From contig NZ_FOOA01000001.1 in the NCBI RefSeq assembly GCF_900113065.1, positions 372,001 to 436,000 on the forward strand: DNA of 64,000 nt, read 5' to 3'. This document shows, piece by piece, positions 1 through 64,000 of the stretch. Position 1 is the first letter of the stretch. Each line of letters begins with the position of its first letter. The notes beneath the pieces were generated by a model. The model was not told where the DNA came from, searched no databases, and saw nothing but the letters and a program-made list of their open reading frames with translations. The position numbers were made by a program, and so were the translations under genes. The stretch comes from Aureimonas phyllosphaerae. Lineage in GTDB: Bacteria > Pseudomonadota > Alphaproteobacteria > Rhizobiales > Rhizobiaceae.

Positions 1-191
1 TGATCGGCATTGTCCAGCGCGCCGAAGACGACGAGGCGCGAGCCGCCGAAGTTGGTGCCGACGGAGATCGTCTCGGTGGACAGGCCGATCTCGAACGTCT
101 CGGTGAGGGGTGCCGGGTTGTCCTGCGCCAGCGCCGCAGCCGGCAGCAGGAGAACGAGCGCCGCGGCCATGAGGCTCCGCCGCGCCCTCAC
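1..191 (-). CDS. TIGR02186-type membrane protein, N-terminal part
   Basis: Partial gene running off the left edge. Reading the minus strand from GTG at 191 gives a short basic stretch, a hydrophobic signal-like segment (AAALVLLLPAAALA), then TFEIGLSTETISVG and FGGSRLVVFGALDNAD. That resembles the start of the TIGR02186 family, predicted periplasmic/transmembrane proteins of unknown function usually encoded beside a TauE/SafE-type exporter. The GTG overlaps the TGA of the upstream exporter gene by four bases (GTGA), which supports this start and suggests translational coupling. An internal ATG at 170 is an alternative. The C-terminal membrane anchor is outside the window. The family call rests on the conserved N-terminal pattern and the neighbour. 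Confidence 0.75.
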   Translation of the reverse strand, partial: MRARRSLMAAALVLLLPAAALAQDNPAPLTETFEIGLSTETISVGTNFGGSRLVVFGALDNAD

Positions 192-1120
192 CCGCTCTCT
201 CCGCTCGGCAGCGTGATGGAATAGGGCTCGGAGGGCGGCACGACGAGCTCGACCAGAAGCCGGCCGGCAACCGCAAGCACGAGGAGCGCTAAAAGCGCTC
301 GAAGCTGCTCGCCGCGAAGCTTGCGGCCAGCCTCGGCGCCGAACTGCGCCCCGACCACGCCACCCAGCATCAGGAGGAAGGCAAGCACCACGTCCACCGT
401 CTCGTTGGTGGCAGCCTGCAACACGGTGGTGGCGGCCGCCGTCACCATGATCTGGACCAGCGACGTGCCGATCACGACGCTCGTCGGGACGCGCAGGAGA
501 TAGATCATCGCCGGCACCATGATGAAACCGCCGCCGACGCCCATCACCGATCCGAGGAGGCCGATGATAAAGCCGAGGCCGAGCACGGGCACCAGCGAGA
601 CGTAGAGCTTGGACCGCTTGAAGCGGGTCTTGAACGGCAGGCGGTGCACCCAGCTGTGGTGGCCGGAACGCCGCAGCACCTCGCCCGAACCGCCGCTGCG
701 CACCCGGCGCATGGCGCGCAGGCTCTCGTTCATCATCAGGACGCCCACGGTGCCGAGCATCACGACGTAGAGCATGGAGACCGCGAGATCGAGCTGGCCG
801 ATCCGGCGCAGGAGCGTGTAGACGCCGACGCCCACTACCGATCCGACGACGCCCCCGCCGATCAGCATGGCGGCGAGCTTCAGGTCGACGGTGCCGCGCT
901 TGTAGTGCGCGAGCGCCCCGGAGAACGACGCGGCGATCACTTGGTTGGCGCCGGTGGCGACGGCGACCGCGGGGGGGATGTTGTAGAAGATGAGGAGCGG
1001 CGTGATCAGGAAGCCGCCGCCCACCCCGAACATGCCCGACAGGAAGCCGACGGCCGCGCCCATCCCGACGATGACGAAGACGTTGACGGTGATCTCGGCG
1101 ATCGGGAGATAGAATGTCAC
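188..1120 (-). CDS. TauE/SafE (TSUP) family exporter
   Basis: Polytopic inner-membrane protein of about 310 residues, TSUP family. Members of this family move sulfite, sulfoacetate or other organosulfur anions. It shows the duplicated family signature: GFLSGMFGVGGGF near the N-terminus and GLLGSVMGVGGGF in the second half, each followed by hydrophobic helices. I chose the GTG at 1120 (VTFYLPIAE...) over the upstream ATG at 1195: the extra 25 residues are low-complexity and unlike the family, and a GGCGGA lies about nine bases upstream of the GTG. It is coupled to the downstream TIGR02186-type gene by a GTGA overlap. The substrate cannot be read from the sequence. Confidence 0.85.
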   Translation of the reverse strand: MTFYLPIAEITVNVFVIVGMGAAVGFLSGMFGVGGGFLITPLLIFYNIPPAVAVATGANQVIAASFSGALAHYKRGTVDLKLAAMLIGGGVVGSVVGVGVYTLLRRIGQLDLAVSMLYVVMLGTVGVLMMNESLRAMRRVRSGGSGEVLRRSGHHSWVHRLPFKTRFKRSKLYVSLVPVLGLGFIIGLLGSVMGVGGGFIMVPAMIYLLRVPTSVVIGTSLVQIMVTAAATTVLQAATNETVDVVLAFLLMLGGVVGAQFGAEAGRKLRGEQLRALLALLVLAVAGRLLVELVVPPSEPYSITLPSGESG

Positions 1121-1217
1121 GCGCGCGGTTCCGCCAAGCCGATCCACCGGAACGGAAAAGGGGTCCGGACCTCTTGGCCCGAACCCCTCCCCCAAGTCAA
1201 ACGCGAAGCGCCGGGTC

Positions 1218-4200
1218 TCAGGCGTCCTTGCGCTCCAGAAGCGCGCGGATCAGCGGCTCGTCGACCTTGCCGGTCGCCTCGAGGCCGGCCTTGCCCTGGA
1301 ACTGGCGGATCGCCGCTTCGGTCCGGGCGCCGACCTTGCCGTCCGGCTGGCCGGGATCGTAGCCGAGCTTGATCAGGATCGCCTGGACGTTGCGGATGGC
1401 GCGGCTCATGTCGACCGAGGCCGTACGGCCGGCGGTCTCGGACCAGTCGTCCGGGATCTCGACCGTGTTGGCGGTCTCGACGCGCGGCTGCGCGCTCCAG
1501 CTGGCGATTTCGGTATCGAGCGCCTGACGCTGCTCGGGCGACATGGTCTTGCCGACCTCCTGCATCTTGGCGGCGGCGTCCTTGTCGCCCGCCGATGCCA
1601 CGATGCCGAACCAGCGGTAGGACTTGGCGAGGTCCTGCTCGACGCCGGCACCGCGGGCAAACAGGATGCCGAGGTTGTACTGGCTGTCGCGCATGCCGTG
1701 GTCGGCGGCCTGGATGAACCACTTGGCGGCGTTCGCCGGCTCCGACTTGCCGTCGATCCCGGTGGCATAGAGCACCGCGAGGTTGTGCATGGCGCGCACA
1801 TTGCCCTGCTCGGCGGCCAGGAGATACCAGTCGCGAGCCGTGGCCGCGTTGCGCTCCACGCCGTTGCCCTTCTCGTAGAGCGTGCCGAGGCTGTACTGCG
1901 CCGGCGCGAAGCCGCGCGTCGCGGACTGGGCGAACCAGGCGAGCGCCGCTGCGGGATCGCTCGGCGCGTTGCGCCCTTCCATCACGCGCAGGCCGATCTC
2001 GAAAAGGGCCTTCGGGTCCTCGGCGCTGACCGCCTTGGCGAGCGCCTCGGACGCGATGCCTTGGGGCAGCGCGGGCATGGCGCCACGGGCCGCTTCGGGA
2101 AGCTGCTGGCGCACCGAGGCGAGAAGCGCGCCCGGCTCGACGGCAGCAGGCGACGCCACCGCGGTCTCGACGAGCGGCGCGGGGCTCGGCTCGGCGACCG
2201 ACGTCTGCGAGGGGACATCGACCATGTCCGGACGAGCCGGCGCGGTTTCCGCGAAGCCCTGCGGGATCGCCGGGGCGGCGGGAGCCTCCGCGACGGCGGG
2301 ACCGGTTTCCGTCATCGACGGCATCTCGGCAGGCATGGGCTGGCGAGCGAGGGCGGCGACATCCACCGGCTCGGACGATACCGCGGATGTCTCGGGCACG
2401 GCGACCGGTGCGGGTGCGGCGGCAACGGTGGCGGTCTCGCCGAGACCGACAGCGGCCTCCTGCTTCGGCGACAGACGATCGATGCCGAACGGCACGGCCA
2501 TCAGGGCCAGAAGCACGGCGCCGACGCCCATCAGGATCGGCTTGCGGCGGTTGGCGGCCGGCTTGCCGGCCAGATCCTCGCCGCGCTCCTCGCGCTCGCG
2601 CAGGGCCTCCGCCTCGGCCGCGGCGGCCATGGCGGCCTTGCGGGCGGCGGCGATGAAGTCGGCCTTCGCCATCGGCTCGGGCGCCGGCTCCTCGCCGCGC
2701 TGCTGCTGGCGGACGCGCTCGATGAGGGCGGCGATGTCGGGCGCGCCGGAGCCCGGCTCCAGCGGGCGGTTGGCCTCGCGCGAGATCAGGCTGTCGGCCG
2801 GGTCGAGCTCGGGCGCCTCGAGAACCGCAGCCTTAGGCTCGTCGGCCTCCGACGAGGGGGCATCGACCGAGGTCGACTCCTCGACGATCGGGGTCGGGCG
2901 GATGCGCTCGGCAAGGCTCGGCACGGCGCTGGCGTCGGCCTTCGTGCGCGCGGTCCGGCGTCCGATATGGCGCTGGAGCGCGGCGCGCAGGCCCTTGGGC
3001 TCCTCGTCCGCCGCCGCGTCGGCCGCAGCCGCGCGCTCGGCGAAGACCGGCGCGTCGGACGCGGCGACGATCTCCGCGGCCGGCGGCGTCACCGAAACCG
3101 GAGCCTCGGCGATCGGGGCGGTCTCGATCGTGGCGGGACGCAGCATCGGGGCCGCCGCACGCTCGACCGGCTGGCCGCGCATTTCCTGCTCGATCAGGGT
3201 GAGACGCTCGACGATCTTCAGAAGCGTCGCATGGACCGCGTCGAACACGCCGAAGGTGCGCTCGTCGCTCTCGCGGCACAGGGCCTCGAGGTTGCGCATG
3301 TCCTGCGCGAGTTCCTGGACGAAGCCGGTCTCGCGACGCGCGTCCTCGACCCTCATGCGCCGCACAGCCTCTTCGGCCGCCGCACGGGCCGCGGCGACGA
3401 CGTTGTCGCGGTTCTCGTCGAGCTGGCGCTCGATCGCATCGAGACGCTGGCTGACGGCGCCGGCATCCTCCACCGACGCACCCGGCACGCCGGCCAGGAT
3501 CTGCGTCATGCGGGTGATCTGCGTTTCCAGGGCGACGATGACCTCGGGGTCGACGACGCGCGCCGAAGCGGAGTCCTCGAGACGCTGTGCGATCGCCGTC
3601 AGGCGCTCTTCGAAGGCCGCCGTGTCGGCACCGCCGGTGCGGCGGAACAGGGTCTCGACGCGCTCGGCCAGCGTGTCGATCCGCTCGCCGAGATCGGACG
3701 TGGGCGCGGCCGCGCCGATGTCCTCGACGCGCTCGGCCAGCGCCGCGATCTGCGACGACAGGGCTTCGACGCCGCGCTGGTCGGCCAGCTTGTCGATCCG
3801 GCCGGTGAGGTCGGCGACGCGCGCCTCGATGCGCTCCACCGGCGCCATGTCGATCTGCGCGACCGCTGGGGCGGGCTGGCTGGCGAGCGCCGCAGCGATC
3901 TCGTCGAGGCGCTCCTCGAGAAGGGCGAAATGCGACAGGTCGGGCTCGCGCACCTCCTGCGTCAGGATCTCGATGCTCTGGGCAAGCGCGGCGACGCGCA
4001 TTTCGAGCTGGTCGATCTGCAGGATTTCGGGCATGCGCATGAGCGCGTGCTCGATCTCGCGCATCCGCTCGCCGAGACGGCTGACGCCGGCCTCCAGCTC
4101 ACCGATGTCGAGACGCTCGGCGAGCGCCTCGAAGCGGGCGTCCATCGCCTCCTGGCCATTCTCGGCGACGATCGCGTCGAGCTTCTCGCGCAGGCCGTCA

Positions 4201-5126
4201 AGCTCGGTGCGTAGGACGTTGGCGACCGACTCCTCGGCCTGCACGCGGGCGGTATCGAGGTAACGGGCCTCGAACTCCTCCCAGCGCTGCTGGACCGCGA
4301 GCACCTGGTCTTCCGTGGCGAGCGAACGCAGCGAGGTGCGCAGGCGCTCCAGTTCGACCTTCAGGTTGCGCTTGGCTTCGGCGTCAAGCGACATGTGCTC
4401 GGAGATGCGCGTCTCGAACGCGTCCCAGCGGCGCTTGACGGCCTCGAGCGACTCCTCGCGAGCCATCTGCCCGACCATCAGGGCGACCGCGTCGAGATCA
4501 CCGCGCAGCGCCTCGAGCGACGCCTGGTCGGCGGTGCCGGCGGTCAGCTCGGTCAGCTGCTCCATGATCTCGAAGATCTCGGCGCCGATGCTCTCGGGCG
4601 CGTCGCGCTCGGAGATCATGCGCTTCAACTCGGCGAACGAAGTCTGGAGATCGCGGATGCGCTCGTCGGTGTCGGTGCCGATGCGGCTCTGGATGTCGCC
4701 GCGCAGAAGGGTCAGCTCGGCCGCCAGATCCTTGATCAGCGCGATCGAGGCATTCTGCATCTGCAGCTGCTCGACCTCGGCAGCGATGGTGCCGATGCGA
4801 CGGCCGGCGGCGGCCCGGCGATGCGGCTCGTCCGCCTCGGAGGCGAGCACGCTTTCGACGGCAACGTTGGATACGGCGGCGGTCAGCGAGGGACGGCGGG
4901 CACGGCGCGCCTCGGCCGCGACGCGCAGCTTCTCACCGGCCGATCGGGTCGCGGTGGCCTCCGCCGGCTCCTCGGCCGGCGCGGCCGCGGCCGTCTTGGT
5001 GGACGACAGACGACTCAACCGCTGCTCCAGATCTTCCAGCGTCTTGCTGAGCGACGAGAACGACCCGTCCGACGCCGCCGGCGCATCCTCGGGACGCTGC
5101 CTCACCTTCGCTTCGTTCTGCCCCAT
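1218..5126 (-). CDS. podJ: PodJ-like polar organizer: coiled coil, one TM helix, Sel1 repeats, peptidoglycan-binding domain
   Basis: A protein of 1302 residues. From about residue 20 to 700 it is a long, charged, heptad-rich coiled coil with many LEERLDEIA-type repeats. A Pro/Ala/Glu-rich linker follows, then one membrane helix near residues 862-884 (ILMGVGAVLLALMAVPFGI). The periplasmic part has an Ala/Pro linker, about four Sel1/TPR repeats (residues ~1034-1195, e.g. AQYSLGTLYEKGNGV) and a C-terminal PG_binding_1 domain (~1243-1295, NVQAILIKLGYDPGQPDGKVG). This is the architecture of PodJ, which marks the new pole in Caulobacter and Agrobacterium. It is longer than Caulobacter PodJ, mainly in the coiled coil. 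AAGGAG sits seven bases before the ATG. A CtrA-type site lies 76-90 bp upstream of the start. Confidence 0.8.
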   Translation of the reverse strand: MGQNEAKVRQRPEDAPAASDGSFSSLSKTLEDLEQRLSRLSSTKTAAAAPAEEPAEATATRSAGEKLRVAAEARRARRPSLTAAVSNVAVESVLASEADEPHRRAAAGRRIGTIAAEVEQLQMQNASIALIKDLAAELTLLRGDIQSRIGTDTDERIRDLQTSFAELKRMISERDAPESIGAEIFEIMEQLTELTAGTADQASLEALRGDLDAVALMVGQMAREESLEAVKRRWDAFETRISEHMSLDAEAKRNLKVELERLRTSLRSLATEDQVLAVQQRWEEFEARYLDTARVQAEESVANVLRTELDGLREKLDAIVAENGQEAMDARFEALAERLDIGELEAGVSRLGERMREIEHALMRMPEILQIDQLEMRVAALAQSIEILTQEVREPDLSHFALLEERLDEIAAALASQPAPAVAQIDMAPVERIEARVADLTGRIDKLADQRGVEALSSQIAALAERVEDIGAAAPTSDLGERIDTLAERVETLFRRTGGADTAAFEERLTAIAQRLEDSASARVVDPEVIVALETQITRMTQILAGVPGASVEDAGAVSQRLDAIERQLDENRDNVVAAARAAAEEAVRRMRVEDARRETGFVQELAQDMRNLEALCRESDERTFGVFDAVHATLLKIVERLTLIEQEMRGQPVERAAAPMLRPATIETAPIAEAPVSVTPPAAEIVAASDAPVFAERAAAADAAADEEPKGLRAALQRHIGRRTARTKADASAVPSLAERIRPTPIVEESTSVDAPSSEADEPKAAVLEAPELDPADSLISREANRPLEPGSGAPDIAALIERVRQQQRGEEPAPEPMAKADFIAAARKAAMAAAAEAEALREREERGEDLAGKPAANRRKPILMGVGAVLLALMAVPFGIDRLSPKQEAAVGLGETATVAAAPAPVAVPETSAVSSEPVDVAALARQPMPAEMPSMTETGPAVAEAPAAPAIPQGFAETAPARPDMVDVPSQTSVAEPSPAPLVETAVASPAAVEPGALLASVRQQLPEAARGAMPALPQGIASEALAKAVSAEDPKALFEIGLRVMEGRNAPSDPAAALAWFAQSATRGFAPAQYSLGTLYEKGNGVERNAATARDWYLLAAEQGNVRAMHNLAVLYATGIDGKSEPANAAKWFIQAADHGMRDSQYNLGILFARGAGVEQDLAKSYRWFGIVASAGDKDAAAKMQEVGKTMSPEQRQALDTEIASWSAQPRVETANTVEIPDDWSETAGRTASVDMSRAIRNVQAILIKLGYDPGQPDGKVGARTEAAIRQFQGKAGLEATGKVDEPLIRALLERKDA

Positions 5127-5201
5127 GTCCCGCTCCTTCCGCCGCCCGCCGCCGCCTGCCTGCGGGCACGACCGCTCTGCCTGAGTTCACGACCGCGCGG
5201 C

Positions 5202-5216
5202 TTAACGAAGGGTTAA
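5202..5216. promoter_or_regulatory. Candidate CtrA box upstream of podJ
   Basis: TTAA (5202-5205), seven bases, TTAA (5213-5216): the TTAA-N7-TTAA core of the CtrA consensus. It lies in the 270-bp gap between podJ (minus) and the MerR gene (plus), closer to podJ. A further TTAA-rich run (GGTTAAGGATTTAAAAACC) follows at about 5228-5250. Binding is inferred from the motif alone. Confidence 0.5.
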
Positions 5217-5396
5217 GCAGTGGTCCTCTGGTTAAGGATTTAAAAACCTAACCGGGAGCGAGGCTGGATTTGGACCCGTCGCGCCTTGTCGATCCGGCGC
5301 CTGCACCGATAAATATTTTTCATGCGGCAGGCTTACGAAATCATGGTCGCGATGAAGTACACTCGTGTGTTATGGGCGGGTGATGAGTGAGACATC

Positions 5397-5879
5397 ATGA
5401 AACATCCGAAGTCGGACGATCCGAACGACGAGACAGAAGCCGGTCTGAGCATCGAAACCCTTCTGGGCTATGGCTCCGAGGGTTCAAGCGAGGTCGGGGA
5501 CAGCTTCCGCATCGGCGATCTTGCCCGCGAGTTCGGAGTGTCGCTGCGTACCCTGAGGTTCTATGAGGACCGGGGGCTCCTCCAGCCCGAGCGACAGGGC
5601 ACGACGCGAATCTATTCGCGCCGCGACCGCATGCGCCTGCGGCTCGTGCTGACGGCCAAGCTTCTCGGCTTCTCGCTGACCGAGGCCAAGCAGATCATCG
5701 ACGTCTACCACCAGCCGAACGGAGCGCGAAAGCAGCTCGAGGTGGCGCTCCAGCGCATGGCCGAGCAGAAGGTCGTGCTTCAGGATCAAAGGCAGGAGAT
5801 CGACCGGTCGCTCGAGGCGATGGACGTCGCTCTCGACGTGGTCAGCGAACGACTGCAGAAGATGCTGGACGAGAAGTAG
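5397..5879 (+). CDS. MerR family transcriptional regulator
   Basis: Protein of 160 residues. After a poorly conserved acidic lead of about 38 residues, the MerR winged helix-turn-helix begins at FRIGDLAREFGVSLRTLRFY, followed by EDRGLLQPERQGTTRIYSRR and a second helical block ending in a C-terminal coiled coil (about residues 105-158) for dimerisation. No cysteines or other metal-sensing cluster are visible in the C-terminal part, so this is not an obvious metal sensor. Similar MerR proteins in Hyphomicrobiales control acyl-CoA metabolism, but no such gene is adjacent here and the target is unknown. The ATG at 5397 is favoured because the upstream ATG at 5383 runs into TGA after five codons. 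Confidence 0.85.
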   Translation: MKHPKSDDPNDETEAGLSIETLLGYGSEGSSEVGDSFRIGDLAREFGVSLRTLRFYEDRGLLQPERQGTTRIYSRRDRMRLRLVLTAKLLGFSLTEAKQIIDVYHQPNGARKQLEVALQRMAEQKVVLQDQRQEIDRSLEAMDVALDVVSERLQKMLDEK

Positions 5880-5931
5880 CAGCGTCGCGGCCGACCCGGA
5901 TCAAGCCTTTCGTGAAGGAATGATGAAGATT

Positions 5932-5951
5932 TTGCACGAATTGCCGTGCAA
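5932..5951. promoter_or_regulatory. Inverted repeat in the MerR-to-small-ORF gap
   Basis: Arms TTGCACG and CGTGCAA separated by six bases. No T-run follows, so it is not a typical terminator of the MerR gene. It sits about 100 bp upstream of the small ORF at 6052 and could be an operator for that transcription unit. The rest of 5880-6051 shows no gene; a second short inverted repeat (GCTGC/GCAGC) and an AT-rich CATATATG lie near 5985-6012. Confidence 0.35.
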
Positions 5952-6051
5952 CTTCGACGGGGGACCTATGCGCCGGAAGGGGTAGCTGCTCATATCGCGA
6001 TGCAGCATATATGTCTCAGGGAGCCCGAGAAAGCAGTCCCGAGAGGTTAGC

Positions 6052-6258
6052 ATGTTGAACGTCCGCACCGAACGTACCGGGTCCTTCCCGACGCAGATCG
6101 GCGCCACCGCCCGCCGTCCGGGAGCCGACCGCGCCCGTCCGTCCAGCCGCTTCGCCCATGGTACTGCCCGTCCGATGTATCTGGAGTCCGAGCCGACGAT
6201 CCACATGATCTCGCGCCGCGGCTCGATGTTCGAGGCGAGCGCACCGCAGCGTCCCTGA
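6052..6258 (+). CDS. Unrecognised small Arg-rich ORF, or an sRNA locus
   Basis: An ORF of 68 codons starting MLNVRTERTGSFPTQIG and ending in SMFEASAPQRP. It has a purine-rich GAGAGG eight bases before the ATG and a strong hairpin terminator about 40 bp after its stop. It is Arg-rich, with no signal peptide, membrane helix or family motif that I recognise. Promoter-like sequence, ribosome site, short ORF and terminator form a compact unit in an otherwise empty 490-bp gap between the MerR gene and prmA. A non-coding RNA under the same promoter is equally possible. The minus-strand reading frames here lack comparable signals. Confidence 0.4.
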   Translation: MLNVRTERTGSFPTQIGATARRPGADRARPSSRFAHGTARPMYLESEPTIHMISRRGSMFEASAPQRP

Positions 6259-6299
6259 CCGGCGGCGCGAGGCTCGCCTCGCTCTCCCATGCGAAATTG

Positions 6300-6330
6300 A
6301 AAGGGCTCGGCAGATTGCCGGGCCTTTTGT
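6300..6330. terminator. Rho-independent terminator, probably bidirectional
   Basis: Thirteen-bp stem (two G-T pairs) with arms 6300-6312 and 6316-6328 and a three-base loop. The plus strand ends in TTTT; the minus strand ends in CCCTTTCAATTT. It can end the small-ORF transcript and the convergent prmA transcript. Confidence 0.75.
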
Positions 6331-6372
6331 CGTTCGAAGGCTCGCTGCGGCTTCCCGCCCCTCCCCGTCCGA

Positions 6373-7254
6373 TCAAAGCGCTCCGGCGCGGTTGCGGCAG
6401 AGATGCAGCGTGACCCACTCGCCGCGCCGCAGCGTCTGCCGGTGGAACAGGCCCTGAATACGATAGGCGGACAGGACCGCATCGCGCTGCCGGTCGAGGA
6501 TCCCCGACAGGACGACGTCGCCGTCGTCGGAAAGATGCCGCGCCACCTGCGGGGCGAGTTGCATCAGCGGCCCGGCGAGGATGTTGGCGATCACGAGATC
6601 GAAGGGCGCCGAGCGCCGGAAGGCCGGCGAGCCGAAGCCGGTGGCTGTCGCCGTCTCGACATAACGCGCGACGCCGTTGGCCCGTACGTTGTCGCGCGCG
6701 ACGGCGATCGCGACCGGGTCGATGTCGGTCGCCAGCACGGGACGCCGCGCCAGCTTGGCGAAGGCGATCGCCAGCACGGCGCTGCCGGTGCCAAGATCCA
6801 GCGCGTTGCGCGGCCGGCGGCGACGCACCACGGTCTCGATCATCGTGAGGCAGCCGGCGGTTGTGCCATGGTGGCCGGTGCCGAAAGCCTGTCCCGCCTC
6901 GATCTCGATCGCCAGGTCGTTGGGCAGCACCTTGTGTCGATCGTGCGCCCCATGCACCAGGAAGCGCCCCGCGCGAACCGGCTTGAGCCCGGCCAGCACC
7001 TCGGCCATCCAGTCGATCTCCGGCAGGTCCTCGCGCTCCGGCTCGAAGTCGGCGAACGCTTCCCGGACGGCGTCGAGGTCCACAGTCTCGGCATCCTCGA
7101 AATAGACGGACACCTCGAAGATTTGGGCGGCCTCGTCGATCTCGGTCAGCGCGACGGGCGAGCCCTCCTCGCCGAACCGCTGGTCGAGCCGGTCATAAAG
7201 CGCCTCGGCGGGCGGGCGCTCGGAGCGCGCATGGAAACGGACCTGACCCAACAC
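6373..7254 (-). CDS. prmA: Ribosomal protein L11 methyltransferase
   Basis: SAM-dependent methyltransferase that trimethylates ribosomal protein L11. The C-terminal half carries the Rossmann motif ALDLGTGSAVLAIAFAKL and the PrmA motif DLVIANILAGPLMQLAP; the N-terminal half is the L11-recognition domain. AFGTGHHGTT precedes the SAM loop, as in the family. The frame is open to a GTG at 7296, but GTG 7254 or TTG 7251, just after GTGAGG, better fits the family length (about 293 residues); the start is uncertain. It lies downstream of the SCO1-like gene on the same strand with about 46 bp between them. Confidence 0.9.
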   Translation of the reverse strand: MLGQVRFHARSERPPAEALYDRLDQRFGEEGSPVALTEIDEAAQIFEVSVYFEDAETVDLDAVREAFADFEPEREDLPEIDWMAEVLAGLKPVRAGRFLVHGAHDRHKVLPNDLAIEIEAGQAFGTGHHGTTAGCLTMIETVVRRRRPRNALDLGTGSAVLAIAFAKLARRPVLATDIDPVAIAVARDNVRANGVARYVETATATGFGSPAFRRSAPFDLVIANILAGPLMQLAPQVARHLSDDGDVVLSGILDRQRDAVLSAYRIQGLFHRQTLRRGEWVTLHLCRNRAGAL

Positions 7255-7300
7255 GACCTCACTTCTCGAAAATGAACCGGCGGCCGGACCGCCCACCCCG

Positions 7301-7924
7301 TCACAGCGTGACGAGCCGCTCCAGCTTGCCCCGCGCGGTGTCGGGGTTCTCGCCGTAGGCGATGGTGCCGACGAAGCGCCCCGCCCTGTCGAGAAGGATC
7401 ACGGATGCGGTGTGATCCATCGTGTAGTCGTCGCCCTGCGGCACCTTCTTGGAATAGGCGCCGTAGCCCTTCAGCATCGCCGCGACGTCCTCCGGCTTGC
7501 CAGTGACGGCGGTGATGTCCGGCGACAGGGCGCCGACATAGGTCTTCAGGATCTCCGGCGTGTCGCGCTCGGGATCGACCGTCACGAACACGATGCCGAG
7601 ATCCTTGCCCTTCTCCTTCAGCGCCTTCTGATAGCCGCTCAGTTCATAGAGCGTCGTCGGGCAGACGTCGGGGCAATGGGTGAAGCCGAAGAACAAGGCG
7701 GTCGGGCGGCTGCGCAGCGCCGCCTCGGTGACCGGCGCACCGTTCTGGTCGACCAGCGAAAAGCTGGTGCCGAAGGGCGCGGCATCCGACACCTCCTGCA
7801 TCTCGGCCCGGCCGAAGGCCCAGACGAGAACCAAAAGCGCCAGCACCGCCGCCACAAGGAACCACAGCGCGTAGCGCAGCACCGGCAGTCGGCGTCGGCT
7901 GGGGCCAGGGGTCGGATCGGTCAT
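7301..7924 (-). CDS. SCO1/SenC family copper chaperone/thioredoxin-like protein
   Basis: Membrane-anchored periplasmic protein of 207 residues. One N-terminal helix (ALWFLVAAVLALLVLVWAFG) is followed by a thioredoxin-like fold with the copper-binding CxxxC (THCPDVCPTTLYE), VDPERDTPE, and the distal ligand His in MDHTASVILLD. SCO proteins help assemble the CuA site of cytochrome c oxidase, or act in thiol redox control. No oxidase gene is near. The start ATG at 7924 has AAGGAG seven bases upstream; a longer reading to 7993 is rejected because it lacks this and adds a non-family tail. Confidence 0.9.
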   Translation of the reverse strand: MTDPTPGPSRRRLPVLRYALWFLVAAVLALLVLVWAFGRAEMQEVSDAAPFGTSFSLVDQNGAPVTEAALRSRPTALFFGFTHCPDVCPTTLYELSGYQKALKEKGKDLGIVFVTVDPERDTPEILKTYVGALSPDITAVTGKPEDVAAMLKGYGAYSKKVPQGDDYTMDHTASVILLDRAGRFVGTIAYGENPDTARGKLERLVTL

Positions 7925-8007
7925 CGCATTGCTCCTTCGATGCGGTCTCGGATACAGGATTGATCCGCCGCATCCAAGGCCGCGGCAGAACACGGACCGA
8001 GGGCGGA

Positions 8008-8661
8008 ATGAAGGACGGCGAGCCGGCGAGCGACGATCTGCGGTTCCGGCCCGACGAGCCGCGCATCCATCCGAGCGCCGAACTGAAGCAGACGCGCCTT
8101 GGCCGCCATTGCGACATCGGTCCGCGCGTCGTGCTGCGCGACGTCGCGATCGGCAACTACACCTATTTTGAGCGCGGCGGCGAAGCGACGCACGCCGTGA
8201 TCGGCAAGTTCTGCTCGATCGCCGCGCACGTGCGCATCAATGCGCTGGAACACCCCGTCGAGCGCGTGACCACCCACAAGATCAGCTACCGGCCGAACGA
8301 GTATTTCCGCTGGCAAGGCGTCGACGAGCAGTTCCGCGAGCGTCGCCTCGCACGCCGCGTCGAGATCGGCCACGATGTCTGGATCGGCCACGGGGCGGTG
8401 ATCCTGCCCGGCGTCTCGATCGGGACCGGGGCCGTGATCGGCGCGTCCGCGGTGGTTAGCCGAGACGTCGAACCCTACACGATCGTCGCCGGCGTTCCCG
8501 CCCGCGTGCTGCGAGCGCGCTTTTCGCCCGAGGTCGCGGCAGGCTTCCAAAGGCTCGCCTGGTGGGACTGGCCGAAGGAAAAGCTGTTCGAGGCTGTGGC
8601 CGACATGCAGACGCTGTCGCCCGAGGCTTTCTTAGATCGGTGGGACTCCACCGAAAGTTGA
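8008..8661 (+). CDS. Left-handed beta-helix acyltransferase, TIGR03308-like
   Basis: Hexapeptide-repeat transferase of about 217 residues. The pattern VIGKFCSIAAHVRINALEHP, then VEIGHDVWIGHGAVILPGVS, GAVIGASAVVSRDVEPYTIV, AGVPARVLRARF and finally LAWWDWPKEKL is typical of the TIGR03308 group, transferases often encoded in phosphonate (phn) clusters. The His of the GHDVW/GHGAV region fits acetyl-CoA-dependent catalysis. No phn genes are in the window, so the substrate is open. ATG 8008 (MKDGEP) with GAGGG upstream is preferred to the ORF-extending ATG at 7960, which overlaps the promoter region of the divergent SCO1-like gene. Confidence 0.8.
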   Translation: MKDGEPASDDLRFRPDEPRIHPSAELKQTRLGRHCDIGPRVVLRDVAIGNYTYFERGGEATHAVIGKFCSIAAHVRINALEHPVERVTTHKISYRPNEYFRWQGVDEQFRERRLARRVEIGHDVWIGHGAVILPGVSIGTGAVIGASAVVSRDVEPYTIVAGVPARVLRARFSPEVAAGFQRLAWWDWPKEKLFEAVADMQTLSPEAFLDRWDSTES

Positions 8662-8733
8662 GCAAGGCCGACGAATTGCACTTGCCAACGCAACCCTCGG
8701 AATGACAAGGACACGGCATTACGCAACCTATGG

Positions 8734-9756
8734 TTGGTGTCGCGCGTGCCGAAGGACAGCAACGAGACCTATTGGGCGTCGCGGATCGACGAGGACGAAC
8801 CTCAAGCTCCGCTCGTCTCGCTCCTGGTTCCCTGCTTCAACGAGGAGGAGGTGCTGCCGCTTTTTCTCGAGCGCATGCAACCGATCCTTCGGGCCTTGCC
8901 AGGGCTGCGGCACGAGATCGTCTTCGTCAACGACGGCAGCACGGATGGAACGCTTGCCTTCCTGATCGGGCAGACGCTGCGCGATCCGTCGATCCGCGTC
9001 GTCGACCTGTCGCGCAACTTCGGCAAGGAAGCGGCGCTGTCGGCGGGCCTGACCGAGGCGCGCGGCGACGCCGTCGTTCCGTTCGACGCCGACCTGCAAG
9101 ACCCGCCCGAAGTGATCCCGCGCCTCGTCGAGCGGTGGCGCGAGGGGTTCGAGGTGGTGATCGCGCGGCGCGTCGACCGGTCCTGCGACGGCTTTCTGAA
9201 GCGCGAGACCGCGAACGCCTTCTATCGCCTCCACGGCCGGATGACCGACATCGACCTGCCGGAGAATGCCGGCGACTTCCGCCTGATGGACCGCCGCGTC
9301 GTCGACGCGCTGAACGCGATGCCGGAAAGCTGCCGCTTCATGAAGGGCCTGTTCGCCTGGGCCGGCTTCCGCACTGCCTGCGTCGATTATGTCCGTCAGC
9401 CCAGGGCGGCGGGCCGCAGCAAGTTCTCCGGCTGGAAGCTCTGGAACTTAGCGCTCGAAGGCATCACCAGCTTCTCGACCCTGCCGCTGCGGATCTGGAC
9501 CTATGCCGGCTTCGTCGTGGCGGCCGGCGCGTTGGTCTATGCGCTCGCCGTCGCCGTTCGCACGCTGGTCCTCGGCGTCGACGTGCCGGGCTACGCGTCG
9601 CTCACCGTCCTGATCCTCCTGTTCGGCGGCCTGCAGATGATCGGCATGGGCATGATCGGCGAGTATATCGGCCGCATCTACATGGAGTCGAAGCGCCGCC
9701 CCCTCTACTTCGTGCGCGCTCGCTTCGGCGGCGAGCCTTCGAGCGAGCGCTCGTGA
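8734..9756 (+). CDS. Family 2 glycosyltransferase, GtrB/DPM1-like
   Basis: Membrane-bound GT2 enzyme of about 340 residues, likely transferring a sugar from a nucleotide donor to undecaprenyl phosphate. The N-terminal GT-A domain shows LLVPCFNEEEVLPLF, VFVNDGSTDGT, the metal-binding DADLQDPPEVIP and DFRLMDRRVVDAL; two C-terminal membrane hairpin helices follow (residues ~255-320). It heads a tight cluster: its TGA overlaps the GTG of the GtrA gene (GTGA). The start is uncertain (TTG 8734, GTG 8737 or GTG 8749), none with a clear ribosome site. By family analogy (GtrB, ArnC) it makes a lipid-linked monosaccharide on the cytoplasmic face. Confidence 0.85.
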   Translation: MVSRVPKDSNETYWASRIDEDEPQAPLVSLLVPCFNEEEVLPLFLERMQPILRALPGLRHEIVFVNDGSTDGTLAFLIGQTLRDPSIRVVDLSRNFGKEAALSAGLTEARGDAVVPFDADLQDPPEVIPRLVERWREGFEVVIARRVDRSCDGFLKRETANAFYRLHGRMTDIDLPENAGDFRLMDRRVVDALNAMPESCRFMKGLFAWAGFRTACVDYVRQPRAAGRSKFSGWKLWNLALEGITSFSTLPLRIWTYAGFVVAAGALVYALAVAVRTLVLGVDVPGYASLTVLILLFGGLQMIGMGMIGEYIGRIYMESKRRPLYFVRARFGGEPSSERS

Positions 9757-10160
9757 CGGCGATGGACCGGTCGCTTCGGCGCTTCTTCGCCTACGCGCTG
9801 GTCGGCGGCGCCGGCACGACCGCGCACTACGGACTCTTCCTCGGCCTCCTGTCGCTCACGGCCCCGGTGCTTCTTGCCTCCTGCGCCGGATATGTTCTCG
9901 GGGCCGTCGTGAACTACTGGCTGAACCGCTCCGTCACCTTCGCCTCGCAGCATCCGCATCGCGAGGCGGCCCCCCGATTTCTTGCCGTTGCGGCGTTCGG
10001 CCTCGTCCTCAACCTGTCGATCGTCACGCTGCTGGTCGGCTGGGCGCGCTGGCAGCCGCTGTCCGCCCAGATCGCTGCGACCGCCTTCTGCCTCTTTGCC
10101 ACCTACGCGCTCAACGCCCGCTGGTCTTTCGCGACGGCGATCGGCCAGCCCAAGACCTGA
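9753..10160 (+). CDS. GtrA family flippase-like membrane protein
   Basis: Protein of 135 residues with four predicted membrane helices and the GtrA signature FFAYALVGGAGTTAHYGLF, then VLGAVVNYWLNRSVTF and a C-terminal ATYALNARWSF. GtrA proteins are thought to flip undecaprenyl-linked sugars across the inner membrane. GTG 9753 overlaps the glycosyltransferase stop (GTGA); ATG 9762 is the alternative. It sits between the lipid-sugar synthase and a large membrane protein, the order of O-antigen-modifying Gtr cassettes. Confidence 0.85.
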   Translation: MTAMDRSLRRFFAYALVGGAGTTAHYGLFLGLLSLTAPVLLASCAGYVLGAVVNYWLNRSVTFASQHPHREAAPRFLAVAAFGLVLNLSIVTLLVGWARWQPLSAQIAATAFCLFATYALNARWSFATAIGQPKT

Positions 10161-10169
10161 AGGCTCATC

Positions 10170-11651
10170 GTGTCTGCCCTCTTCGACTTACGCGTGCGCG
10201 GTCAGCGACTTGCAGCAAGCCATCCGCAAAGCGCGGCTGTCCTTGTGCTGGCCATAGCTCTTCCCATCGTACTCGTTCTGGCGATGCTTGCGCTCACGCC
10301 GCTCGGCCACTGGCAGATGGACGAGCTTCTGATGATGAGGGCCTTTCGCGACAGGGGATTGTCCGCACTTTTCGGTCGATTCACGAGTTGGAGCCCCCGC
10401 CCGCTCTCGGAGACGCTGCTCTACGTCTATTCCTCCGTCGTCCACGCGACCGGGCGGCAATTGACGGGCACGTTTCTCCTCTGCCTCTGGAGCCTTCTGA
10501 TCCTCGCCTGTCTCGCGCCGGCGGCGCTGATTCGGACGAGTGATCCCGTCGCGCGCCGGGCGGCTCTACTGGTCGCCCTGACGGTTCTCGCCCTTTTCCT
10601 GTCCGGGCACCCGGTGGCGGAAGTGTTCTACTGGTCGCAGGCGGCTGCGGCCTACATCCCGTCCATCGCCCTGATCGCGGCTCCCCTGCTGTGCCTCGTT
10701 TTGGCCGGGCATCGAACCGGTCGCCTCGATGGGCTGGTCGCAGGCTGCGTCTCGCTGGCGGCGATGGCCTCGGAGGTCGGCGCCTTCTTCGCGGTCGCCT
10801 TCGGCGCGGCAGGCCTTCTGCTTTCCGTCGGCGGACGCTGGCGCGACACGGGCGCACTTGCGGTGCGCCGGCGGGACGCGATGTTTCTCGCCCCGCTGCT
10901 TGCCGGCCTGACCATCCTGTTCATGCTGGCGAACGCGAGGTTCGGAAGCGAGGCCGAGATCTTCGACGCGACCATTGCGCGCCACCCCCTGCCCAGCATC
11001 GGATGGTCGCTGTCGACCTTCCCCGCCGACGCGCTGTCAATCGACCTCGGACCATCCACACCGCAAGGGTTCGCGCTCGGTCTCGTATCCCGCGCAGCGC
11101 TTCTCGTCCTTTGCATCCTCGCCTTTTCACGCATCCCTGGCACCGAGCAATCTGGCCTGCGCCTCGTCGTCGCGTGCTTCGCGCTCGCGGCTCTGGCGAG
11201 CGCCCTGTTCTCGCTCTTCGCTGCCTATTACCAGTTCGGCGTGAACTGCTGCGAGCGTCATCAGACCATCCGTTCGCAACTGGTCGTCGTGGCGCTGGTC
11301 GCCATCGGCTGGTTGCTCGCATGGTCTCCTTGGGCCGTGCCGCTTCGGCGCCGGGGCGTCGCCTGGATGGCCGTCGCATCGGTCGTCGCGGTGGCGAGCA
11401 GTGCCGCCCATATGCCGGCCGCGATCGCCCATGACATTGCTCGATACGGCGAGATCCTGCAGGCGCGCGCAGCCAACTGGCAAGACGCGCTGTCGCCCGA
11501 TCCCGAGATGAAACTGCGCCTGTCGCATCGCGGCGAAATCATCGGGAGTATTTACGCTCCCGCAGGCGATTTTCGTGACGAAGACGCAACGCCCCGGCCT
11601 CTGCGGGCCATGATGCAATATTTCAGCAAGTCCCGGATCGTCGCCGAATAA
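10170..11651 (+). CDS. Polytopic membrane protein, GtrC-like candidate glycosyltransferase
   Basis: Protein of 493 residues with about ten hydrophobic helices. Helix 1 (residues ~22-45) is followed by an extracytoplasmic loop, GHWQMDELLMMRAFRDRG, with an acidic DE pair where GT-C-fold glycosyltransferases keep catalytic acid residues; GRFTSWSPRPLSETLLY follows. I do not recognise a closer family. It starts nine bases after the GtrA stop at GTG 10170, so the three genes are probably one operon. In Gtr cassettes the third gene is the specific transferase that moves the flipped sugar onto surface polysaccharide; that role is inferred here from position and topology. Confidence 0.65.
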   Translation: MSALFDLRVRGQRLAASHPQSAAVLVLAIALPIVLVLAMLALTPLGHWQMDELLMMRAFRDRGLSALFGRFTSWSPRPLSETLLYVYSSVVHATGRQLTGTFLLCLWSLLILACLAPAALIRTSDPVARRAALLVALTVLALFLSGHPVAEVFYWSQAAAAYIPSIALIAAPLLCLVLAGHRTGRLDGLVAGCVSLAAMASEVGAFFAVAFGAAGLLLSVGGRWRDTGALAVRRRDAMFLAPLLAGLTILFMLANARFGSEAEIFDATIARHPLPSIGWSLSTFPADALSIDLGPSTPQGFALGLVSRAALLVLCILAFSRIPGTEQSGLRLVVACFALAALASALFSLFAAYYQFGVNCCERHQTIRSQLVVVALVAIGWLLAWSPWAVPLRRRGVAWMAVASVVAVASSAAHMPAAIAHDIARYGEILQARAANWQDALSPDPEMKLRLSHRGEIIGSIYAPAGDFRDEDATPRPLRAMMQYFSKSRIVAE

Positions 11652-11785
11652 GCTGAACAGCTCTGCAGCTTTCGAAGTTGTGATCGTCCCGCGCCCTCAT
11701 CGCTGGGGCGAATCCTTTCCAGCCCTCAACCCGGCCTCCTATATGAGACCGCAGGATAGACGGCAGACCGGAAGGAAACGACCCG

Positions 11786-12778
11786 ATGGGCACCTCGGCC
11801 AAGACGCGCGGGCTCGCTCTCATGAGCGTGCTGGCGTTGACCTTTTCGCTTGCGGCGATCGACTACGCTGAGGCGCGGCGCGGCGGCAGCTTCGGCAGCC
11901 GGGGCGCGCGCACCTATCAGTCCGCACCGGCCACCAATACCGCGCCTGCGGCGGCTCCGGTCCAGCGTTCGATGACCTCGCCGAGCGCGGCCGCTCCAGC
12001 CGCCGGCGCGGCTGCGGCGGCGCGTCCGGGCGCGCGCTCGGGCCTGTTCGGCGGCGGCTTCGGTGGCGCGCTGATGCGCGGCCTCGTGATCGGCGGCCTG
12101 TTCGGCCTCCTGATGGGCACCGGCTTCGGCGGCTTGGCCGGCATGCTCGGCCTGCTGGTCCAGGCGCTGCTGATCGGTCTCGTGGTCTGGTTCGTGATCC
12201 GCCTGTTCCGTCGCCGCTCGGCAGGCCAGACGGCGATGGCCGGCGGGCGCCCGAACGAGATGGGCAATCGCTCGATGTACGAAGGCCTCGGCCAGCGCGC
12301 CCCGCAAGGGGGTCAGGCCGCCGGCGCGCGTGGCTATGCCGGCGCGCAGGCCGCCGCCCCGACCGGGGCTCCGGGCGTCGATCAGCTTCGCATCACTGCG
12401 GCCGACCTCGATATCTTCGAGAACCGCCTCCAGACGTTGCAGGACGCGTTCAGCCGCGAGGATTACGCCAAGCTGCGCGAGATCACGACGCCGGAGGTCG
12501 CCTCCTACCTGTCCGAGGAACTGGCGACCAACGCCTCGAAGGGCATCCGCGTCGAAGCGCGCGACGTGACGCTGCTGCAGGGCGACGTGGCGGAAAGCTG
12601 GAAGGAAGGCTCGCGCGAATACGCGACCGTCGCCATGCGATACTCGATGGTCGAGACCGTGCGCGACCGCGAAACGGGTGCGATCCGCGAAGGCGGCGGC
12701 GCACCGGTCGAGTCCACCGAAGTCTGGACTTTCCTGCGCGACTTCAAGGACGAGTGGAAGCTCTCGGCCATCCAGTAA
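11786..12778 (+). CDS. Tim44-like domain protein
   Basis: Protein of 330 residues. An N-terminal signal-like helix is followed by a low-complexity Ala/Pro/Arg region, a Gly-rich helical hairpin (GGFGGALMRGLVIGGLFGLLMG and a second helix ending VVWFVIRLFRRRS, residues ~85-150), then a C-terminal Tim44-like alpha/beta domain (~190-330). That domain includes DLDIFENRLQTLQDAFSRED and, at the end, VWTFLRDFKDEWKLSAIQ. Such proteins occur widely in proteobacteria; Caulobacter TimA is one, but the function is poorly defined. It is followed by a strong terminator and is probably monocistronic. GGAAGGAAAC lies upstream of the ATG. Confidence 0.85.
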   Translation: MGTSAKTRGLALMSVLALTFSLAAIDYAEARRGGSFGSRGARTYQSAPATNTAPAAAPVQRSMTSPSAAAPAAGAAAAARPGARSGLFGGGFGGALMRGLVIGGLFGLLMGTGFGGLAGMLGLLVQALLIGLVVWFVIRLFRRRSAGQTAMAGGRPNEMGNRSMYEGLGQRAPQGGQAAGARGYAGAQAAAPTGAPGVDQLRITAADLDIFENRLQTLQDAFSREDYAKLREITTPEVASYLSEELATNASKGIRVEARDVTLLQGDVAESWKEGSREYATVAMRYSMVETVRDRETGAIREGGGAPVESTEVWTFLRDFKDEWKLSAIQ

Positions 12779-12810
12779 GCCTGAGCCCTTCCAACACGTC
12801 ATCGAACGAG

Positions 12811-12843
12811 GCCCGTCGGTTCATCGGAACCGGCGGGCTTTTC
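12811..12843 (+). terminator. Rho-independent terminator of the Tim44-like gene
   Basis: Stem of 12 bp (one G-T pair), arms 12811-12822 and 12827-12838, four-base loop, then TTTT. It lies 33 bp after the stop codon and 19 bp before the convergent exonuclease stop. Confidence 0.85.
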
Positions 12844-12861
12844 GTTTGGGGGAGCGTTCGG

Positions 12862-13719
12862 TCAGGCGGCGCCGCGCATCGGCGAAGAGAGGACGGCCGC
12901 CAGCACCCGCTCGATGTCCGGCGTCAGCCCGACCACGGCGGAGAGATCGCCGAGCCGCAATGCGGCGCGGTGCTTGCAGTCGGCGCGAAAGCGCGAGGCC
13001 GGACAGGTGCAGGCGAGGCGCAGCTGTCCTCGTGCGTTCGGTATCGCTTCGATCTCGTAAGGGGTGCCGCGGCTTCCGGCGACGCGGAAGCGAAGCTGGC
13101 CAGGCGTCGTCACGCCACGTGCCGCCATGGCACGCGCAGCGACCCCGCCCTTGCGCGGCGCCGCATCGGCCGTCACCGTGCGCGCGAGACCCATCGTGGC
13201 GGCAAGGTGCTTTACGTCCACCGCGCCCGCCGCGCGAACGCCCTCCAGCGCGATCGCCGCGCAGGCAAAGGCGTCCTCCCCCGCGTCGTGGTGGCGGAAC
13301 CCGATGCCGAACTTCGTCGCCAGCGCCGAGAGCTTGCGGCTCGGCTCGTCCGGCCAGAGCCGGCGCGCCATCGAGACGGTGCAGAACGAGCGGAACGCCG
13401 GCAGGTCAAGCCCGAACCGCGCGGCCGAACGCTTGAGGACGTTCATGTCGAACGAGGCGTTGTGCGCCAGCACCAGCGCGCCGTCGAAGACGTCGGAGAT
13501 TTCGTCCCACACGTCAGCGAAGCTCGGCGCGTCCATCACGTCCTCCGGCCGAATGCCGTGGACGCGGATGTTGCCCCAGTCGAAGCGCATCTCCGGCGGC
13601 CGGATCAGCGTGTGGAACCGCCGCGTGATCCGGTCGCCTTCCACGAAGGCGAGGCCGATCGCACAGGCGCTGTCGGGGCTCTGGTTGGCGGTCTCGAAAT
13701 CGAGGGCGACGACGGTCAT
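12862..13719 (-). CDS. DEDDh 3'-5' exonuclease with a C-terminal SWIM-like zinc finger
   Basis: Protein of 285 residues. Residues ~1-165 are a DnaQ/RNase T-type exonuclease: ExoI VVALDFETANQSP (D, E), ExoII LVLAHNASFDMNVL (D), ExoIII RHHDAGEDAFACA (H, D). The closing part, ~205-265, carries C237-x-C239-x8-C248-x-H250 (ACTCPAS...DCKHR), the CxCxnCxH signature of SWIM fingers, within a basic domain likely to bind nucleic acid. Plain DnaQ-like proteins of this kind more often end in a BRCT domain or nothing. It lies 32 bp downstream of ligA on the same strand, suggesting co-transcription and a DNA-repair role. Start at ATG 13719 (MTVVALDFET). Confidence 0.8.
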   Translation of the reverse strand: MTVVALDFETANQSPDSACAIGLAFVEGDRITRRFHTLIRPPEMRFDWGNIRVHGIRPEDVMDAPSFADVWDEISDVFDGALVLAHNASFDMNVLKRSAARFGLDLPAFRSFCTVSMARRLWPDEPSRKLSALATKFGIGFRHHDAGEDAFACAAIALEGVRAAGAVDVKHLAATMGLARTVTADAAPRKGGVAARAMAARGVTTPGQLRFRVAGSRGTPYEIEAIPNARGQLRLACTCPASRFRADCKHRAALRLGDLSAVVGLTPDIERVLAAVLSSPMRGAA

Positions 13720-13751
13720 GGCATTCCGGGCGGATGGGATGCCCGGTTGAA

Positions 13752-18000
<4,249 letters not shown>

Positions 18001-18115
18001 GCGCGAGAAGGGCTAGACCGGCTGAGGAAGAATGGCAATCGGCAGCGCCGAAGATATGGATGCGAGCCGGTGAAGAGAAGGGCGGACGACCCTTGCGGCA
18101 GGCGTCGGAAACGAA

Positions 18116-18141
18116 AAAAGGCCGGGCAGAGCCGGCCTTTT
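18116..18141. terminator. Rho-independent terminator after bamD
   Basis: Ten-bp perfect stem, arms 18116-18125 and 18132-18141, six-base loop. The arms begin with AAAA and end with TTTT, so it can act on either strand. It separates bamD from recN. Confidence 0.85.
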
Positions 18142-18162
18142 CCTACGTCTTTCGTCCTGCGA

Positions 18163-19098
18163 TTAGCCGCGAGCGGGCGGCGCCAGCACCGTGGCATCGG
18201 CCTGCGCCCGCGTCGCCGTCGGCGAGCGGTCCGCGCCGGTGATGAGCCGCGTCGCGTTGGAGAACCAGGAGGTTCCGCTGCCGCTGCGGGGTTGCAGGCC
18301 GTTGCTCTGAAGGAGCGCGTAGGAGTCGCGATACCACTCCGACTCCGGGAAGTTCTGGCCGAGCACCGACGCGGAAGCCTGCGCTTCCTGGGTGAGGCCC
18401 ATCGCGTAGTAGGTTTCGGTGAGGCGCGCGAGCGCTTCCTCGACGTGACGCGTGCCCGGATAGGTGTCCACGACGTTCTTGAAGCGGTTGATCGCGGCGA
18501 TGTACTCGCGGCGTTCCTGATAGTAGCGCCCGACCTGCATCTCCTTGCCGGCGAGCTGGTCGCGTGCGATGCGCAGCTTCGTGCGGGCGTCCTCGGCATA
18601 TTCGGAGTCGGGATAGCGGTCGACGACCTCCTGCATCGCCTGCACGGCGCGCGCGGTGTCGGTCTGATCGCGCGTCACGTCCGGCATCTGGCGATAGTAG
18701 GACAGGCCGATTATGTACTGCGCGTAGGCCGCGTCCTCCGAACCCGGATAAAGCGACAGGTAGCGGCGCGCCGATGCGACCGCCTCGTCATAGTCGCCGG
18801 TGCGGTAGCTCGCGAAGGCGCGCATCACGAGCGCCTTGCGGGCGAATTCGGAATAGGGATGCTGGCGGTCGATCGCCTCGAACTTGGCGGCGGCTTCCTT
18901 CAGCCGGCCGTTCTCGAGATTGGCGAGGCCTTGGTTGTAGAGTGCGTCGGCCGGCTCGGTCTGCGAGGCGAGCGCGAGGGCGTCGATATCGGTGTCCTTC
19001 GAGGACATGCACCCCGAGAGAAGAAGGCCCGACGCGGCGACGGCCAGTGCCATCGGCACGACCGGAAAGCGGCCGGACAGCGGCATCTTGATTCCCAT
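18163..19098 (-). CDS. bamD: Outer membrane protein assembly lipoprotein BamD
   Basis: Lipoprotein of 311 residues, the essential TPR subunit of the BAM complex that inserts beta-barrel proteins into the outer membrane. The signal peptide ends in the lipobox LLLSGC. Five TPR units follow, including [41 protein letters not shown] and [14 protein letters not shown]. Start at ATG 19098 (MGIKMPL...) with GGGGGAACC six bases upstream; longer readings to 19542 lack support. It sits between lpxC and recN as in other Hyphomicrobiales. Confidence 0.95.
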
Positions 19099-19324
19099 CG
19101 AACTGGTTCCCCCTGGCTTCCCCGGACCGGCATGAACGGACCGGGCGGGACATCTTCCTAGCCAACGTCCCGCATCGCGACAACGCTTCACGACAGGCCA
19201 AGGCGCCTTTTTTAAGACTTTCGGAATGTTTGGGACGTTTCGGCCGTCCATTCGGGCTGGGCCCGCGATGGAGCCGCCCTCACCCGGCGGCCGCCACGGG
19301 CCGCACGGGTCGAAACCGCCCAGA

Positions 19325-20266
19325 TCAGAGAACCTGGGGACCCAGCGCCGGCACGGCGATCGCCGCCATGCCCGCCTGACGCAGCGGCTCGGCGCGGCGT
19401 CCGTTGCCCTCGACGAAGGCATGGGCCGAAGGGTCGGCCAGAAGCGCCTGGAGCGCCATGGCGTTGAGGCGGTGGCCGCCCTTGTAGGAGCGGTAGCAGC
19501 CGAGGACGCGAGCCCCGGCCAGCGCCTGGTCGCCCACGGCATCGAGCGTCTTGTGACGGACGAACTCGTCGGGGTAGCGCAGGCCGGCCGGGTTGATCAC
19601 CCGGTCGTCGTCACCGATCACGACGGAGTTCTCGAGCGAGGAGCCGAGCGCGTGGCCCGACGCCCAGAGACGCTCGACGTCCTTCATGAAGCCGAAGGTG
19701 CGGGCGCGGGCGAGTTCGTCGCGGAAGAGGCTCGGGCTGAGGTCGGCGCAGAAACGCTGACGTCCGATCGCGGCGGTGGCGAAGTCGATCTCGACCTCGA
19801 ACCGCGTACCTTCGTGCGGGTGGTATTCGGCAAAGCCACCGTTCAGCTCGACGCGGACGGACTTCAGGACCTTGATGAAGCGGCGCGGCGCGCGCTGGGC
19901 GACCAGCCCGGCCGCCTCGATGGCGCGCACGAACATGTCCGAGCCGCCGTCCATGATCGGGATCTCGTTGCCGTCGATCTGGACCACGACATTGTCGACG
20001 TCCATGGCGTAGAGCGCGGCCATGATGTGTTCGATCGTCGCCACATGCGCGCCACGACGATCGCCCACGATCGTCGAAAGGTCAGTGGAGGTCACATTGC
20101 CGGAGACGGCGCGGATTTCGTGAACGAGGCCGGACGCCTCGAAGACGTGGAACACGATGCCGGTGTCGGGCTCGGCCGGGTGCAGGGACAGTTCGACCAG
20201 CGTACCGCTGTGAACGCCCACGCCCTCGAAACCGATGCGCGCTCCGATCGTGTGCTGACTGACCAC
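19325..20266 (-). CDS. lpxC: UDP-3-O-acyl-N-acetylglucosamine deacetylase
   Basis: Zinc amidase of 313 residues catalysing the committed step of lipid A synthesis. The first zinc ligand is in [33 protein letters not shown] gives the second His and the Asp; [14 protein letters not shown] carries the C-terminal catalytic His. The start is GTG 20266 ([19 protein letters not shown]), with AGGAAG eight bases upstream. It follows ftsZ but is separated by a terminator and a promoter of its own. Confidence 0.96.
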
Positions 20267-20398
20267 GTGTTACTCTTCCTTATGCCGGCCTGCCGCGCGC
20301 CAGATGATCGCGTCGGCGGCAGGAAAACTCTTCCCGGCTTCCGGAAGATCCCGCATGGGAACCCGTAGGCGAACGCGAAGTGTCTGAAACTGTCACAA

Positions 20399-20427
20399 AA
20401 TTTAGGTCTGGGACGAATTGAGGCCAA
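20399..20427 (-). promoter_or_regulatory. Candidate sigma-70-type promoter of lpxC
   Basis: On the minus strand, -35 TTGGCC (20427-20422), a 17-base spacer and -10 TAAATT (20404-20399). It lies about 130 bp upstream of the lpxC start and downstream of the ftsZ terminator. Confidence 0.5.
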
Positions 20428-20507
20428 ATCACGCTTTCTTACCCGATGTTACCGGAAAGCGTCTTAAAGTTTCATTTAGCATAGCGAAATCAGGGCGTTA
20501 ACGGAAA

Positions 20508-20535
20508 CGGCCCGCCTTCTTGCGAAGGCGGGCCG
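20508..20535 (-). terminator. Hairpin terminator after ftsZ
   Basis: Perfect 12-bp GC-rich stem, arms 20508-20519 and 20524-20535, loop of four bases. The minus strand continues GTTTCC, a weak T-run. It is 28 bp after the ftsZ stop and isolates ftsZ from lpxC. Confidence 0.75.
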
Positions 20536-20562
20536 CACCAAACCGCGGTGAGTTTGTGACCG

Positions 20563-22146
20563 TCAGTTCGACTGGCGGCGCAGGAACGCCGGGATTTCCA
20601 GCTGGTCTTCCTCGCTCGGCTGGCGAACCTGGCTCTGCGGACGGGCTGCGGAGTCGGCCGCCTGGCGGCGCGGCGCATAGGGGCTGGTCTCGGCCGGACG
20701 GCGCGGCGCGACGGGGCGGACGGGGTCGGCAAGCACCGCCTCGTCTTCCTCGCGGCGCGACAGTCCGGTCGTCAGGCGACGCAGGAGGCCCATGGGGCCG
20801 CGCTCGTCGCCCGAGACGTCCACAGCGCCGGCACGACGCTCGATCTCGGCCTGCACCACCGGCGGGAAGTCCTCGACGCGGGGCATGCGGGCCTGCGCGG
20901 GCTGCTGCACGGGCTGGCGCGGCGCCGGGGCGCGCGGGGCGACCTGGGCGATCTCGGCCTCGAGGGCGGCGGTGAAGTCGTCCTCGATGTCGGCCATCGC
21001 CGGGGCCGGCTGGTAGGCGACGGGCGCCGCGACTGGCGCCTGAGCGACCGGCGCGGGGGCCTGCACCATCGGGGCGGGCTGAGCGACCTGCACCGGAGCC
21101 GGGGCCGGCTGGAAGGCCGGGCGGGCGGCGAGCGCGGCGGCGGCGCGTGCCTCGGCGGCGTGGCCGTAGACCTCCATCGCGGCCTTGTCGATGCCGGTGG
21201 CGACGACCGACACGCGGATCACGCCTTCCAGGCTCTCGTCGAAGGTCGCGCCGAGGATGATGTTGGCATCCTGGTCGACTTCCTCGCGGATGCGGGTCGC
21301 GGCCTCGTCCACCTCGAAGAGCGTGAGGTCACGGCCGCCGGTGATGGAGATGAGGAGGCCCTTGGCGCCCTTCATCGAGGTCTCGTCGAGGAGCGGATTG
21401 GCGATCGCGGCCTCGGCGGCGGCCATCGCACGGCCCTCGCCGGACGCCTCGCCCGTGCCCATCATCGCCTTGCCCATCTCGCGCATCACCGAACGCACGT
21501 CGGCGAAGTCGAGGTTGATCAGGCCTTCCTTGACCATCAGGTCGGTGATGCAGGCGACGCCCGAGTAGAGCACCTGGTCGGCCATGCCGAAGGCATCGGC
21601 GAAGGTGGTCTTGTCGTTGGCGATACGGAAGAGGTTCTGGTTCGGAATGACGATCAGCGTATCGACGTTCTTCTGCAGCTCCTCGATGCCCTGCTCGGCA
21701 ATGCGCAGGCGGCGCTGCCCCTCGAAGTGGAACGGCTTGGTGACGACGCCGACCGTCAGGATGCCCTTCTCGCGCGCCGCACGGGCGACGACCGGGGCCG
21801 CGCCGGTGCCGGTGCCGCCGCCCATGCCGGCGGTGACGAAGCACATGTGCGAACCGAGGAGGTGATCGCAGATCTCGTCGAGCGACTCTTCGGCGGCCGC
21901 GCGGCCGACCTCAGGCTGCGAACCGGCGCCCAGACCCTCGGTGACGGCGACGCCCATCTGGATCACCCGCTCGGCGCGCGAGGAGCGGAGCGCCTGCGCA
22001 TCGGTGTTGGCGATCACGAACTCGACGCCCTCAAGACCGGCGTTGATCATGTTGTTGACGGCGTTGCAGCCGCCGCCGCCCACACCGAACACGGTGATCC
22101 GCGGCTTCAGCTCGGTGATGTCCGGCTTCTGAAGGGTGATGCTCAT
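20563..22146 (-). CDS. ftsZ: Cell division GTPase FtsZ
   Basis: Tubulin-like GTPase of 527 residues that forms the Z-ring. The GTP-binding core occupies residues ~14-320: [14 protein letters not shown], the tubulin signature [13 protein letters not shown], and the synergy loop [13 protein letters not shown] with catalytic Asp. A Pro/Ala-rich linker of about 180 residues follows, as in other Alphaproteobacteria. The C-terminus, [12 protein letters not shown], is the conserved peptide that binds FtsA and other tethers. It starts at ATG 22146, 115 bp after the ftsA stop, so it may have an additional promoter in that gap. Confidence 0.98.
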
Positions 22147-22261
22147 CGTGGTTTCCCTTTGTGTCTGGGCCGGTTCGCCGCGCGGCCTGGGGTCTCAAGA
22201 ACCAGTGCGCGGCGCGCACCGATGGGGTATTCGGATGGACGAGCTTCGCACGCGAAGCTTG

Positions 22262-23590
22262 TCAGAAACTCTGCCGGAGCCACGAACCGAAACGGCCGAC
22301 GCGCGTGCGCGGGTCGAGCGCGAAGTCGATCATCGACTGCTCGGGGACGTGCTCCATTGCCGCGACCTGCGGGTAGATCAGCAATCCGACCGCCGTCGCG
22401 AAGGCCGGGCTCTTGTTGGAGGCCGACAGACCCGCGACGCCGACCGGGCGGCCGAGGCGCACGTTCCGGTTCAGGAGCGTGCGACCGGCTTCCGAGAGGC
22501 CCGCAAGCTGCGAGGCGCCGCCGGTGAGCACCACGCGCTTGCCGATGACGTGGCCGAGGTTCGACGCCGCCAGACGGTCGCGGATCAACTCCAGCGTCTC
22601 CTCGACGCGCGGGCGGATGATGCGGGCGATCAGGGAGCGCGAGACCTGCACGGGCTGCTCGTGCGTCTCGTCGCCGAGCGGGGCGACCGACACCGTCTCG
22701 CCGTCGGCCATCAGGCTCGGCAGGGCATTGCCGTGCATGACCTTCAGCCGCTCGGCCTGCTCGGGCCGGATCGACAGGCCGCGCGCGAGGTCCATCGTGA
22801 TGTGGTGTCCACCGAGCGCCACGGCGTCGGCATAGGCGAAGTGGCCGTTCTGGAAGATCGAGATCGTGGTCGAGCCCGCGCCCATGTCGATGCAGGCGGA
22901 GCCCATCAGCGCCTCGTCGTCGACCAGCGTCGACAGGCCGCTCGCGTAAGGGGTCGCGACGAAGGCCTCGACCACGAGATGCGCGCGGTTGATCGCGGCT
23001 TCGAGGTTGCGCAGCGGTGTCTCCTCCGCCGACAGGATGTGCAGATCGGCACCGAGCTCCGTGCCCGTCATGCCGACCGGGTTCTCCAGGCTCCCCTCGC
23101 CGTCCAGCGACAGGTCGAACGGCACGCGGTGCAGAGCGACGCGCCCCTCGCGAAGCGGCAGGCGCGCGGCCTGGTTGAGAACACGCTTCAGGTCGAGATC
23201 GCCGACCTCGCCGCTCTCGACCTCGACGCGCGCGGCGCCGCGCAGGCTCTTCAGGCGACCCGCGCAGACCGACACAATCAGCGACTCGATGGTCAGCCCG
23301 GCCATGCGCTCGGCGGCGTCGACGCAGAAGCGGATCGACTTCTCCGCCGCCTCGAGATCCACCACCACGCCGGACTTCACGCCGCGCGAGCGCTGGTGGC
23401 CGATGCCGATGACCTCGACCACGTGCGTGCGGCCCGGCAAGACCTCGCTTTCCGGGCGCGGCTTCAGCTTCGCGATCAGGCAGGTGACCTTGGAGGAGCC
23501 GACGTCGAGCACCGAAATGGTGCGGACGCGCTTGTCCGAAGGCTTCTTGATCCGGGGTAGTTCGTCGGTCGTCTTGGAGAAGAAGCTCAT
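22262..23590 (-). CDS. ftsA: Cell division protein FtsA
   Basis: Actin-like membrane tether of the Z-ring, 442 residues. Visible motifs are the phosphate-1 region ISVLDVGSSKVTCLIA near the N-terminus, CIDMGAGSTTISIFQNG (phosphate-2) and VVLTGGASQLAGL (adenosine). The C-terminus ends in an amphipathic basic helix, GRFGSWLRQSF, the membrane-targeting sequence. The ATG at 23590 overlaps the ftsQ stop as ATGA, so translation is probably coupled; the longer frame to 23620 is not needed. Confidence 0.97.
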   Translation of the reverse strand: MSFFSKTTDELPRIKKPSDKRVRTISVLDVGSSKVTCLIAKLKPRPESEVLPGRTHVVEVIGIGHQRSRGVKSGVVVDLEAAEKSIRFCVDAAERMAGLTIESLIVSVCAGRLKSLRGAARVEVESGEVGDLDLKRVLNQAARLPLREGRVALHRVPFDLSLDGEGSLENPVGMTGTELGADLHILSAEETPLRNLEAAINRAHLVVEAFVATPYASGLSTLVDDEALMGSACIDMGAGSTTISIFQNGHFAYADAVALGGHHITMDLARGLSIRPEQAERLKVMHGNALPSLMADGETVSVAPLGDETHEQPVQVSRSLIARIIRPRVEETLELIRDRLAASNLGHVIGKRVVLTGGASQLAGLSEAGRTLLNRNVRLGRPVGVAGLSASNKSPAFATAVGLLIYPQVAAMEHVPEQSMIDFALDPRTRVGRFGSWLRQSF

Positions 23591-24486
23591 ACCGGCTTTT
23601 CCTTCTGAGCCTGCTTCCAAAGCTTGTCGCGCTCTTTGAGAACCTTGTCCCAGCGCTCCTTGGCGGCGGGGGTGAGCTTGACGACCATCCGGTCGGCAAG
23701 CCGCATGTCGACGGAGACGATGTCGCGGGCGAGCAGACCCTCGTTGCGGTCGACGCGCATCACGGTCGCGGCCGCCTCGATCGGGTCAAGTTCGGGCAGG
23801 CGGATCACGACGCCGTTGTCGAGGCGCAGATCCCAGCGCCGGTCGCCGACGCGCACATAGGCCCTGATTCGCTGGTCGAGCTCGGGGACAAGCGCCATCT
23901 TGTCGAGAATGTCGGCCGCTTCTCGCGCCGCGCCCGGACCCACCACGAACGGCAGGTCGGTGAATCGCGTCGTCGCATAGGGCACGATCTCGCGGCCGTC
24001 GTGGTCGACGATCCAGAGATCCTTGTCGCGCTGCCAGAGGGCGAAGGGCTTCTTCTCGACCAGCGCGATCTTCACGCGGTTCGGATATTCCTTCTCGATC
24101 GTCGCGCTTTCGATCCAGGGCATTGCCTCGATCGCCTCGCGCGCGGCGGTTACGTCAAGCGCCGGAAGCGTCTGCGCGCCGGCCATCCAGAGCGTCTGGA
24201 GGACGTCGATCTCGCTTGTCTCCGAGTAGCCCGTCACGTCCACCGTATCGATCGACAGGCCGAGCGGCTCGGCCACGGCATCGATGACGGCCGTCGTATG
24301 GCTGCCGAGGACCATGCCGTAGATCGCGGTCGAGCCGAGGAGGCCGGCGGCGATCGTGCGGAAGCGCGGCAGCGGCAGGTCGCGCGCGTTCTTGATCCAG
24401 ACCACGGTCTTGCGGCCGAGGCGTTGGAGGCGCAGCACGACGGGGCTGACGCGCTGGAACATCGGGGCGTCGTTCAGCGACCGCAT
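23587..24486 (-). CDS. ftsQ: Cell division protein FtsQ
   Basis: Bitopic divisome protein of 299 residues. A basic cytoplasmic tail of about 50 residues is followed by a membrane helix ([17 protein letters not shown]), then the POTRA domain ([46 protein letters not shown]) and the FtsQ beta domain. The C-terminal extension is Lys-rich. The ATG at 24486 overlaps the 3' end of ddl by 13 bases, and the stop overlaps ftsA (ATGA). The larger open frame to 25416 is the ddl shadow. Confidence 0.95.
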
Positions 24487-25397
24487 GAGGCGTCCCTCAC
24501 CATCCACGAGAGCAGCTCGCCGAACGAGTGGCCGGCGACCTTCGCGATGTCGGGCACCAGCGAGGTCGGCGTCATGCCGGGCTGGGTGTTGACCTCGAGC
24601 CAGACCAGTTCGCCCTTCTCGCCGAAGCGGTCGTCGTAGCGGAAGTCGGAGCGCGACACGCCGCGGCACCCGACGGCGCGGTGGGCAGCGAGCGCCGCCT
24701 CCTGCACGCGCTTGGCGATGGCGGGCGGGATCTGTGCCGGGATCACATGCTGCGAGCCGCCGGGCAGATACTTCGAGTCGTAGTCGTAGAAGGCATGGCC
24801 CTCGGTCGTGATCTCGCAGACCGGTAGCGCCACGTCGCCCATGACGGCGCAGGTGAGCTCGCGGCCCGGCACGAAGCGTTCGACCATGACCTCCTCGCCG
24901 AAGGTCCAATCGGCGCCGTGCAACTGCTGAGGCGGATGCTCCTGGTCGGCGCGCACGATGAGGACGCCGAAGGACGAGCCCTCCGCGATCGGCTTCACCA
25001 CGTAGGGCGGCGCCATGACGTGGGACTTCGCGACCGCACGGCGGTCGAGGATCTTGTGATCGGCCACGGGGACGCCGGCCGCCTTGGCGATCGTCTTGGC
25101 CTTCACCTTGTTCATGGCAAGCGCCGAGGCGAGGACGCCCGAATGCGTGTAGGGGATCTGCAGGAACTCGAGGATGCCCTGGATCGTCCCGTCCTCGCCG
25201 AAGGGGCCGTGCAGCGCATTGAAGGCGACGTCGGGCGCGAGGTCTTTCAGCACCGCGGCCACGTCGCGGCCGACATCGACGCGCGTGACGCGGAAGCCCT
25301 CGGCTTCCAGCGCGTCGGCACAGGCCTTGCCCGACGACAGGCTCACCGGCCTTTCGGACGAGAAGCCACCGAACAGCACTGCGACATGCGAGGTCAT
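24474..25397 (-). CDS. ddl: D-alanine--D-alanine ligase
   Basis: ATP-grasp ligase of 307 residues making D-Ala-D-Ala for the peptidoglycan stem peptide. Motifs are [39 protein letters not shown], the ATP-binding [21 protein letters not shown] and the metal-binding [20 protein letters not shown] 25397 (MTSHVAV) fits the family; ATG 25412 is possible. It is the first gene of the ddl-ftsQ-ftsA-ftsZ block, with a CtrA-type site 54-69 bp upstream. In related genomes murB normally precedes it directly; here four unrelated genes intervene. Confidence 0.96.
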
Positions 25398-25450
25398 CGA
25401 CCGGGATTCCATGCATTGAAGGTCAGGAACCATTCATCGCCTGCAGATGG

Positions 25451-25466
25451 TTAAGCGGTGGTTAAC
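25451..25466. promoter_or_regulatory. CtrA box upstream of ddl-ftsQAZ
   Basis: TTAA (25451-25454), GCGGTGG, TTAAC (25462-25466): an exact match to the full TTAA-N7-TTAAC CtrA consensus. It lies in the 274-bp divergent gap between ddl (minus) and the PruR-like gene (plus), 54 bp from the ddl start. CtrA control of ftsQA/ftsZ is established in Caulobacter; here it is inferred from the motif. The rest of the gap contains another GTTAAG half-site near 25512 and no gene. Confidence 0.65.
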
Positions 25467-25671
25467 CGAGTGCGGCGGAAGCAAGAAAATCGTAAGGCCG
25501 TTTGGAGAGGGGTCGTTAAGGGTTGCGCCCGCCATCGGACGGTCGGAAGCGGCGACAGATGCCGCAGCGATATCTTCTATGTTGCGGCGCGAAACATTCC
25601 TGTCGAAAACTCACATCTTCTTCAGAACCCGGCGATAACGTGCGGCCATCCCCCAAGGGAAAGGCCGAATC

Positions 25672-26172
25672 GTGAACCGCAGAACTCTTCTGACTGGGAT
25701 GGGCGCGCTTGCGCTCGCAATGCGGATCGTTCCCGCCTCGGCCGCCGAGCCGATCCTCACGCTTCGTGGCGCGTTCGCCCGTGCGGGGGCCGACGGGACC
25801 AAGAGTTTCAGCCTTGCGGATCTCGACGCCCTGCCACAGACGACGTTCCGCACCACGACGCCGTGGCACAGCGGCCCGGTCGAATTCTCCGGCGTCTCCG
25901 TCGCCGACTTCCTCGCGGCGATGGGCGTGCCGCCGACCGAGGGCTCGATGCAGTTGGTCGCCCTCAACGACTACGTGGTCGACACGAAGGCGATTGATCT
26001 CACCTCGGGCGAGGCCCTTCTAGCCACCCGTATGAACGGCCAGCCCATGGCCGTGACGGACAAGGGCCCGGTCTTCGTCGTCTTCCCCTTCGACAGCCGG
26101 ACGGAACTCCAGCACCAGTCCTACTACAGCCGCGCCGTCTGGCAGCTCGCCGAGATCGACCTCGCCCCATGA
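25672..26172 (+). CDS. pruR: PruR-like periplasmic pterin-binding (SUOX-fold) protein
   Basis: Exported protein of 166 residues: Arg-rich start, signal helix (LLTGMGALALAMRIVPASAA), then a short molybdopterin-binding (sulfite-oxidase fold) domain with FSLADLDALPQTTF, FSGVSVADFLAAMG, LVALNDYVVD and GPVFVVFPFD. It has no cysteine at all, so it cannot carry the Mo-coordinating Cys of a sulfite oxidase. Its stop overlaps the ATG of a GGDEF-EAL gene (ATGA). This pairing matches Agrobacterium PruR, which binds pterins and acts on DcpA's periplasmic domain. Annotation as a molybdenum oxidoreductase would mislead. The start is GTG 25672. Confidence 0.75.
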   Translation: MNRRTLLTGMGALALAMRIVPASAAEPILTLRGAFARAGADGTKSFSLADLDALPQTTFRTTTPWHSGPVEFSGVSVADFLAAMGVPPTEGSMQLVALNDYVVDTKAIDLTSGEALLATRMNGQPMAVTDKGPVFVVFPFDSRTELQHQSYYSRAVWQLAEIDLAP

Positions 26173-28079
26173 GCGCAGCCGGCGGCCCGCGGCCCTTCAC
26201 GTTGAGCGTCCGCAAGGTCAGCTATGGCCTGACCTGCGTCACGGCGGTGCTGGCGCTTCTGGTCGTCGTGTCGTCGATCCTCGTGGTGCGCTATCAGCGC
26301 CAGATCAGCGAAGCGTCGCAGTACAACGTCACGTTCGACTACTCGCAGACCGCCGCCGAAATCCTGCGCCTCCAGGTCGCCCTCAAGGATGTGATCGGCG
26401 GCGCCGACCCGGCGCAGATCAAGCTGCGGCACGACATCCTCGTGAACCGGCTCGGGATCATCCGCGACAACGCCTTCGCGACGCGCCACCAGCTCACCGA
26501 GACAGGCGACCGCCTCGCCGAGGCGCTGCGGCAGCTCGAGCCGCTCCTCGCCGACCCGTCTGATACCGCCAATCTCCAAACGGCCTACGACCTCCTCGGA
26601 CCTCTCACCACGCCCATTCTGCGGCTCGCCTCGCGCGCCCACGGTGAAGCTGGCGACATCGTCCTCGGCAACCAGACGACGCTGCGCCAGATCATGGCGA
26701 TCGTCACCGCCGTCACGATCGTCCTCGTCCTCGTCGGCATGGTGCTCGTCGGCTTCGTCCTCCACCAGAACCGCCGGCTCGACAGCATCTCGCGGACCGA
26801 CGGACTGACGGGCCTCGCCAACCGCCTCGGCTTCGACGCCGACCTGCGCAAGGTCGACGGCAAGCCGGCTGCCGTCGTCCTTGTCGACGTCGATCATTTC
26901 AAGACCATCAACGACACGCTCGGCCACAGCGTCGGCGACGGCGTGATCGTCGAGCTCGCGTCGCGGCTGCGCACCGCCGGGGCCGACGCGGACACGATCG
27001 CCCGGATCGGCGGCGACGAGTTCGCCATCGTCTTCTCGGGCGAGGCGGCCGAGGCGCGAAGCCTGTCCTGCGCCGACGCGGTGCTCCGCAGCATGGATGA
27101 GCCCTGCCGCGTCGCCGGCACGGAGGTGCAGGCCAATGTGACGATCGGCATCGGTGCGCAGGAGGCGAGCCAAGGCGCCGTGCTCCTGAACGACGCCGAC
27201 ATCGCGCTCTACGCCGCCAAGGGCGAAGGCCGTGGTCGCTATCTGCGTTTCCGGCCCGAGATGAAGCAGGCGTTCCTGCGCGAGCAGGCGATCGAGGACG
27301 CGCTGCGCCGCGCGGCCGCAGCCGGCGACTTCTCGCTCGTCTACCAGCCGATCGTCGACCTGTCCGACGACCGAACCGTCGGCTTCGAGGCGCTCCTGCG
27401 CTGGCAGCATCCCGAACTCGGGTCGATCTCGCCGACGGAGTTCATTCCAATCGCTGAGCGAAGCGGCCAGATCGAGGCGATCGGGCGCTGGGTGATCGAG
27501 GAGGCGTGCCGCGAGGCGAGCCGCTGGCCGTCCCACCTCTATGTCGCCGTCAACGTGTCCGCGCGGCAGCTTCTCGACCAGAGCTTCATCGCCCAGTCCT
27601 GGGCGGCTCTCGCGCAGAACGGCCTCGATCCCAGCCGGCTGGAGATCGAGATCACCGAGAGCACCCTGATCGTCGACGACGCGACCGTGCTCGACCTCGT
27701 ACACCAGTTGCGGGCGCTCGGCTGCCGGGTCTCGCTCGACGACTTCGGGACCGGCTACGCATCCCTCAGCTACCTTCAGCGCTTCCCCTTCGACAAGATC
27801 AAGATCGACCAGTCCTTCCTCCGCGGCGACGGGGTCGCAGCCGGCGGTCATGCGATCATCGCCACGATCTGTTCGCTCGCGGAAGTGCTCGATCTGCGGA
27901 TCGTCACCGAAGGCATTGAGACCGCGGACGAACTTGCCGCGGTTCGCCGCGCGGGCAGCCACTTCGGGCAGGGCTACCACTTCGATCGGCCGCTGCGCCC
28001 CGAGGACGTCCTGAAGCGCATCGCCCGCGACGACCACGATCGTCCGTTCCCCCACGCCGCCAACGCCACGGCCGCCTGA
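26169..28079 (+). CDS. dcpA: Dual GGDEF-EAL c-di-GMP enzyme, DcpA-like
   Basis: Inner-membrane protein of 636 residues. Two helices (about 18-38 and 176-198) enclose a periplasmic domain of some 135 residues, the likely contact for the PruR-like partner. The cytoplasmic GGDEF domain has an intact GGDEF at 281-285. The EAL domain has EALLR at 407-411 and DDFGTGYASLSYL, with metal and catalytic acids present. Both synthesis and breakdown of c-di-GMP are therefore possible. The inhibitory I-site is AxxD (272-275) rather than RxxD, so product inhibition is probably lost. In Agrobacterium, DcpA switches direction under pterin control and governs attachment and biofilm. Confidence 0.8.
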   Translation: MSAAGGPRPFTLSVRKVSYGLTCVTAVLALLVVVSSILVVRYQRQISEASQYNVTFDYSQTAAEILRLQVALKDVIGGADPAQIKLRHDILVNRLGIIRDNAFATRHQLTETGDRLAEALRQLEPLLADPSDTANLQTAYDLLGPLTTPILRLASRAHGEAGDIVLGNQTTLRQIMAIVTAVTIVLVLVGMVLVGFVLHQNRRLDSISRTDGLTGLANRLGFDADLRKVDGKPAAVVLVDVDHFKTINDTLGHSVGDGVIVELASRLRTAGADADTIARIGGDEFAIVFSGEAAEARSLSCADAVLRSMDEPCRVAGTEVQANVTIGIGAQEASQGAVLLNDADIALYAAKGEGRGRYLRFRPEMKQAFLREQAIEDALRRAAAAGDFSLVYQPIVDLSDDRTVGFEALLRWQHPELGSISPTEFIPIAERSGQIEAIGRWVIEEACREASRWPSHLYVAVNVSARQLLDQSFIAQSWAALAQNGLDPSRLEIEITESTLIVDDATVLDLVHQLRALGCRVSLDDFGTGYASLSYLQRFPFDKIKIDQSFLRGDGVAAGGHAIIATICSLAEVLDLRIVTEGIETADELAAVRRAGSHFGQGYHFDRPLRPEDVLKRIARDDHDRPFPHAANATAA

Positions 28080-28089
28080 ACGCCCGGCG

Positions 28090-28998
28090 TCAGTCCACCC
28101 ATTTCGGGTCGGCCGTGAAGGCCACCGTCAGCCAGCGATCGCGCGGATCGCCGCCGATCGCGTGCGCGATCTCCTCGCGCACGCGGTCGAAGTCGGCGAG
28201 CGACTGGCGGGAGTGGTCGTGCGGCACCACGAAATGGAACTCCAGCGTGCGCGATCGCCCGACCTTGGCGACATAGGTGCGCACCTCGCGGAAGCCGTGA
28301 CGCGCGACGATATCGGCGGCGACAGCACGAGCCTTGGCATCGAGCTCCGGCGGGGCCACGAGGAAGATGTCCTTCAGGGCATCGAACACGGTGCGCAGCG
28401 GCACCGGGATGAGGCATAGCGTCAGGATCGCAAGGACGGCAGGATCGACATACGGGGTCCAGCCCTCGTAGACGCTGCCCTGCAGAAGCGCCGCGATCAC
28501 GAAGGCGACGAGGAGCGCCGCGGTGATCAGTCCCGCCATCGCCCAGCCCTTCACGTCGAGCGCCAGAAGCTCGGACCGGATCTCGCGGTTCTGCCGACGC
28601 CCGATCAGGAACATCGCGAGGCAGATCGCCACGATCACGGCGGCATAGGCGATCGCCCAGCCGAACTCGAGCGGCCGCCCGCCGGACATCAGCGTGCCGA
28701 CGGCGTTGACGAACGCATAGAGCGACAGGAGCGACAGGAGCCCGCCGTTGAACAGAAGGACGATCGGCTCGAGATGCCAGAAGCCGAGCTGGAACCGACC
28801 GCTCGTCTGCCGGGCGATGAGGCGCGAAACGAGGAGCGCCATGCACGTCATCGACGCGTCGACCACCGAAAACATGCCGTCGAAGGCGATCGACAGCGAA
28901 CCGGACAGGATGCCGAACACGACGCCCGACGCCCCGACCACGAGGGTTGCGGCGATCGATCGCTTCAGGGCGGCTTGTTCTCGCGTCGCGGCTGTCAT
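28090..28998 (-). CDS. Cation diffusion facilitator family transporter, divergent
   Basis: Protein of 302 residues with six predicted membrane helices and a C-terminal ferredoxin-like domain (LEFHFVVPHDHSRQSLADFDRVREEI), the CDF architecture. In helix 2 the usual DxxxD site reads DGMFS (followed by VVD), and in helix 5 the HxxxD site reads LLALD, with Leu in place of the first ligand. The metal site is therefore not that of zinc exporters such as FieF, and the substrate is uncertain. ATG 28998 has AAGAG five bases upstream. It converges on the DcpA-like gene with 10 bp between stops and is divergent from the metallophosphoesterase. Confidence 0.75.
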   Translation of the reverse strand: MTAATREQAALKRSIAATLVVGASGVVFGILSGSLSIAFDGMFSVVDASMTCMALLVSRLIARQTSGRFQLGFWHLEPIVLLFNGGLLSLLSLYAFVNAVGTLMSGGRPLEFGWAIAYAAVIVAICLAMFLIGRRQNREIRSELLALDVKGWAMAGLITAALLVAFVIAALLQGSVYEGWTPYVDPAVLAILTLCLIPVPLRTVFDALKDIFLVAPPELDAKARAVAADIVARHGFREVRTYVAKVGRSRTLEFHFVVPHDHSRQSLADFDRVREEIAHAIGGDPRDRWLTVAFTADPKWVD

Positions 28999-29152
28999 CG
29001 TCACTCTTGAATCACGGATCGGCGGATCACCGCTTCCCTATCGCTTGGACGTCCCCAACAACAGGTCGCGATGCTGTACCGCCGGAACCTAACGCAGCGT
29101 CAGCTGTTCGGCAGCCGAGCGCGATCACGCGTTGGTGAAACGGGAAACGGCA

Positions 29153-30268
29153 ATGATCACCTGGCTTCAGTTCGGCGACCTGCATGTCTGCGAGCAGGAC
29201 GGCTGGGCAAGCCTCGACTTGTTCCGTCAGCTCGTGGCATCCGCCCGCGACAATCTCGCCGGACAGGTCGATCTGGCGGTGCTGCCCGGCGACAACGCCA
29301 ATCACGCCACGGAGGAGCAGTTCGAGCGGATCGCCGAGGCCGTCGCGCCGCTCGGCATCCCGCTGCAGGCGATCCCCGGCGACCACGATTTCGAGGCCGG
29401 CAACCTCGACGGCTTCTATCGCCATCTCGCGCGCCAGCCCCTGCCCTATGCGGTCACGGTCGGCGAGACGCGCATTCTCTTCCTCGACATCGTCTCGGCC
29501 GGGAGCGGCGGCCCGGACTTCCGCCTCGGCTCGAAGCAGACCCTCTGGCTGCGCCGTGAGCTCGACGCCGCCGATGCGGCCGGGCACGCCGCCGTCGTCT
29601 TCATGCACGCCTATCCCGGCGACCTGCACGCCGGCACCGAGGAGATCGCCTCGCTCCTCGCATCCGGGAACGTGCGCTTCGTCGGCACCGGCCACACGCA
29701 CTACAACGAACTCCTCAACGACGGGCGCGTCGTCTACGCTGCGACGCGGTCCACCGGCGAGATCGAGGAGGCCGGCGGTCCCGGCTTCTCGATCGGGGCG
29801 CTGGATGGCGACGCGGTCAGCTGGCGCTTCAAGCCGCTCGACGCACCCTGGCCCTTCGTGCTGGTCACCTCGCCCTCCGATCTTCGGCTGATGACGGATC
29901 CGCAGTCCCGCGACCAGGTGCCGGAGGGCGAGTTTGCGATCCGCGCCCGCGTCTTCGGCGCCGACATCGCGTCCGTGTCGGCGCGCCTCGGCGATCGGGA
30001 GATCACGCTGCGGCGCGAGGGCGCCGCTTGGATCGCGCCGTCAGGCCCGGTCGAGCCGGGGCTGCACCGCCTCAGCGTCACCGCGCGATCTTCGAGCGGC
30101 ACCGAAGACACCGATCACGCCGAGATCCTGGTCCGCCCGCCGCGCGAGCGACCGCGTCGGGGCGATGCCTTCGCGCTCGGCCGCGACATTCATTCGGTCG
30201 GCCCCTGGCCGGGCCGCGGCATTCCCGGCGGCCAGCTCGGGCCCAACAAGAACGGGCTGAAATGGTAG
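29153..30268 (+). CDS. Metallophosphoesterase, calcineurin-like
   Basis: Protein of about 371 residues. Residues 1-230 form the phosphoesterase core with the metal motifs GDLH, PGDNANH, IPGDHDFE, FMHAYPGD and GTGHTHYNE in order. Residues ~245-345 look like a beta-sandwich (Ig-like) domain (FAIRARVFGADIASVSARLGD), and the tail is Gly/Pro-rich. Similar proteins include cAMP phosphodiesterase CpdA/Icc, but the substrate is not predictable. No signal peptide is seen. ATG 29153 (MITWLQFGDLH) fits the family; a TTG/GTG slightly upstream is possible. It lies inside the dcw region, on the opposite strand, with 9 bp to the murB stop. Confidence 0.85.
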   Translation: MITWLQFGDLHVCEQDGWASLDLFRQLVASARDNLAGQVDLAVLPGDNANHATEEQFERIAEAVAPLGIPLQAIPGDHDFEAGNLDGFYRHLARQPLPYAVTVGETRILFLDIVSAGSGGPDFRLGSKQTLWLRRELDAADAAGHAAVVFMHAYPGDLHAGTEEIASLLASGNVRFVGTGHTHYNELLNDGRVVYAATRSTGEIEEAGGPGFSIGALDGDAVSWRFKPLDAPWPFVLVTSPSDLRLMTDPQSRDQVPEGEFAIRARVFGADIASVSARLGDREITLRREGAAWIAPSGPVEPGLHRLSVTARSSSGTEDTDHAEILVRPPRERPRRGDAFALGRDIHSVGPWPGRGIPGGQLGPNKNGLKW

Positions 30269-30277
30269 GCTCGGCCT

Positions 30278-31225
30278 CTACGGGCTGAAGGGCCGGACTT
30301 CGGCGCCTTCGGCAAACCGGCCGAGGCGCTTGATCTCCCATTCGAGGAGAATGCCGCTTGTGGCGTAGACGCGCTCGCGCACCGTCTCGCCGAGAAGCTC
30401 CAGATCGTGCCCCGTGGCTTCGCCGACATTCAGCATGAAGTTGCAGTGGAGCGCCGACATCTCGGCGCCGCCGATGCGAAGGCCGCGACAGCCCGCGCGG
30501 TCGACCTCCTTCCAGGCCGAGGTGCCCGGCGGGTTCTTGAAGGTCGACCCACCGGTCTTCTCGCGCACCGGCTGCACGGTCTCGCGATGATGCTGCACCT
30601 CGTCCATCGCGCGGCGGATTTCGTCCCGGGGGCTCTCCGGCCCCTCGAAGATCGCTGACACGAAGATGAGGTCCTCGGGCGCGTCGGCATGGCGATAGGA
30701 GAAGCCCATCTCGGACTTCGTCAGCACATGCACCCGGCCCTGCCGGTCGAGCGCGCGCGCCTCCACGAGCCGGTCGGCCGTCTCGACCCCGTTGGCGCCG
30801 CCGTTCATGCGGATCGCGCCACCGACGGAGCCTGGAATGCCGTGCAGGAAGTGGAAGCCGCCGAGCCCCGCTTCGAGCGCCACGGCCGCCACGCGCTTGT
30901 CGCTCGCCGCCGCGCCCGCCCGGATGCGTCCCTCGCCGATCGCCTCGACCTCGCCGAAGCCCTTGGCCGGCAGGCGCAGCACGACGCCGCCGATACCGCC
31001 GTCACGGATCAGGAGGTTGGAGCCGATGCCGACGACGGTCAGCGGCACCACGGCCGGCAGCGCCGCGAGGAACGCCGCGAGATCCGCCTCGTCGGCGGGC
31101 TGGAACATCAGGTCCGCCGGTCCGCCGGTGCGGAACCAGGTGATCTTGGAGAGGTCCGCACCGGCCTGCAGCTTGCCGCGCAGGCCGAGGGCGGGATCGG
31201 ACAGCGCAGCGAGAAGCTCGCTCAA
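30278..31225 (-). CDS. murB: UDP-N-acetylenolpyruvoylglucosamine reductase
   Basis: FAD enzyme of 315 residues that forms UDP-MurNAc. Visible motifs are [55 protein letters not shown] and the C-terminal [10 protein letters not shown] (catalytic Ser) with [10 protein letters not shown]. It starts at TTG 31225, which overlaps the murC stop as TTGA, a rare start justified by the coupling and by GGGGGG just upstream. It is the last gene of the mraZ-to-murB block. Confidence 0.95.
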
Positions 31226-32634
31226 GCCCCCCGCCCCAGCGCCTCGAGTTCCTTCGGCAGCGCGTAGGCCCAGGCCGTGATGTTGCCGGCGCCGAGGCAC
31301 ACGACCATGTCGCCGGCCTCCGCCACGCGATGGACGAGCGGCGCAAGTTCCGCCGGACCGTCGATCAGCCGCGCGTCGCGATGGCCGCCGAGGCGCAGGC
31401 GCTCGGCCAGCATCACGGAATCGACGCCGTCGATCGGCTCCTCGCCGGCCGAATAGACCGGCGCGAGGATCACCGTGTCGGCGTCGTTGAAGCAGGCGGC
31501 GAAATCGGCGAACAGCGACTGGAGGCGGGTGTAGCGGTGCGGCTGCACCACGGCGACGACGCGGCCGGTCGCGGCCGAGCGGGCGGCCGACAGCACGGCG
31601 CGAATCTCGACCGGGTGGTGGCCGTAGTCGTCGTAGACGTCGATGCCGAGCGCGGTTCCCGTATGGGTGAAGCGCCGCTTGACGCCGCCGAAGCTGCCGA
31701 GCCCCTTGCGGATCGCCTCCTCGCCGATGCCGATGCGATGGGCGACCGCGACGGCGGCCGTCGCGTTCGACACGTTGTGCCGGCCGGGCATCGGCAGAAC
31801 GAGGTCCTTCATCGCCGTGGTCGCGCCGGTGATGCGGTCGCGGATCGTCACGTCGAAGGTTGAGCGCGGTCCTTCGGCGCGCACGTTCTGGAAGCGCGCG
31901 TCGGCTTGAAGGTTCTCGCCGTACGTGATGATGCGGCGGTCCTCGATCTCGGAGACCAGCGTCTGCACCTCCGGATGGTCGAGGCACATCACGGCAAAGC
32001 CGTAGAAGGGCACGTTCTCGACGAAGGCGCGGAACGCCGCGCGCACCTTGTCGAACGTGCCGTAGTGATCGAGGTGCTCGGGGTCGATGTTGGTGACCAC
32101 CGCGACGTCGGCCGGCAGCTTCAGGAAGGTGCCGTCGCTCTCGTCGGCCTCGACCACCATCCACTCGCCCTCGCCCATGCGGGCGTTGGTGCCGTAGGCG
32201 TTGATGATGCCGCCGTTGACGACGGTCGGGTCCATGCCGCCGGCATCCAGCAGCGTCGCCACCATCGAGGTCGTCGTGGTCTTGCCGTGCGTGCCGCCGA
32301 TCGCGATCGCCTGCCGGAAGCGCATGAGCTCGGCCAGCATCTCGGCGCGGCGCACGATCGGAAGCAGTCGCTCGCGCGCGGCCGACAGCTCGGGGTTCGA
32401 GCGCTTGATCGCGGTCGAGACGACCACGACCTCGGCAAGCCCGAGGTTCTCGGCGGCGTGGCCGACATGGACCGTGACGCCTTTCTCGCGCAGGCGCTGT
32501 ACGTTGGCGTTCTCCGAGGCGTCGGAGCCCTGCACGGTGTAGCCGAGGTTGACCAGCACCTCGGCGATGCCGCTCATGCCGATGCCGCCGATGCCGATGA
32601 AATGCACCGGGCCGATATTGGGCGGCATCTTCAT
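31222..32634 (-). CDS. murC: UDP-N-acetylmuramate--L-alanine ligase
   Basis: Mur ligase of 470 residues adding L-Ala to UDP-MurNAc. It has the N-terminal Rossmann [20 protein letters not shown] loop [28 protein letters not shown] and [11 protein letters not shown], and the C-terminal domain with [11 protein letters not shown]. The ATG at 32634 has AGGAG six bases upstream; the longer frame to 32790 adds an unlikely Arg/Pro-rich tail. It lies 31 bp after murG. Confidence 0.97.
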
Positions 32635-32665
32635 GGCCGGCTCCTCTGGTCTTTTCGTTGAACGA

Positions 32666-33769
32666 TCAGCGCCTTGCGGCGGCGTCCGGCATAGACGCCA
32701 CGAGATCGGCAAGCAACCGCGCGGCTTCCGGAATGCCTTCGCCCTTGGCGGCGGCTGCCATGACCTCGGCCTTGTCGGCGTCGTTGGCAATCATCGTGGT
32801 GAGGCCGGCAAGGCGCTCGGGCGTGAGGTCGGCCTGCTTCGAGACGATGGTCCCGTGCGCCGACTGGAGACGCTCCGCGTTGGCCGCCTGGTCGTGGTCG
32901 AGCGCGTAAGGATACGGCACGAGGATCGAGGGTCGCCCGATCACCGACAGTTCGGAGACCGTCGACGCGCCGGCGCGGCTGACCACGAGATGCGCCTTGG
33001 CGATGCGGGCCGCCATGTCCTTGAAGAAGGGCGAGACGTCGGCGGGAACGCCGATCTCGCGGTAGGCGGCAACGACCTTGGCCTCGTCCTCGGCGCGGGC
33101 CTGCTGCGTCACGCGCAGCCGGGCGCGAAGACCGGCCGGCATCAGCTTCACGGCAGCCGGCGCCGCATCGGAGAAATAGCTCGCGCCCTGGCTCCCGCCG
33201 AAGACGACGAGTTCGAACGGCTCGCCTTCGCGGCTCGGCCGATAGGGCGTCGTCGCCGCGTCGAGCACCGCCGGCCGAACCGGATTGCCGGTGACCGTGA
33301 TCTTGGCCGCGACCGTAGCATCCGTGTTCGACTGCGGGATGCCGGCCGCGATCCGGCGCACCCGCGTCGACAGGAACTTGTTGGCGCGGCCCATCACGGC
33401 GTTCTGCTCGTGGATCGCGGTCGGAAGCCCGAGTTGCACCGCCGCCATCATCGGCGGAATGGTCGGATAGCCGCCGAAGCCGACGACGGCCGCCGGCCGA
33501 AGCCGCTTCATCAACGCAATCGCGCCGCGATAGCCGGTCCAGAGCTTCAGGCCGGAGCGCAGGACTGCTACCGGGTTCTTCGAGCCGAAGGTGGCGGAGG
33601 GCACGACATGCGTCTCGTCCGCCGGGAAGCTGCCGGCATAACGTCCGGCGCGTTCGTCGGTCACGAGGTGGACCGTGTGGCCGCGCGCGTGCAGTTCGTG
33701 CGCCAGCGCCTCGGCGGGAAACAGGTGGCCGCCGGTCCCGCCGGCGCACAGGAGGATGGGTCGTGTCAT
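32666..33769 (-). CDS. murG: UDP-GlcNAc:lipid I GlcNAc transferase
   Basis: GT-B glycosyltransferase of 367 residues that converts lipid I to lipid II at the inner face of the membrane. N-terminal [21 protein letters not shown], the middle [15 protein letters not shown], and the UDP-GlcNAc-binding [21 protein letters not shown] are present. It lies in the ftsW-murG-murC order with 9 bp to ftsW. Confidence 0.97.
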
Positions 33770-33778
33770 CTTGAGGTT

Positions 33779-34945
33779 CTAGCGCGCGGGATAAGGCGCC
33801 TGGAAGGCAAGCGTGCGCTCCACCAGGCGATCGGTCTGCGAGACGTTCTCGGCGCGCTTGCGCGTCAGCGCCAGCACGAAGCCGGCCGAGATCGCGACCG
33901 CCATCATCGACGAGCCGCCGTAGGAGATGAACGGCAGCGTCATGCCCTTGGCGGGCATCAGGTGGAGGTTCACAGCCATGTTGATGATCGACTGGAGGCC
34001 GAACAGCATCACGAGGCCGGAGATGGCAAGCCGGTTGAACGTGTCGCGCTGGTTGAAGGCGATCGACAGGCCGCGCACCACGACGAAGCAGAACACCGCC
34101 GAGAGCGCCATGCAGGAGACGATGCCGAACTCCTCGGCGATCACCGAATAGGCGAAGTCGGTGTGGCTGTCGGGCAGCATGCGCTTGATCGTGCCCTCGC
34201 CCGGTCCCTGGCCGAGCCAGCCGCCCGACAGGATCGCCTCGCGCGCCGTGTCGGTCTGGTAGGTGTCGCCCTCGCCGGTGAGGAAGCGATCGATACGCGA
34301 GGCGACGTGCGGGAAGACCGTATAGGCGCCGAGGAAGCCGACGACGCCGACGCCGCCGAGCAAAGTGATCCACACCCAGGACAGGCCGGCCATGAAGAAC
34401 ATGCAGCTCCAGGTGGCCGAGGTCAGGATCGTCTGGCCAAGGTCCGGCTGCGCGACCAGCAGCGCGGTGACGACGAGGAGCAGCATGATCGAGAAGAGGT
34501 TGCCCGGCACGTCGGGACGGCGCGAGCGCTCGGCGAAGAGCCAGGCGCAGGTAACGACGAAGGCTGGCTTCATGAACTCCGACGGCTGGACGCTGAGCGG
34601 CCCGAAGTCCATCCAGCGCCGCGCGCCCTTCACTTCCATGCCGAAGAACAGCGCCATGACCATGACGACCAGCGAGCCCGCCAGCATGATGATCGACATG
34701 CGGCGCACGCCCCGCGGCGTCAGCAGCGAGGTCGCCAGCATGGCCGCGATCGAGGGGAACAGGAACAGCGCATGCCGCTTCACGAAGTGGAACGGCTCAA
34801 GCCCGATCTTCTCGGCCACGGGGGGGCTTGCCGCGAAGGACAGCACCATGCCGCCGATCATCAGGATCAGGAAGGCGGCGAGGAACCAGCGATCGATGGA
34901 CCACCACCAGTCCGTGATCAGGCCCTTCTTGGCGCGGCTCGACAT
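33779..34945 (-). CDS. ftsW: Peptidoglycan polymerase FtsW
   Basis: SEDS-family polymerase of 388 residues with about ten membrane helices, working with FtsI at the septum. LSVQPSEFMKPAFVVTCAWL and, in a late loop, HLMPAKGMTLPFISYGGSSM are family signatures. The ATG at 34945 lies three bases after the murD stop. Confidence 0.96.
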   Translation of the reverse strand: MSSRAKKGLITDWWWSIDRWFLAAFLILMIGGMVLSFAASPPVAEKIGLEPFHFVKRHALFLFPSIAAMLATSLLTPRGVRRMSIIMLAGSLVVMVMALFFGMEVKGARRWMDFGPLSVQPSEFMKPAFVVTCAWLFAERSRRPDVPGNLFSIMLLLVVTALLVAQPDLGQTILTSATWSCMFFMAGLSWVWITLLGGVGVVGFLGAYTVFPHVASRIDRFLTGEGDTYQTDTAREAILSGGWLGQGPGEGTIKRMLPDSHTDFAYSVIAEEFGIVSCMALSAVFCFVVVRGLSIAFNQRDTFNRLAISGLVMLFGLQSIINMAVNLHLMPAKGMTLPFISYGGSSMMAVAISAGFVLALTRKRAENVSQTDRLVERTLAFQAPYPAR

Positions 34946-34948
34946 GGC

Positions 34949-36343
34949 TCAACCCTTCGAAGACGGTTCGGTCGCGGGCAGCGCGGCCACAAGCTGGCGG
35001 AACGTGTCGCCACGCACCTCGAAATTGCGGAACTGGTCGAAGCTGGCGCAGGCCGGCGACAGAAGGACGACCTCGTCCTCGCCCGTCCGCGCGGCGTCGC
35101 GCGCCGCATCCTCGACCGCGACCTCCAGGGTACCGGAAATTTCGTAAGGAATTCGTTCACCAAGAGCGGCGGCAAAGGACGGAGCCGCCTCGCCGATCAG
35201 ATAGGCCTTCGCGACGCGGGAGAAGAGCGGCTCCAGCGAGGCGATGCCGCCCTCCTTGGGCAGTCCGCCGGCGATCCAGTGGATGCGCTCGAAGCTGCCG
35301 AGCGCGGGCGCGGCAGCGTCCGCATTGGTCGCCTTGGAGTCGTTGACGAACAGCACCCTCGCCCGCCGACCGACCTCCTCCATCCGGTGGGCGAGCCCCG
35401 GGAACGAGCGAAGGCCGTCCATGATCTCGTCGTCGGAAAGGCCGAGCGCCGTCAGTGTCGCGACCGCGGCGGCGGCGTTCTGTCCGTTGTGGCGCCCGCG
35501 CAGCGAACCGATCCCGGCGAGCGGAAAGCGCGCCTTGACCGCTCCCCCCTCCGAGACACGCACCTCACCGTCCGCGAAATAGACGCCGTCGTCGAGCGTC
35601 CGCTCCTTGGAGATGCGCACGACGACGTTGCCTTCGCTCTCATGCCAGTCGGCAATGCCGGCGCAGTAGTCGTCGTCGACGCCGATGACGGCGGTGCCCG
35701 CTTCCTGCAGGAGGCGCGCCTTGATCGCGGCGTAGTTCTCCATCGTGCCGTGGCGGTCGAGATGGTCGGGCGTCAGGTTCAGGAGGATGCCGACCATCGG
35801 CGCAATCGAGGGCGCGAGGTCGATCTGGTAGGACGAGCATTCGACCACGTAGAAGCGGTCGGGACGGGGCGGCTCCAGCGTCAGCACCGCGACGCCGATA
35901 TTGCCGCCGAGCTGCGTGTCGCGGCCCGACGCCCTGAGACAATGCGCGATCAGCGCCGTCGTGGTCGATTTGCCGTTGGTGCCGGTGATGGCGACGAAGG
36001 GCGCGCGCGGCGTCGAGGTCTGCCGCTCGCGCACGAAGATCTCGATGTCGCCGATGACCGGCACGCCGGCGGCGTTGGCGAGATCGGCGGCCCAGTGAGG
36101 CTTGGGGTGCGTCAGCGGCACGCCGGGCGACAGGACCAGCGCCTCCACACTCCCCCAGTCGAGATCGTGCAGGTCGCCGGTCGGAATGCCCTCGGCCCGC
36201 GCCGCTTCCACGCTCTTCGGATTGTCGTCGAACGCGGTGAGGCGCGCACCGCCCGCCTGCAGCGAACGGGCCGTCGCAAGACCCGATCCGCCGAGACCGA
36301 ACAGGGCGACGTTGCGATCCTTGAAGGTGTGGGCCGCGATCAT
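34949..36343 (-). CDS. murD: UDP-N-acetylmuramoyl-L-alanine--D-glutamate ligase
   Basis: Mur ligase of 464 residues adding D-Glu. [14 protein letters not shown] (N-terminal Rossmann), ATP loop [37 protein letters not shown] and C-terminal [12 protein letters not shown] are seen. Start at ATG 36343 ([18 protein letters not shown]), eight bases after mraY. The larger frame to 37630 is a shadow over mraY. Confidence 0.97.
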
Positions 36344-36351
36344 CCCGAGCC

Positions 36352-37434
36352 TCAGCGCAGCTTGAGCGTGGACAGGCCGACGAAGGCCAGGAGGAGGGCG
36401 ATGATCCAGAAGCGGACGACGACCTGGCTCTCGGTCCAGCCGAGCTTCTCGAAATGGTGGTGGATCGGCGCCATCAGGAAGACGCGGCGGCCGGTCATCT
36501 TGAACCAGCCGACCTGGATGATGACCGACAGGGCCTCGATCACGAAGAGGCCGCCGATCACGCCGAGCACGAGCTCGTGCTTGGTCGCGACCGCGATCGC
36601 CCCGACGAGGCCGCCCAGCGCGAGCGACCCGGTGTCGCCCATGAAGATCGCGGCCGGCGGCGCATTGAACCAGAGGAAGCCGAGGCCCGCGCCGATGACC
36701 GCACCGCAGACCACGGCGAGTTCGCCGGTGCCCGCGACGTAGTGGATCTGCAGGTAGTTGGCGAAGTTGGTGTTGCCCGCAAGATAGGCGATCAGGCCGA
36801 AGGCGGCCGCCGCGATCATGATCGGCATGATCGCCAGACCGTCGAGCCCGTCCGTCAGGTTGACCGCGTTGCCGGCCCCGACGATCACGAAGGCGGCGAA
36901 GGCGGCATAGAACCAGCCGAGGTCGATCAAGAGCGACTTGAAGAAGGGGATCGAGAGCGAGCTCGCGAAGGATCCCTGCTGCGCCAGGATCACCATGACG
37001 CCGGCAGCGAGCGCGATCAGGAACTCCAGCCCGAGGCGCGACTTGCCCGAGAAGCCCTTGTGGCTCTGCTTCGTCACCTTGAGATAGTCGTCGTAGAATC
37101 CGATCGAGCCGAAGCCGATCGTGACCAGCAGCACCATCCAGACGTAGAGGTTGGTGAGTTCGGCCCAGAGAAGCGTCGCGACCAGAAAGCCGGAAAGGAT
37201 CATCAGGCCGCCCATCGTGGGCGTGCCGGCCTTCTTGAAGTGCGTCTGCGGTCCGTCGGCGCGGATCGGCTGTCCCCGCCCCTGGCGCACGCGCAGGTTC
37301 GCGATGATCGCCGGTCCGAACAGGAACACCACGATGAACGAGGTGATCATCGCCCCGCCGGTGCGGAAGGTGATGTAGCGGAAGACGTTGAAGAGCTGCG
37401 CGTCGTCGGCGAGCGTGGCGAGATAGGACAGCAT
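36352..37434 (-). CDS. mraY: Phospho-MurNAc-pentapeptide transferase
   Basis: Ten-helix membrane enzyme of 360 residues that makes lipid I from UDP-MurNAc-pentapeptide and undecaprenyl phosphate. The active-site motifs are [20 protein letters not shown] (DD pair), [15 protein letters not shown] and [20 protein letters not shown]. The ATG at 37434 is three bases after the murF stop. Confidence 0.98.
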
Positions 37435-37437
37435 GGA

Positions 37438-38910
37438 TCAGGCTCCCTGGCCGAGATCGGAAGGGGCGGACATGCCGGACGCCGCCTCGGAGGGCGGGGT
37501 GTGGATGCGGATCAGATCGTCCACGATCTTGGAAAAACCGATGCTTTTCGAGGCCTTCGCCATCACGACGTCGCCCTGGCGAAGATGCCGGACGAGGCTT
37601 TCGCGAAGCTCGTCGGGCGTCGCGAACCATTCGTGGCGCACGAGGCGCTCAAGCGCGCCGTCCAGCCCCTTCATCTCAGGTCCGCAGAGGAGCACGAGGT
37701 CGGGATGTGCGTCGAGGATCGGGCCAGCCAGCTCGGCATGGAGATCGCTTGAGAACTCGCCGAGCTCCAGCATGTCGCCGAGAACGGCGATCCGGCGGCC
37801 GCTCGGGCCCGGCGCGCCCTGCGCCAGGAGCGCGAGCGCCGCGCGCATGGAGGCGGGGTTGGCGTTGTAGCTTTCGTCGATGAGCGTCCACTCGCCGCTG
37901 CCGCCCAGAAGTGGCAAGACGTGGCGCTCGCCGCGCCCCTTGCCGGCGCGCCAGGAACTGAGGGACTTTGCCGCCTGCTCGACGTCGGCGCCCAGAAGAT
38001 CGGCCGCGCCGAGCACCGCCAGCGCGTTCTGAACGAGATGACGGCCGCCCGAGCCGAGCTGAACCTCGACTTGCGTCCCGTCGATGCGTGCGACGATGCG
38101 CGAGCCGGACGCCGAGGGCCGGAAGCCGGCCAGCCGATAATCCGCGGTCTCCTCTTCGCCGAAGGTCGTGATGCGGGTGACGCCGGCGCCTTGAGCGGCC
38201 TGGATGAGATAGGCCGTCATCGGGTCGTCGGCGTTGAGGACCGCGGTGCCGCCGGGCACGACGCCTTCAAAGATCTCGGCCTTCGCCTCGGCGATGTGCT
38301 CGAGGCTCTTGAAGAAGCCGAGATGGGCGGCGGCGATCAGCGTGATGACCGCGACGTGCGGGCGCACGAGCTTCACCAGCGGCCGGATCTCGTCCGGGTG
38401 GTTCATGCCGATCTCGAACACCGCAAAGCGCGCGTCGGCGGGAAGGCGCGCCAGCGTCAGCGGTACGCCCCAGTGGTTGTTGAACGACGCGGCAGAGGCA
38501 TGCACCGTGCCCTGATCGCCGAGCACGTGGCGCAAGGCGTCCTTGGTCGTGGTCTTGCCGACGCTGCCGGTGACCGCGACGATGCGGGCCGTGGAGCGGT
38601 CGCGCGCCGCCGAGCCGAGACGCTCCAGCGACTTCAACACGTCGTCGACGACGACGATGGGCAAGCCGATCGCGCCGAGCGCCGGCAGCTTCTTCTCGGC
38701 CACCACCAGCATCGAGGCACCGGCTGCCGCGGCCTGGCGCAGGAAGGCATGGCCGTCGAAGGCGTCGCCCTTGATGGCGAAGAACGCCTCGCCCGGCTGG
38801 AGCGTGCGCGTGTCGATCGACACGCCCGAGACCGCAGCCGGCATCGCGCCGATCGGTCGCCCGCCGGTCGCAGCGGCCAGCGCCTCGCCGGTCCAGAGCG
38901 GCGCGGTCAT
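37438..38910 (-). CDS. murF: UDP-MurNAc-tripeptide--D-Ala-D-Ala ligase
   Basis: Mur ligase of 490 residues adding D-Ala-D-Ala, completing the pentapeptide precursor. [22 protein letters not shown] loop [30 protein letters not shown] and [19 protein letters not shown] are present. The ATG at 38910 overlaps the murE stop (ATGA). The C-terminal tail of about 15 residues is not conserved. Confidence 0.97.
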
Positions 38911-40355
38911 CGGGCCGCTCCCGCGATCGCGGCGCGCACTTCCTCGTGGTCCGAGAAGGGCAGCGTGTCCGCGCCGACCGTCTGGCCGTTCTCGTGGCCC
39001 TTGCCGGCGACGATCACCGTGTCCCCTGCCCGCGCCTGCTCCACCGCATGGCGGATCGCGGCGCGGCGGTCGCCGATTTCCTCCGCCTCCGGCACCGCGG
39101 AGAGGATCTCGACGCGGATCGTGGCCGGCACCTCGGAGCGCGGGTTGTCATCTGTGACGATCACCACGTCGGCGAGGCGCTGCGCGATCTCGCCCATGAT
39201 CGGGCGCTTGCCGCGATCGCGATCCCCGCCGCAGCCGAACACGAGGATGACGCGGCCGGTGGTGAACGGGCGCACGGACGACAGGACGTTCTCCAGCGCC
39301 TCGGGCTTGTGGGCGTAATCGACGAAGACCGGCGCCCCGTCGGCCGTCGTGCCGGCAAGTTCCAGGCGACCGGGGGCGCCCTTCAGGTGCTCCAGCGCCG
39401 GCAGGACGTCGTCGACGTTGCGGCCCGTCGCGATCGCGAGGCCCGCCGCAACGAGCGCGTTCGCCATCTGGAACTCGCCGGCGAGCGGCAGCACGATGCG
39501 GTAGAGCTTGCCCGCCGCCTCGATCTCGGCGACCTGTCGGTGGCGCTCGTGCTCCAGCCGCTTCAGCTTCAGGAAGCCGCCGTTGCTGCCGACCGTCATC
39601 ACGGTGGCGCCGGCCCGCTGCGCGGCCTCGGTGGCCGCACCGGACCAGCGGTCGTCGGCGTAGATCACGGCCGGCGCGCCCTTCGGCAGCAGCGTGTCGA
39701 AGAGGCGCATCTTGGCGCGGAAGTAGTCGTCCACCGTCGGGTGGTAGTCCATGTGGTCGCGGCCGAGATTGCTGAAGCCGGCAGCCCTCAGCTCGACGCC
39801 GTCGAGCCGGCGCTGGTCGAGGCCATGGCTCGACGCCTCCATCGACGCATGGGTCACGCCTTCATCGGCAAGCTCCGCCATAAGCCGGGCGAGCGCGACC
39901 GGCTCGGGCGTCGTCAGCGAGCCGTATTCGTCGCGCGTCGGCGAGACGACGCCGGTCGTGCCGATCGAGGCGGCCTTGAGGCCGCACATCGTCCAGATCT
40001 GGCGCGTGAAGGCGGCGATCGAGGTCTTGCCGCTGGTGCCGGTGACGGCCACGACATGGTCGGGCTGGCGTCCGTAGAAGCGGGCGGCCATTCGGGCGAG
40101 CGCGCGGCGTGCGTCGCCGCTGCGAAGAACGGGAACGGACGGCGAGGCTTCCACGCCGACCGGCAGGAGAACGGCGGCCGCGCCACGCGAGACCGCATCC
40201 TCGACGAAGGCCGCGCCGTCGCCCTTGGTGCCGGCGAGCGCGGCAAACAGCATGCCGGGCCGCACCTGCCGCGAGTCCGAGGTCAGGCCAGTGATGTCGA
40301 CCATTTCATCGCTAGGCCCCGTGGCGAGGTCCTCGGCCAGATCGCAAAGCTTCAT
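38907..40355 (-). CDS. murE: UDP-MurNAc-L-Ala-D-Glu--meso-DAP ligase
   Basis: Mur ligase of 482 residues. It has [16 protein letters not shown], the ATP loop [28 protein letters not shown] (carbamylated Lys region) and the meso-DAP recognition sequence TDDNPRSE, so the third stem-peptide residue is meso-diaminopimelate. It starts at ATG 40355, downstream of a tandem hairpin that separates it from ftsI; it may have its own promoter or depend on read-through. Confidence 0.97.
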
Positions 40356-40377
40356 TCACCATCTTCCGCATCGCATG

Positions 40378-40452
40378 GAAAAGCCGGCGGATGGCCCGCC
40401 GGCTTGTCCGGGTTCGTCTCGTGGGCTCGTCCTGTAGAACACGGGACGAGCC
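40378..40452 (-). terminator. Tandem hairpins between ftsI and murE
   Basis: Two perfect hairpins in the 115-bp gap. The first met by polymerase has nine-bp arms 40444-40452 and 40424-40432 with an 11-base loop. The second has ten-bp arms 40396-40405 and 40381-40390 with a five-base loop, then TTTTCC on the minus strand. The second resembles a Rho-independent terminator; the first could pair as an alternative structure. They would split the mur/fts block into two transcription units or attenuate it. Confidence 0.7.
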
Positions 40453-40470
40453 TGTTGAAGCATTTTGACG

Positions 40471-42195
40471 TCAGTACGACACGAGGAGCGACTTGCCCGT
40501 TTCCCCGAAGTCCGGCTTCACGTCGAGGAAGGTTGCGGCGCGGCGCACGATGTTGCCGACCATCGGCGCGGCGTTGTAGCCGGCGGTCGCCGCGTACTTG
40601 CCCTCTTCCTTCTTGGGCTCGTCGATGATCGAGAGCACCAGATAGCGCGGCTTCTCGATCGGGAAGGCGCCGACATAGGCGTTGAAGCGCATGTCCTTGG
40701 AGTAGCGCCCGGCGACGACCTTTTCCGCCGTGCCCGTCTTGCCGCCGACGTGGTAGCCCGGCGGGTTGGCGCTCTTGCCCGAGCCCGACACGCCATTGAT
40801 CTTGAAGATCTCGCGCATCTCGGCCGAGGTCTGGTCCTTGAGGACCTTCACCTTGATCTTGTCCGCCTCTTCCTTGGTGCGCGGCAGGAAGGTCGGCGGC
40901 ACGTACCAGCCGTCGTTGACGATCGCGGCCGCGGCCACCGCCGTCTGGAGCGGCGTCGTCGAGACGCCGTGCCCGAAGGCGATCGTCATCGAGTTGATCT
41001 TCTTCCACTGCTTGGGCTGCGTCGGCATCGCCGTCTCGGGCAGCTCGGTCTTGATGCGCGACAGGAGACCCATGCGCGTCAGGAACTCCTTGTGCCCTTC
41101 GATGCCGACGAGATCGGCCTCGCGGGCGGAGCCGACGTTCGAGGAATACTCGAAGATCTCGGGCACCGAGAGCGGGCGGCCCTTGCCGTGGAACTCCTTG
41201 ATCGTGAAGCCGGCGACGCGGAAGGGCGTCGTCGAGAACACGTCATTGTAGCGCACGAGGCCCGAATCCAGCGCCATCGCGGTCGTGAAGATCTTGAAGG
41301 TCGACCCCATCTCGAACGTGCCGGCCGAGATGCGGTTGAGGTTTTCCTTCTTCAGCGCGTCGCCCGGAAAGTTCGGGTCGTAGTCCGGCAGCGAGGCCAT
41401 GGCGATGATCTCGCCGGTCTGGATGTCCATGACGAGGCCGCCGGCGGCGATCGCCTTGTACTTGGCCATGGCGGCGACGAGCTCGTCGCGCACGATGTGC
41501 TGGACGCGCAGGTCGATCGACAGCTTGACCGGCTCCAGCTTGTCGTTGCCGGCAAAACCGAGCTGCTGGAGATCACGGAAGCCCGCGTCGTCGACATACT
41601 TCTCCATGCCGGCGATGCCCTGATTGTCGACGTTGGTCACGCCGACGATGTGGGCTGCGGTCGGGCCGCCGGGGTAGAAGCGCTTCTTCTCGGTACGGAA
41701 GCCGATGCCGGGAATGCCGAGCGCCATGATCTCCTGCTGCTGGCGCGGCGTCAGCTCGCGCTTCAGCCAGGCAAAGCCCGCCTTGGACGACAGGCGTGCG
41801 TGCAGGATCTTCGGATTGAGGTCCGGCAGGACGGTGAGAAGCGACTCCGTCGCCTCGTCTGCGTCGACGATGCGGCGCGGCTCGGCAAACAGCGAGGCGG
41901 TCTTGATGTCGGTCGCCAGCACCTCACCGTTGCGGTCGAGGAGGTCGGGGCGCGTCACCGGCCCCTGCCCCGCGGCCGAGCGGTAGGTGTCGTTCGGGTC
42001 GGACTGCGTGCCGAGATAGACGAGGCGACCGCCGATCACGAGGTAGATCGCGCAGAACAGGCCCGTCGCGATGACGAAGCGCGGCTTGTTGCGCGGCGCC
42101 TCGACGCGGCGGCGGCGAAGACCCGTCGTGGACGTCGCGGGCGCGGCGGCGGCGGTCAGCCCGAGCCCGGACAGTAGCTTGCGCAGAGCTTTCAT
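40471..42195 (-). CDS. ftsI: Peptidoglycan transpeptidase FtsI (PBP3/PBP2)
   Basis: Septal class B penicillin-binding protein of 574 residues. A cytoplasmic basic tail and one membrane helix (FVIATGLFCAIYLVIGGRL) are followed by the PBP dimerisation domain (RPDLLDRNGEVLATDI) and the transpeptidase domain with S298-T-F-K301, the SSN motif in EYSSNVGS and the KTG in GGKTGTAEK. The ATG at 42195 overlaps the ftsL stop (ATGA). All catalytic motifs are intact. Confidence 0.97.
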   Translation of the reverse strand: MKALRKLLSGLGLTAAAAPATSTTGLRRRRVEAPRNKPRFVIATGLFCAIYLVIGGRLVYLGTQSDPNDTYRSAAGQGPVTRPDLLDRNGEVLATDIKTASLFAEPRRIVDADEATESLLTVLPDLNPKILHARLSSKAGFAWLKRELTPRQQQEIMALGIPGIGFRTEKKRFYPGGPTAAHIVGVTNVDNQGIAGMEKYVDDAGFRDLQQLGFAGNDKLEPVKLSIDLRVQHIVRDELVAAMAKYKAIAAGGLVMDIQTGEIIAMASLPDYDPNFPGDALKKENLNRISAGTFEMGSTFKIFTTAMALDSGLVRYNDVFSTTPFRVAGFTIKEFHGKGRPLSVPEIFEYSSNVGSAREADLVGIEGHKEFLTRMGLLSRIKTELPETAMPTQPKQWKKINSMTIAFGHGVSTTPLQTAVAAAAIVNDGWYVPPTFLPRTKEEADKIKVKVLKDQTSAEMREIFKINGVSGSGKSANPPGYHVGGKTGTAEKVVAGRYSKDMRFNAYVGAFPIEKPRYLVLSIIDEPKKEEGKYAATAGYNAAPMVGNIVRRAATFLDVKPDFGETGKSLLVSY

Positions 42196-42548
42196 CGAAT
42201 GCGGCCCTGGCTGGCGGATGCGATCTTGGAGCTGTGCGCGGCCTCCTCGGGAGCCGGAGGCACTGGCACGGCGGGAAGCTGGTTGGGCTCGACGATCTGC
42301 TGCGGCTCGACCGGCTTCAGCTGCAGCACGGCGTCGAAGTTGCGCGCCAGCGCCTCGAGGCGGAACGGCTGGTTGAGGAGGCTCCAGTCGGCTTCGAGCA
42401 GCTGCATCGTCTCGCGCTCCTGCGCGATCTTGCGGTCGAGCAGCATCACCTCGTGCTCGAGCGATTCGGCCTGATACTTCTGGCCGAAGGTCCACGTCGC
42501 GACGACGAGGACGATGGCGACGAGAAGGACGTCGAGCGTCTTCAGCAT
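42192..42548 (-). CDS. ftsL: Cell division protein FtsL
   Basis: Small bitopic divisome protein of 118 residues: a short cytoplasmic start, one membrane helix (VLLVAIVLVVATWTFG), then a coiled coil (YQAESLEHEVMLLDRKIAQE) that pairs with its partners, and a Pro-rich tail. Primary sequence is poorly conserved in this family; the call rests on topology, size and position between rsmH and ftsI. Its stop overlaps ftsI (ATGA), and its start is three bases after rsmH. Confidence 0.92.
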   Translation of the reverse strand: MLKTLDVLLVAIVLVVATWTFGQKYQAESLEHEVMLLDRKIAQERETMQLLEADWSLLNQPFRLEALARNFDAVLQLKPVEPQQIVEPNQLPAVPVPPAPEEAAHSSKIASASQGRIR

Positions 42549-42551
42549 GGG

Positions 42552-43589
42552 TCAGGCAGCTCCGGACGGCGGCAGGTCCGCAAGGGATGGCAGGTCGACG
42601 AAGGCCGTCGCCTCCGCGTCCCGCCGGGGCGGAAGCGCGGTTCGGACGGCGGATCGCAACTTGGCCGATCGTGCGCGAGGGTTGAGAGCGATCTCCCGCT
42701 CGTCGCCGGTCACGGCCTTGTTGCGAGCCTCGAATGTGACGTCCTTATGCTGAACATCCGGTAAATGGCGCGAACCTGACGCCGCCTCCGAGCGGTCGCG
42801 CAGGAAACGCTTCACGATGCGGTCTTCCAGCGAATGGAAGGTCACGACCACGAGCCGGCCGCCCGGCTTGAGAACATGCTCGGCGGCGACCAGCGCGCGC
42901 ACGAGCTCGCCGAGCTCGTCGTTCACGAAGATCCGCAGGGCCTGGAAGGTGCGGGTCGCCGGGTCGATGCGGTCCTTGTGCGAGCGTCCGATCACCTTGC
43001 CGACGAGACCCGCGAGATCGAGCGTGCGCTCGAACGGGCGCTCGGCGCGGCGTGCCTCGATGGCGCGTGCGATCCGGCCCGCCTGCCGCTCCTCGCCAAG
43101 GAAGTTCAGGATGCGCGCGAGATCGCCTACCTTGAAGCGATTGACGACGTCGGCGGCGCTCGGGCCAGCGCGGCTCATGCGCATGTCGAGCGGCCCGTCC
43201 TTCTGGAAGGAGAAGCCGCGCTCCGCGTCGTCGATCTGCATGGAGGACACGCCGATATCCAACACCACGCCGTCGAGCGGTGCCTCGCCGCGCTCGGCCG
43301 CGATCGCCCTGAGGTCGCCGAAGCGACCGGGGTGCAGGGACAGGCGGGAATAGCGCCCGAGAAGCGGCTTGGCGCCCGCGATCGCCGTGGGGTCCCGGTC
43401 GATGCCGAGAACGCTCGCGCCCCGGTCGAGGATCGCCGCGGAATAACCGCCAGCACCGAATGTGCCGTCGACGAACCGCTCGCCCGGCTTCGGGTCGAGC
43501 GCCTCGAGAACGGGGTCGAGAAGCACCGGAACGTGGCGGACCGGTCCGCCACCGGCCGGCACGAGGGCCGAGCCGTGGTCCGCCATCAT
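42552..43589 (-). CDS. rsmH: 16S rRNA (cytosine-1402-N4)-methyltransferase
   Basis: SAM-dependent rRNA methyltransferase of 345 residues (formerly MraW). [29 protein letters not shown] (SAM site), [20 protein letters not shown] and the C-terminal [17 protein letters not shown] are characteristic. It starts at ATG 43589, overlapping the mraZ stop as ATGA; ATG 43586 is next in frame. The long frame to 44366 is not coding upstream of 43589. Confidence 0.97.
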
Positions 43590-44047
43590 TCCGGTGTACT
43601 CTCGAACGCGCCTCGGCCCTGGCGGCGCGCGGTCAGCCGCGCCCTCGCTTCGGCCCGATAGGCTTCGAACTGGGAAGGCTCCCAGAGTTGGAAGAAGTGG
43701 TTGCGCCCGACGAAGGCGACGCGGTCCGTGATGCCCGTGTGCGAGCGGATGAAATCGGTGACCATGATCCTCCCCTCGCCATCGAACTTCAGGAACGCCC
43801 CGTCGCCATAGGCGAAGAGCGACATGTCGGCGTAGTCCTCGCCGAAGGGATCCTCGGCGGCCATGCGGGCTTCGTAGCGCTCCAGGAGATCGACGCCGCC
43901 GACGTCGATCGCCGGATGCCCGATCGCCTGGAGGGCATAGAGTTCCCGAACTCCACGCCCCGCGAGAACCTGGCGGAAGTGAGCCGGAACCGACACGCGA
44001 CCCTTGGCGTCGATGTTGTTGATCGCATTGGAAAGAAACCGCTCCAC
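43586..44047 (-). CDS. mraZ: Transcriptional regulator MraZ
   Basis: AbrB-like double-domain DNA-binding protein of 153 residues that autoregulates the dcw operon. The first repeat reads [20 protein letters not shown] and the second has [20 protein letters not shown] with [13 protein letters not shown]. The GTG at 44047 gives the canonical N-terminus; upstream codons in the frame are G-rich and unlike the family. It is the first gene of the cluster, about 180 bases downstream of a promoter that carries four TGGGN boxes, the known MraZ target. Confidence 0.95.
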
Positions 44048-44228
44048 CAACTGCGAACCCCACACCCCGCCCGGCACCGACCCTTCCACCACACCCGCCC
44101 CGCCGAAACCGGCACAACGGGACCCATCCAAGCAACCTAGGGTTGCACGGTTGATCCGATCTCAATCGATCGAACGAGGTCCTGGTATGCTCGGAATCGG
44201 CCCTGAACGGGCCTTCGAATGTGAATTT

Positions 44229-44263
44229 TGGGATAACATGGGCGTACATGGGGGTCAATGGGA
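44229..44263 (+). promoter_or_regulatory. MraZ operator: four TGGGN boxes at 10-bp period
   Basis: TGGGA at 44229, TGGGC at 44239, TGGGG at 44249 and TGGGA at 44259, each separated by exactly five bases. MraZ of E. coli binds three TGGGN repeats with five-base spacers at the mra promoter. Here the boxes read on the plus strand, opposite to mraZ, and overlay the -35/-10 region, an arrangement suited to repression. Confidence 0.85.
44230..44258 (-). promoter_or_regulatory. Main dcw (mraZ) promoter
   Basis: Minus-strand -35 TTGACC (44258-44253), 17-base spacer, -10 TATCCC (44235-44230). It gives a leader of about 180 bases before mraZ, containing an inverted repeat GGCCC/GGGCC at 44199-44213 and a GANTC site (44194-44198). 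Upstream, 44264-44548 holds no gene that I can support; an inverted repeat GCTCGC/GCGAGC lies at 44308-44327. Confidence 0.65.
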
Positions 44264-44548
44264 TCAGACCGCCCAGCTCCGGCCAAAGACCCCCAGCGCG
44301 CCGGGGCGCTCGCATAAATAAGCGAGCAAAAACAAGTGTTTGAAAAATTGCGTACGCGCGCAACACAGCATGCCGCGTTGCAGCAAAGTCGCGCTCGAAA
44401 TGTTTGCAAAGGCGGCGCTTGCCGGGTCAGGGCACGACGCTAAAGACCGTCCGCGTGGGCCGCATACGGATGCGCGCTCGCCAGCATGCGGAGGCGTCGT
44501 CGGCATCCAGCGGTTGCGGTGGGGGCTCATCCCATGAGCCGGTGGTTG

Positions 44549-44946
44549 AGGAGCCAGCCGGCCTGTAAGCCGGGTTCTGTGCGACGGCAAAATGCCGTGC
44601 GGCGACCATTCCTCTGGGACGCCGCTCGCGCGGCGCCTCGTGCAACCTACCCGGACGACTGGCCCGGAGCGGGCCGGCGGTTGCCCGCCGCGTCGTCCCT
44701 ATTCGGTCTTGCTCCCGGTGGGGTTTACCATGCCGCGACCGTTGCCGGCCGCGCGGTGGGCTCTTACCCCACCCTTTCACCCTTACCCCGCGACCCGAAG
44801 GCAGCGAGGCGGTCTGCTCTCTGTGGCACTGTCCCTGGGGTCACCCCCGCCGGGCGTTACCCGGCACCGTTCCTCCTTGGAGCCCGGACTTTCCTCCCCC
44901 GCGGTCTTTCGACGATTGCGGCAGCGGTCGCCCGGCCGGCTGGCTG
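44549..44946 (-). ncRNA. rnpB: RNase P RNA, class A
   Basis: Catalytic RNA of RNase P, about 398 nt, processing tRNA 5' ends. On the minus strand the conserved 5' block GGAGGAAAGTCCGGGCTCC, the central AGGGTGAAAGGGTGGGGTAAGAGCCC region, GGTAAACCCC and the 3' block AGAACCCGGCTTACAGGCC are all present. Helix P1 is a perfect 12-bp pairing between 44934-44945 and 44552-44563. Exact ends are estimated from P1. It is downstream of the SLT gene and upstream of the mraZ promoter, all on the same strand. A weak hairpin (44524-44540) without a T-run follows. Confidence 0.95.
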
Positions 44947-44951
44947 CGGAC

Positions 44952-44980
44952 GGTGTCGCCCGGCGGCCGGGCGCTGTCAA
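44952..44980 (-). promoter_or_regulatory. Candidate rnpB promoter
   Basis: Minus-strand consensus -35 TTGACA (44980-44975), 17-base spacer and a weak -10 GACACC (44957-44952), placing the start at about 44945, exactly where helix P1 begins. It occupies the 61-bp gap after the SLT gene. Confidence 0.6.
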
Positions 44981-45007
44981 GCACCGACGGCCGTTCGCGG
45001 GGACCGA

Positions 45008-45550
45008 TCAGAGCGAGGCGAGGACCGTCTTGACCTTCTGGCAATAGCGCGCCGAGGTCGGGTTCATGCGCTTGGAATAGTGCCCGGCATTGTACTTGAG
45101 GATCGTGCCGCAAAGCGTGCCGCCGCCACGCCGTTCGGCGCCCGCCAGATACTTCATGCCGTACTTGATGTTGACCGCGGGATTGTAGAGGTCGCTTGAG
45201 TCCCCCTCGAAGCCCATGTCTCGCGCGGTCGCGGGCTTGATCTGCATGAGGCCGATCTCGCCGGCCCGGCCGGTCACCTCGACCTTATAGTTGCTCTCCA
45301 CCGAGACGATCGCATGGGCGAGCTCGACGGGGATATCGTTGGCCTTCGCCTCGCGGGCGATGATGTCGGCGAACGGGCGCCCGGCCAGGGTGTCGTTCGT
45401 GTCCTCGACCGGATCGGTCGGCTTCTGCTCGGAGATGGACGGTTCGGCGACGGGCGCCAGGGACGTGGATGAAGCGGTATCGGCTTGAGCGGCAGAAATC
45501 TGGGCAAGCAGAAGCGTCGCGGCGCAGGCCGCGGCAGGCAGTCGGTTCAT
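45008..45550 (-). CDS. Soluble-type lytic transglycosylase, SLT domain
   Basis: Exported protein of 180 residues: signal peptide MNRLPAAACAATLLLAQISAAQA, an unstructured Ser/Thr/Pro stretch, then a goose-lysozyme-like SLT domain from about residue 62. It shows the catalytic Glu in AIVSVESNY, EIGLMQIKPATARDMG, NIKYGMKYLAGAERRGG and LKYNAGH. It cleaves the glycan strand to anhydro-MurNAc. It lies immediately upstream of rnpB. The 189-bp gap after its start contains no gene. Confidence 0.9.
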   Translation of the reverse strand: MNRLPAAACAATLLLAQISAAQADTASSTSLAPVAEPSISEQKPTDPVEDTNDTLAGRPFADIIAREAKANDIPVELAHAIVSVESNYKVEVTGRAGEIGLMQIKPATARDMGFEGDSSDLYNPAVNIKYGMKYLAGAERRGGGTLCGTILKYNAGHYSKRMNPTSARYCQKVKTVLASL

Positions 45551-45739
45551 TTTGGTTCCGTGGATTGTCGGCGCGCGTCGAACGGACGAGCAGCCGGCCC
45601 CCTCAAAAGCCGCCCGGATACGCGGCGGCGATGACGAGAGAGGTTTTGCCGGAGCAATTCACCGCCAATGTGTCGCGGCGATCACGGAACATTACAAGCT
45701 GAAATAATTCGAGACGGCCGTAAGCCGGCCATACATTCT

Positions 45740-46495
45740 CTATAGGATGGACGGCAGGCTCGTCAGGAGGCGGTGAAGCGTCGTGATCGTCCCCATGTCG
45801 GCGACGCCGTCCACACGGCTCGGCCTGAAGTGCCGCTGGAAGGCTAATGTGTTGAAACGCGTTGCCTCGTCGAAGGTTCCGCTGATTTCCTGGAAATATC
45901 CATAAGCCGCGAGCAGCCCCTGATAGGCTTCGACGGGTTGCCCGCTGTCGCCCATCGCCAGGAAGCGGCCGCCGGTCGCTTTAGCGGGCTCGGTCCAGTG
46001 GCCAACCCCCGCCGCGAAAAGTTGATCCCACGGGAAGAGTTCGCCCGGATCCTCCTTGCGTGTGGGCGCAACGTCGGAGTGTGCGAGGACACTTTGTGGC
46101 GCGATCGACCAGCGCGCGACGCAATCGCGACACAATTCGATCACCGCCGCCACCTGCGCGAATGGGAAGGCACGGTAACCGTGTTCGTGGCCCGGATTGA
46201 CGATCTCGATCCCGATCGAGCGCGAGTTCACGTCATCTCGCCCGCGCCACCACGAAACACCGGCGTGCCAGGCGCGGCGCGCCTCCGGCACGAGCTGGAA
46301 GATCCGACCGTCCTCTTCCACGAGATAATGCGAGGAGACCTCCCCTTCCGCCCCCGACAGGCGGCGCAGCGCCGCCTCGCCGCTGACCATGCCGGTGTAG
46401 TGCAGGAGGAGGATCTCCGGCGTCGCGCCGTTGCGCCGGGCGTCGTGATGGGGCGAGGCGACGATCTGATCGACGAGCGTGCTGTCCGGCATCAT
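45740..46495 (-). CDS. N-acetylmuramoyl-L-alanine amidase, AmiD/AmpD-like
   Basis: Amidase_2 enzyme of 251 residues with a C-terminal peptidoglycan-binding-like region. Zinc ligands are seen in EILLLHYTGM (His), LAHSDVAPTRKEDPGELFPW (His and Asp), with SIGIEIVNPGHEHGY between them. The C-terminal ~70 residues (VEAYQGLLAAYGYF, FQRHFRPSRVDG) match the PG_binding fold of AmiD-type enzymes. No signal peptide is visible at the chosen start, ATG 46495, which overlaps the djlA stop (ATGA); a cytoplasmic recycling role is therefore more likely than an outer-membrane one. Confidence 0.88.
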   Translation of the reverse strand: MMPDSTLVDQIVASPHHDARRNGATPEILLLHYTGMVSGEAALRRLSGAEGEVSSHYLVEEDGRIFQLVPEARRAWHAGVSWWRGRDDVNSRSIGIEIVNPGHEHGYRAFPFAQVAAVIELCRDCVARWSIAPQSVLAHSDVAPTRKEDPGELFPWDQLFAAGVGHWTEPAKATGGRFLAMGDSGQPVEAYQGLLAAYGYFQEISGTFDEATRFNTLAFQRHFRPSRVDGVADMGTITTLHRLLTSLPSIL

Positions 46496-47208
46496 GTCAT
46501 CGCGACCCGGCCCACGAGCGACCACGCGGCGTTGATCGCCTTCATCCGCTCCGTGGCGATCGCCATAAACTCGTCCGGCACGCCGCGGGCGGCCAGCCGG
46601 TCGGGATGGTTCTCCTTCACGAGCTCGAGATAGCGCCGCCGGATCACCTCGGGCGGATCGGTCGGCCGCACGCCGAGGACGGCGAAGGCACCCTCCGGGC
46701 CGGACTGCACATGCCGCGCCTTCACGCGCTCGAATTCCGCCTCGGTCATGCCGAAGATCTCGGCGACCCGCGCGAGGAACTCCAGTTCCCGCTCGTGGAT
46801 CGTGTCGTCGGCGCCGGCGATGTGGAAGAGACCGTCGAGCACGTCGCCGAGCAGCGCACAGTTGCCCGGCCCCCCGTCGCACAGGACGCGCATCTTGGCG
46901 GCGTAGATCTCGAAGCCTGCCGTGTCCCGGCGCGCCAGATCGTAGAGCCGGAAGACGTTTCCGACCTCTTCAGGTGGAATCTTGAAGATCTCCTGGAAGG
47001 CCCGGATCTCCCGCTGAGTGACGACACCGTCGGCCTTCGCCATCTTCGCCGATAGAGCGATCATTGCGACCGAGAAGGCGACGCGCCGGCGCGTCTCGCG
47101 GTCGCCGGCATAGGCGGTGCGCACGCGCTCGACGATGGCTTCGATCGCCTCCGCACCGGTGGCGGCGAGGTCACGGAAAAGTTGTGCGAGCGTCGAGAAG
47201 ATGGACAT
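46492..47208 (-). CDS. djlA: DjlA-like J-domain protein with a TerB domain
   Basis: Protein of 238 residues. Residues ~40-165 form a TerB-like helical domain (IALSAKMAKADGVVTQREIRAF, HERELEFLARVAEIFGM). The C-terminal J domain (~172-235) has the HPD motif in VKENHPDRLAARGVP, so it can stimulate DnaK ATPase. There is no clear membrane helix at the N-terminus, unlike E. coli DjlA. Its stop overlaps the amidase gene (ATGA), and this pairing recurs in Hyphomicrobiales. Confidence 0.88.
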   Translation of the reverse strand: MSIFSTLAQLFRDLAATGAEAIEAIVERVRTAYAGDRETRRRVAFSVAMIALSAKMAKADGVVTQREIRAFQEIFKIPPEEVGNVFRLYDLARRDTAGFEIYAAKMRVLCDGGPGNCALLGDVLDGLFHIAGADDTIHERELEFLARVAEIFGMTEAEFERVKARHVQSGPEGAFAVLGVRPTDPPEVIRRRYLELVKENHPDRLAARGVPDEFMAIATERMKAINAAWSLVGRVAMT

Positions 47209-47313
47209 GGGAGCCGGGTCCTGCCGCCGGTTGGGCGAGTCCCCGCCGTTCTATCCGATCGCGGCGGGCGGCTCAAAGGTCTTGCCGCCACCCGCCGGGC
47301 GACCATGAGAAAA

Positions 47314-47342
47314 GGCCCGCGCTTCGTGGCGCGGGCCCTCCC
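47314..47342 (-). terminator. Terminator of the Thr-rich lipoprotein gene
   Basis: Nine-bp GC stem, arms 47314-47322 and 47329-47337, six-base loop; the minus strand continues TTTTCTC. It lies 28 bp after the lipoprotein stop. Confidence 0.8.
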
Positions 47343-47364
47343 GGTTGCGCGGGTTTGCCGCGAA

Positions 47365-47586
47365 TTACTGCGTGGTCGTGGTGCCCGTGGTGCCGGTTGC
47401 GGGCGTCGTCGCGGTGCCGGTCGCGGGCGTCATCGAGCTGCCCGTGGCAGGCGTCGTGTTCGTCGTGCCCGTGGCGGGCGTCGTCGTGGTGGTGGTCGCG
47501 GCCGGGGTGGTGGACGAGCTGTTGTCCGAGCACGCGCCCAGCGCAAGCATGGAAAGGGCGCCGATGGCGAGGGTCAGGGAACGCAT
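47365..47586 (-). CDS. Small Thr/Pro-rich repeat lipoprotein
   Basis: A protein of 73 residues. The signal peptide ends in the lipobox LALGAC. The mature part is almost entirely low-complexity: four copies of a TTPATG or MTPATG unit in runs of Thr, ending in TTTTQ. No globular domain is expected; it may be a surface-exposed, possibly O-modified spacer or structural lipoprotein. The start, the lipobox and the terminator just downstream support a real gene. It is divergent from the GH25 muramidase with about 200 bp between starts. I do not recognise a family. Confidence 0.7.
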   Translation of the reverse strand: MRSLTLAIGALSMLALGACSDNSSSTTPAATTTTTTPATGTTNTTPATGSSMTPATGTATTPATGTTGTTTTQ

Positions 47587-47784
47587 GGATCGTCTCCGTT
47601 GGTGAACACTGCCCCCACAACGACCGGGACCCGGATGGGTTCAATTTCATCAGTTCACGCCGCAAGACGTGATGTAACACCGCTTGCGATCACTCGATCC
47701 CGATGGTCGGTGACAGGCTGGCGCAAGGCTTCGACGGGAAGGTCCCGGCGGGCTCCGGCCGCTTCGACGCCAACGGGAAGACGC

Positions 47785-48579
47785 ATGCGCGCGATACAAC
47801 GCCTCCTGTCGCGGGCCGCCTTCGGCTCGCGCGTCCTCGTCGTCCTCGGCGCGGCGCTCGTCATTGCTGGATGCCGGAGCGCGTCGCTCGACCCCGTCGA
47901 TCTCGGCTTGACCGGCGTTTCCGGGACGCAGCCCCACCACTATCCCGTCCACGGCATCGACGTGTCGAAGTACCAAGGCAAGATCGCCTGGGACACGGTG
48001 CGCGCGGGCGGCGTCGCCTTCGCCTACATCAAGTCGACCGAGGGCGGCGACCGGGTGGACTCCGCCTTCCGCCGCAACTGGGACGCGGCGGGCGCGGCGG
48101 GCGTGCCGCGCGGCGCCTATCACTTCTTCTACTGGTGCCGGCCGGGTATCGAGCAGGCCCGCTGGTTCATCGAGAACGTGCCGCGCGATCCGGCCGCCCT
48201 CCCCCCGGTCCTCGACGTCGAATGGACGCCGGACTCGCCGACCTGCACGCGCCGTCCGCCGCGCGAGGAAATGGTCCGCGAGATGACCGCCTTCATGGAC
48301 GCGCTCGAGAAGCACTACGGCGTGCGCCCGATCATCTACGCGCCGATCGACATCCACCGCGACCGCCTGATCGGCACCTTCCCGAACCATCAGTTCTGGC
48401 TGCGCGGCGTGAAGGACCATCCGAGCGTCAACTATGCCGGCCGCGAGGACTGGCGGTTCTGGCAATGGACGGCGACCGGCACGGTGCCCGGCGTCTCCGG
48501 CGAGGTGGACCGCAACGCCTTCTCCGGCACCAAGGCCGACTGGGAGACCTGGCTGCGGGCGCATCGCCCGGCCGCCTGA
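47785..48579 (+). CDS. GH25 muramidase lipoprotein
   Basis: Lysozyme-like enzyme of 264 residues cleaving MurNAc-GlcNAc bonds. The N-terminus is a lipoprotein signal (VLVVLGAALVIAGC). The GH25 fold starts at VHGIDVSKYQGKIAWD and continues with FAYIKSTEGGDRVD, GAYHFFYWCRPG, PPVLDVEWTPDSPTC (catalytic Asp/Glu) and WQWTATGTVPGVSGEVDRNAF. The ATG at 47785 has GGGAAG four bases upstream; the long frame to 47182 is not coding before it. It is followed after 71 bp by a second murein hydrolase on the same strand. Confidence 0.92.
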   Translation: MRAIQRLLSRAAFGSRVLVVLGAALVIAGCRSASLDPVDLGLTGVSGTQPHHYPVHGIDVSKYQGKIAWDTVRAGGVAFAYIKSTEGGDRVDSAFRRNWDAAGAAGVPRGAYHFFYWCRPGIEQARWFIENVPRDPAALPPVLDVEWTPDSPTCTRRPPREEMVREMTAFMDALEKHYGVRPIIYAPIDIHRDRLIGTFPNHQFWLRGVKDHPSVNYAGREDWRFWQWTATGTVPGVSGEVDRNAFSGTKADWETWLRAHRPAA

Positions 48580-48650
48580 CTTCCTCAAACCGCCCCATTT
48601 GGCCCGTCAAAGGCGGCGAACCCGAACCGCTCAGGAGCAACCGAACCGCC

Positions 48651-49850
48651 ATGGCCCCTTCCTTCAAATCGCTGGCGCTCGCCTCGACCCTCCTCGTCGC
48701 GGGCGTTTCGGGTGCGGCCGCGCAGGGCGCGCAGTGCGGCGGCAACTGGAACCAGTTCATGGAGGGCGTCCGGGCGGAGGCGCTGGCCAAGGGCCTGTCG
48801 CCGGCCGGCGTAGACCGGGCGCTCGCCAATGTGCGCCAGGACGAGAAGGTGCTCTCGCGCGACCGCGGCCAGGCCGTGTTCCAGCAGGAATGGAGCCGCT
48901 TCCAGGGGCGCATGGTCAACAAGGACCGGCTGGCGCGCGGACAGGCGCAGCTGAAGAAATACGCCTCGACCTTCCGCGAGGTGGAGGCCGCGACCGGCGT
49001 GCCCGGTCCGGTGATCGCGAGCTTCTGGGGTCTCGAGACCGACTTCGGTGCCGTCCTCGGCGACTTCGACACCCTGTCGGCGCTCGCCACCCTCGCGCAC
49101 GACTGCCGACGGCCCGAGATCTTCCGCCCGCACCTGATCTCGGCGATCGAGCTCGTGGACAAGGGGTATCTCCGCCCCGACCAGATGCGCGGCGCCTGGG
49201 CGGGCGAACTCGGCCAGACGCAGATGCTGCCCGAGGACTACATCGCCTTCGGCACCGACCAGGACAGCAACGGCCAGATCAACCTCCTGACCGACGTGCC
49301 GGACGTCCTCATGACGACCGGCAAGTTCATCCAGTCGATGGGCTGGCAGCGCGGCCAGCCGTGGCTCGAGGCAATCCGCGTGCCGGCCGACTTCCCGTTC
49401 GACCGCGCCGCTCTCGTCAACAAGGAACCGCGCCGCGCATTCGCCGCGCTCGGCGTCACCAAGTCGGACGGCTCGCCGCTGGAGCGCGACGACGTGCCCG
49501 CCTCGATCATCCTGCCGCAGGGCAAGGGCGGGCCGGCCTTCCTCGCCTTCCCGAACTTCGACATCTACCTTCAGTGGAACAATTCGCTGACCTACTCGCT
49601 CACCGCCGCCTATTTCGGCACACGGCTGGCCGGCGAGCCCGTGGTCGACATGGGCAACCCGCAGCCCGGCCTCGACGGCGACCAGATGAAGGTACTGCAG
49701 AACAAGCTCGTCGCGCTCGGCTACGACGTCGGCAAGGTAGACGGCATCCTCGGCGCCAATACGCGCGCGGCGGTGGCAACCGAGCAGGGCAAGCGCGGCT
49801 TCGCGCCGGACGGGTGGCCGACCGCCCCGTTCCTCGCTGCCCTCAACTGA
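48651..49850 (+). CDS. MltB-type lytic murein transglycosylase
   Basis: Exported enzyme of 399 residues. After the signal peptide (SLALASTLLVAGVSGAAAQ) comes the SLT_2 domain with the catalytic Glu in ASFWGLETDFGAVLG, ALATLAHDCRRPEIF, GAWAGELGQTQMLPEDY and YFGTRLAGEP. The C-terminal ~60 residues are a PG_binding_1 domain (MKVLQNKLVALGYDVGKVDG). There is no lipobox, so it is periplasmic rather than outer-membrane anchored. An AGGAG lies 12 bases upstream of ATG 48651. Confidence 0.92.
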   Translation: MAPSFKSLALASTLLVAGVSGAAAQGAQCGGNWNQFMEGVRAEALAKGLSPAGVDRALANVRQDEKVLSRDRGQAVFQQEWSRFQGRMVNKDRLARGQAQLKKYASTFREVEAATGVPGPVIASFWGLETDFGAVLGDFDTLSALATLAHDCRRPEIFRPHLISAIELVDKGYLRPDQMRGAWAGELGQTQMLPEDYIAFGTDQDSNGQINLLTDVPDVLMTTGKFIQSMGWQRGQPWLEAIRVPADFPFDRAALVNKEPRRAFAALGVTKSDGSPLERDDVPASIILPQGKGGPAFLAFPNFDIYLQWNNSLTYSLTAAYFGTRLAGEPVVDMGNPQPGLDGDQMKVLQNKLVALGYDVGKVDGILGANTRAAVATEQGKRGFAPDGWPTAPFLAALN

Positions 49851-49859
49851 CCCTCGGAC

Positions 49860-49882
49860 GGGCGGGCCGCGTTGGCCCGCCC
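49860..49882. terminator. Shared convergent terminator
   Basis: Perfect nine-bp GC stem, arms 49860-49868 and 49874-49882, five-base loop, between the MltB-type stop and the convergent oxidoreductase stop. No long T-run, so efficiency is uncertain. Confidence 0.55.
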
Positions 49883-49890
49883 GCGCCGCA

Positions 49891-50868
49891 TCAAGGCTTC
49901 ACCAGCACCTTGCCGACCTTGCCGGGTGCGAGCGAGGCCTCGACCGCGCGGCCGATCTCGGCAAGCGGAACAATCTCCTCTGCCACGAGCTTCAATTCGC
50001 CCTTGGCGACGCGCGTCACCAGCTCGCCCATCAGACGCCTGCGATCGTCCGGCGACGCGGCGGGGCCAACCTTGGCGCCCCAGAACCCCTTCACCGTCAG
50101 CTGCTTGAAGATCACCGCGCCGGACGGGATCTGCATCGGCTCGCCGGTCATCGAGCCGAAGCAGACGAGCGTGCCGTTCTCGCCGATCACGTCGGCAAGG
50201 TCCGCCGCCGCCCGGCCGCCGACGGATTCGACGCCGGCCTTGATCGGCGCGCCGCCGGTCAGCTCGCGCACCCGATCCTTCCAGCCCTCGCCCGACGTTG
50301 ACACGGCGTTGCGGATGCCGGCGGCCTCCAGCTCCGTGACGCCCTCGTCGCGGCGCACGAGGCTGACGACGTGGATGCCGCGCGCCTCGGCGAGCTTCGC
50401 CAGCATCCGCCCGACGGCACCGTTGGCGGCGTTCTGGACGATCCAGTCGCCCGAATTGGCGCCGAGCGATTCCAGAAGCGTGATGGCGCTGAAGGGCATG
50501 GCGACCAGCTGCGCGGCCGCCTCGTCCGAAATCTCGTCCGGCACCGGCATGACGCCCGCCGCCTTGGCGATGAAGCTCTCGGCCCAGGTGCCGTGAACGC
50601 CAGCCGCGCTGACGCGTCGGCCGACCATCGCGGCATCGACGCCCTCGCCCACCGCCTCGATCGTGCCGACGGCCTCGGAGCCGCCGATCGCGGGCAACGG
50701 CGGCTTGTAGCCGTAGGTGCCGCGCACGGTCCAGAGATCGTGGTTGTGGATCGGCGAGAGAAGCGTGCGGACGCGCACCTCGCCGGGGCCGGGCTCGGGT
50801 GTCGGGCTGTCGCCCGGATGCAGGACGGCGGCGGGATCGCCGAAGGTGTCGTGAACAGCGCTTTTCAT
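49891..50868 (-). CDS. MDR-superfamily oxidoreductase, quinone reductase/enoyl reductase-like
   Basis: NAD(P)H-dependent enzyme of 325 residues. The GroES-like N-terminal domain has SPIHNHDLWTVRGTYGYKPP and AIGGSEAVGTIEAVGEGVD; the nucleotide-binding domain has WIVQNAANGAVGRMLAKLAEA. The cysteine-rich structural zinc loop of classical alcohol dehydrogenases is absent, so this is a zinc-free member close to MECR-type enoyl reductases and quinone oxidoreductases. The substrate is not predictable. It is not linked in an obvious operon; 232 bp with no gene lie upstream, before the siderophore ATPase gene. Confidence 0.85.
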   Translation of the reverse strand: MKSAVHDTFGDPAAVLHPGDSPTPEPGPGEVRVRTLLSPIHNHDLWTVRGTYGYKPPLPAIGGSEAVGTIEAVGEGVDAAMVGRRVSAAGVHGTWAESFIAKAAGVMPVPDEISDEAAAQLVAMPFSAITLLESLGANSGDWIVQNAANGAVGRMLAKLAEARGIHVVSLVRRDEGVTELEAAGIRNAVSTSGEGWKDRVRELTGGAPIKAGVESVGGRAAADLADVIGENGTLVCFGSMTGEPMQIPSGAVIFKQLTVKGFWGAKVGPAASPDDRRRLMGELVTRVAKGELKLVAEEIVPLAEIGRAVEASLAPGKVGKVLVKP

Positions 50869-51100
50869 GTCTCTGCTTCCATTCGCTTCCGATGGGCGAA
50901 GGCGACAGATGGATCGGCAGCGGGTGGCGCCAAGAGCGACATGGACGCGCGAAAGCGCCCGTCCCGCGTCATCTCGGTCGGGGTGCTGCGCTGTCTCGTC
51001 ATGTGCCGCCGGCTGGAAGCAGGCGACAGGCCGTCATCCATCCGACTGGGGACATCATCCATGGGAGTTCAAGGCTAGGTTAAGGTCAGCGCGCCCTCGG

Positions 51101-51859
51101 CTACCGCCAGAACAGGCAGACCGGTCGTCCATCGATCCGCTCGACCGCGAGGGGGATGCCGTAGATGTCCTGGAGCACCGACTCGCTCACGATCTCGTCC
51201 GGCGTCCCCTGCCGGCAGACGCGGCCCGCGCGCATCGCGACGATGTGGTCCGAGTGCCAGGAGGCGACATTGATATCGTGGAGGACGACGACGACGGTGC
51301 GCCCGAGTTCGTCGGCCGCCCGGCGCAAGATCCGCATCATCGCCGCCGAATGGCGCATGTCGAGATTGTTGAGCGGCTCGTCGAGCAGGATGTAGTCGGT
51401 GTCCTGACACAGGACCATGGCGACGAAGGCCCGCTGCCGCTGGCCGCCGGACAACTCGTCGAGAAACCGATCCGCCAGATCGGTGAGATCGAGGTAGCCA
51501 AGCGCCCGTGCGACATGCTCCTCGTCGCCTGCGGCCGGGCGACTGCGCGAATGGGGGTAGCGCCCGAAGGCGACGAGGTCCCGTACCGTCAGGCGGGCCG
51601 TCATGTGATTGTCCTGCCGCAGCACGGCGAGCCGGCGCGCCAGAACCGGTCCTGCCGTGGTGACGACGTCCAGTCCGTCGATTGCGATGGTGCCGCCGTC
51701 GAGCCCCACGAGGCGCGCGATCATGGACAACAGGGTCGACTTGCCGGCACCGTTCGGCCCGATGATCGACGTCACGCCCCGCGCCGGAATACGCAGGCTG
51801 ACGTCGTCGACGACGAGCGCCCCGCGATAACGCTTGCTGACCCCTTGGATCTCGATCAA
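51101..51859 (-). CDS. Siderophore ABC transporter ATPase, VctC/CeuD-like
   Basis: ATPase of 252 residues powering ferric-siderophore import. Walker A GPNGAGKSTLLSMIARL, Q-loop VLRQDNHMTARLTV, signature LSGGQRQRAFVAMVL, Walker B YILLDEPLNNLD and switch His in VVLHDINVA are intact. The sequence is closest in style to the VctC/CeuD/YclP group. It starts at TTG 51859, overlapping the permease stop (TTGA). It is the last gene of the unit. Confidence 0.92.
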   Translation of the reverse strand: MIEIQGVSKRYRGALVVDDVSLRIPARGVTSIIGPNGAGKSTLLSMIARLVGLDGGTIAIDGLDVVTTAGPVLARRLAVLRQDNHMTARLTVRDLVAFGRYPHSRSRPAAGDEEHVARALGYLDLTDLADRFLDELSGGQRQRAFVAMVLCQDTDYILLDEPLNNLDMRHSAAMMRILRRAADELGRTVVVVLHDINVASWHSDHIVAMRAGRVCRQGTPDEIVSESVLQDIYGIPLAVERIDGRPVCLFWR

Positions 51860-52875
51860 CGCGCCGCTCCCCGCAGGACGAGGGCGATGAAGACGGCGCC
51901 CCCCAAAAACTCGACGATCACCGACAGCGCGGTGTCGAAGTGGAAGACGCGTTCGAGCACCGTCTGCCCGCCGACCAGCGCGATGACCCCTAGCAGGGCA
52001 GCTGCCGGCAGGACGTCGCGATGGCGCGAATGCCCGACCAGCGCCTGCGCGAGGCTCGCGACGAGGAGACCGAAGAAGGTGACCGGCCCGACAAGCGCGG
52101 TGGAGACAGCGACGAGGACCGAGATGATGCCGAGGATCGCCAGGACGGTCCTCGCGTATTCGACGCCGAGATTGATCGCTTGGTCGCGGCCGAGCGCGAG
52201 GACATCGAGCACCGGGCCGAGCCGCCACAGGACCAGAGTCGCGGCGGCGGCAAGCGTGTAGGACAGGCCGACAAGGGTCGTGTCGACCGAGCCGAAGCTT
52301 GCGAACAGCGTATCCTGCAGCACCTGGAAGGCATTGGGATCGAGCAGCCGCTGCATGAAGGTCGAGAGCGAGCGGAAGAGAATGCCGAACACGATGCCGA
52401 CCAGAACGAGCAGGTGAACGCTGCGCTCTTCGCCGAGGAACAGCCAGCGAAACAGGAGCGCCGAGAAGCCGACCATGATCGCCACCTCGCCGAGAAACCG
52501 AAGATGGGGATCGACGAGAGCCAGCATGTGGATGCCGATGAAGAAGGCGATCGCGGTCTGCACGAGAACGTAGAGCGCGTCGAACCCCATGATCGCCGGG
52601 GTCAGAATGCGGTTGCGCGTAACGGTCTGGAACAGGACGGTCGAGATCGAGATGGAGTAGGCGACGAGGACCAGCGCCGACAGCCGCTGGCCGCGAAACG
52701 CGAGAACGAACCCCCAGGACCCACGGGCCCCGATCGTGAGAAAGGCGAGCGCCGACAGGAGGGCGAGCACGCCGAGGAGGATGAGCACGAGCGTTGCACG
52801 CTTCGGCCCTGGGCGTCGCCGAAGGCGGGCCGCCGTCGGACTAATGCCCGCCGCACTCCCGAACTCACGCGACAC
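51856..52875 (-). CDS. Siderophore ABC permease 2, VctG/FatC-like
   Basis: FecCD-family permease of 339 residues with about nine membrane helices. An Arg-rich cytoplasmic start precedes helix 1. RLSALVLVAYSISISTVLFQTVTRN and the coupling region RDQAINLGVEYART are typical, as is VGPVTFFGLLVASLA. GTG 52875 overlaps the previous permease gene by 11 bases. It pairs with the upstream permease to form the translocation channel. Confidence 0.9.
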   Translation of the reverse strand: MSREFGSAAGISPTAARLRRRPGPKRATLVLILLGVLALLSALAFLTIGARGSWGFVLAFRGQRLSALVLVAYSISISTVLFQTVTRNRILTPAIMGFDALYVLVQTAIAFFIGIHMLALVDPHLRFLGEVAIMVGFSALLFRWLFLGEERSVHLLVLVGIVFGILFRSLSTFMQRLLDPNAFQVLQDTLFASFGSVDTTLVGLSYTLAAAATLVLWRLGPVLDVLALGRDQAINLGVEYARTVLAILGIISVLVAVSTALVGPVTFFGLLVASLAQALVGHSRHRDVLPAAALLGVIALVGGQTVLERVFHFDTALSVIVEFLGGAVFIALVLRGAAR

Positions 52876-53827
52876 GTCGCCTCGCGCGCAGAAGAAGGTG
52901 GAGGAAGATGAGGCTGCCGAGCACGCCCATGACGACGCCGATCGGGATCTCGTAGGGGTAGCGCACCAGGCGCCCGATGAGGTCGCAGACCAGAACGAGG
53001 CCCGCGCCGCCCAGCGCGACCAGCGGGACCGAGCGGCGCATGTTGTCGCCCACCGCCAGGCTGACGATGTTGGGCACGACGAGGCCCAGAAACGGGATCG
53101 CGCCGACGGAGACGAGGCACACGGCCGCGATCACGGAGACGAGGACGAGGCCGAGCGTCATCGACGCCTCGTGGCTGAGCCCGAGGCCGACGGAAACGTC
53201 GCGCCCCATTCCGGCCAGAGTGAACCGGTCCGCCGCCCAGTAGGCGAGGCCGGTCGCGGCGAGACCCAGCCAGAGTAGCTCGTAGCGTCCGCGAAGAACG
53301 CCCGAGAAGTCGCCGGTCGTCCAGGCGAGAAGCGACGGGAGAAGGTTGAAGCGGTAGGCAAGGAAGGTGGCGAGCGCGCCCGTGACCCCGCCCAACATGA
53401 TTCCGACCAGCGGCACCAGCATCGCGTCGCGCAGCGGCACCGCGCGCAGGATGCGAAGAAAGAGCGCGGTGCCGGCGAGCGCGAAGGCGGCCGAGACCAG
53501 CATCTTGCCGATGATCGAAGCGCCCGGCGCCAGGATCGTCGCGACGAGGAAACCGAGCGAGGCGGCCTCGGTGGTGCCGGTGGTCGAGGGTTCCACGAAG
53601 CGGTTCCGGACGATCATCTGCATGACAAGTCCGGCGATCGCGAGCGACGAGCCGGCAAGGAGGATGGCAAGCGTGCGCGGAATGCGGCTGACGACCAGCA
53701 GCCGCATGGCGTGATCGTCCGCGGAAGTGCCGAACAGCAGGCCCGGCGACACGCTACCGGCACCGACGAAGAGGCTGATCGACGCGAGGAAGCTTATCGC
53801 AAGGAACGCGGGAAGAAGGACCTTCAA
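52865..53827 (-). CDS. Siderophore ABC permease 1, VctD/FatD-like
   Basis: FecCD-family permease of 320 residues. The motif SRIPRTLAILLAGSSLAIAGLVMQMIVRNRFVEPST is the hallmark of the family and SVGAIPFLGLVVPNIVSL is the conserved cytoplasmic loop region. It starts at ATG 53827, 29 bases after the binding-protein stop, and overlaps the second permease gene by 11 bases. Together with its neighbours it makes the order binding protein, permease, permease, ATPase. Confidence 0.92.
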   Translation of the reverse strand: MKVLLPAFLAISFLASISLFVGAGSVSPGLLFGTSADDHAMRLLVVSRIPRTLAILLAGSSLAIAGLVMQMIVRNRFVEPSTTGTTEAASLGFLVATILAPGASIIGKMLVSAAFALAGTALFLRILRAVPLRDAMLVPLVGIMLGGVTGALATFLAYRFNLLPSLLAWTTGDFSGVLRGRYELLWLGLAATGLAYWAADRFTLAGMGRDVSVGLGLSHEASMTLGLVLVSVIAAVCLVSVGAIPFLGLVVPNIVSLAVGDNMRRSVPLVALGGAGLVLVCDLIGRLVRYPYEIPIGVVMGVLGSLIFLHLLLRARRRVA

Positions 53828-53856
53828 GCGACGCGGCTCCGGCCGGCTGCGACCCG

Positions 53857-54780
53857 TCAGGCCCCGCCGCGATATCCCTCGATCACCTGGTCGAGAAGCC
53901 GCATCAGTCCGGTCACGCCGTGCATCGTCACATAGGCGGCGGCCGGGTCGAGATAGACGATCTGGTTCTTCCGCCAGAACGTCGTGCCATGGATGAGTTC
54001 GTTGTCGAGCGTCGCGCGCGCCGATCCTTCCTGTCCGATCCCCGCGTCGCGATCGACCACGAAGAGCCAGTCGGGGTTCTTCTCCGACAGGTACTCGGCG
54101 GAAATGGCATCCCCGCCGTGGTCGCCATCGTCGACCCCCGCGAACACGGAGGGAACGGCCAGCGCGTCGTAGATCCAGGCGACCCGCGAGCCCGGTCCGT
54201 AGACGCCGAGGCGGCCACCATTGGTGACGACCACGAGGCCGGAGCCCCTGCCGGCGGCCGCTTCGCGCGCCTCCTTCACCTTGGCGTCCAGCGCAGCGGT
54301 CAGGGCGGCCGCGCGCGCCTGCCGGCCGAAGATGGCGCCATACTGGGCAAGGCTTGCCTTCACGCCGCCGACGATATCGGCATTGTCGACCGTCATGTCG
54401 AGCGTGGGTGCGAGTTGTCGCAGCGTCTCATAGGCGGGGCGCGAGCGGTTGGCGACGATCACGAGGTCGGGCTCCGCAGCCGCAATGCCTTCGATGTCGG
54501 GCTCCTGCAGCGAGCCGACACGAGGAGTCCCCTCCGGCACGAGAGGAGCGAGATAGGACGGCGTCGCCGAAGCGGGCACGCCCGCGACCGGAACGCCCAG
54601 TGCATGCAAATTGTCGAAGGCGGCCCAATCGGTCACGACGACCGTCTGCGGGGACGCAACCAGCGTCATTTCCCCTTGGGCGTGCCGAACGGTGACCGGC
54701 TCCGCGAGGGCCGGCGACGCAACGCCGGCAGACGCAACCGAGACGAGCAGGACGGCAATTTGCAGGCAGATCGTCAGCAC
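53857..54780 (-). CDS. Ferric-siderophore periplasmic binding protein, VctP/FatB-like
   Basis: Class III solute-binding protein of 307 residues. A signal peptide (MLTICLQIAVLLVSVASAGVA) without a lipobox is followed by two lobes: VVTDWAAFDNLHALGVPVAGV, PDIEGIAAAEPDLVIVANRS and later SAEYLSEKNPDWLFVVDRD. The family of this transporter (VctP, FatB, CeuE, YclQ) takes up catecholate or mixed siderophores such as anguibactin and enterobactin. It is the first gene of the minus-strand operon and diverges from the TonB receptor across a 285-bp regulatory gap. Confidence 0.88.
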   Translation of the reverse strand: MLTICLQIAVLLVSVASAGVASPALAEPVTVRHAQGEMTLVASPQTVVVTDWAAFDNLHALGVPVAGVPASATPSYLAPLVPEGTPRVGSLQEPDIEGIAAAEPDLVIVANRSRPAYETLRQLAPTLDMTVDNADIVGGVKASLAQYGAIFGRQARAAALTAALDAKVKEAREAAAGRGSGLVVVTNGGRLGVYGPGSRVAWIYDALAVPSVFAGVDDGDHGGDAISAEYLSEKNPDWLFVVDRDAGIGQEGSARATLDNELIHGTTFWRKNQIVYLDPAAAYVTMHGVTGLMRLLDQVIEGYRGGA

Positions 54781-54947
54781 ATCGACACCCCATCCTCACG
54801 TCGGTTTTGCGGGATGGTTTCCTATACTGGAGCCGATTTGTCCAGTTTATTGACAGGAAACAGACGGCGGTTTCGAAGCGGCGTTGCGGCCGTTTCGATC
54901 GACCGCATCTCTCACCGTCTCGTGATTTGCTGTTGCAGATTTGCAAT

Positions 54948-54966
54948 CATGACTTGATTCGTCATG
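54948..54966. promoter_or_regulatory. Iron-responsive operator (RirA-type, TGA-N9-TCA)
   Basis: TGA (54950-54952), nine bases, TCA (54962-54964), embedded in a longer inverted repeat CATGAC/GTCATG with a seven-base spacer. It matches the iron-responsive operator of rhizobial RirA. It is about 100 bp upstream of the TonB receptor and 170 bp from the binding-protein gene. The spacer contains a GATTC (GANTC) methylation site. Nothing else recognisable is in the 54781-55065 gap. Confidence 0.65.
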
Positions 54967-55065
54967 TTTTAGAGGCGTTCTTCGTTGAGGCAGCGCACCC
55001 CCCTTCCCTAAACGGAGATCACAACCCTCGCGTCCAACCCTGACCGATCTTCCGGAGACCTCCTC

Positions 55066-57303
55066 ATGCGACCGCATCGCTGCGCAGCATCCCTTCGCCC
55101 GGCCCTGTTCGGCGTTTCGTTGGTGGCCCTGGGCTGCGCATCGGCCTCCGCGCAGGATCAGCAACGGTCTCGCCCTGCCGATCAGGCCGTATCGGAACCG
55201 GTCGTTCTCGACGTGGTGGTGGTGGATGGTGCGGCGGGCACACCGCCGGCGACGGGTACGGTGGGGCAGCCGCCGGCACCTTTTGCCGGAGGCCAGGTCG
55301 CGACCGGCGCGCGGCTGGGGGCGCTCGGCAATCGTTCCATCCTGGAGACGCCGTTCAACGTCGTCAGCTTCACCGAGCAGCTGATCCGCAACCAGCAGGC
55401 GCGCTCGCTGTCGGACGTGGTTCTGAACGACCCATCGGTGCGCAACGATGCGCCGGCCTTTTCCGAACGCGATGCCTTCTTCATTCGCGGCTTCTCGGTC
55501 ACCAATCTCGATACGGCCTATGACGGCCTCTTCTACATCGCCAATCCGCGTCGCCAGTTCCTGGAAGGGGTCGAACGGGTCGAAATCCTGAAGGGGCCGA
55601 CAGCGCTCCTCAACGGCGGCGTCGGACGCGTCGGCGGCACGATCAATCTCGTCCCAAAGCGTGCGCCGGACGAACCACTCAACCGCCTCACGACGACCTA
55701 TCTCAGCGACTCGCAGCTCTGGCCGCATTTCGATGTCGCCCGACGCTACGGCGAAACCGGCGAATGGGGCATCCGTGCCAACGGTTCCTATCGCGCCGGC
55801 GACACGCCGCTCGACCGCAACGAGAACGAAGTCGTCGTCGGCTCCCTGGGGCTCGACTACCGGGGCGAGCGACTGCGCGCCTCGCTCGACCTCAACCGTT
55901 CCGAGCAGAAGATCGACGCCCCGACGTCGCTCTTCAACGCTGCGGCGCCCGGCATTCCGATCCCGCGCGCGCCCGACGGCCGTATCAACACCGCCAACTC
56001 GTTCGAATACATCGACAGCGCCTACGAGATGGCGGCGGGACGCGTCGAGTTCGATCTCCTCGACAACACGACGGTCTACGCTGCTGGCGGCGCCAGTCGC
56101 TACCGCGAGGATTTCCTGACCTCGTCCTACCTGATTAACGACGCGGCGGGGAACGCGACGGGGACGCTCGCCATCCAGCCTCAGCAGATCGAAGGTCGCA
56201 CGGGGGAAGTCGGCGTGCGCACACGCTTCGAGACCGGCGCGGTCAGCCACCAGCTCAACGTTTCCGCCTCGCAAGCCCTCAACGAGAACTATCGCGGCGG
56301 CTTTCCGCGCGTCACCCTGCCGAGCTTCCAGACCAACATCTACAATCCGAGCTTCCTACCGGCGACCCGCATCAGCTCCTTCGACTTTCCCCTGGCGAGC
56401 GGCCGGCCGCTCTTTGCCGATCTTCTCGTGACCAGCCTTGCCGTGTCCGACACCCTGTCCGTGGCGGAGGAGCGCTTCCAGCTGACGGTGGGCGGCCGCT
56501 ATCAGGACATCCGCTCGCGCGGTTTCTCGACGGTCGTCGGTCCGACGCTCGGCGATCAGACCTACAACTACGAGGATTCGCGGTTCAGCCCGGCTGTCGG
56601 TGCGGTCGTCCGCCTCACCGAGAACTTCTCCGTCTACGGCAACTACATCGAGGCGCTGACCGAGGGGCCGACCGCTCCGTCAACGGCGCGGAACGCGAGC
56701 GAGGTCTTCGCGCCGGTCGTCAGCGAGCAGAAGGAGATCGGCGTCAAGTACGACTTCGGCGGCTTCGGCTTCACAACCTCGCTCTTCCAGATCGAGCAGC
56801 CGAGCGGCTTCACGGACCCGGTTTCGCGTCTCTTCTCGGTGGACGGCCTCCAGACGAACCGGGGCGCCGAGTTCACCGTCTTCGGCGAAATCGCCGAGGG
56901 GGTCCGGCTGCTCGGCGGCGTGACCCTCATCGAGGCGGAACTCGAAAAAACGGCGGGTGGTCGGTTCGACGGCAACAGCGTTCCGGGCGTGCCGAAGGTC
57001 GCCATCAACCTTTACGGCGAATACGACGCCGACTGGCTCGCACCCGGACTGACCTTGACAGGCCGAATGCTGCACACCTGTGCAACGCGCTACGACCAGG
57101 CCAACACGCAGCGCGTGGACGACTGGACTCGCTTCGATGTCGGCGCGCGTTACGGCTTCGTCGGGCCCTACGACAAGCCCGTCGAGGTGAAGTTCAACAT
57201 CGAGAATGTTTTCGATGAAGCCTACTGGGCCTCGTCGGCACGCGGCTTCCTCGCCGCCGGCGCGCCCCGAACCTTCCTCGTCTCCACGTCGATCGACTTC
57301 TGA
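55066..57303 (+). CDS. TonB-dependent siderophore receptor
   Basis: Outer-membrane receptor of 745 residues. A signal peptide ends near SASAQ. A TonB-box-like EPVVLDVVVVDG is followed by a Pro/Gly-rich linker and the plug domain (RDAFFIRGFSVTNLDTAYDG, GVERVEILKGPTALLNGGVG, GGTINLVPKRA). The barrel ends in the aromatic C-terminal residue of VSTSIDF. The terminal region (FNIENVFDEAYWASSARGF) is typical of FhuA/FoxA/FecA-type receptors. It is divergent from the transporter operon and followed by a hairpin terminator. The cognate siderophore is not identifiable. Confidence 0.93.
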   Translation: MRPHRCAASLRPALFGVSLVALGCASASAQDQQRSRPADQAVSEPVVLDVVVVDGAAGTPPATGTVGQPPAPFAGGQVATGARLGALGNRSILETPFNVVSFTEQLIRNQQARSLSDVVLNDPSVRNDAPAFSERDAFFIRGFSVTNLDTAYDGLFYIANPRRQFLEGVERVEILKGPTALLNGGVGRVGGTINLVPKRAPDEPLNRLTTTYLSDSQLWPHFDVARRYGETGEWGIRANGSYRAGDTPLDRNENEVVVGSLGLDYRGERLRASLDLNRSEQKIDAPTSLFNAAAPGIPIPRAPDGRINTANSFEYIDSAYEMAAGRVEFDLLDNTTVYAAGGASRYREDFLTSSYLINDAAGNATGTLAIQPQQIEGRTGEVGVRTRFETGAVSHQLNVSASQALNENYRGGFPRVTLPSFQTNIYNPSFLPATRISSFDFPLASGRPLFADLLVTSLAVSDTLSVAEERFQLTVGGRYQDIRSRGFSTVVGPTLGDQTYNYEDSRFSPAVGAVVRLTENFSVYGNYIEALTEGPTAPSTARNASEVFAPVVSEQKEIGVKYDFGGFGFTTSLFQIEQPSGFTDPVSRLFSVDGLQTNRGAEFTVFGEIAEGVRLLGGVTLIEAELEKTAGGRFDGNSVPGVPKVAINLYGEYDADWLAPGLTLTGRMLHTCATRYDQANTQRVDDWTRFDVGARYGFVGPYDKPVEVKFNIENVFDEAYWASSARGFLAAGAPRTFLVSTSIDF

Positions 57304-57310
57304 TCGACAA

Positions 57311-57340
57311 GCGGGCCAGGGCTCCAGAGCACTGGCCCGC
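57311..57340 (+). terminator. Hairpin after the TonB receptor gene
   Basis: Nine-bp stem, arms 57311-57319 and 57332-57340, starting seven bases after the stop. No T-run follows, so strength is moderate. It also faces the convergent glyQ. Confidence 0.6.
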
Positions 57341-57474
57341 AAGCGAACTCTTCAGGGGCGGATTGCTGCGCCAGGAGAAGCGCACGCCGTGGCTCAGTGT
57401 CCCGGACTCCCGGCGACACCGGCGGACCCGACGTCGTCCCGGGACCACCTGGCGGTACGGCGTCTCCGACGGCG

Positions 57475-58425
<951 letters not shown>

Positions 58426-58525
58426 GGCAGCGGACCCTGGATGTTCTCGACGCGGCGTTCTTGTGACGCGCGAGTTGCCATGCCCGCTTTGCCGGGGTCA
58501 AGCCTCGGGCGCGTGGCGCAGGGCT

Positions 58526-58717
58526 TCAGTCGCGCCGCAGCCGGTAGACGCCGTCGGCGCCGCGCTCCAGCGTGCCGTGCGCACCGGTACGGTGCTCGGC
58601 CTCGGAGCGGCGGTTGCGCTCGATCACCCGCGCGGTTTCCTGCTGAAGCTGGCGATAGCCGAAATAGGCGGCGGCCCCGACGAGGCCGAAGAGGAAGATG
58701 GGCATCGGATCGACCAT
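58526..58717 (-). CDS. Small membrane protein beside glyQ
   Basis: Conserved-looking protein of 63 residues with one N-terminal membrane helix (PIFLFGLVGAAAYFGYRQL) and a charged cytoplasmic tail ending in GADGVYRLRRD. The gene is commonly seen between an S49 peptidase and glyQ in Hyphomicrobiales; the function is unknown. The start could be MVDP (58717) or the Met at codon 5. Confidence 0.75.
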   Translation of the reverse strand: MVDPMPIFLFGLVGAAAYFGYRQLQQETARVIERNRRSEAEHRTGAHGTLERGADGVYRLRRD

Positions 58718-58776
58718 GATTCACACGGGCTCCAGTATTCCGGCGGTTTCGGGCGAAGGCAAGGCGCCGTCCGGTA

Positions 58777-59628
58777 TCAGAGGCCGTAGCGCGCCCAGAG
58801 CGCACGCTCCTCGGCGGCCGTGACGGCGGCATCGACCGCAGCGTTCGCCAGCGAGGCGGCGGCGCCCCCGCCGCGACCGATGCCGAAGATCCCGCGCTTC
58901 TGCTGGACGACGGCCAGCTTCACCTTCGGCCCATAGGTTTCGCGCAGCACCGTGCGCAGGTCGCCGAGCCGGTCGACGAGGCCGAGCTCAAGGCCGCGCG
59001 TGCCCGACCAGAAGAGGCCGGAGAACAGGTCGGGGTGGTCGGCGAGACGGTCGGCGCGGCGCGAGCGCACGAGGTCGATGAAGGTCCAGTGCACGTCGAG
59101 CTGGAGGGACTTCAGGTGCTCGACGTCCTCGGGGCGCTCGGGCCGGAAGGGGTCGAGCGTCGCCTTGTTCTGGCCGGCCGTATGGACGCGGCGCTCGATG
59201 CCGAGCTTGGCGATGAGGTCGACGAAGCCGAAGCCGCCGGACACGACGCCGATCGACCCGACCACCGACGAGGGATCGGCGACGATCTCGTCGCCCGCGC
59301 AGGCGATCATGTAGCCGCCGGACGCGGCAAGGTCCTCGCAGGCGACGACGACGCGCTTGTTCTTTTCCTCCGCAAGATCCCGGATGCGCTGGAACACGAG
59401 GCGCGACTGGACGGGCGAGCCGCCCGGCGAGTTCACCGAGATCGCGACGGCGGGCGAATCCTTCCAGGAGAAGGCCTTCTCCAGCAGCGGCGCGACGGAG
59501 GCGAGGTTGATCGAGGAGCGCAGCGGCGAGCCGCCGGCCATGATCACGCCGTTCAGCCGCACCACGGGGATGACGGTCTCCGTCTTGCGGAAGCGCTTGG
59601 GGATCAGCTTGGCGATCGGGTTCGGCAC
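58777..59628 (-). CDS. S49 family peptidase, SohB/SppA-like
   Basis: Membrane-associated serine protease of 283 residues. The catalytic Ser is in CEDLAASGGYMIACAG and the Lys in HTAGQNKATLDPFRPE, the Ser-Lys dyad of this family. A SPGGSPVQS loop precedes it. There is no obvious membrane helix at the N-terminus; GTG 59628 (VPNPIAKLIPKRF) gives a basic start. It probably degrades signal peptides or small membrane proteins. It lies 59 bp upstream of the small membrane protein gene. Confidence 0.9.
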   Translation of the reverse strand: MPNPIAKLIPKRFRKTETVIPVVRLNGVIMAGGSPLRSSINLASVAPLLEKAFSWKDSPAVAISVNSPGGSPVQSRLVFQRIRDLAEEKNKRVVVACEDLAASGGYMIACAGDEIVADPSSVVGSIGVVSGGFGFVDLIAKLGIERRVHTAGQNKATLDPFRPERPEDVEHLKSLQLDVHWTFIDLVRSRRADRLADHPDLFSGLFWSGTRGLELGLVDRLGDLRTVLRETYGPKVKLAVVQQKRGIFGIGRGGGAAASLANAAVDAAVTAAEERALWARYGL

Positions 59629-59698
59629 GGGGCTTGGCTCTCATGAAACGTCGGACGCCCGCCATGTAGGCATCCGACCCGCCCGACGCCAATGCGGC

Positions 59699-60466
59699 TC
59701 ACCCCATCGCGACGGTGAGCCGCCCCTGCCCCAGCGCCTGCCGCGTGGGTGCGTCGAGCACGACCGGCGGCAGAAGGCGCAGCGGCGCGCGCGAGCCGCG
59801 GGTCGCCGCGCACAGGATGCGCACGGCCGGGGCGTCCGCCCTGGCATGGACGGGGCGGATGGCGAGACCGCCGAGCCGGTTGCCGCAGGCGCCCGCGATC
59901 GCCGCGACCTGGTCAGGCCGGCCGATCATGTGGAAGCGCCCACCATGGCGCAGGAGCGCGGCGGCGACGGCGATCCAGCGCGTGGTGAAGGTATCGTCGG
60001 GCTCGGCCTTGGCGGCCGCGCGCGCGGCAACCGGCGAGACTCGGCCGCCCGCGGGATGGAAGGGCGGGTTGGTGAGGACGAGATCGAAGGCGCCGTCGAC
60101 GAGGCCAGCCGCCTCGCGCACCGGGCGCTGGAGGAGGAGGTCGAGCTCGGCGACGCGCAGGCGACCGGCCAGCCCCGCGTTTTCCGGCAGCGCGAGGGTC
60201 TGGCGGGCGAGCTCGGCCACGGTCGGGTCGCGCTCGGCCAGCGTCACGGCGAGGACCGGCGCGCGGAACGCGGCGGCGAGCGCGACGGCGCCCGAGCCGG
60301 ACCCGAGGTCTGCGGCGGCTCCCGCCTGCTCCGGCTCGACGGTGGCGGCGAGAAGCAGGGCGTCGTCGCCGGCGCGAAGGCCGCTCTTTGCGGGCTGAAG
60401 CAGGTAAAATGCGCCGCCGTAGAACGCGTCCTTGGTGACGGCCTCGGCGGCCGGAGATTCAGGCAC
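59699..60466 (-). CDS. TrmN6-like SAM-dependent methyltransferase
   Basis: Methyltransferase of about 255 residues related to tRNA1(Val) adenine-N6 methyltransferase. The SAM site is AADLGSGSGAVALAAA and the adenine-N6 motif is FDLVLTNPPFHPAGG. An N-terminal LLQPAKSGLRAGDDALLLAA is typical of the family. GTG 60466 (VPESPAAEAV) is likely; it overlaps the DUF2007 gene by eight bases, so the two are probably coupled. The longer frame to 60496 is possible. Confidence 0.88.
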   Translation of the reverse strand: MPESPAAEAVTKDAFYGGAFYLLQPAKSGLRAGDDALLLAATVEPEQAGAAADLGSGSGAVALAAAFRAPVLAVTLAERDPTVAELARQTLALPENAGLAGRLRVAELDLLLQRPVREAAGLVDGAFDLVLTNPPFHPAGGRVSPVAARAAAKAEPDDTFTTRWIAVAAALLRHGGRFHMIGRPDQVAAIAGACGNRLGGLAIRPVHARADAPAVRILCAATRGSRAPLRLLPPVVLDAPTRQALGQGRLTVAMG

Positions 60467-60686
60467 GGTCGGACAATTCGTGAGCCAGCCCCGCATCGCT
60501 GAGAAGGCGCCGCGCCTGATCGATCTCCTCGTCGTCCACGAGGAGGCGACGCGGCAGGATGCCGATCGAGCCGTCGAGGACGCTCATGTGGCTGTCGGCG
60601 AGGAGATGCCCGATCTCGGCATCGCGCAGAAGCGCCTGCACGAAGGACAGGAGGACGGGATCGTTGGAGCGCAGGAGTTCGATCAT
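60459..60686 (-). CDS. DUF2007 family small protein
   Basis: Protein of 75 residues, MIELLRSNDPVLLSFVQALL and LVDDEEIDQARRLLSDAGL, matching DUF2007, sometimes called putative signal-transducing protein. Function unknown. It precedes the methyltransferase with an eight-base overlap and diverges from the polyprenyl synthase gene with about 145 bp between starts. Confidence 0.9.
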   Translation of the reverse strand: MIELLRSNDPVLLSFVQALLRDAEIGHLLADSHMSVLDGSIGILPRRLLVDDEEIDQARRLLSDAGLAHELSDRA

Positions 60687-60830
60687 GGCCGGGTCCAGTG
60701 GCCCGAAAAGCACGCCGGACGCAAGCCGGGACGCATGGCAGGTCGCCCGATGCCGCCAGCGCGCCACTTTACGCACTTGCCGCCCAACGCCCGCCCGGCT
60801 ATTGCGCGCGCAGCGATACGGAGAAGACCA

Positions 60831-61844
60831 GTGACCCTTGCCCGCCCCCTGGATCAGACGAGAGCGATCGCCTCGATCGACCCGATCCTCGGCCTGACGC
60901 GTGCGGACATGGATCGCGTCAACGCGCTGATCCTCTCCATGGCCGGGTCCAACGTCGAACTCATCCCCGAAATCGCCGAGCACCTGATCTCGTCGGGCGG
61001 CAAGCGGCTGCGGCCGATCCTGACCCTCGCCTCCGCGCTCGCCTTCGGATACCGCGGCGAGAACCACGTGAAGCTCGCCGCCAGCGTCGAGTTCCTGCAC
61101 ACCGCGACACTCCTCCACGACGACGTGGTGGACGAGAGCGACCTGCGCCGCGGCCGGAAGACCGCGCGCACCATCTGGGGCAACCAGGCGAGCGTGCTCG
61201 TCGGCGACTACCTCCTCGGCCAGGCCTTCAAGATGATGGTCGAGGTCGGCTCGATGCGCGCGCTGGCGATCCTCTCCAACGCCTCGGCCGTGATCGCCGA
61301 GGGCGAGGTCTGGCAGCTCTCGGCCGCCAAGCAGATGTCGACCACCGAGGCCGACTACATGGCGGTGATCGGCGCCAAGACGGCTGCCCTCTTCGCAGCC
61401 GCGGCCGAGGTCGGACCGGTGATCGCGGGCGCCGGCGCCGACTTCGAGGCGGCAATGCGCGACTACGGCCTGCACCTCGGCCTCGCGTTCCAGCTCGTCG
61501 ACGACGTCCTCGACTACGGCGGTTCGGCCGACGACCTCGGCAAGAACGTCGGCGACGACTTCCGCGAGGGCAAGATCACGCTCCCCGTCATCCTGTCCTA
61601 TGCCGCCGGCAACGAGGACGAGCGCGCCTTCTGGCGCGAGGCGATGGAGAACGGGCACAACGACGATGCGGCGCTGGCGCGCGCACGCGACCTCCTGGCG
61701 CGGCACGGGGCGCTGGAGGCGACGAAGGCGCGGGCGCGCGAGCACGGGCGCCTCGCCTCGCAGGCCCTGTCGGTCCTGCCCGCCGGCCCCCACCGCGAGG
61801 CGCTCGACGCCGTGGTCGCTTTCTCGATCGAGCGAATCCGATAG
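60831..61844 (+). CDS. ispB: Long-chain polyprenyl diphosphate synthase (ubiquinone side chain)
   Basis: Trans-prenyltransferase of 337 residues making the octaprenyl or decaprenyl chain of ubiquinone. The first Asp-rich motif is LLHDDVVDESDLRRGRKTA and the second is FQLVDDVLDYGGSADDLGKN; GGKRLRPILTLA is also present. GTG 60831 with GGAGAA seven bases upstream starts the protein at VTLARPLDQTR; the reading back to 60432 is antisense to DUF2007 and is not coding. Chain length cannot be told from sequence alone. Confidence 0.93.
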   Translation: MTLARPLDQTRAIASIDPILGLTRADMDRVNALILSMAGSNVELIPEIAEHLISSGGKRLRPILTLASALAFGYRGENHVKLAASVEFLHTATLLHDDVVDESDLRRGRKTARTIWGNQASVLVGDYLLGQAFKMMVEVGSMRALAILSNASAVIAEGEVWQLSAAKQMSTTEADYMAVIGAKTAALFAAAAEVGPVIAGAGADFEAAMRDYGLHLGLAFQLVDDVLDYGGSADDLGKNVGDDFREGKITLPVILSYAAGNEDERAFWREAMENGHNDDAALARARDLLARHGALEATKARAREHGRLASQALSVLPAGPHREALDAVVAFSIERIR

Positions 61845-61999
61845 TCCTCGCAGGCGGCTGGCGTCCTTCGCCGTCGCAAAATAAACATTCTGGAAGCGGA
61901 CAGGGGTGGACGCACGTCCCGCTGCCGAGGCAGCAGGCGAGCATGAGTGCGGCGGCCGACGCTTTCGCGCCGGCGGGGTCGGGAAAAAGGAAGTTCGAC

Positions 62000-63826
62000 G
62001 TGGATAGAACGCGTATCTCGCGGATCGCTTTGGCCGCTGCCCTCGCCGCCGCCGTCGTGGCCGGGCCCGCCATGGCCCAGACCACCGAACCCGCCGCGCA
62101 GGATGCGCCCGCCACCGGCACCGAGCGCGCGACCGTCAACGTCCAGTCGCTGTCGGGCGCCTATCTTGCGGCCAAGCTCGCGCGCGAGAACCGCCAGCCC
62201 GGCATCGCGGCCGACTACTACGACGAGGCGCTGCGCCTCGATCCGACTTCCGCGGTCCTCCAGCAGGAGGCGATGTTCGCCTATCTCGCGGACGGCCGCT
62301 TCAAGGACGGCGTCGACCTCGCCGCCAAGCTCGTCGACGACGACACGGTGGGCAAGGTCGCGAAAATCGCGGTCGCGCTCGACGCCCTGCACGAGGGCCG
62401 CTTCGACGCCGCGATCGAATCCCTCAAGCTCAACGACACGAGCGATCTCGACTCGCTGCTCGTCGGCCATCTCTCCGCCTGGGCCGATGTCGGCGCCGGT
62501 CGCGGCCAAGAGGCCATCCGCCGGGTCGAGGCGCTTCGCGGCGCCTCGTGGTTCGAGGCCTTCAACCAGTACGAGATCGGCCTCATCGCGGGGCTGACCG
62601 GCGACGTCGAGCGCGCGCGCACCGCGCTCGGGGCGCTGATCTCCGACCAGAGCACGGCGCAGACCTCGGTCGACGCCTATCTTGCGGGCGCCGAGGCGCT
62701 GGCGCGCATCGAGGCGCGCGCGGGCCGCAAGCAGCAGGCGCTCGACGCCGTGGCGCGCGGCCTCGAGCTCGCGCCCTCCTACGAGCCGCTGACGCAGCTC
62801 GAAGCCGCCATCCGCGACGGCAAGGAGATCGCCCCGCCGATCCGCGACGCGCAAGGGGGTGCCGCCGAGACGCTTTACATCCTCGGGCAGGCGATCAACC
62901 GCGGCGACGGCCAGGACGTCGCGCTTCTCTATTTCCAGTTCGCCAAGGCGGTCGCCAACACGGCCGATCCGAAGCTCCTGACCGCGCTCGCCGGCGTCGC
63001 CGACCGGTCCAAGCAGATCGACCTTGCGATCTCCTACTACGAGCAGATCCCGGAGGGCTCGCCCTACCGGCGCACCGCGGAACTGCAGATGGGCCTCGAC
63101 CTGTGGCAGGCCGAGCGCAAGGACGAGGCGAAGGTCCACCTGCGCAAGGCCGTCGAGAGCTACCCGGACGATCTCCAGGCGCATCTGGCGCTGGCCGACG
63201 TGCTGGCGGCCGACAAGGACTATGCGGGCGCAGTGACGATGCTCGACAAGGCCCTGTCGCTCGCGCCCGCCGACGCGCCCAACGTCTGGAACATCTACTA
63301 TCAGCGCGGCATCGCCTACGAGCGGCAGAAGCAGTGGGACAAGGCCGAACCGGACTTCCGCAAGGCGCTGGAACTCGAGCCGAACCAGCCGCAGGTCCTG
63401 AACTATCTCGGCTATTCCTGGGTCGACATGAACCGCAATCTCGACGAGGGGCTGAACATGATTCGCACCGCCGTCGAGCTGCGCCCGAACGACGGCTACA
63501 TCATCGACTCGCTCGGCTGGGCCTACTATCGCCTCGGCCGCTTCGACGAGGCCGTCGAGCAGCTGGAGCGTGCGGTCCTGATCATGCCCGCCGACCCGAC
63601 GCTGAACGACCATCTCGGCGACGCCTACTGGCGGGTCGGGCGCACCCGCGAGGCGCGATTCCAGTGGAACCGCGCGCTGGTCGGTGACCCCGCGCCGGAG
63701 GCGGCGGAGGTCGAGAAGATCAAGAAGAAGCTCGCCGAGGGCCTGGCGCCGGTGGCCGATACCGCCACCATCGCGCCGCCGCCCGCCGCGGATGGCGGGA
63801 CCGAGGCCCCCAAGGTCTCGAACTGA
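62000..63826 (+). CDS. Exported TPR-repeat protein
   Basis: Protein of about 608 residues. GTG 62000 has AAGGAAG six bases upstream and gives a canonical signal peptide ([23 protein letters not shown]); an in-frame ATG at 61943 would bury it. The mature part is helical, with TPR units from about residue 45 onward; clear ones near the end are [40 protein letters not shown] and [16 protein letters not shown]. It is a conserved hypothetical usually found next to ispE in this order. Its periplasmic role is unknown. Confidence 0.88.
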
Positions 63827-63834
63827 CGGTCGCG

Positions 63835-64000
63835 ATGGACGCCTTCGTCCACGTTCCCTGGGTCACGAACGTCACCGCGCGAGCCAAGATCAATCTCGCG
63901 CTTCATGTCGTCGGCCGACGCGTCGACGGCTACCACGAGCTGGAAAGCCTCGTCGCCTTCGCCGAGTTCGGCGACCGGCTGCAGATCGCCCCCGGCACGC
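63835..64000 (+). CDS. ispE: 4-diphosphocytidyl-2-C-methyl-D-erythritol kinase, N-terminal part
   Basis: Partial gene running off the right edge. From ATG 63835 the frame reads [20 protein letters not shown] followed by [18 protein letters not shown], the N-terminus of IspE (GHMP kinase of the MEP isoprenoid pathway). It begins eight bases after the TPR gene's stop, so it is probably co-transcribed. The ATP loop lies beyond the window. Confidence 0.93.

Follow-up and report, generated by a model that had tools for sequence, protein, structure and literature searches.

A PruR–DcpA type gene pair with a twin-arginine leader in Aureimonas phyllosphaerae, a probable Tat-exported and PruA-independent variant of the pterin-responsive c-di-GMP switch

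The window analysed here is a stretch of 64,000 nucleotides of Aureimonas phyllosphaerae DNA, in which two overlapping genes on the forward strand diverge from the cluster ddl-ftsQ-ftsA-ftsZ on the reverse strand. The features of the locus are as follows.

25672..26172, + strand: pruR-like ORF with a GTG start, 166 aa, without Cys, encoding an exported protein of the SUOX-fold pterin-binding type
25672..25743, + strand: leader of the PruR-like protein with a twin arginine according to a motif rule (NRRTLL, residues 2-7; RR, residues 3-4)
26169..28079, + strand: dcpA-like ORF encoding a membrane GGDEF-EAL protein of 636 aa
26298..26669 (approximate), + strand: sensor domain of the DcpA-like protein, periplasmic and helical (residues 44-167, approximately), its membrane segments placed by eye from the sequence and helix pattern
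26334..26360, + strand: FX7E motif FDYSQTAAE in the sensor (F56, E64), which replaces the WX7E of DcpA-type sensors
25451..25465, no strand assigned: CtrA-type box TTAA-N7-TTAA, which belongs with the ddl-ftsQAZ promoter and not with pruR
24474..25433, - strand: ddl, the divergent neighbour, with its ORF start at 25433 and a likelier true start at 25397

The pruR-like and dcpA-like ORFs are joined by an ATGA overlap and follow the pruR-to-dcpA order of a two-gene operon. In Aureimonas sp. Leaf324 the block is found in the same order with 87-99% protein identity, and since the pair and its neighbours are conserved there, the arrangement is not a chance reading. The original prediction had described a Cys-free, exported SUOX-fold protein overlapping a GGDEF-EAL protein, a description that is confirmed by the ORFs, by the Pfam matches and by the conservation in Leaf324. 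The genome holds a second PruR at G000:C29:219415, which is 57% identical to that of the window, belongs to the same clade and is followed by its own GGDEF-EAL gene, the pair spanning G000:C29:219415-221847 (L003 7410-9847). Close behind this second pair lies an ORF that resembles, by eye, a methyl-accepting chemotaxis protein (L003 10264-12252). Across the whole genome there are 24 EAL matches, including partial ones at contig ends.

The PruR-like protein matches the Pfam family Oxidored_molyb with 32.6 bits against a cut-off of 24. When solved structures were searched with phmmer, the best chain was Agrobacterium PruR (7kos, E = 1.9e-32), followed by the other PruRs 7rkb, 7kp2 and 7kom, with one sulfite oxidase far behind (0.00029). 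The AlphaFold model has a mean pLDDT of 76.7, with the leader poorly modelled, and in a structure search it matches 7kos_D at E = 1.5e-15 and a TM-score of 0.83 by target length, sulfite oxidases being a distant fold match. In its SUOX fold, its size of 166 aa and its closeness to the solved PruR chains the protein is like a PruR, and it has an N-terminal secretion signal that is of twin-arginine type by rule; the sequence and fold matches to 7kos thus bear out the earlier assignment of an exported PruR-type protein. The pterin-binding Asn, Tyr and Trp of PruR are named in a 2026 review (PMC13259868, passages in sections 7 and 11), and the window protein carries these conserved pocket residues as N99, Y101 and W157. 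Across 98 PruR rows the trio reads N/Y/W in 93, D/Y/W in four and N/F/W in one, and the exported protein is predicted to bind pterin.

Both output domains of the DcpA-like protein score above their Pfam cut-offs (GGDEF, 119.1 bits; EAL, 242.8 bits). The catalytic motifs GGDEF (281-285), EAL (407-409) and DDFGTG (524-529) are intact, and ADAD (272-275) occupies the place of the RxxD inhibitory site. In the first 205 residues, two likely membrane helices flank a helical periplasmic domain (model pLDDT 80.8). An hhalign comparison of five sensors from the window clade with eight W-type sensors gave 99.7% (E = 7.9e-26, 194 columns, 23% identity), this being a repeat without row L145, a W-type row contained in an earlier comparison that had given 99.8%. 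Together with the Pfam matches this upholds the proposed DcpA-type sensor fused to GGDEF-EAL. A structure search with the sensor model returned no match at E <= 0.001, the best being a weak helical bundle, NarQ, at E = 5.1e-3, and with matches so weak no fold claim is built on them.

According to section 8 of the review, WX7E occurs in the vast majority, not all, of DcpA-type domains (PMC13259868). The window sensor has FX7E in its place, and both sensors of the genome carry F in this motif. Within the PruR clade described below, the residue is F in 22 of 24 rows and Y in two, with E at the second site in all 24; outside it (n = 74) W is found in 65 rows, F in three and Y in two, the other four having no usable sensor. 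The exchange of F for W could change or abolish the docking of PruR.

A tree was calculated from 98 leaderless PruR cores, of which two come from this genome, 14 from a search of the genus, 19 and 31 from the family search, 29 from the order search and three are named loci. The family-search cores leave out the 15 weakest matches (E from 1.9e-8 to 9.6e-6), while the 29 loci are drawn from an order search with matches in 91 of 297 genomes. The window protein falls in a 24-row clade with an SH-aLRT of 97, in a tree made by a quick method over 142 columns, with no bootstrap and a midpoint root; the position of rows L222 and L234, which are on a long branch, is uncertain. These two rows (G323, G316) represent a divergent type of PruR pair, in which the pocket N is replaced by D, the sensor motif has Y, the leader carries a twin arginine and the genome lacks PruA.

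The N terminus of the window PruR reads M-N-R-R-T-L-L-T-G and the second PruR has S-R-R-Q-V-V, to be set beside the Tat motif SRRxFLK (PMC3712460, abstract); the Tat pathway moves folded proteins (PMC3712460 and PMC7317946, abstracts). Under a rule of RR-x-small/hydrophobic-hydrophobic and then nine uncharged residues, a twin arginine is found in 22 of the 24 clade leaders (0.54 expected from shuffled leaders) and in 5 of the 74 outside (1.21 expected). This rule was loosened after the sequences had been seen, a first version with 13 uncharged residues being too strict; by that version the counts are 10/24 in the clade, with the window protein missed, and 3/74 outside. Fisher's test of the clade against the rest gives p = 4.4e-15, a value that ignores shared ancestry. 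TatC is encoded in the genome (231.7 bits), so that by sequence both the leader and the translocase of a Tat substrate are present, and the window PruR is probably exported via Tat. The review makes no mention of twin-arginine leaders or Tat (PMC13259868). A literature search for PruR with twin-arginine found nothing related by title; the primary PNAS paper on PruR lay outside this search and may discuss Tat leaders.

The Tat-type leader, the F/Y sensor motif and the absence of PruA look like traits of one clade with one ancestry. Independent-pairs tests on the tree do not support an association of Tat with F/Y (three pairs on starred branches, median p 1) or of Tat with PruA loss (two pairs on starred branches, median p 1). 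On a sensor tree with the motif residue masked, clade membership needs two changes and the starred branches force one, and with so few changes PruR and the sensor appear broadly to share one history. Clade genomes without PruA form six groups (the window genus, G305, G316, G323, G376 and G381), and those with it two (Agrobacterium and G384). When groups are instead counted by leader, seven with the Tat type lack PruA against two that have it, one of the two resting on the doubtful row L227, and the figures for leaders of other types are nine against 27. A tie of PruA loss to the Tat type is not clean, as W-type rows without a twin arginine are also found in PruA-less genomes. Tat-type PruR and PruA coexist in two Agrobacterium genomes, and G404 and G409 of the window genus also carry W-type pairs. 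In a BLAST comparison with the cores, the 7kos segment is nearest to L212, L076, L221 and L213 (72.6-77.0%), W-type rows without a twin arginine from PruA-bearing genomes; what is known of PruR from Agrobacterium thus stems from outside the window clade.

PruA itself, the pteridine reductase presumed to produce the signal, was sought with the NCBIfam model NF006597, which is named only SDR family oxidoreductase and has a cut-off of 281 bits. The model exceeds its cut-off in 72 of 101 family genomes. The PruA motifs TGX3RXG and YX3K (PMC13259868, section 5) are present in all ten loci read among these 72, and likewise in both loci of two Agrobacterium genomes that score 384.1 and 372.7 bits, which supports NF006597 as picking out PruA-type enzymes. 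None of the 21 genus genomes rises above the cut-off, the best match in the present genome reaching 152.7 bits. Neither a pattern search nor inspection by eye found TGX3RXG as the N-terminal motif at any of the genome's 57 short-chain dehydrogenase places; the one stray TGX3RXG string, in L089, shares its reading frame with an ordinary TGAASGIG. With E. coli FolM as the query, the best match in the genome has only 39.5 bits and 29% identity. The PruR search, for its part, matches 13 of the 21 genus genomes. The original prediction had envisaged an Agrobacterium-like circuit with PruA, a proposal that is not supported: the absence of pruA, which the prediction itself had named as refuting it, holds for this genome and for 21 of 21 genomes of the genus. 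Pairs of PruR and DcpA without PruA do exist, for instance in Vibrio cholerae (PMC13259868), so the missing PruA alters the circuit and does not refute the pair.

The closest worked-out relative is the PruR–DcpA system of Agrobacterium tumefaciens/fabrum (PDB 7KOS; PMC13259868), which has in common with the window pair the two-gene overlap, a small, Cys-free, exported SUOX-fold protein with the N/Y/W pocket, and a helical periplasmic sensor on a GGDEF-EAL protein. The two PruRs are about 43% identical, and the window pair differs in its twin-arginine leader, its FX7E motif and its lack of PruA. Vibrio cholerae (PDB 7KP2; PMC13259868) likewise has pairs without PruA and two pairs per genome, its PruR being 33% identical to that of the window. 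The periplasmic module is also common to the PruR-DTB sensor kinases (PMC13259868), in which the output is a histidine kinase rather than GGDEF-EAL. The sulfite-oxidase enzymes MsrP/YedY and SorT share the SUOX fold as a distant match; unlike these, the window PruR is much smaller and has no Mo-ligating Cys.

From these comparisons we propose, at a probability of roughly 65%, that the pair is a pterin-responsive c-di-GMP switch of the PruR–DcpA type belonging to a distinct clade, in a Tat-exported and PruA-independent variant. Of the original interpretation, the PruR-type protein and the DcpA-type sensor are retained, and the PruA circuit and the link to division are given up. In such a switch PruR would leave the cytoplasm by Tat through its twin-arginine signal and hold a reduced pterin in its truncated SUOX pocket. 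On the Agrobacterium model, pterin-bound PruR would then dock onto the helical domain that the DcpA-like protein exposes in the periplasm and move the protein from c-di-GMP synthesis towards breakdown, a direction likewise taken from that model. As PruA-type reductases are absent from the genus, the ligand would have another cytoplasmic origin or an extracellular one. It could be made by another reductase, for example dihydrofolate reductase, as suggested in the review (PMC13259868), or, in our own view, it could come from plants.

The boldest reading of the clade makes PruR a pterin carrier, which would fold and load in the cytoplasm, be exported in the loaded state via Tat and report the cytoplasmic pterin pool to the periplasmic sensor. 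This prediction is tentative, and we hold it to be possible rather than probable. Tat also carries proteins without a cofactor, so that the leader alone is no proof of loading. The PruR–DcpA case that has been worked out depends on PruA, and the route by which pterins cross the membrane is unknown according to the review (PMC13259868). Loaded export, if true, would be a route for pterin into the periplasm and would explain how the pair works without PruA or free extracellular pterin. PruR–DcpA signalling as such, which governs surface attachment by sensing pterins beyond the inner membrane, is already published and widespread; the window clade is an unstudied branch of it, and with its twin-arginine leaders, altered sensor motif and mostly PruA-less genera it offers a natural test of pterin transport. 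Should PruR be exported loaded, the transport question would be answered in at least this branch; should it not, one would have to ask where PruA-less genomes obtain the ligand.

The main competitor keeps the same pair and alters the export, with PruR leaving by Sec or by either route and, in line with the Agrobacterium model, acquiring free pterin from the periplasm or the environment, the RR being an ancestral SUOX leftover without functional weight. Pterin binding is periplasmic according to the review (PMC13259868), two clade members (L060 and L064) have plain Sec-type leaders on a protein otherwise the same in kind, and basic pairs occur in Sec leaders, the five qualifying rows outside the clade among them. 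Against this, RR is kept in 22 of 24 leaders that have otherwise diverged widely (pairwise identity per position 0.07-0.37), and the residue before it is polar in all 22. Leaders of the clade further have a weaker hydrophobic core (a median of 1.76, the others having 2.24), with a basic residue near the end more common (14/24 against 16/74). We regard this competitor as unlikely without being negligible. Far less credible is the idea that the PruR-like protein is a subunit of a Mo-cofactor oxidoreductase with an incidental GGDEF-EAL neighbour, which draws on the Pfam family name and on the distant fold match to sulfite oxidases. The protein has no Cys at all, it has W at the position discussed in the review (PMC13259868), and solved PruRs match it far better than any sulfite oxidase, on which grounds identity as a Mo-cofactor enzyme is rejected. 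The neighbour does not look incidental either, since a long ORF also stands behind pruR in the other rows read, and in 90 of the 98 the sensor motif column reads W, F or Y and the E column shows E, D, S or A, with four rows lacking a usable sensor.

Alongside the PruR–DcpA switch we considered the further proposal that the shared ddl–pruR gap, with its CtrA box, lets the pair couple surface attachment to division. The genes are divergent, the exact box lies 207 bases upstream of the pruR start, and a similar box is present in Leaf324. Exact TTAA-N7-TTAA occurs twice in the 64-kb window and in none of 100 shuffles, one of the two sites being that in the gap. However, the exact box precedes the ddl start by 53-57 bases in 21/21 genus genomes, whatever the neighbour, and is absent within 400 bases upstream of pruR at 22 of 24 loci, the two exceptions being the pruRs that adjoin ddl. 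Next to ddl, pruR is found in just two of the 21 genus genomes (this one and G403), and within the ddl–murB interval in three. In the nearest relative, G409 (ddl identity over the query, 100%), ddl and pruR are separated by a PTS EIIC gene; in 14 of the 21, the interval ends at murB within 1,500 bases and contains no pruR, and the remaining four have no pruR in the 10-kb stretches read. The original prediction was right that the gap contains a box, located here at 25451-25465, and that ddl is divergent; common control of pruR and ddl is rejected, as the box tracks ddl and not pruR. A link of attachment signalling to the division promoter is accordingly not supported and seems to us highly improbable, the ddl-ftsQAZ neighbourhood of the pair being apparently incidental. 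Most likely, the pair would have inserted near czcD, with the EIIC gene being lost afterwards.

Across the genus the ddl–murB interval (window 25433-30278) varies, holding PTS EIIC, cation efflux, metallophosphoesterase or pruR-dcpA genes. The other exact TTAA-N7-TTAA site, at 5202-5216, lies 76 bases upstream of a gene for a 1302-aa coiled-coil protein (ORF 1218-5126, - strand), whose product has apparent Sel1-type repeats and a peptidoglycan-binding end and is PodJ-like by eye. A block resembling GAAAATCGTAAGG lies between the CtrA box and pruR, near 25480-25500; with minor differences it recurs upstream of ddl in the 21 genus genomes, and it may be an additional element of the ddl promoter.
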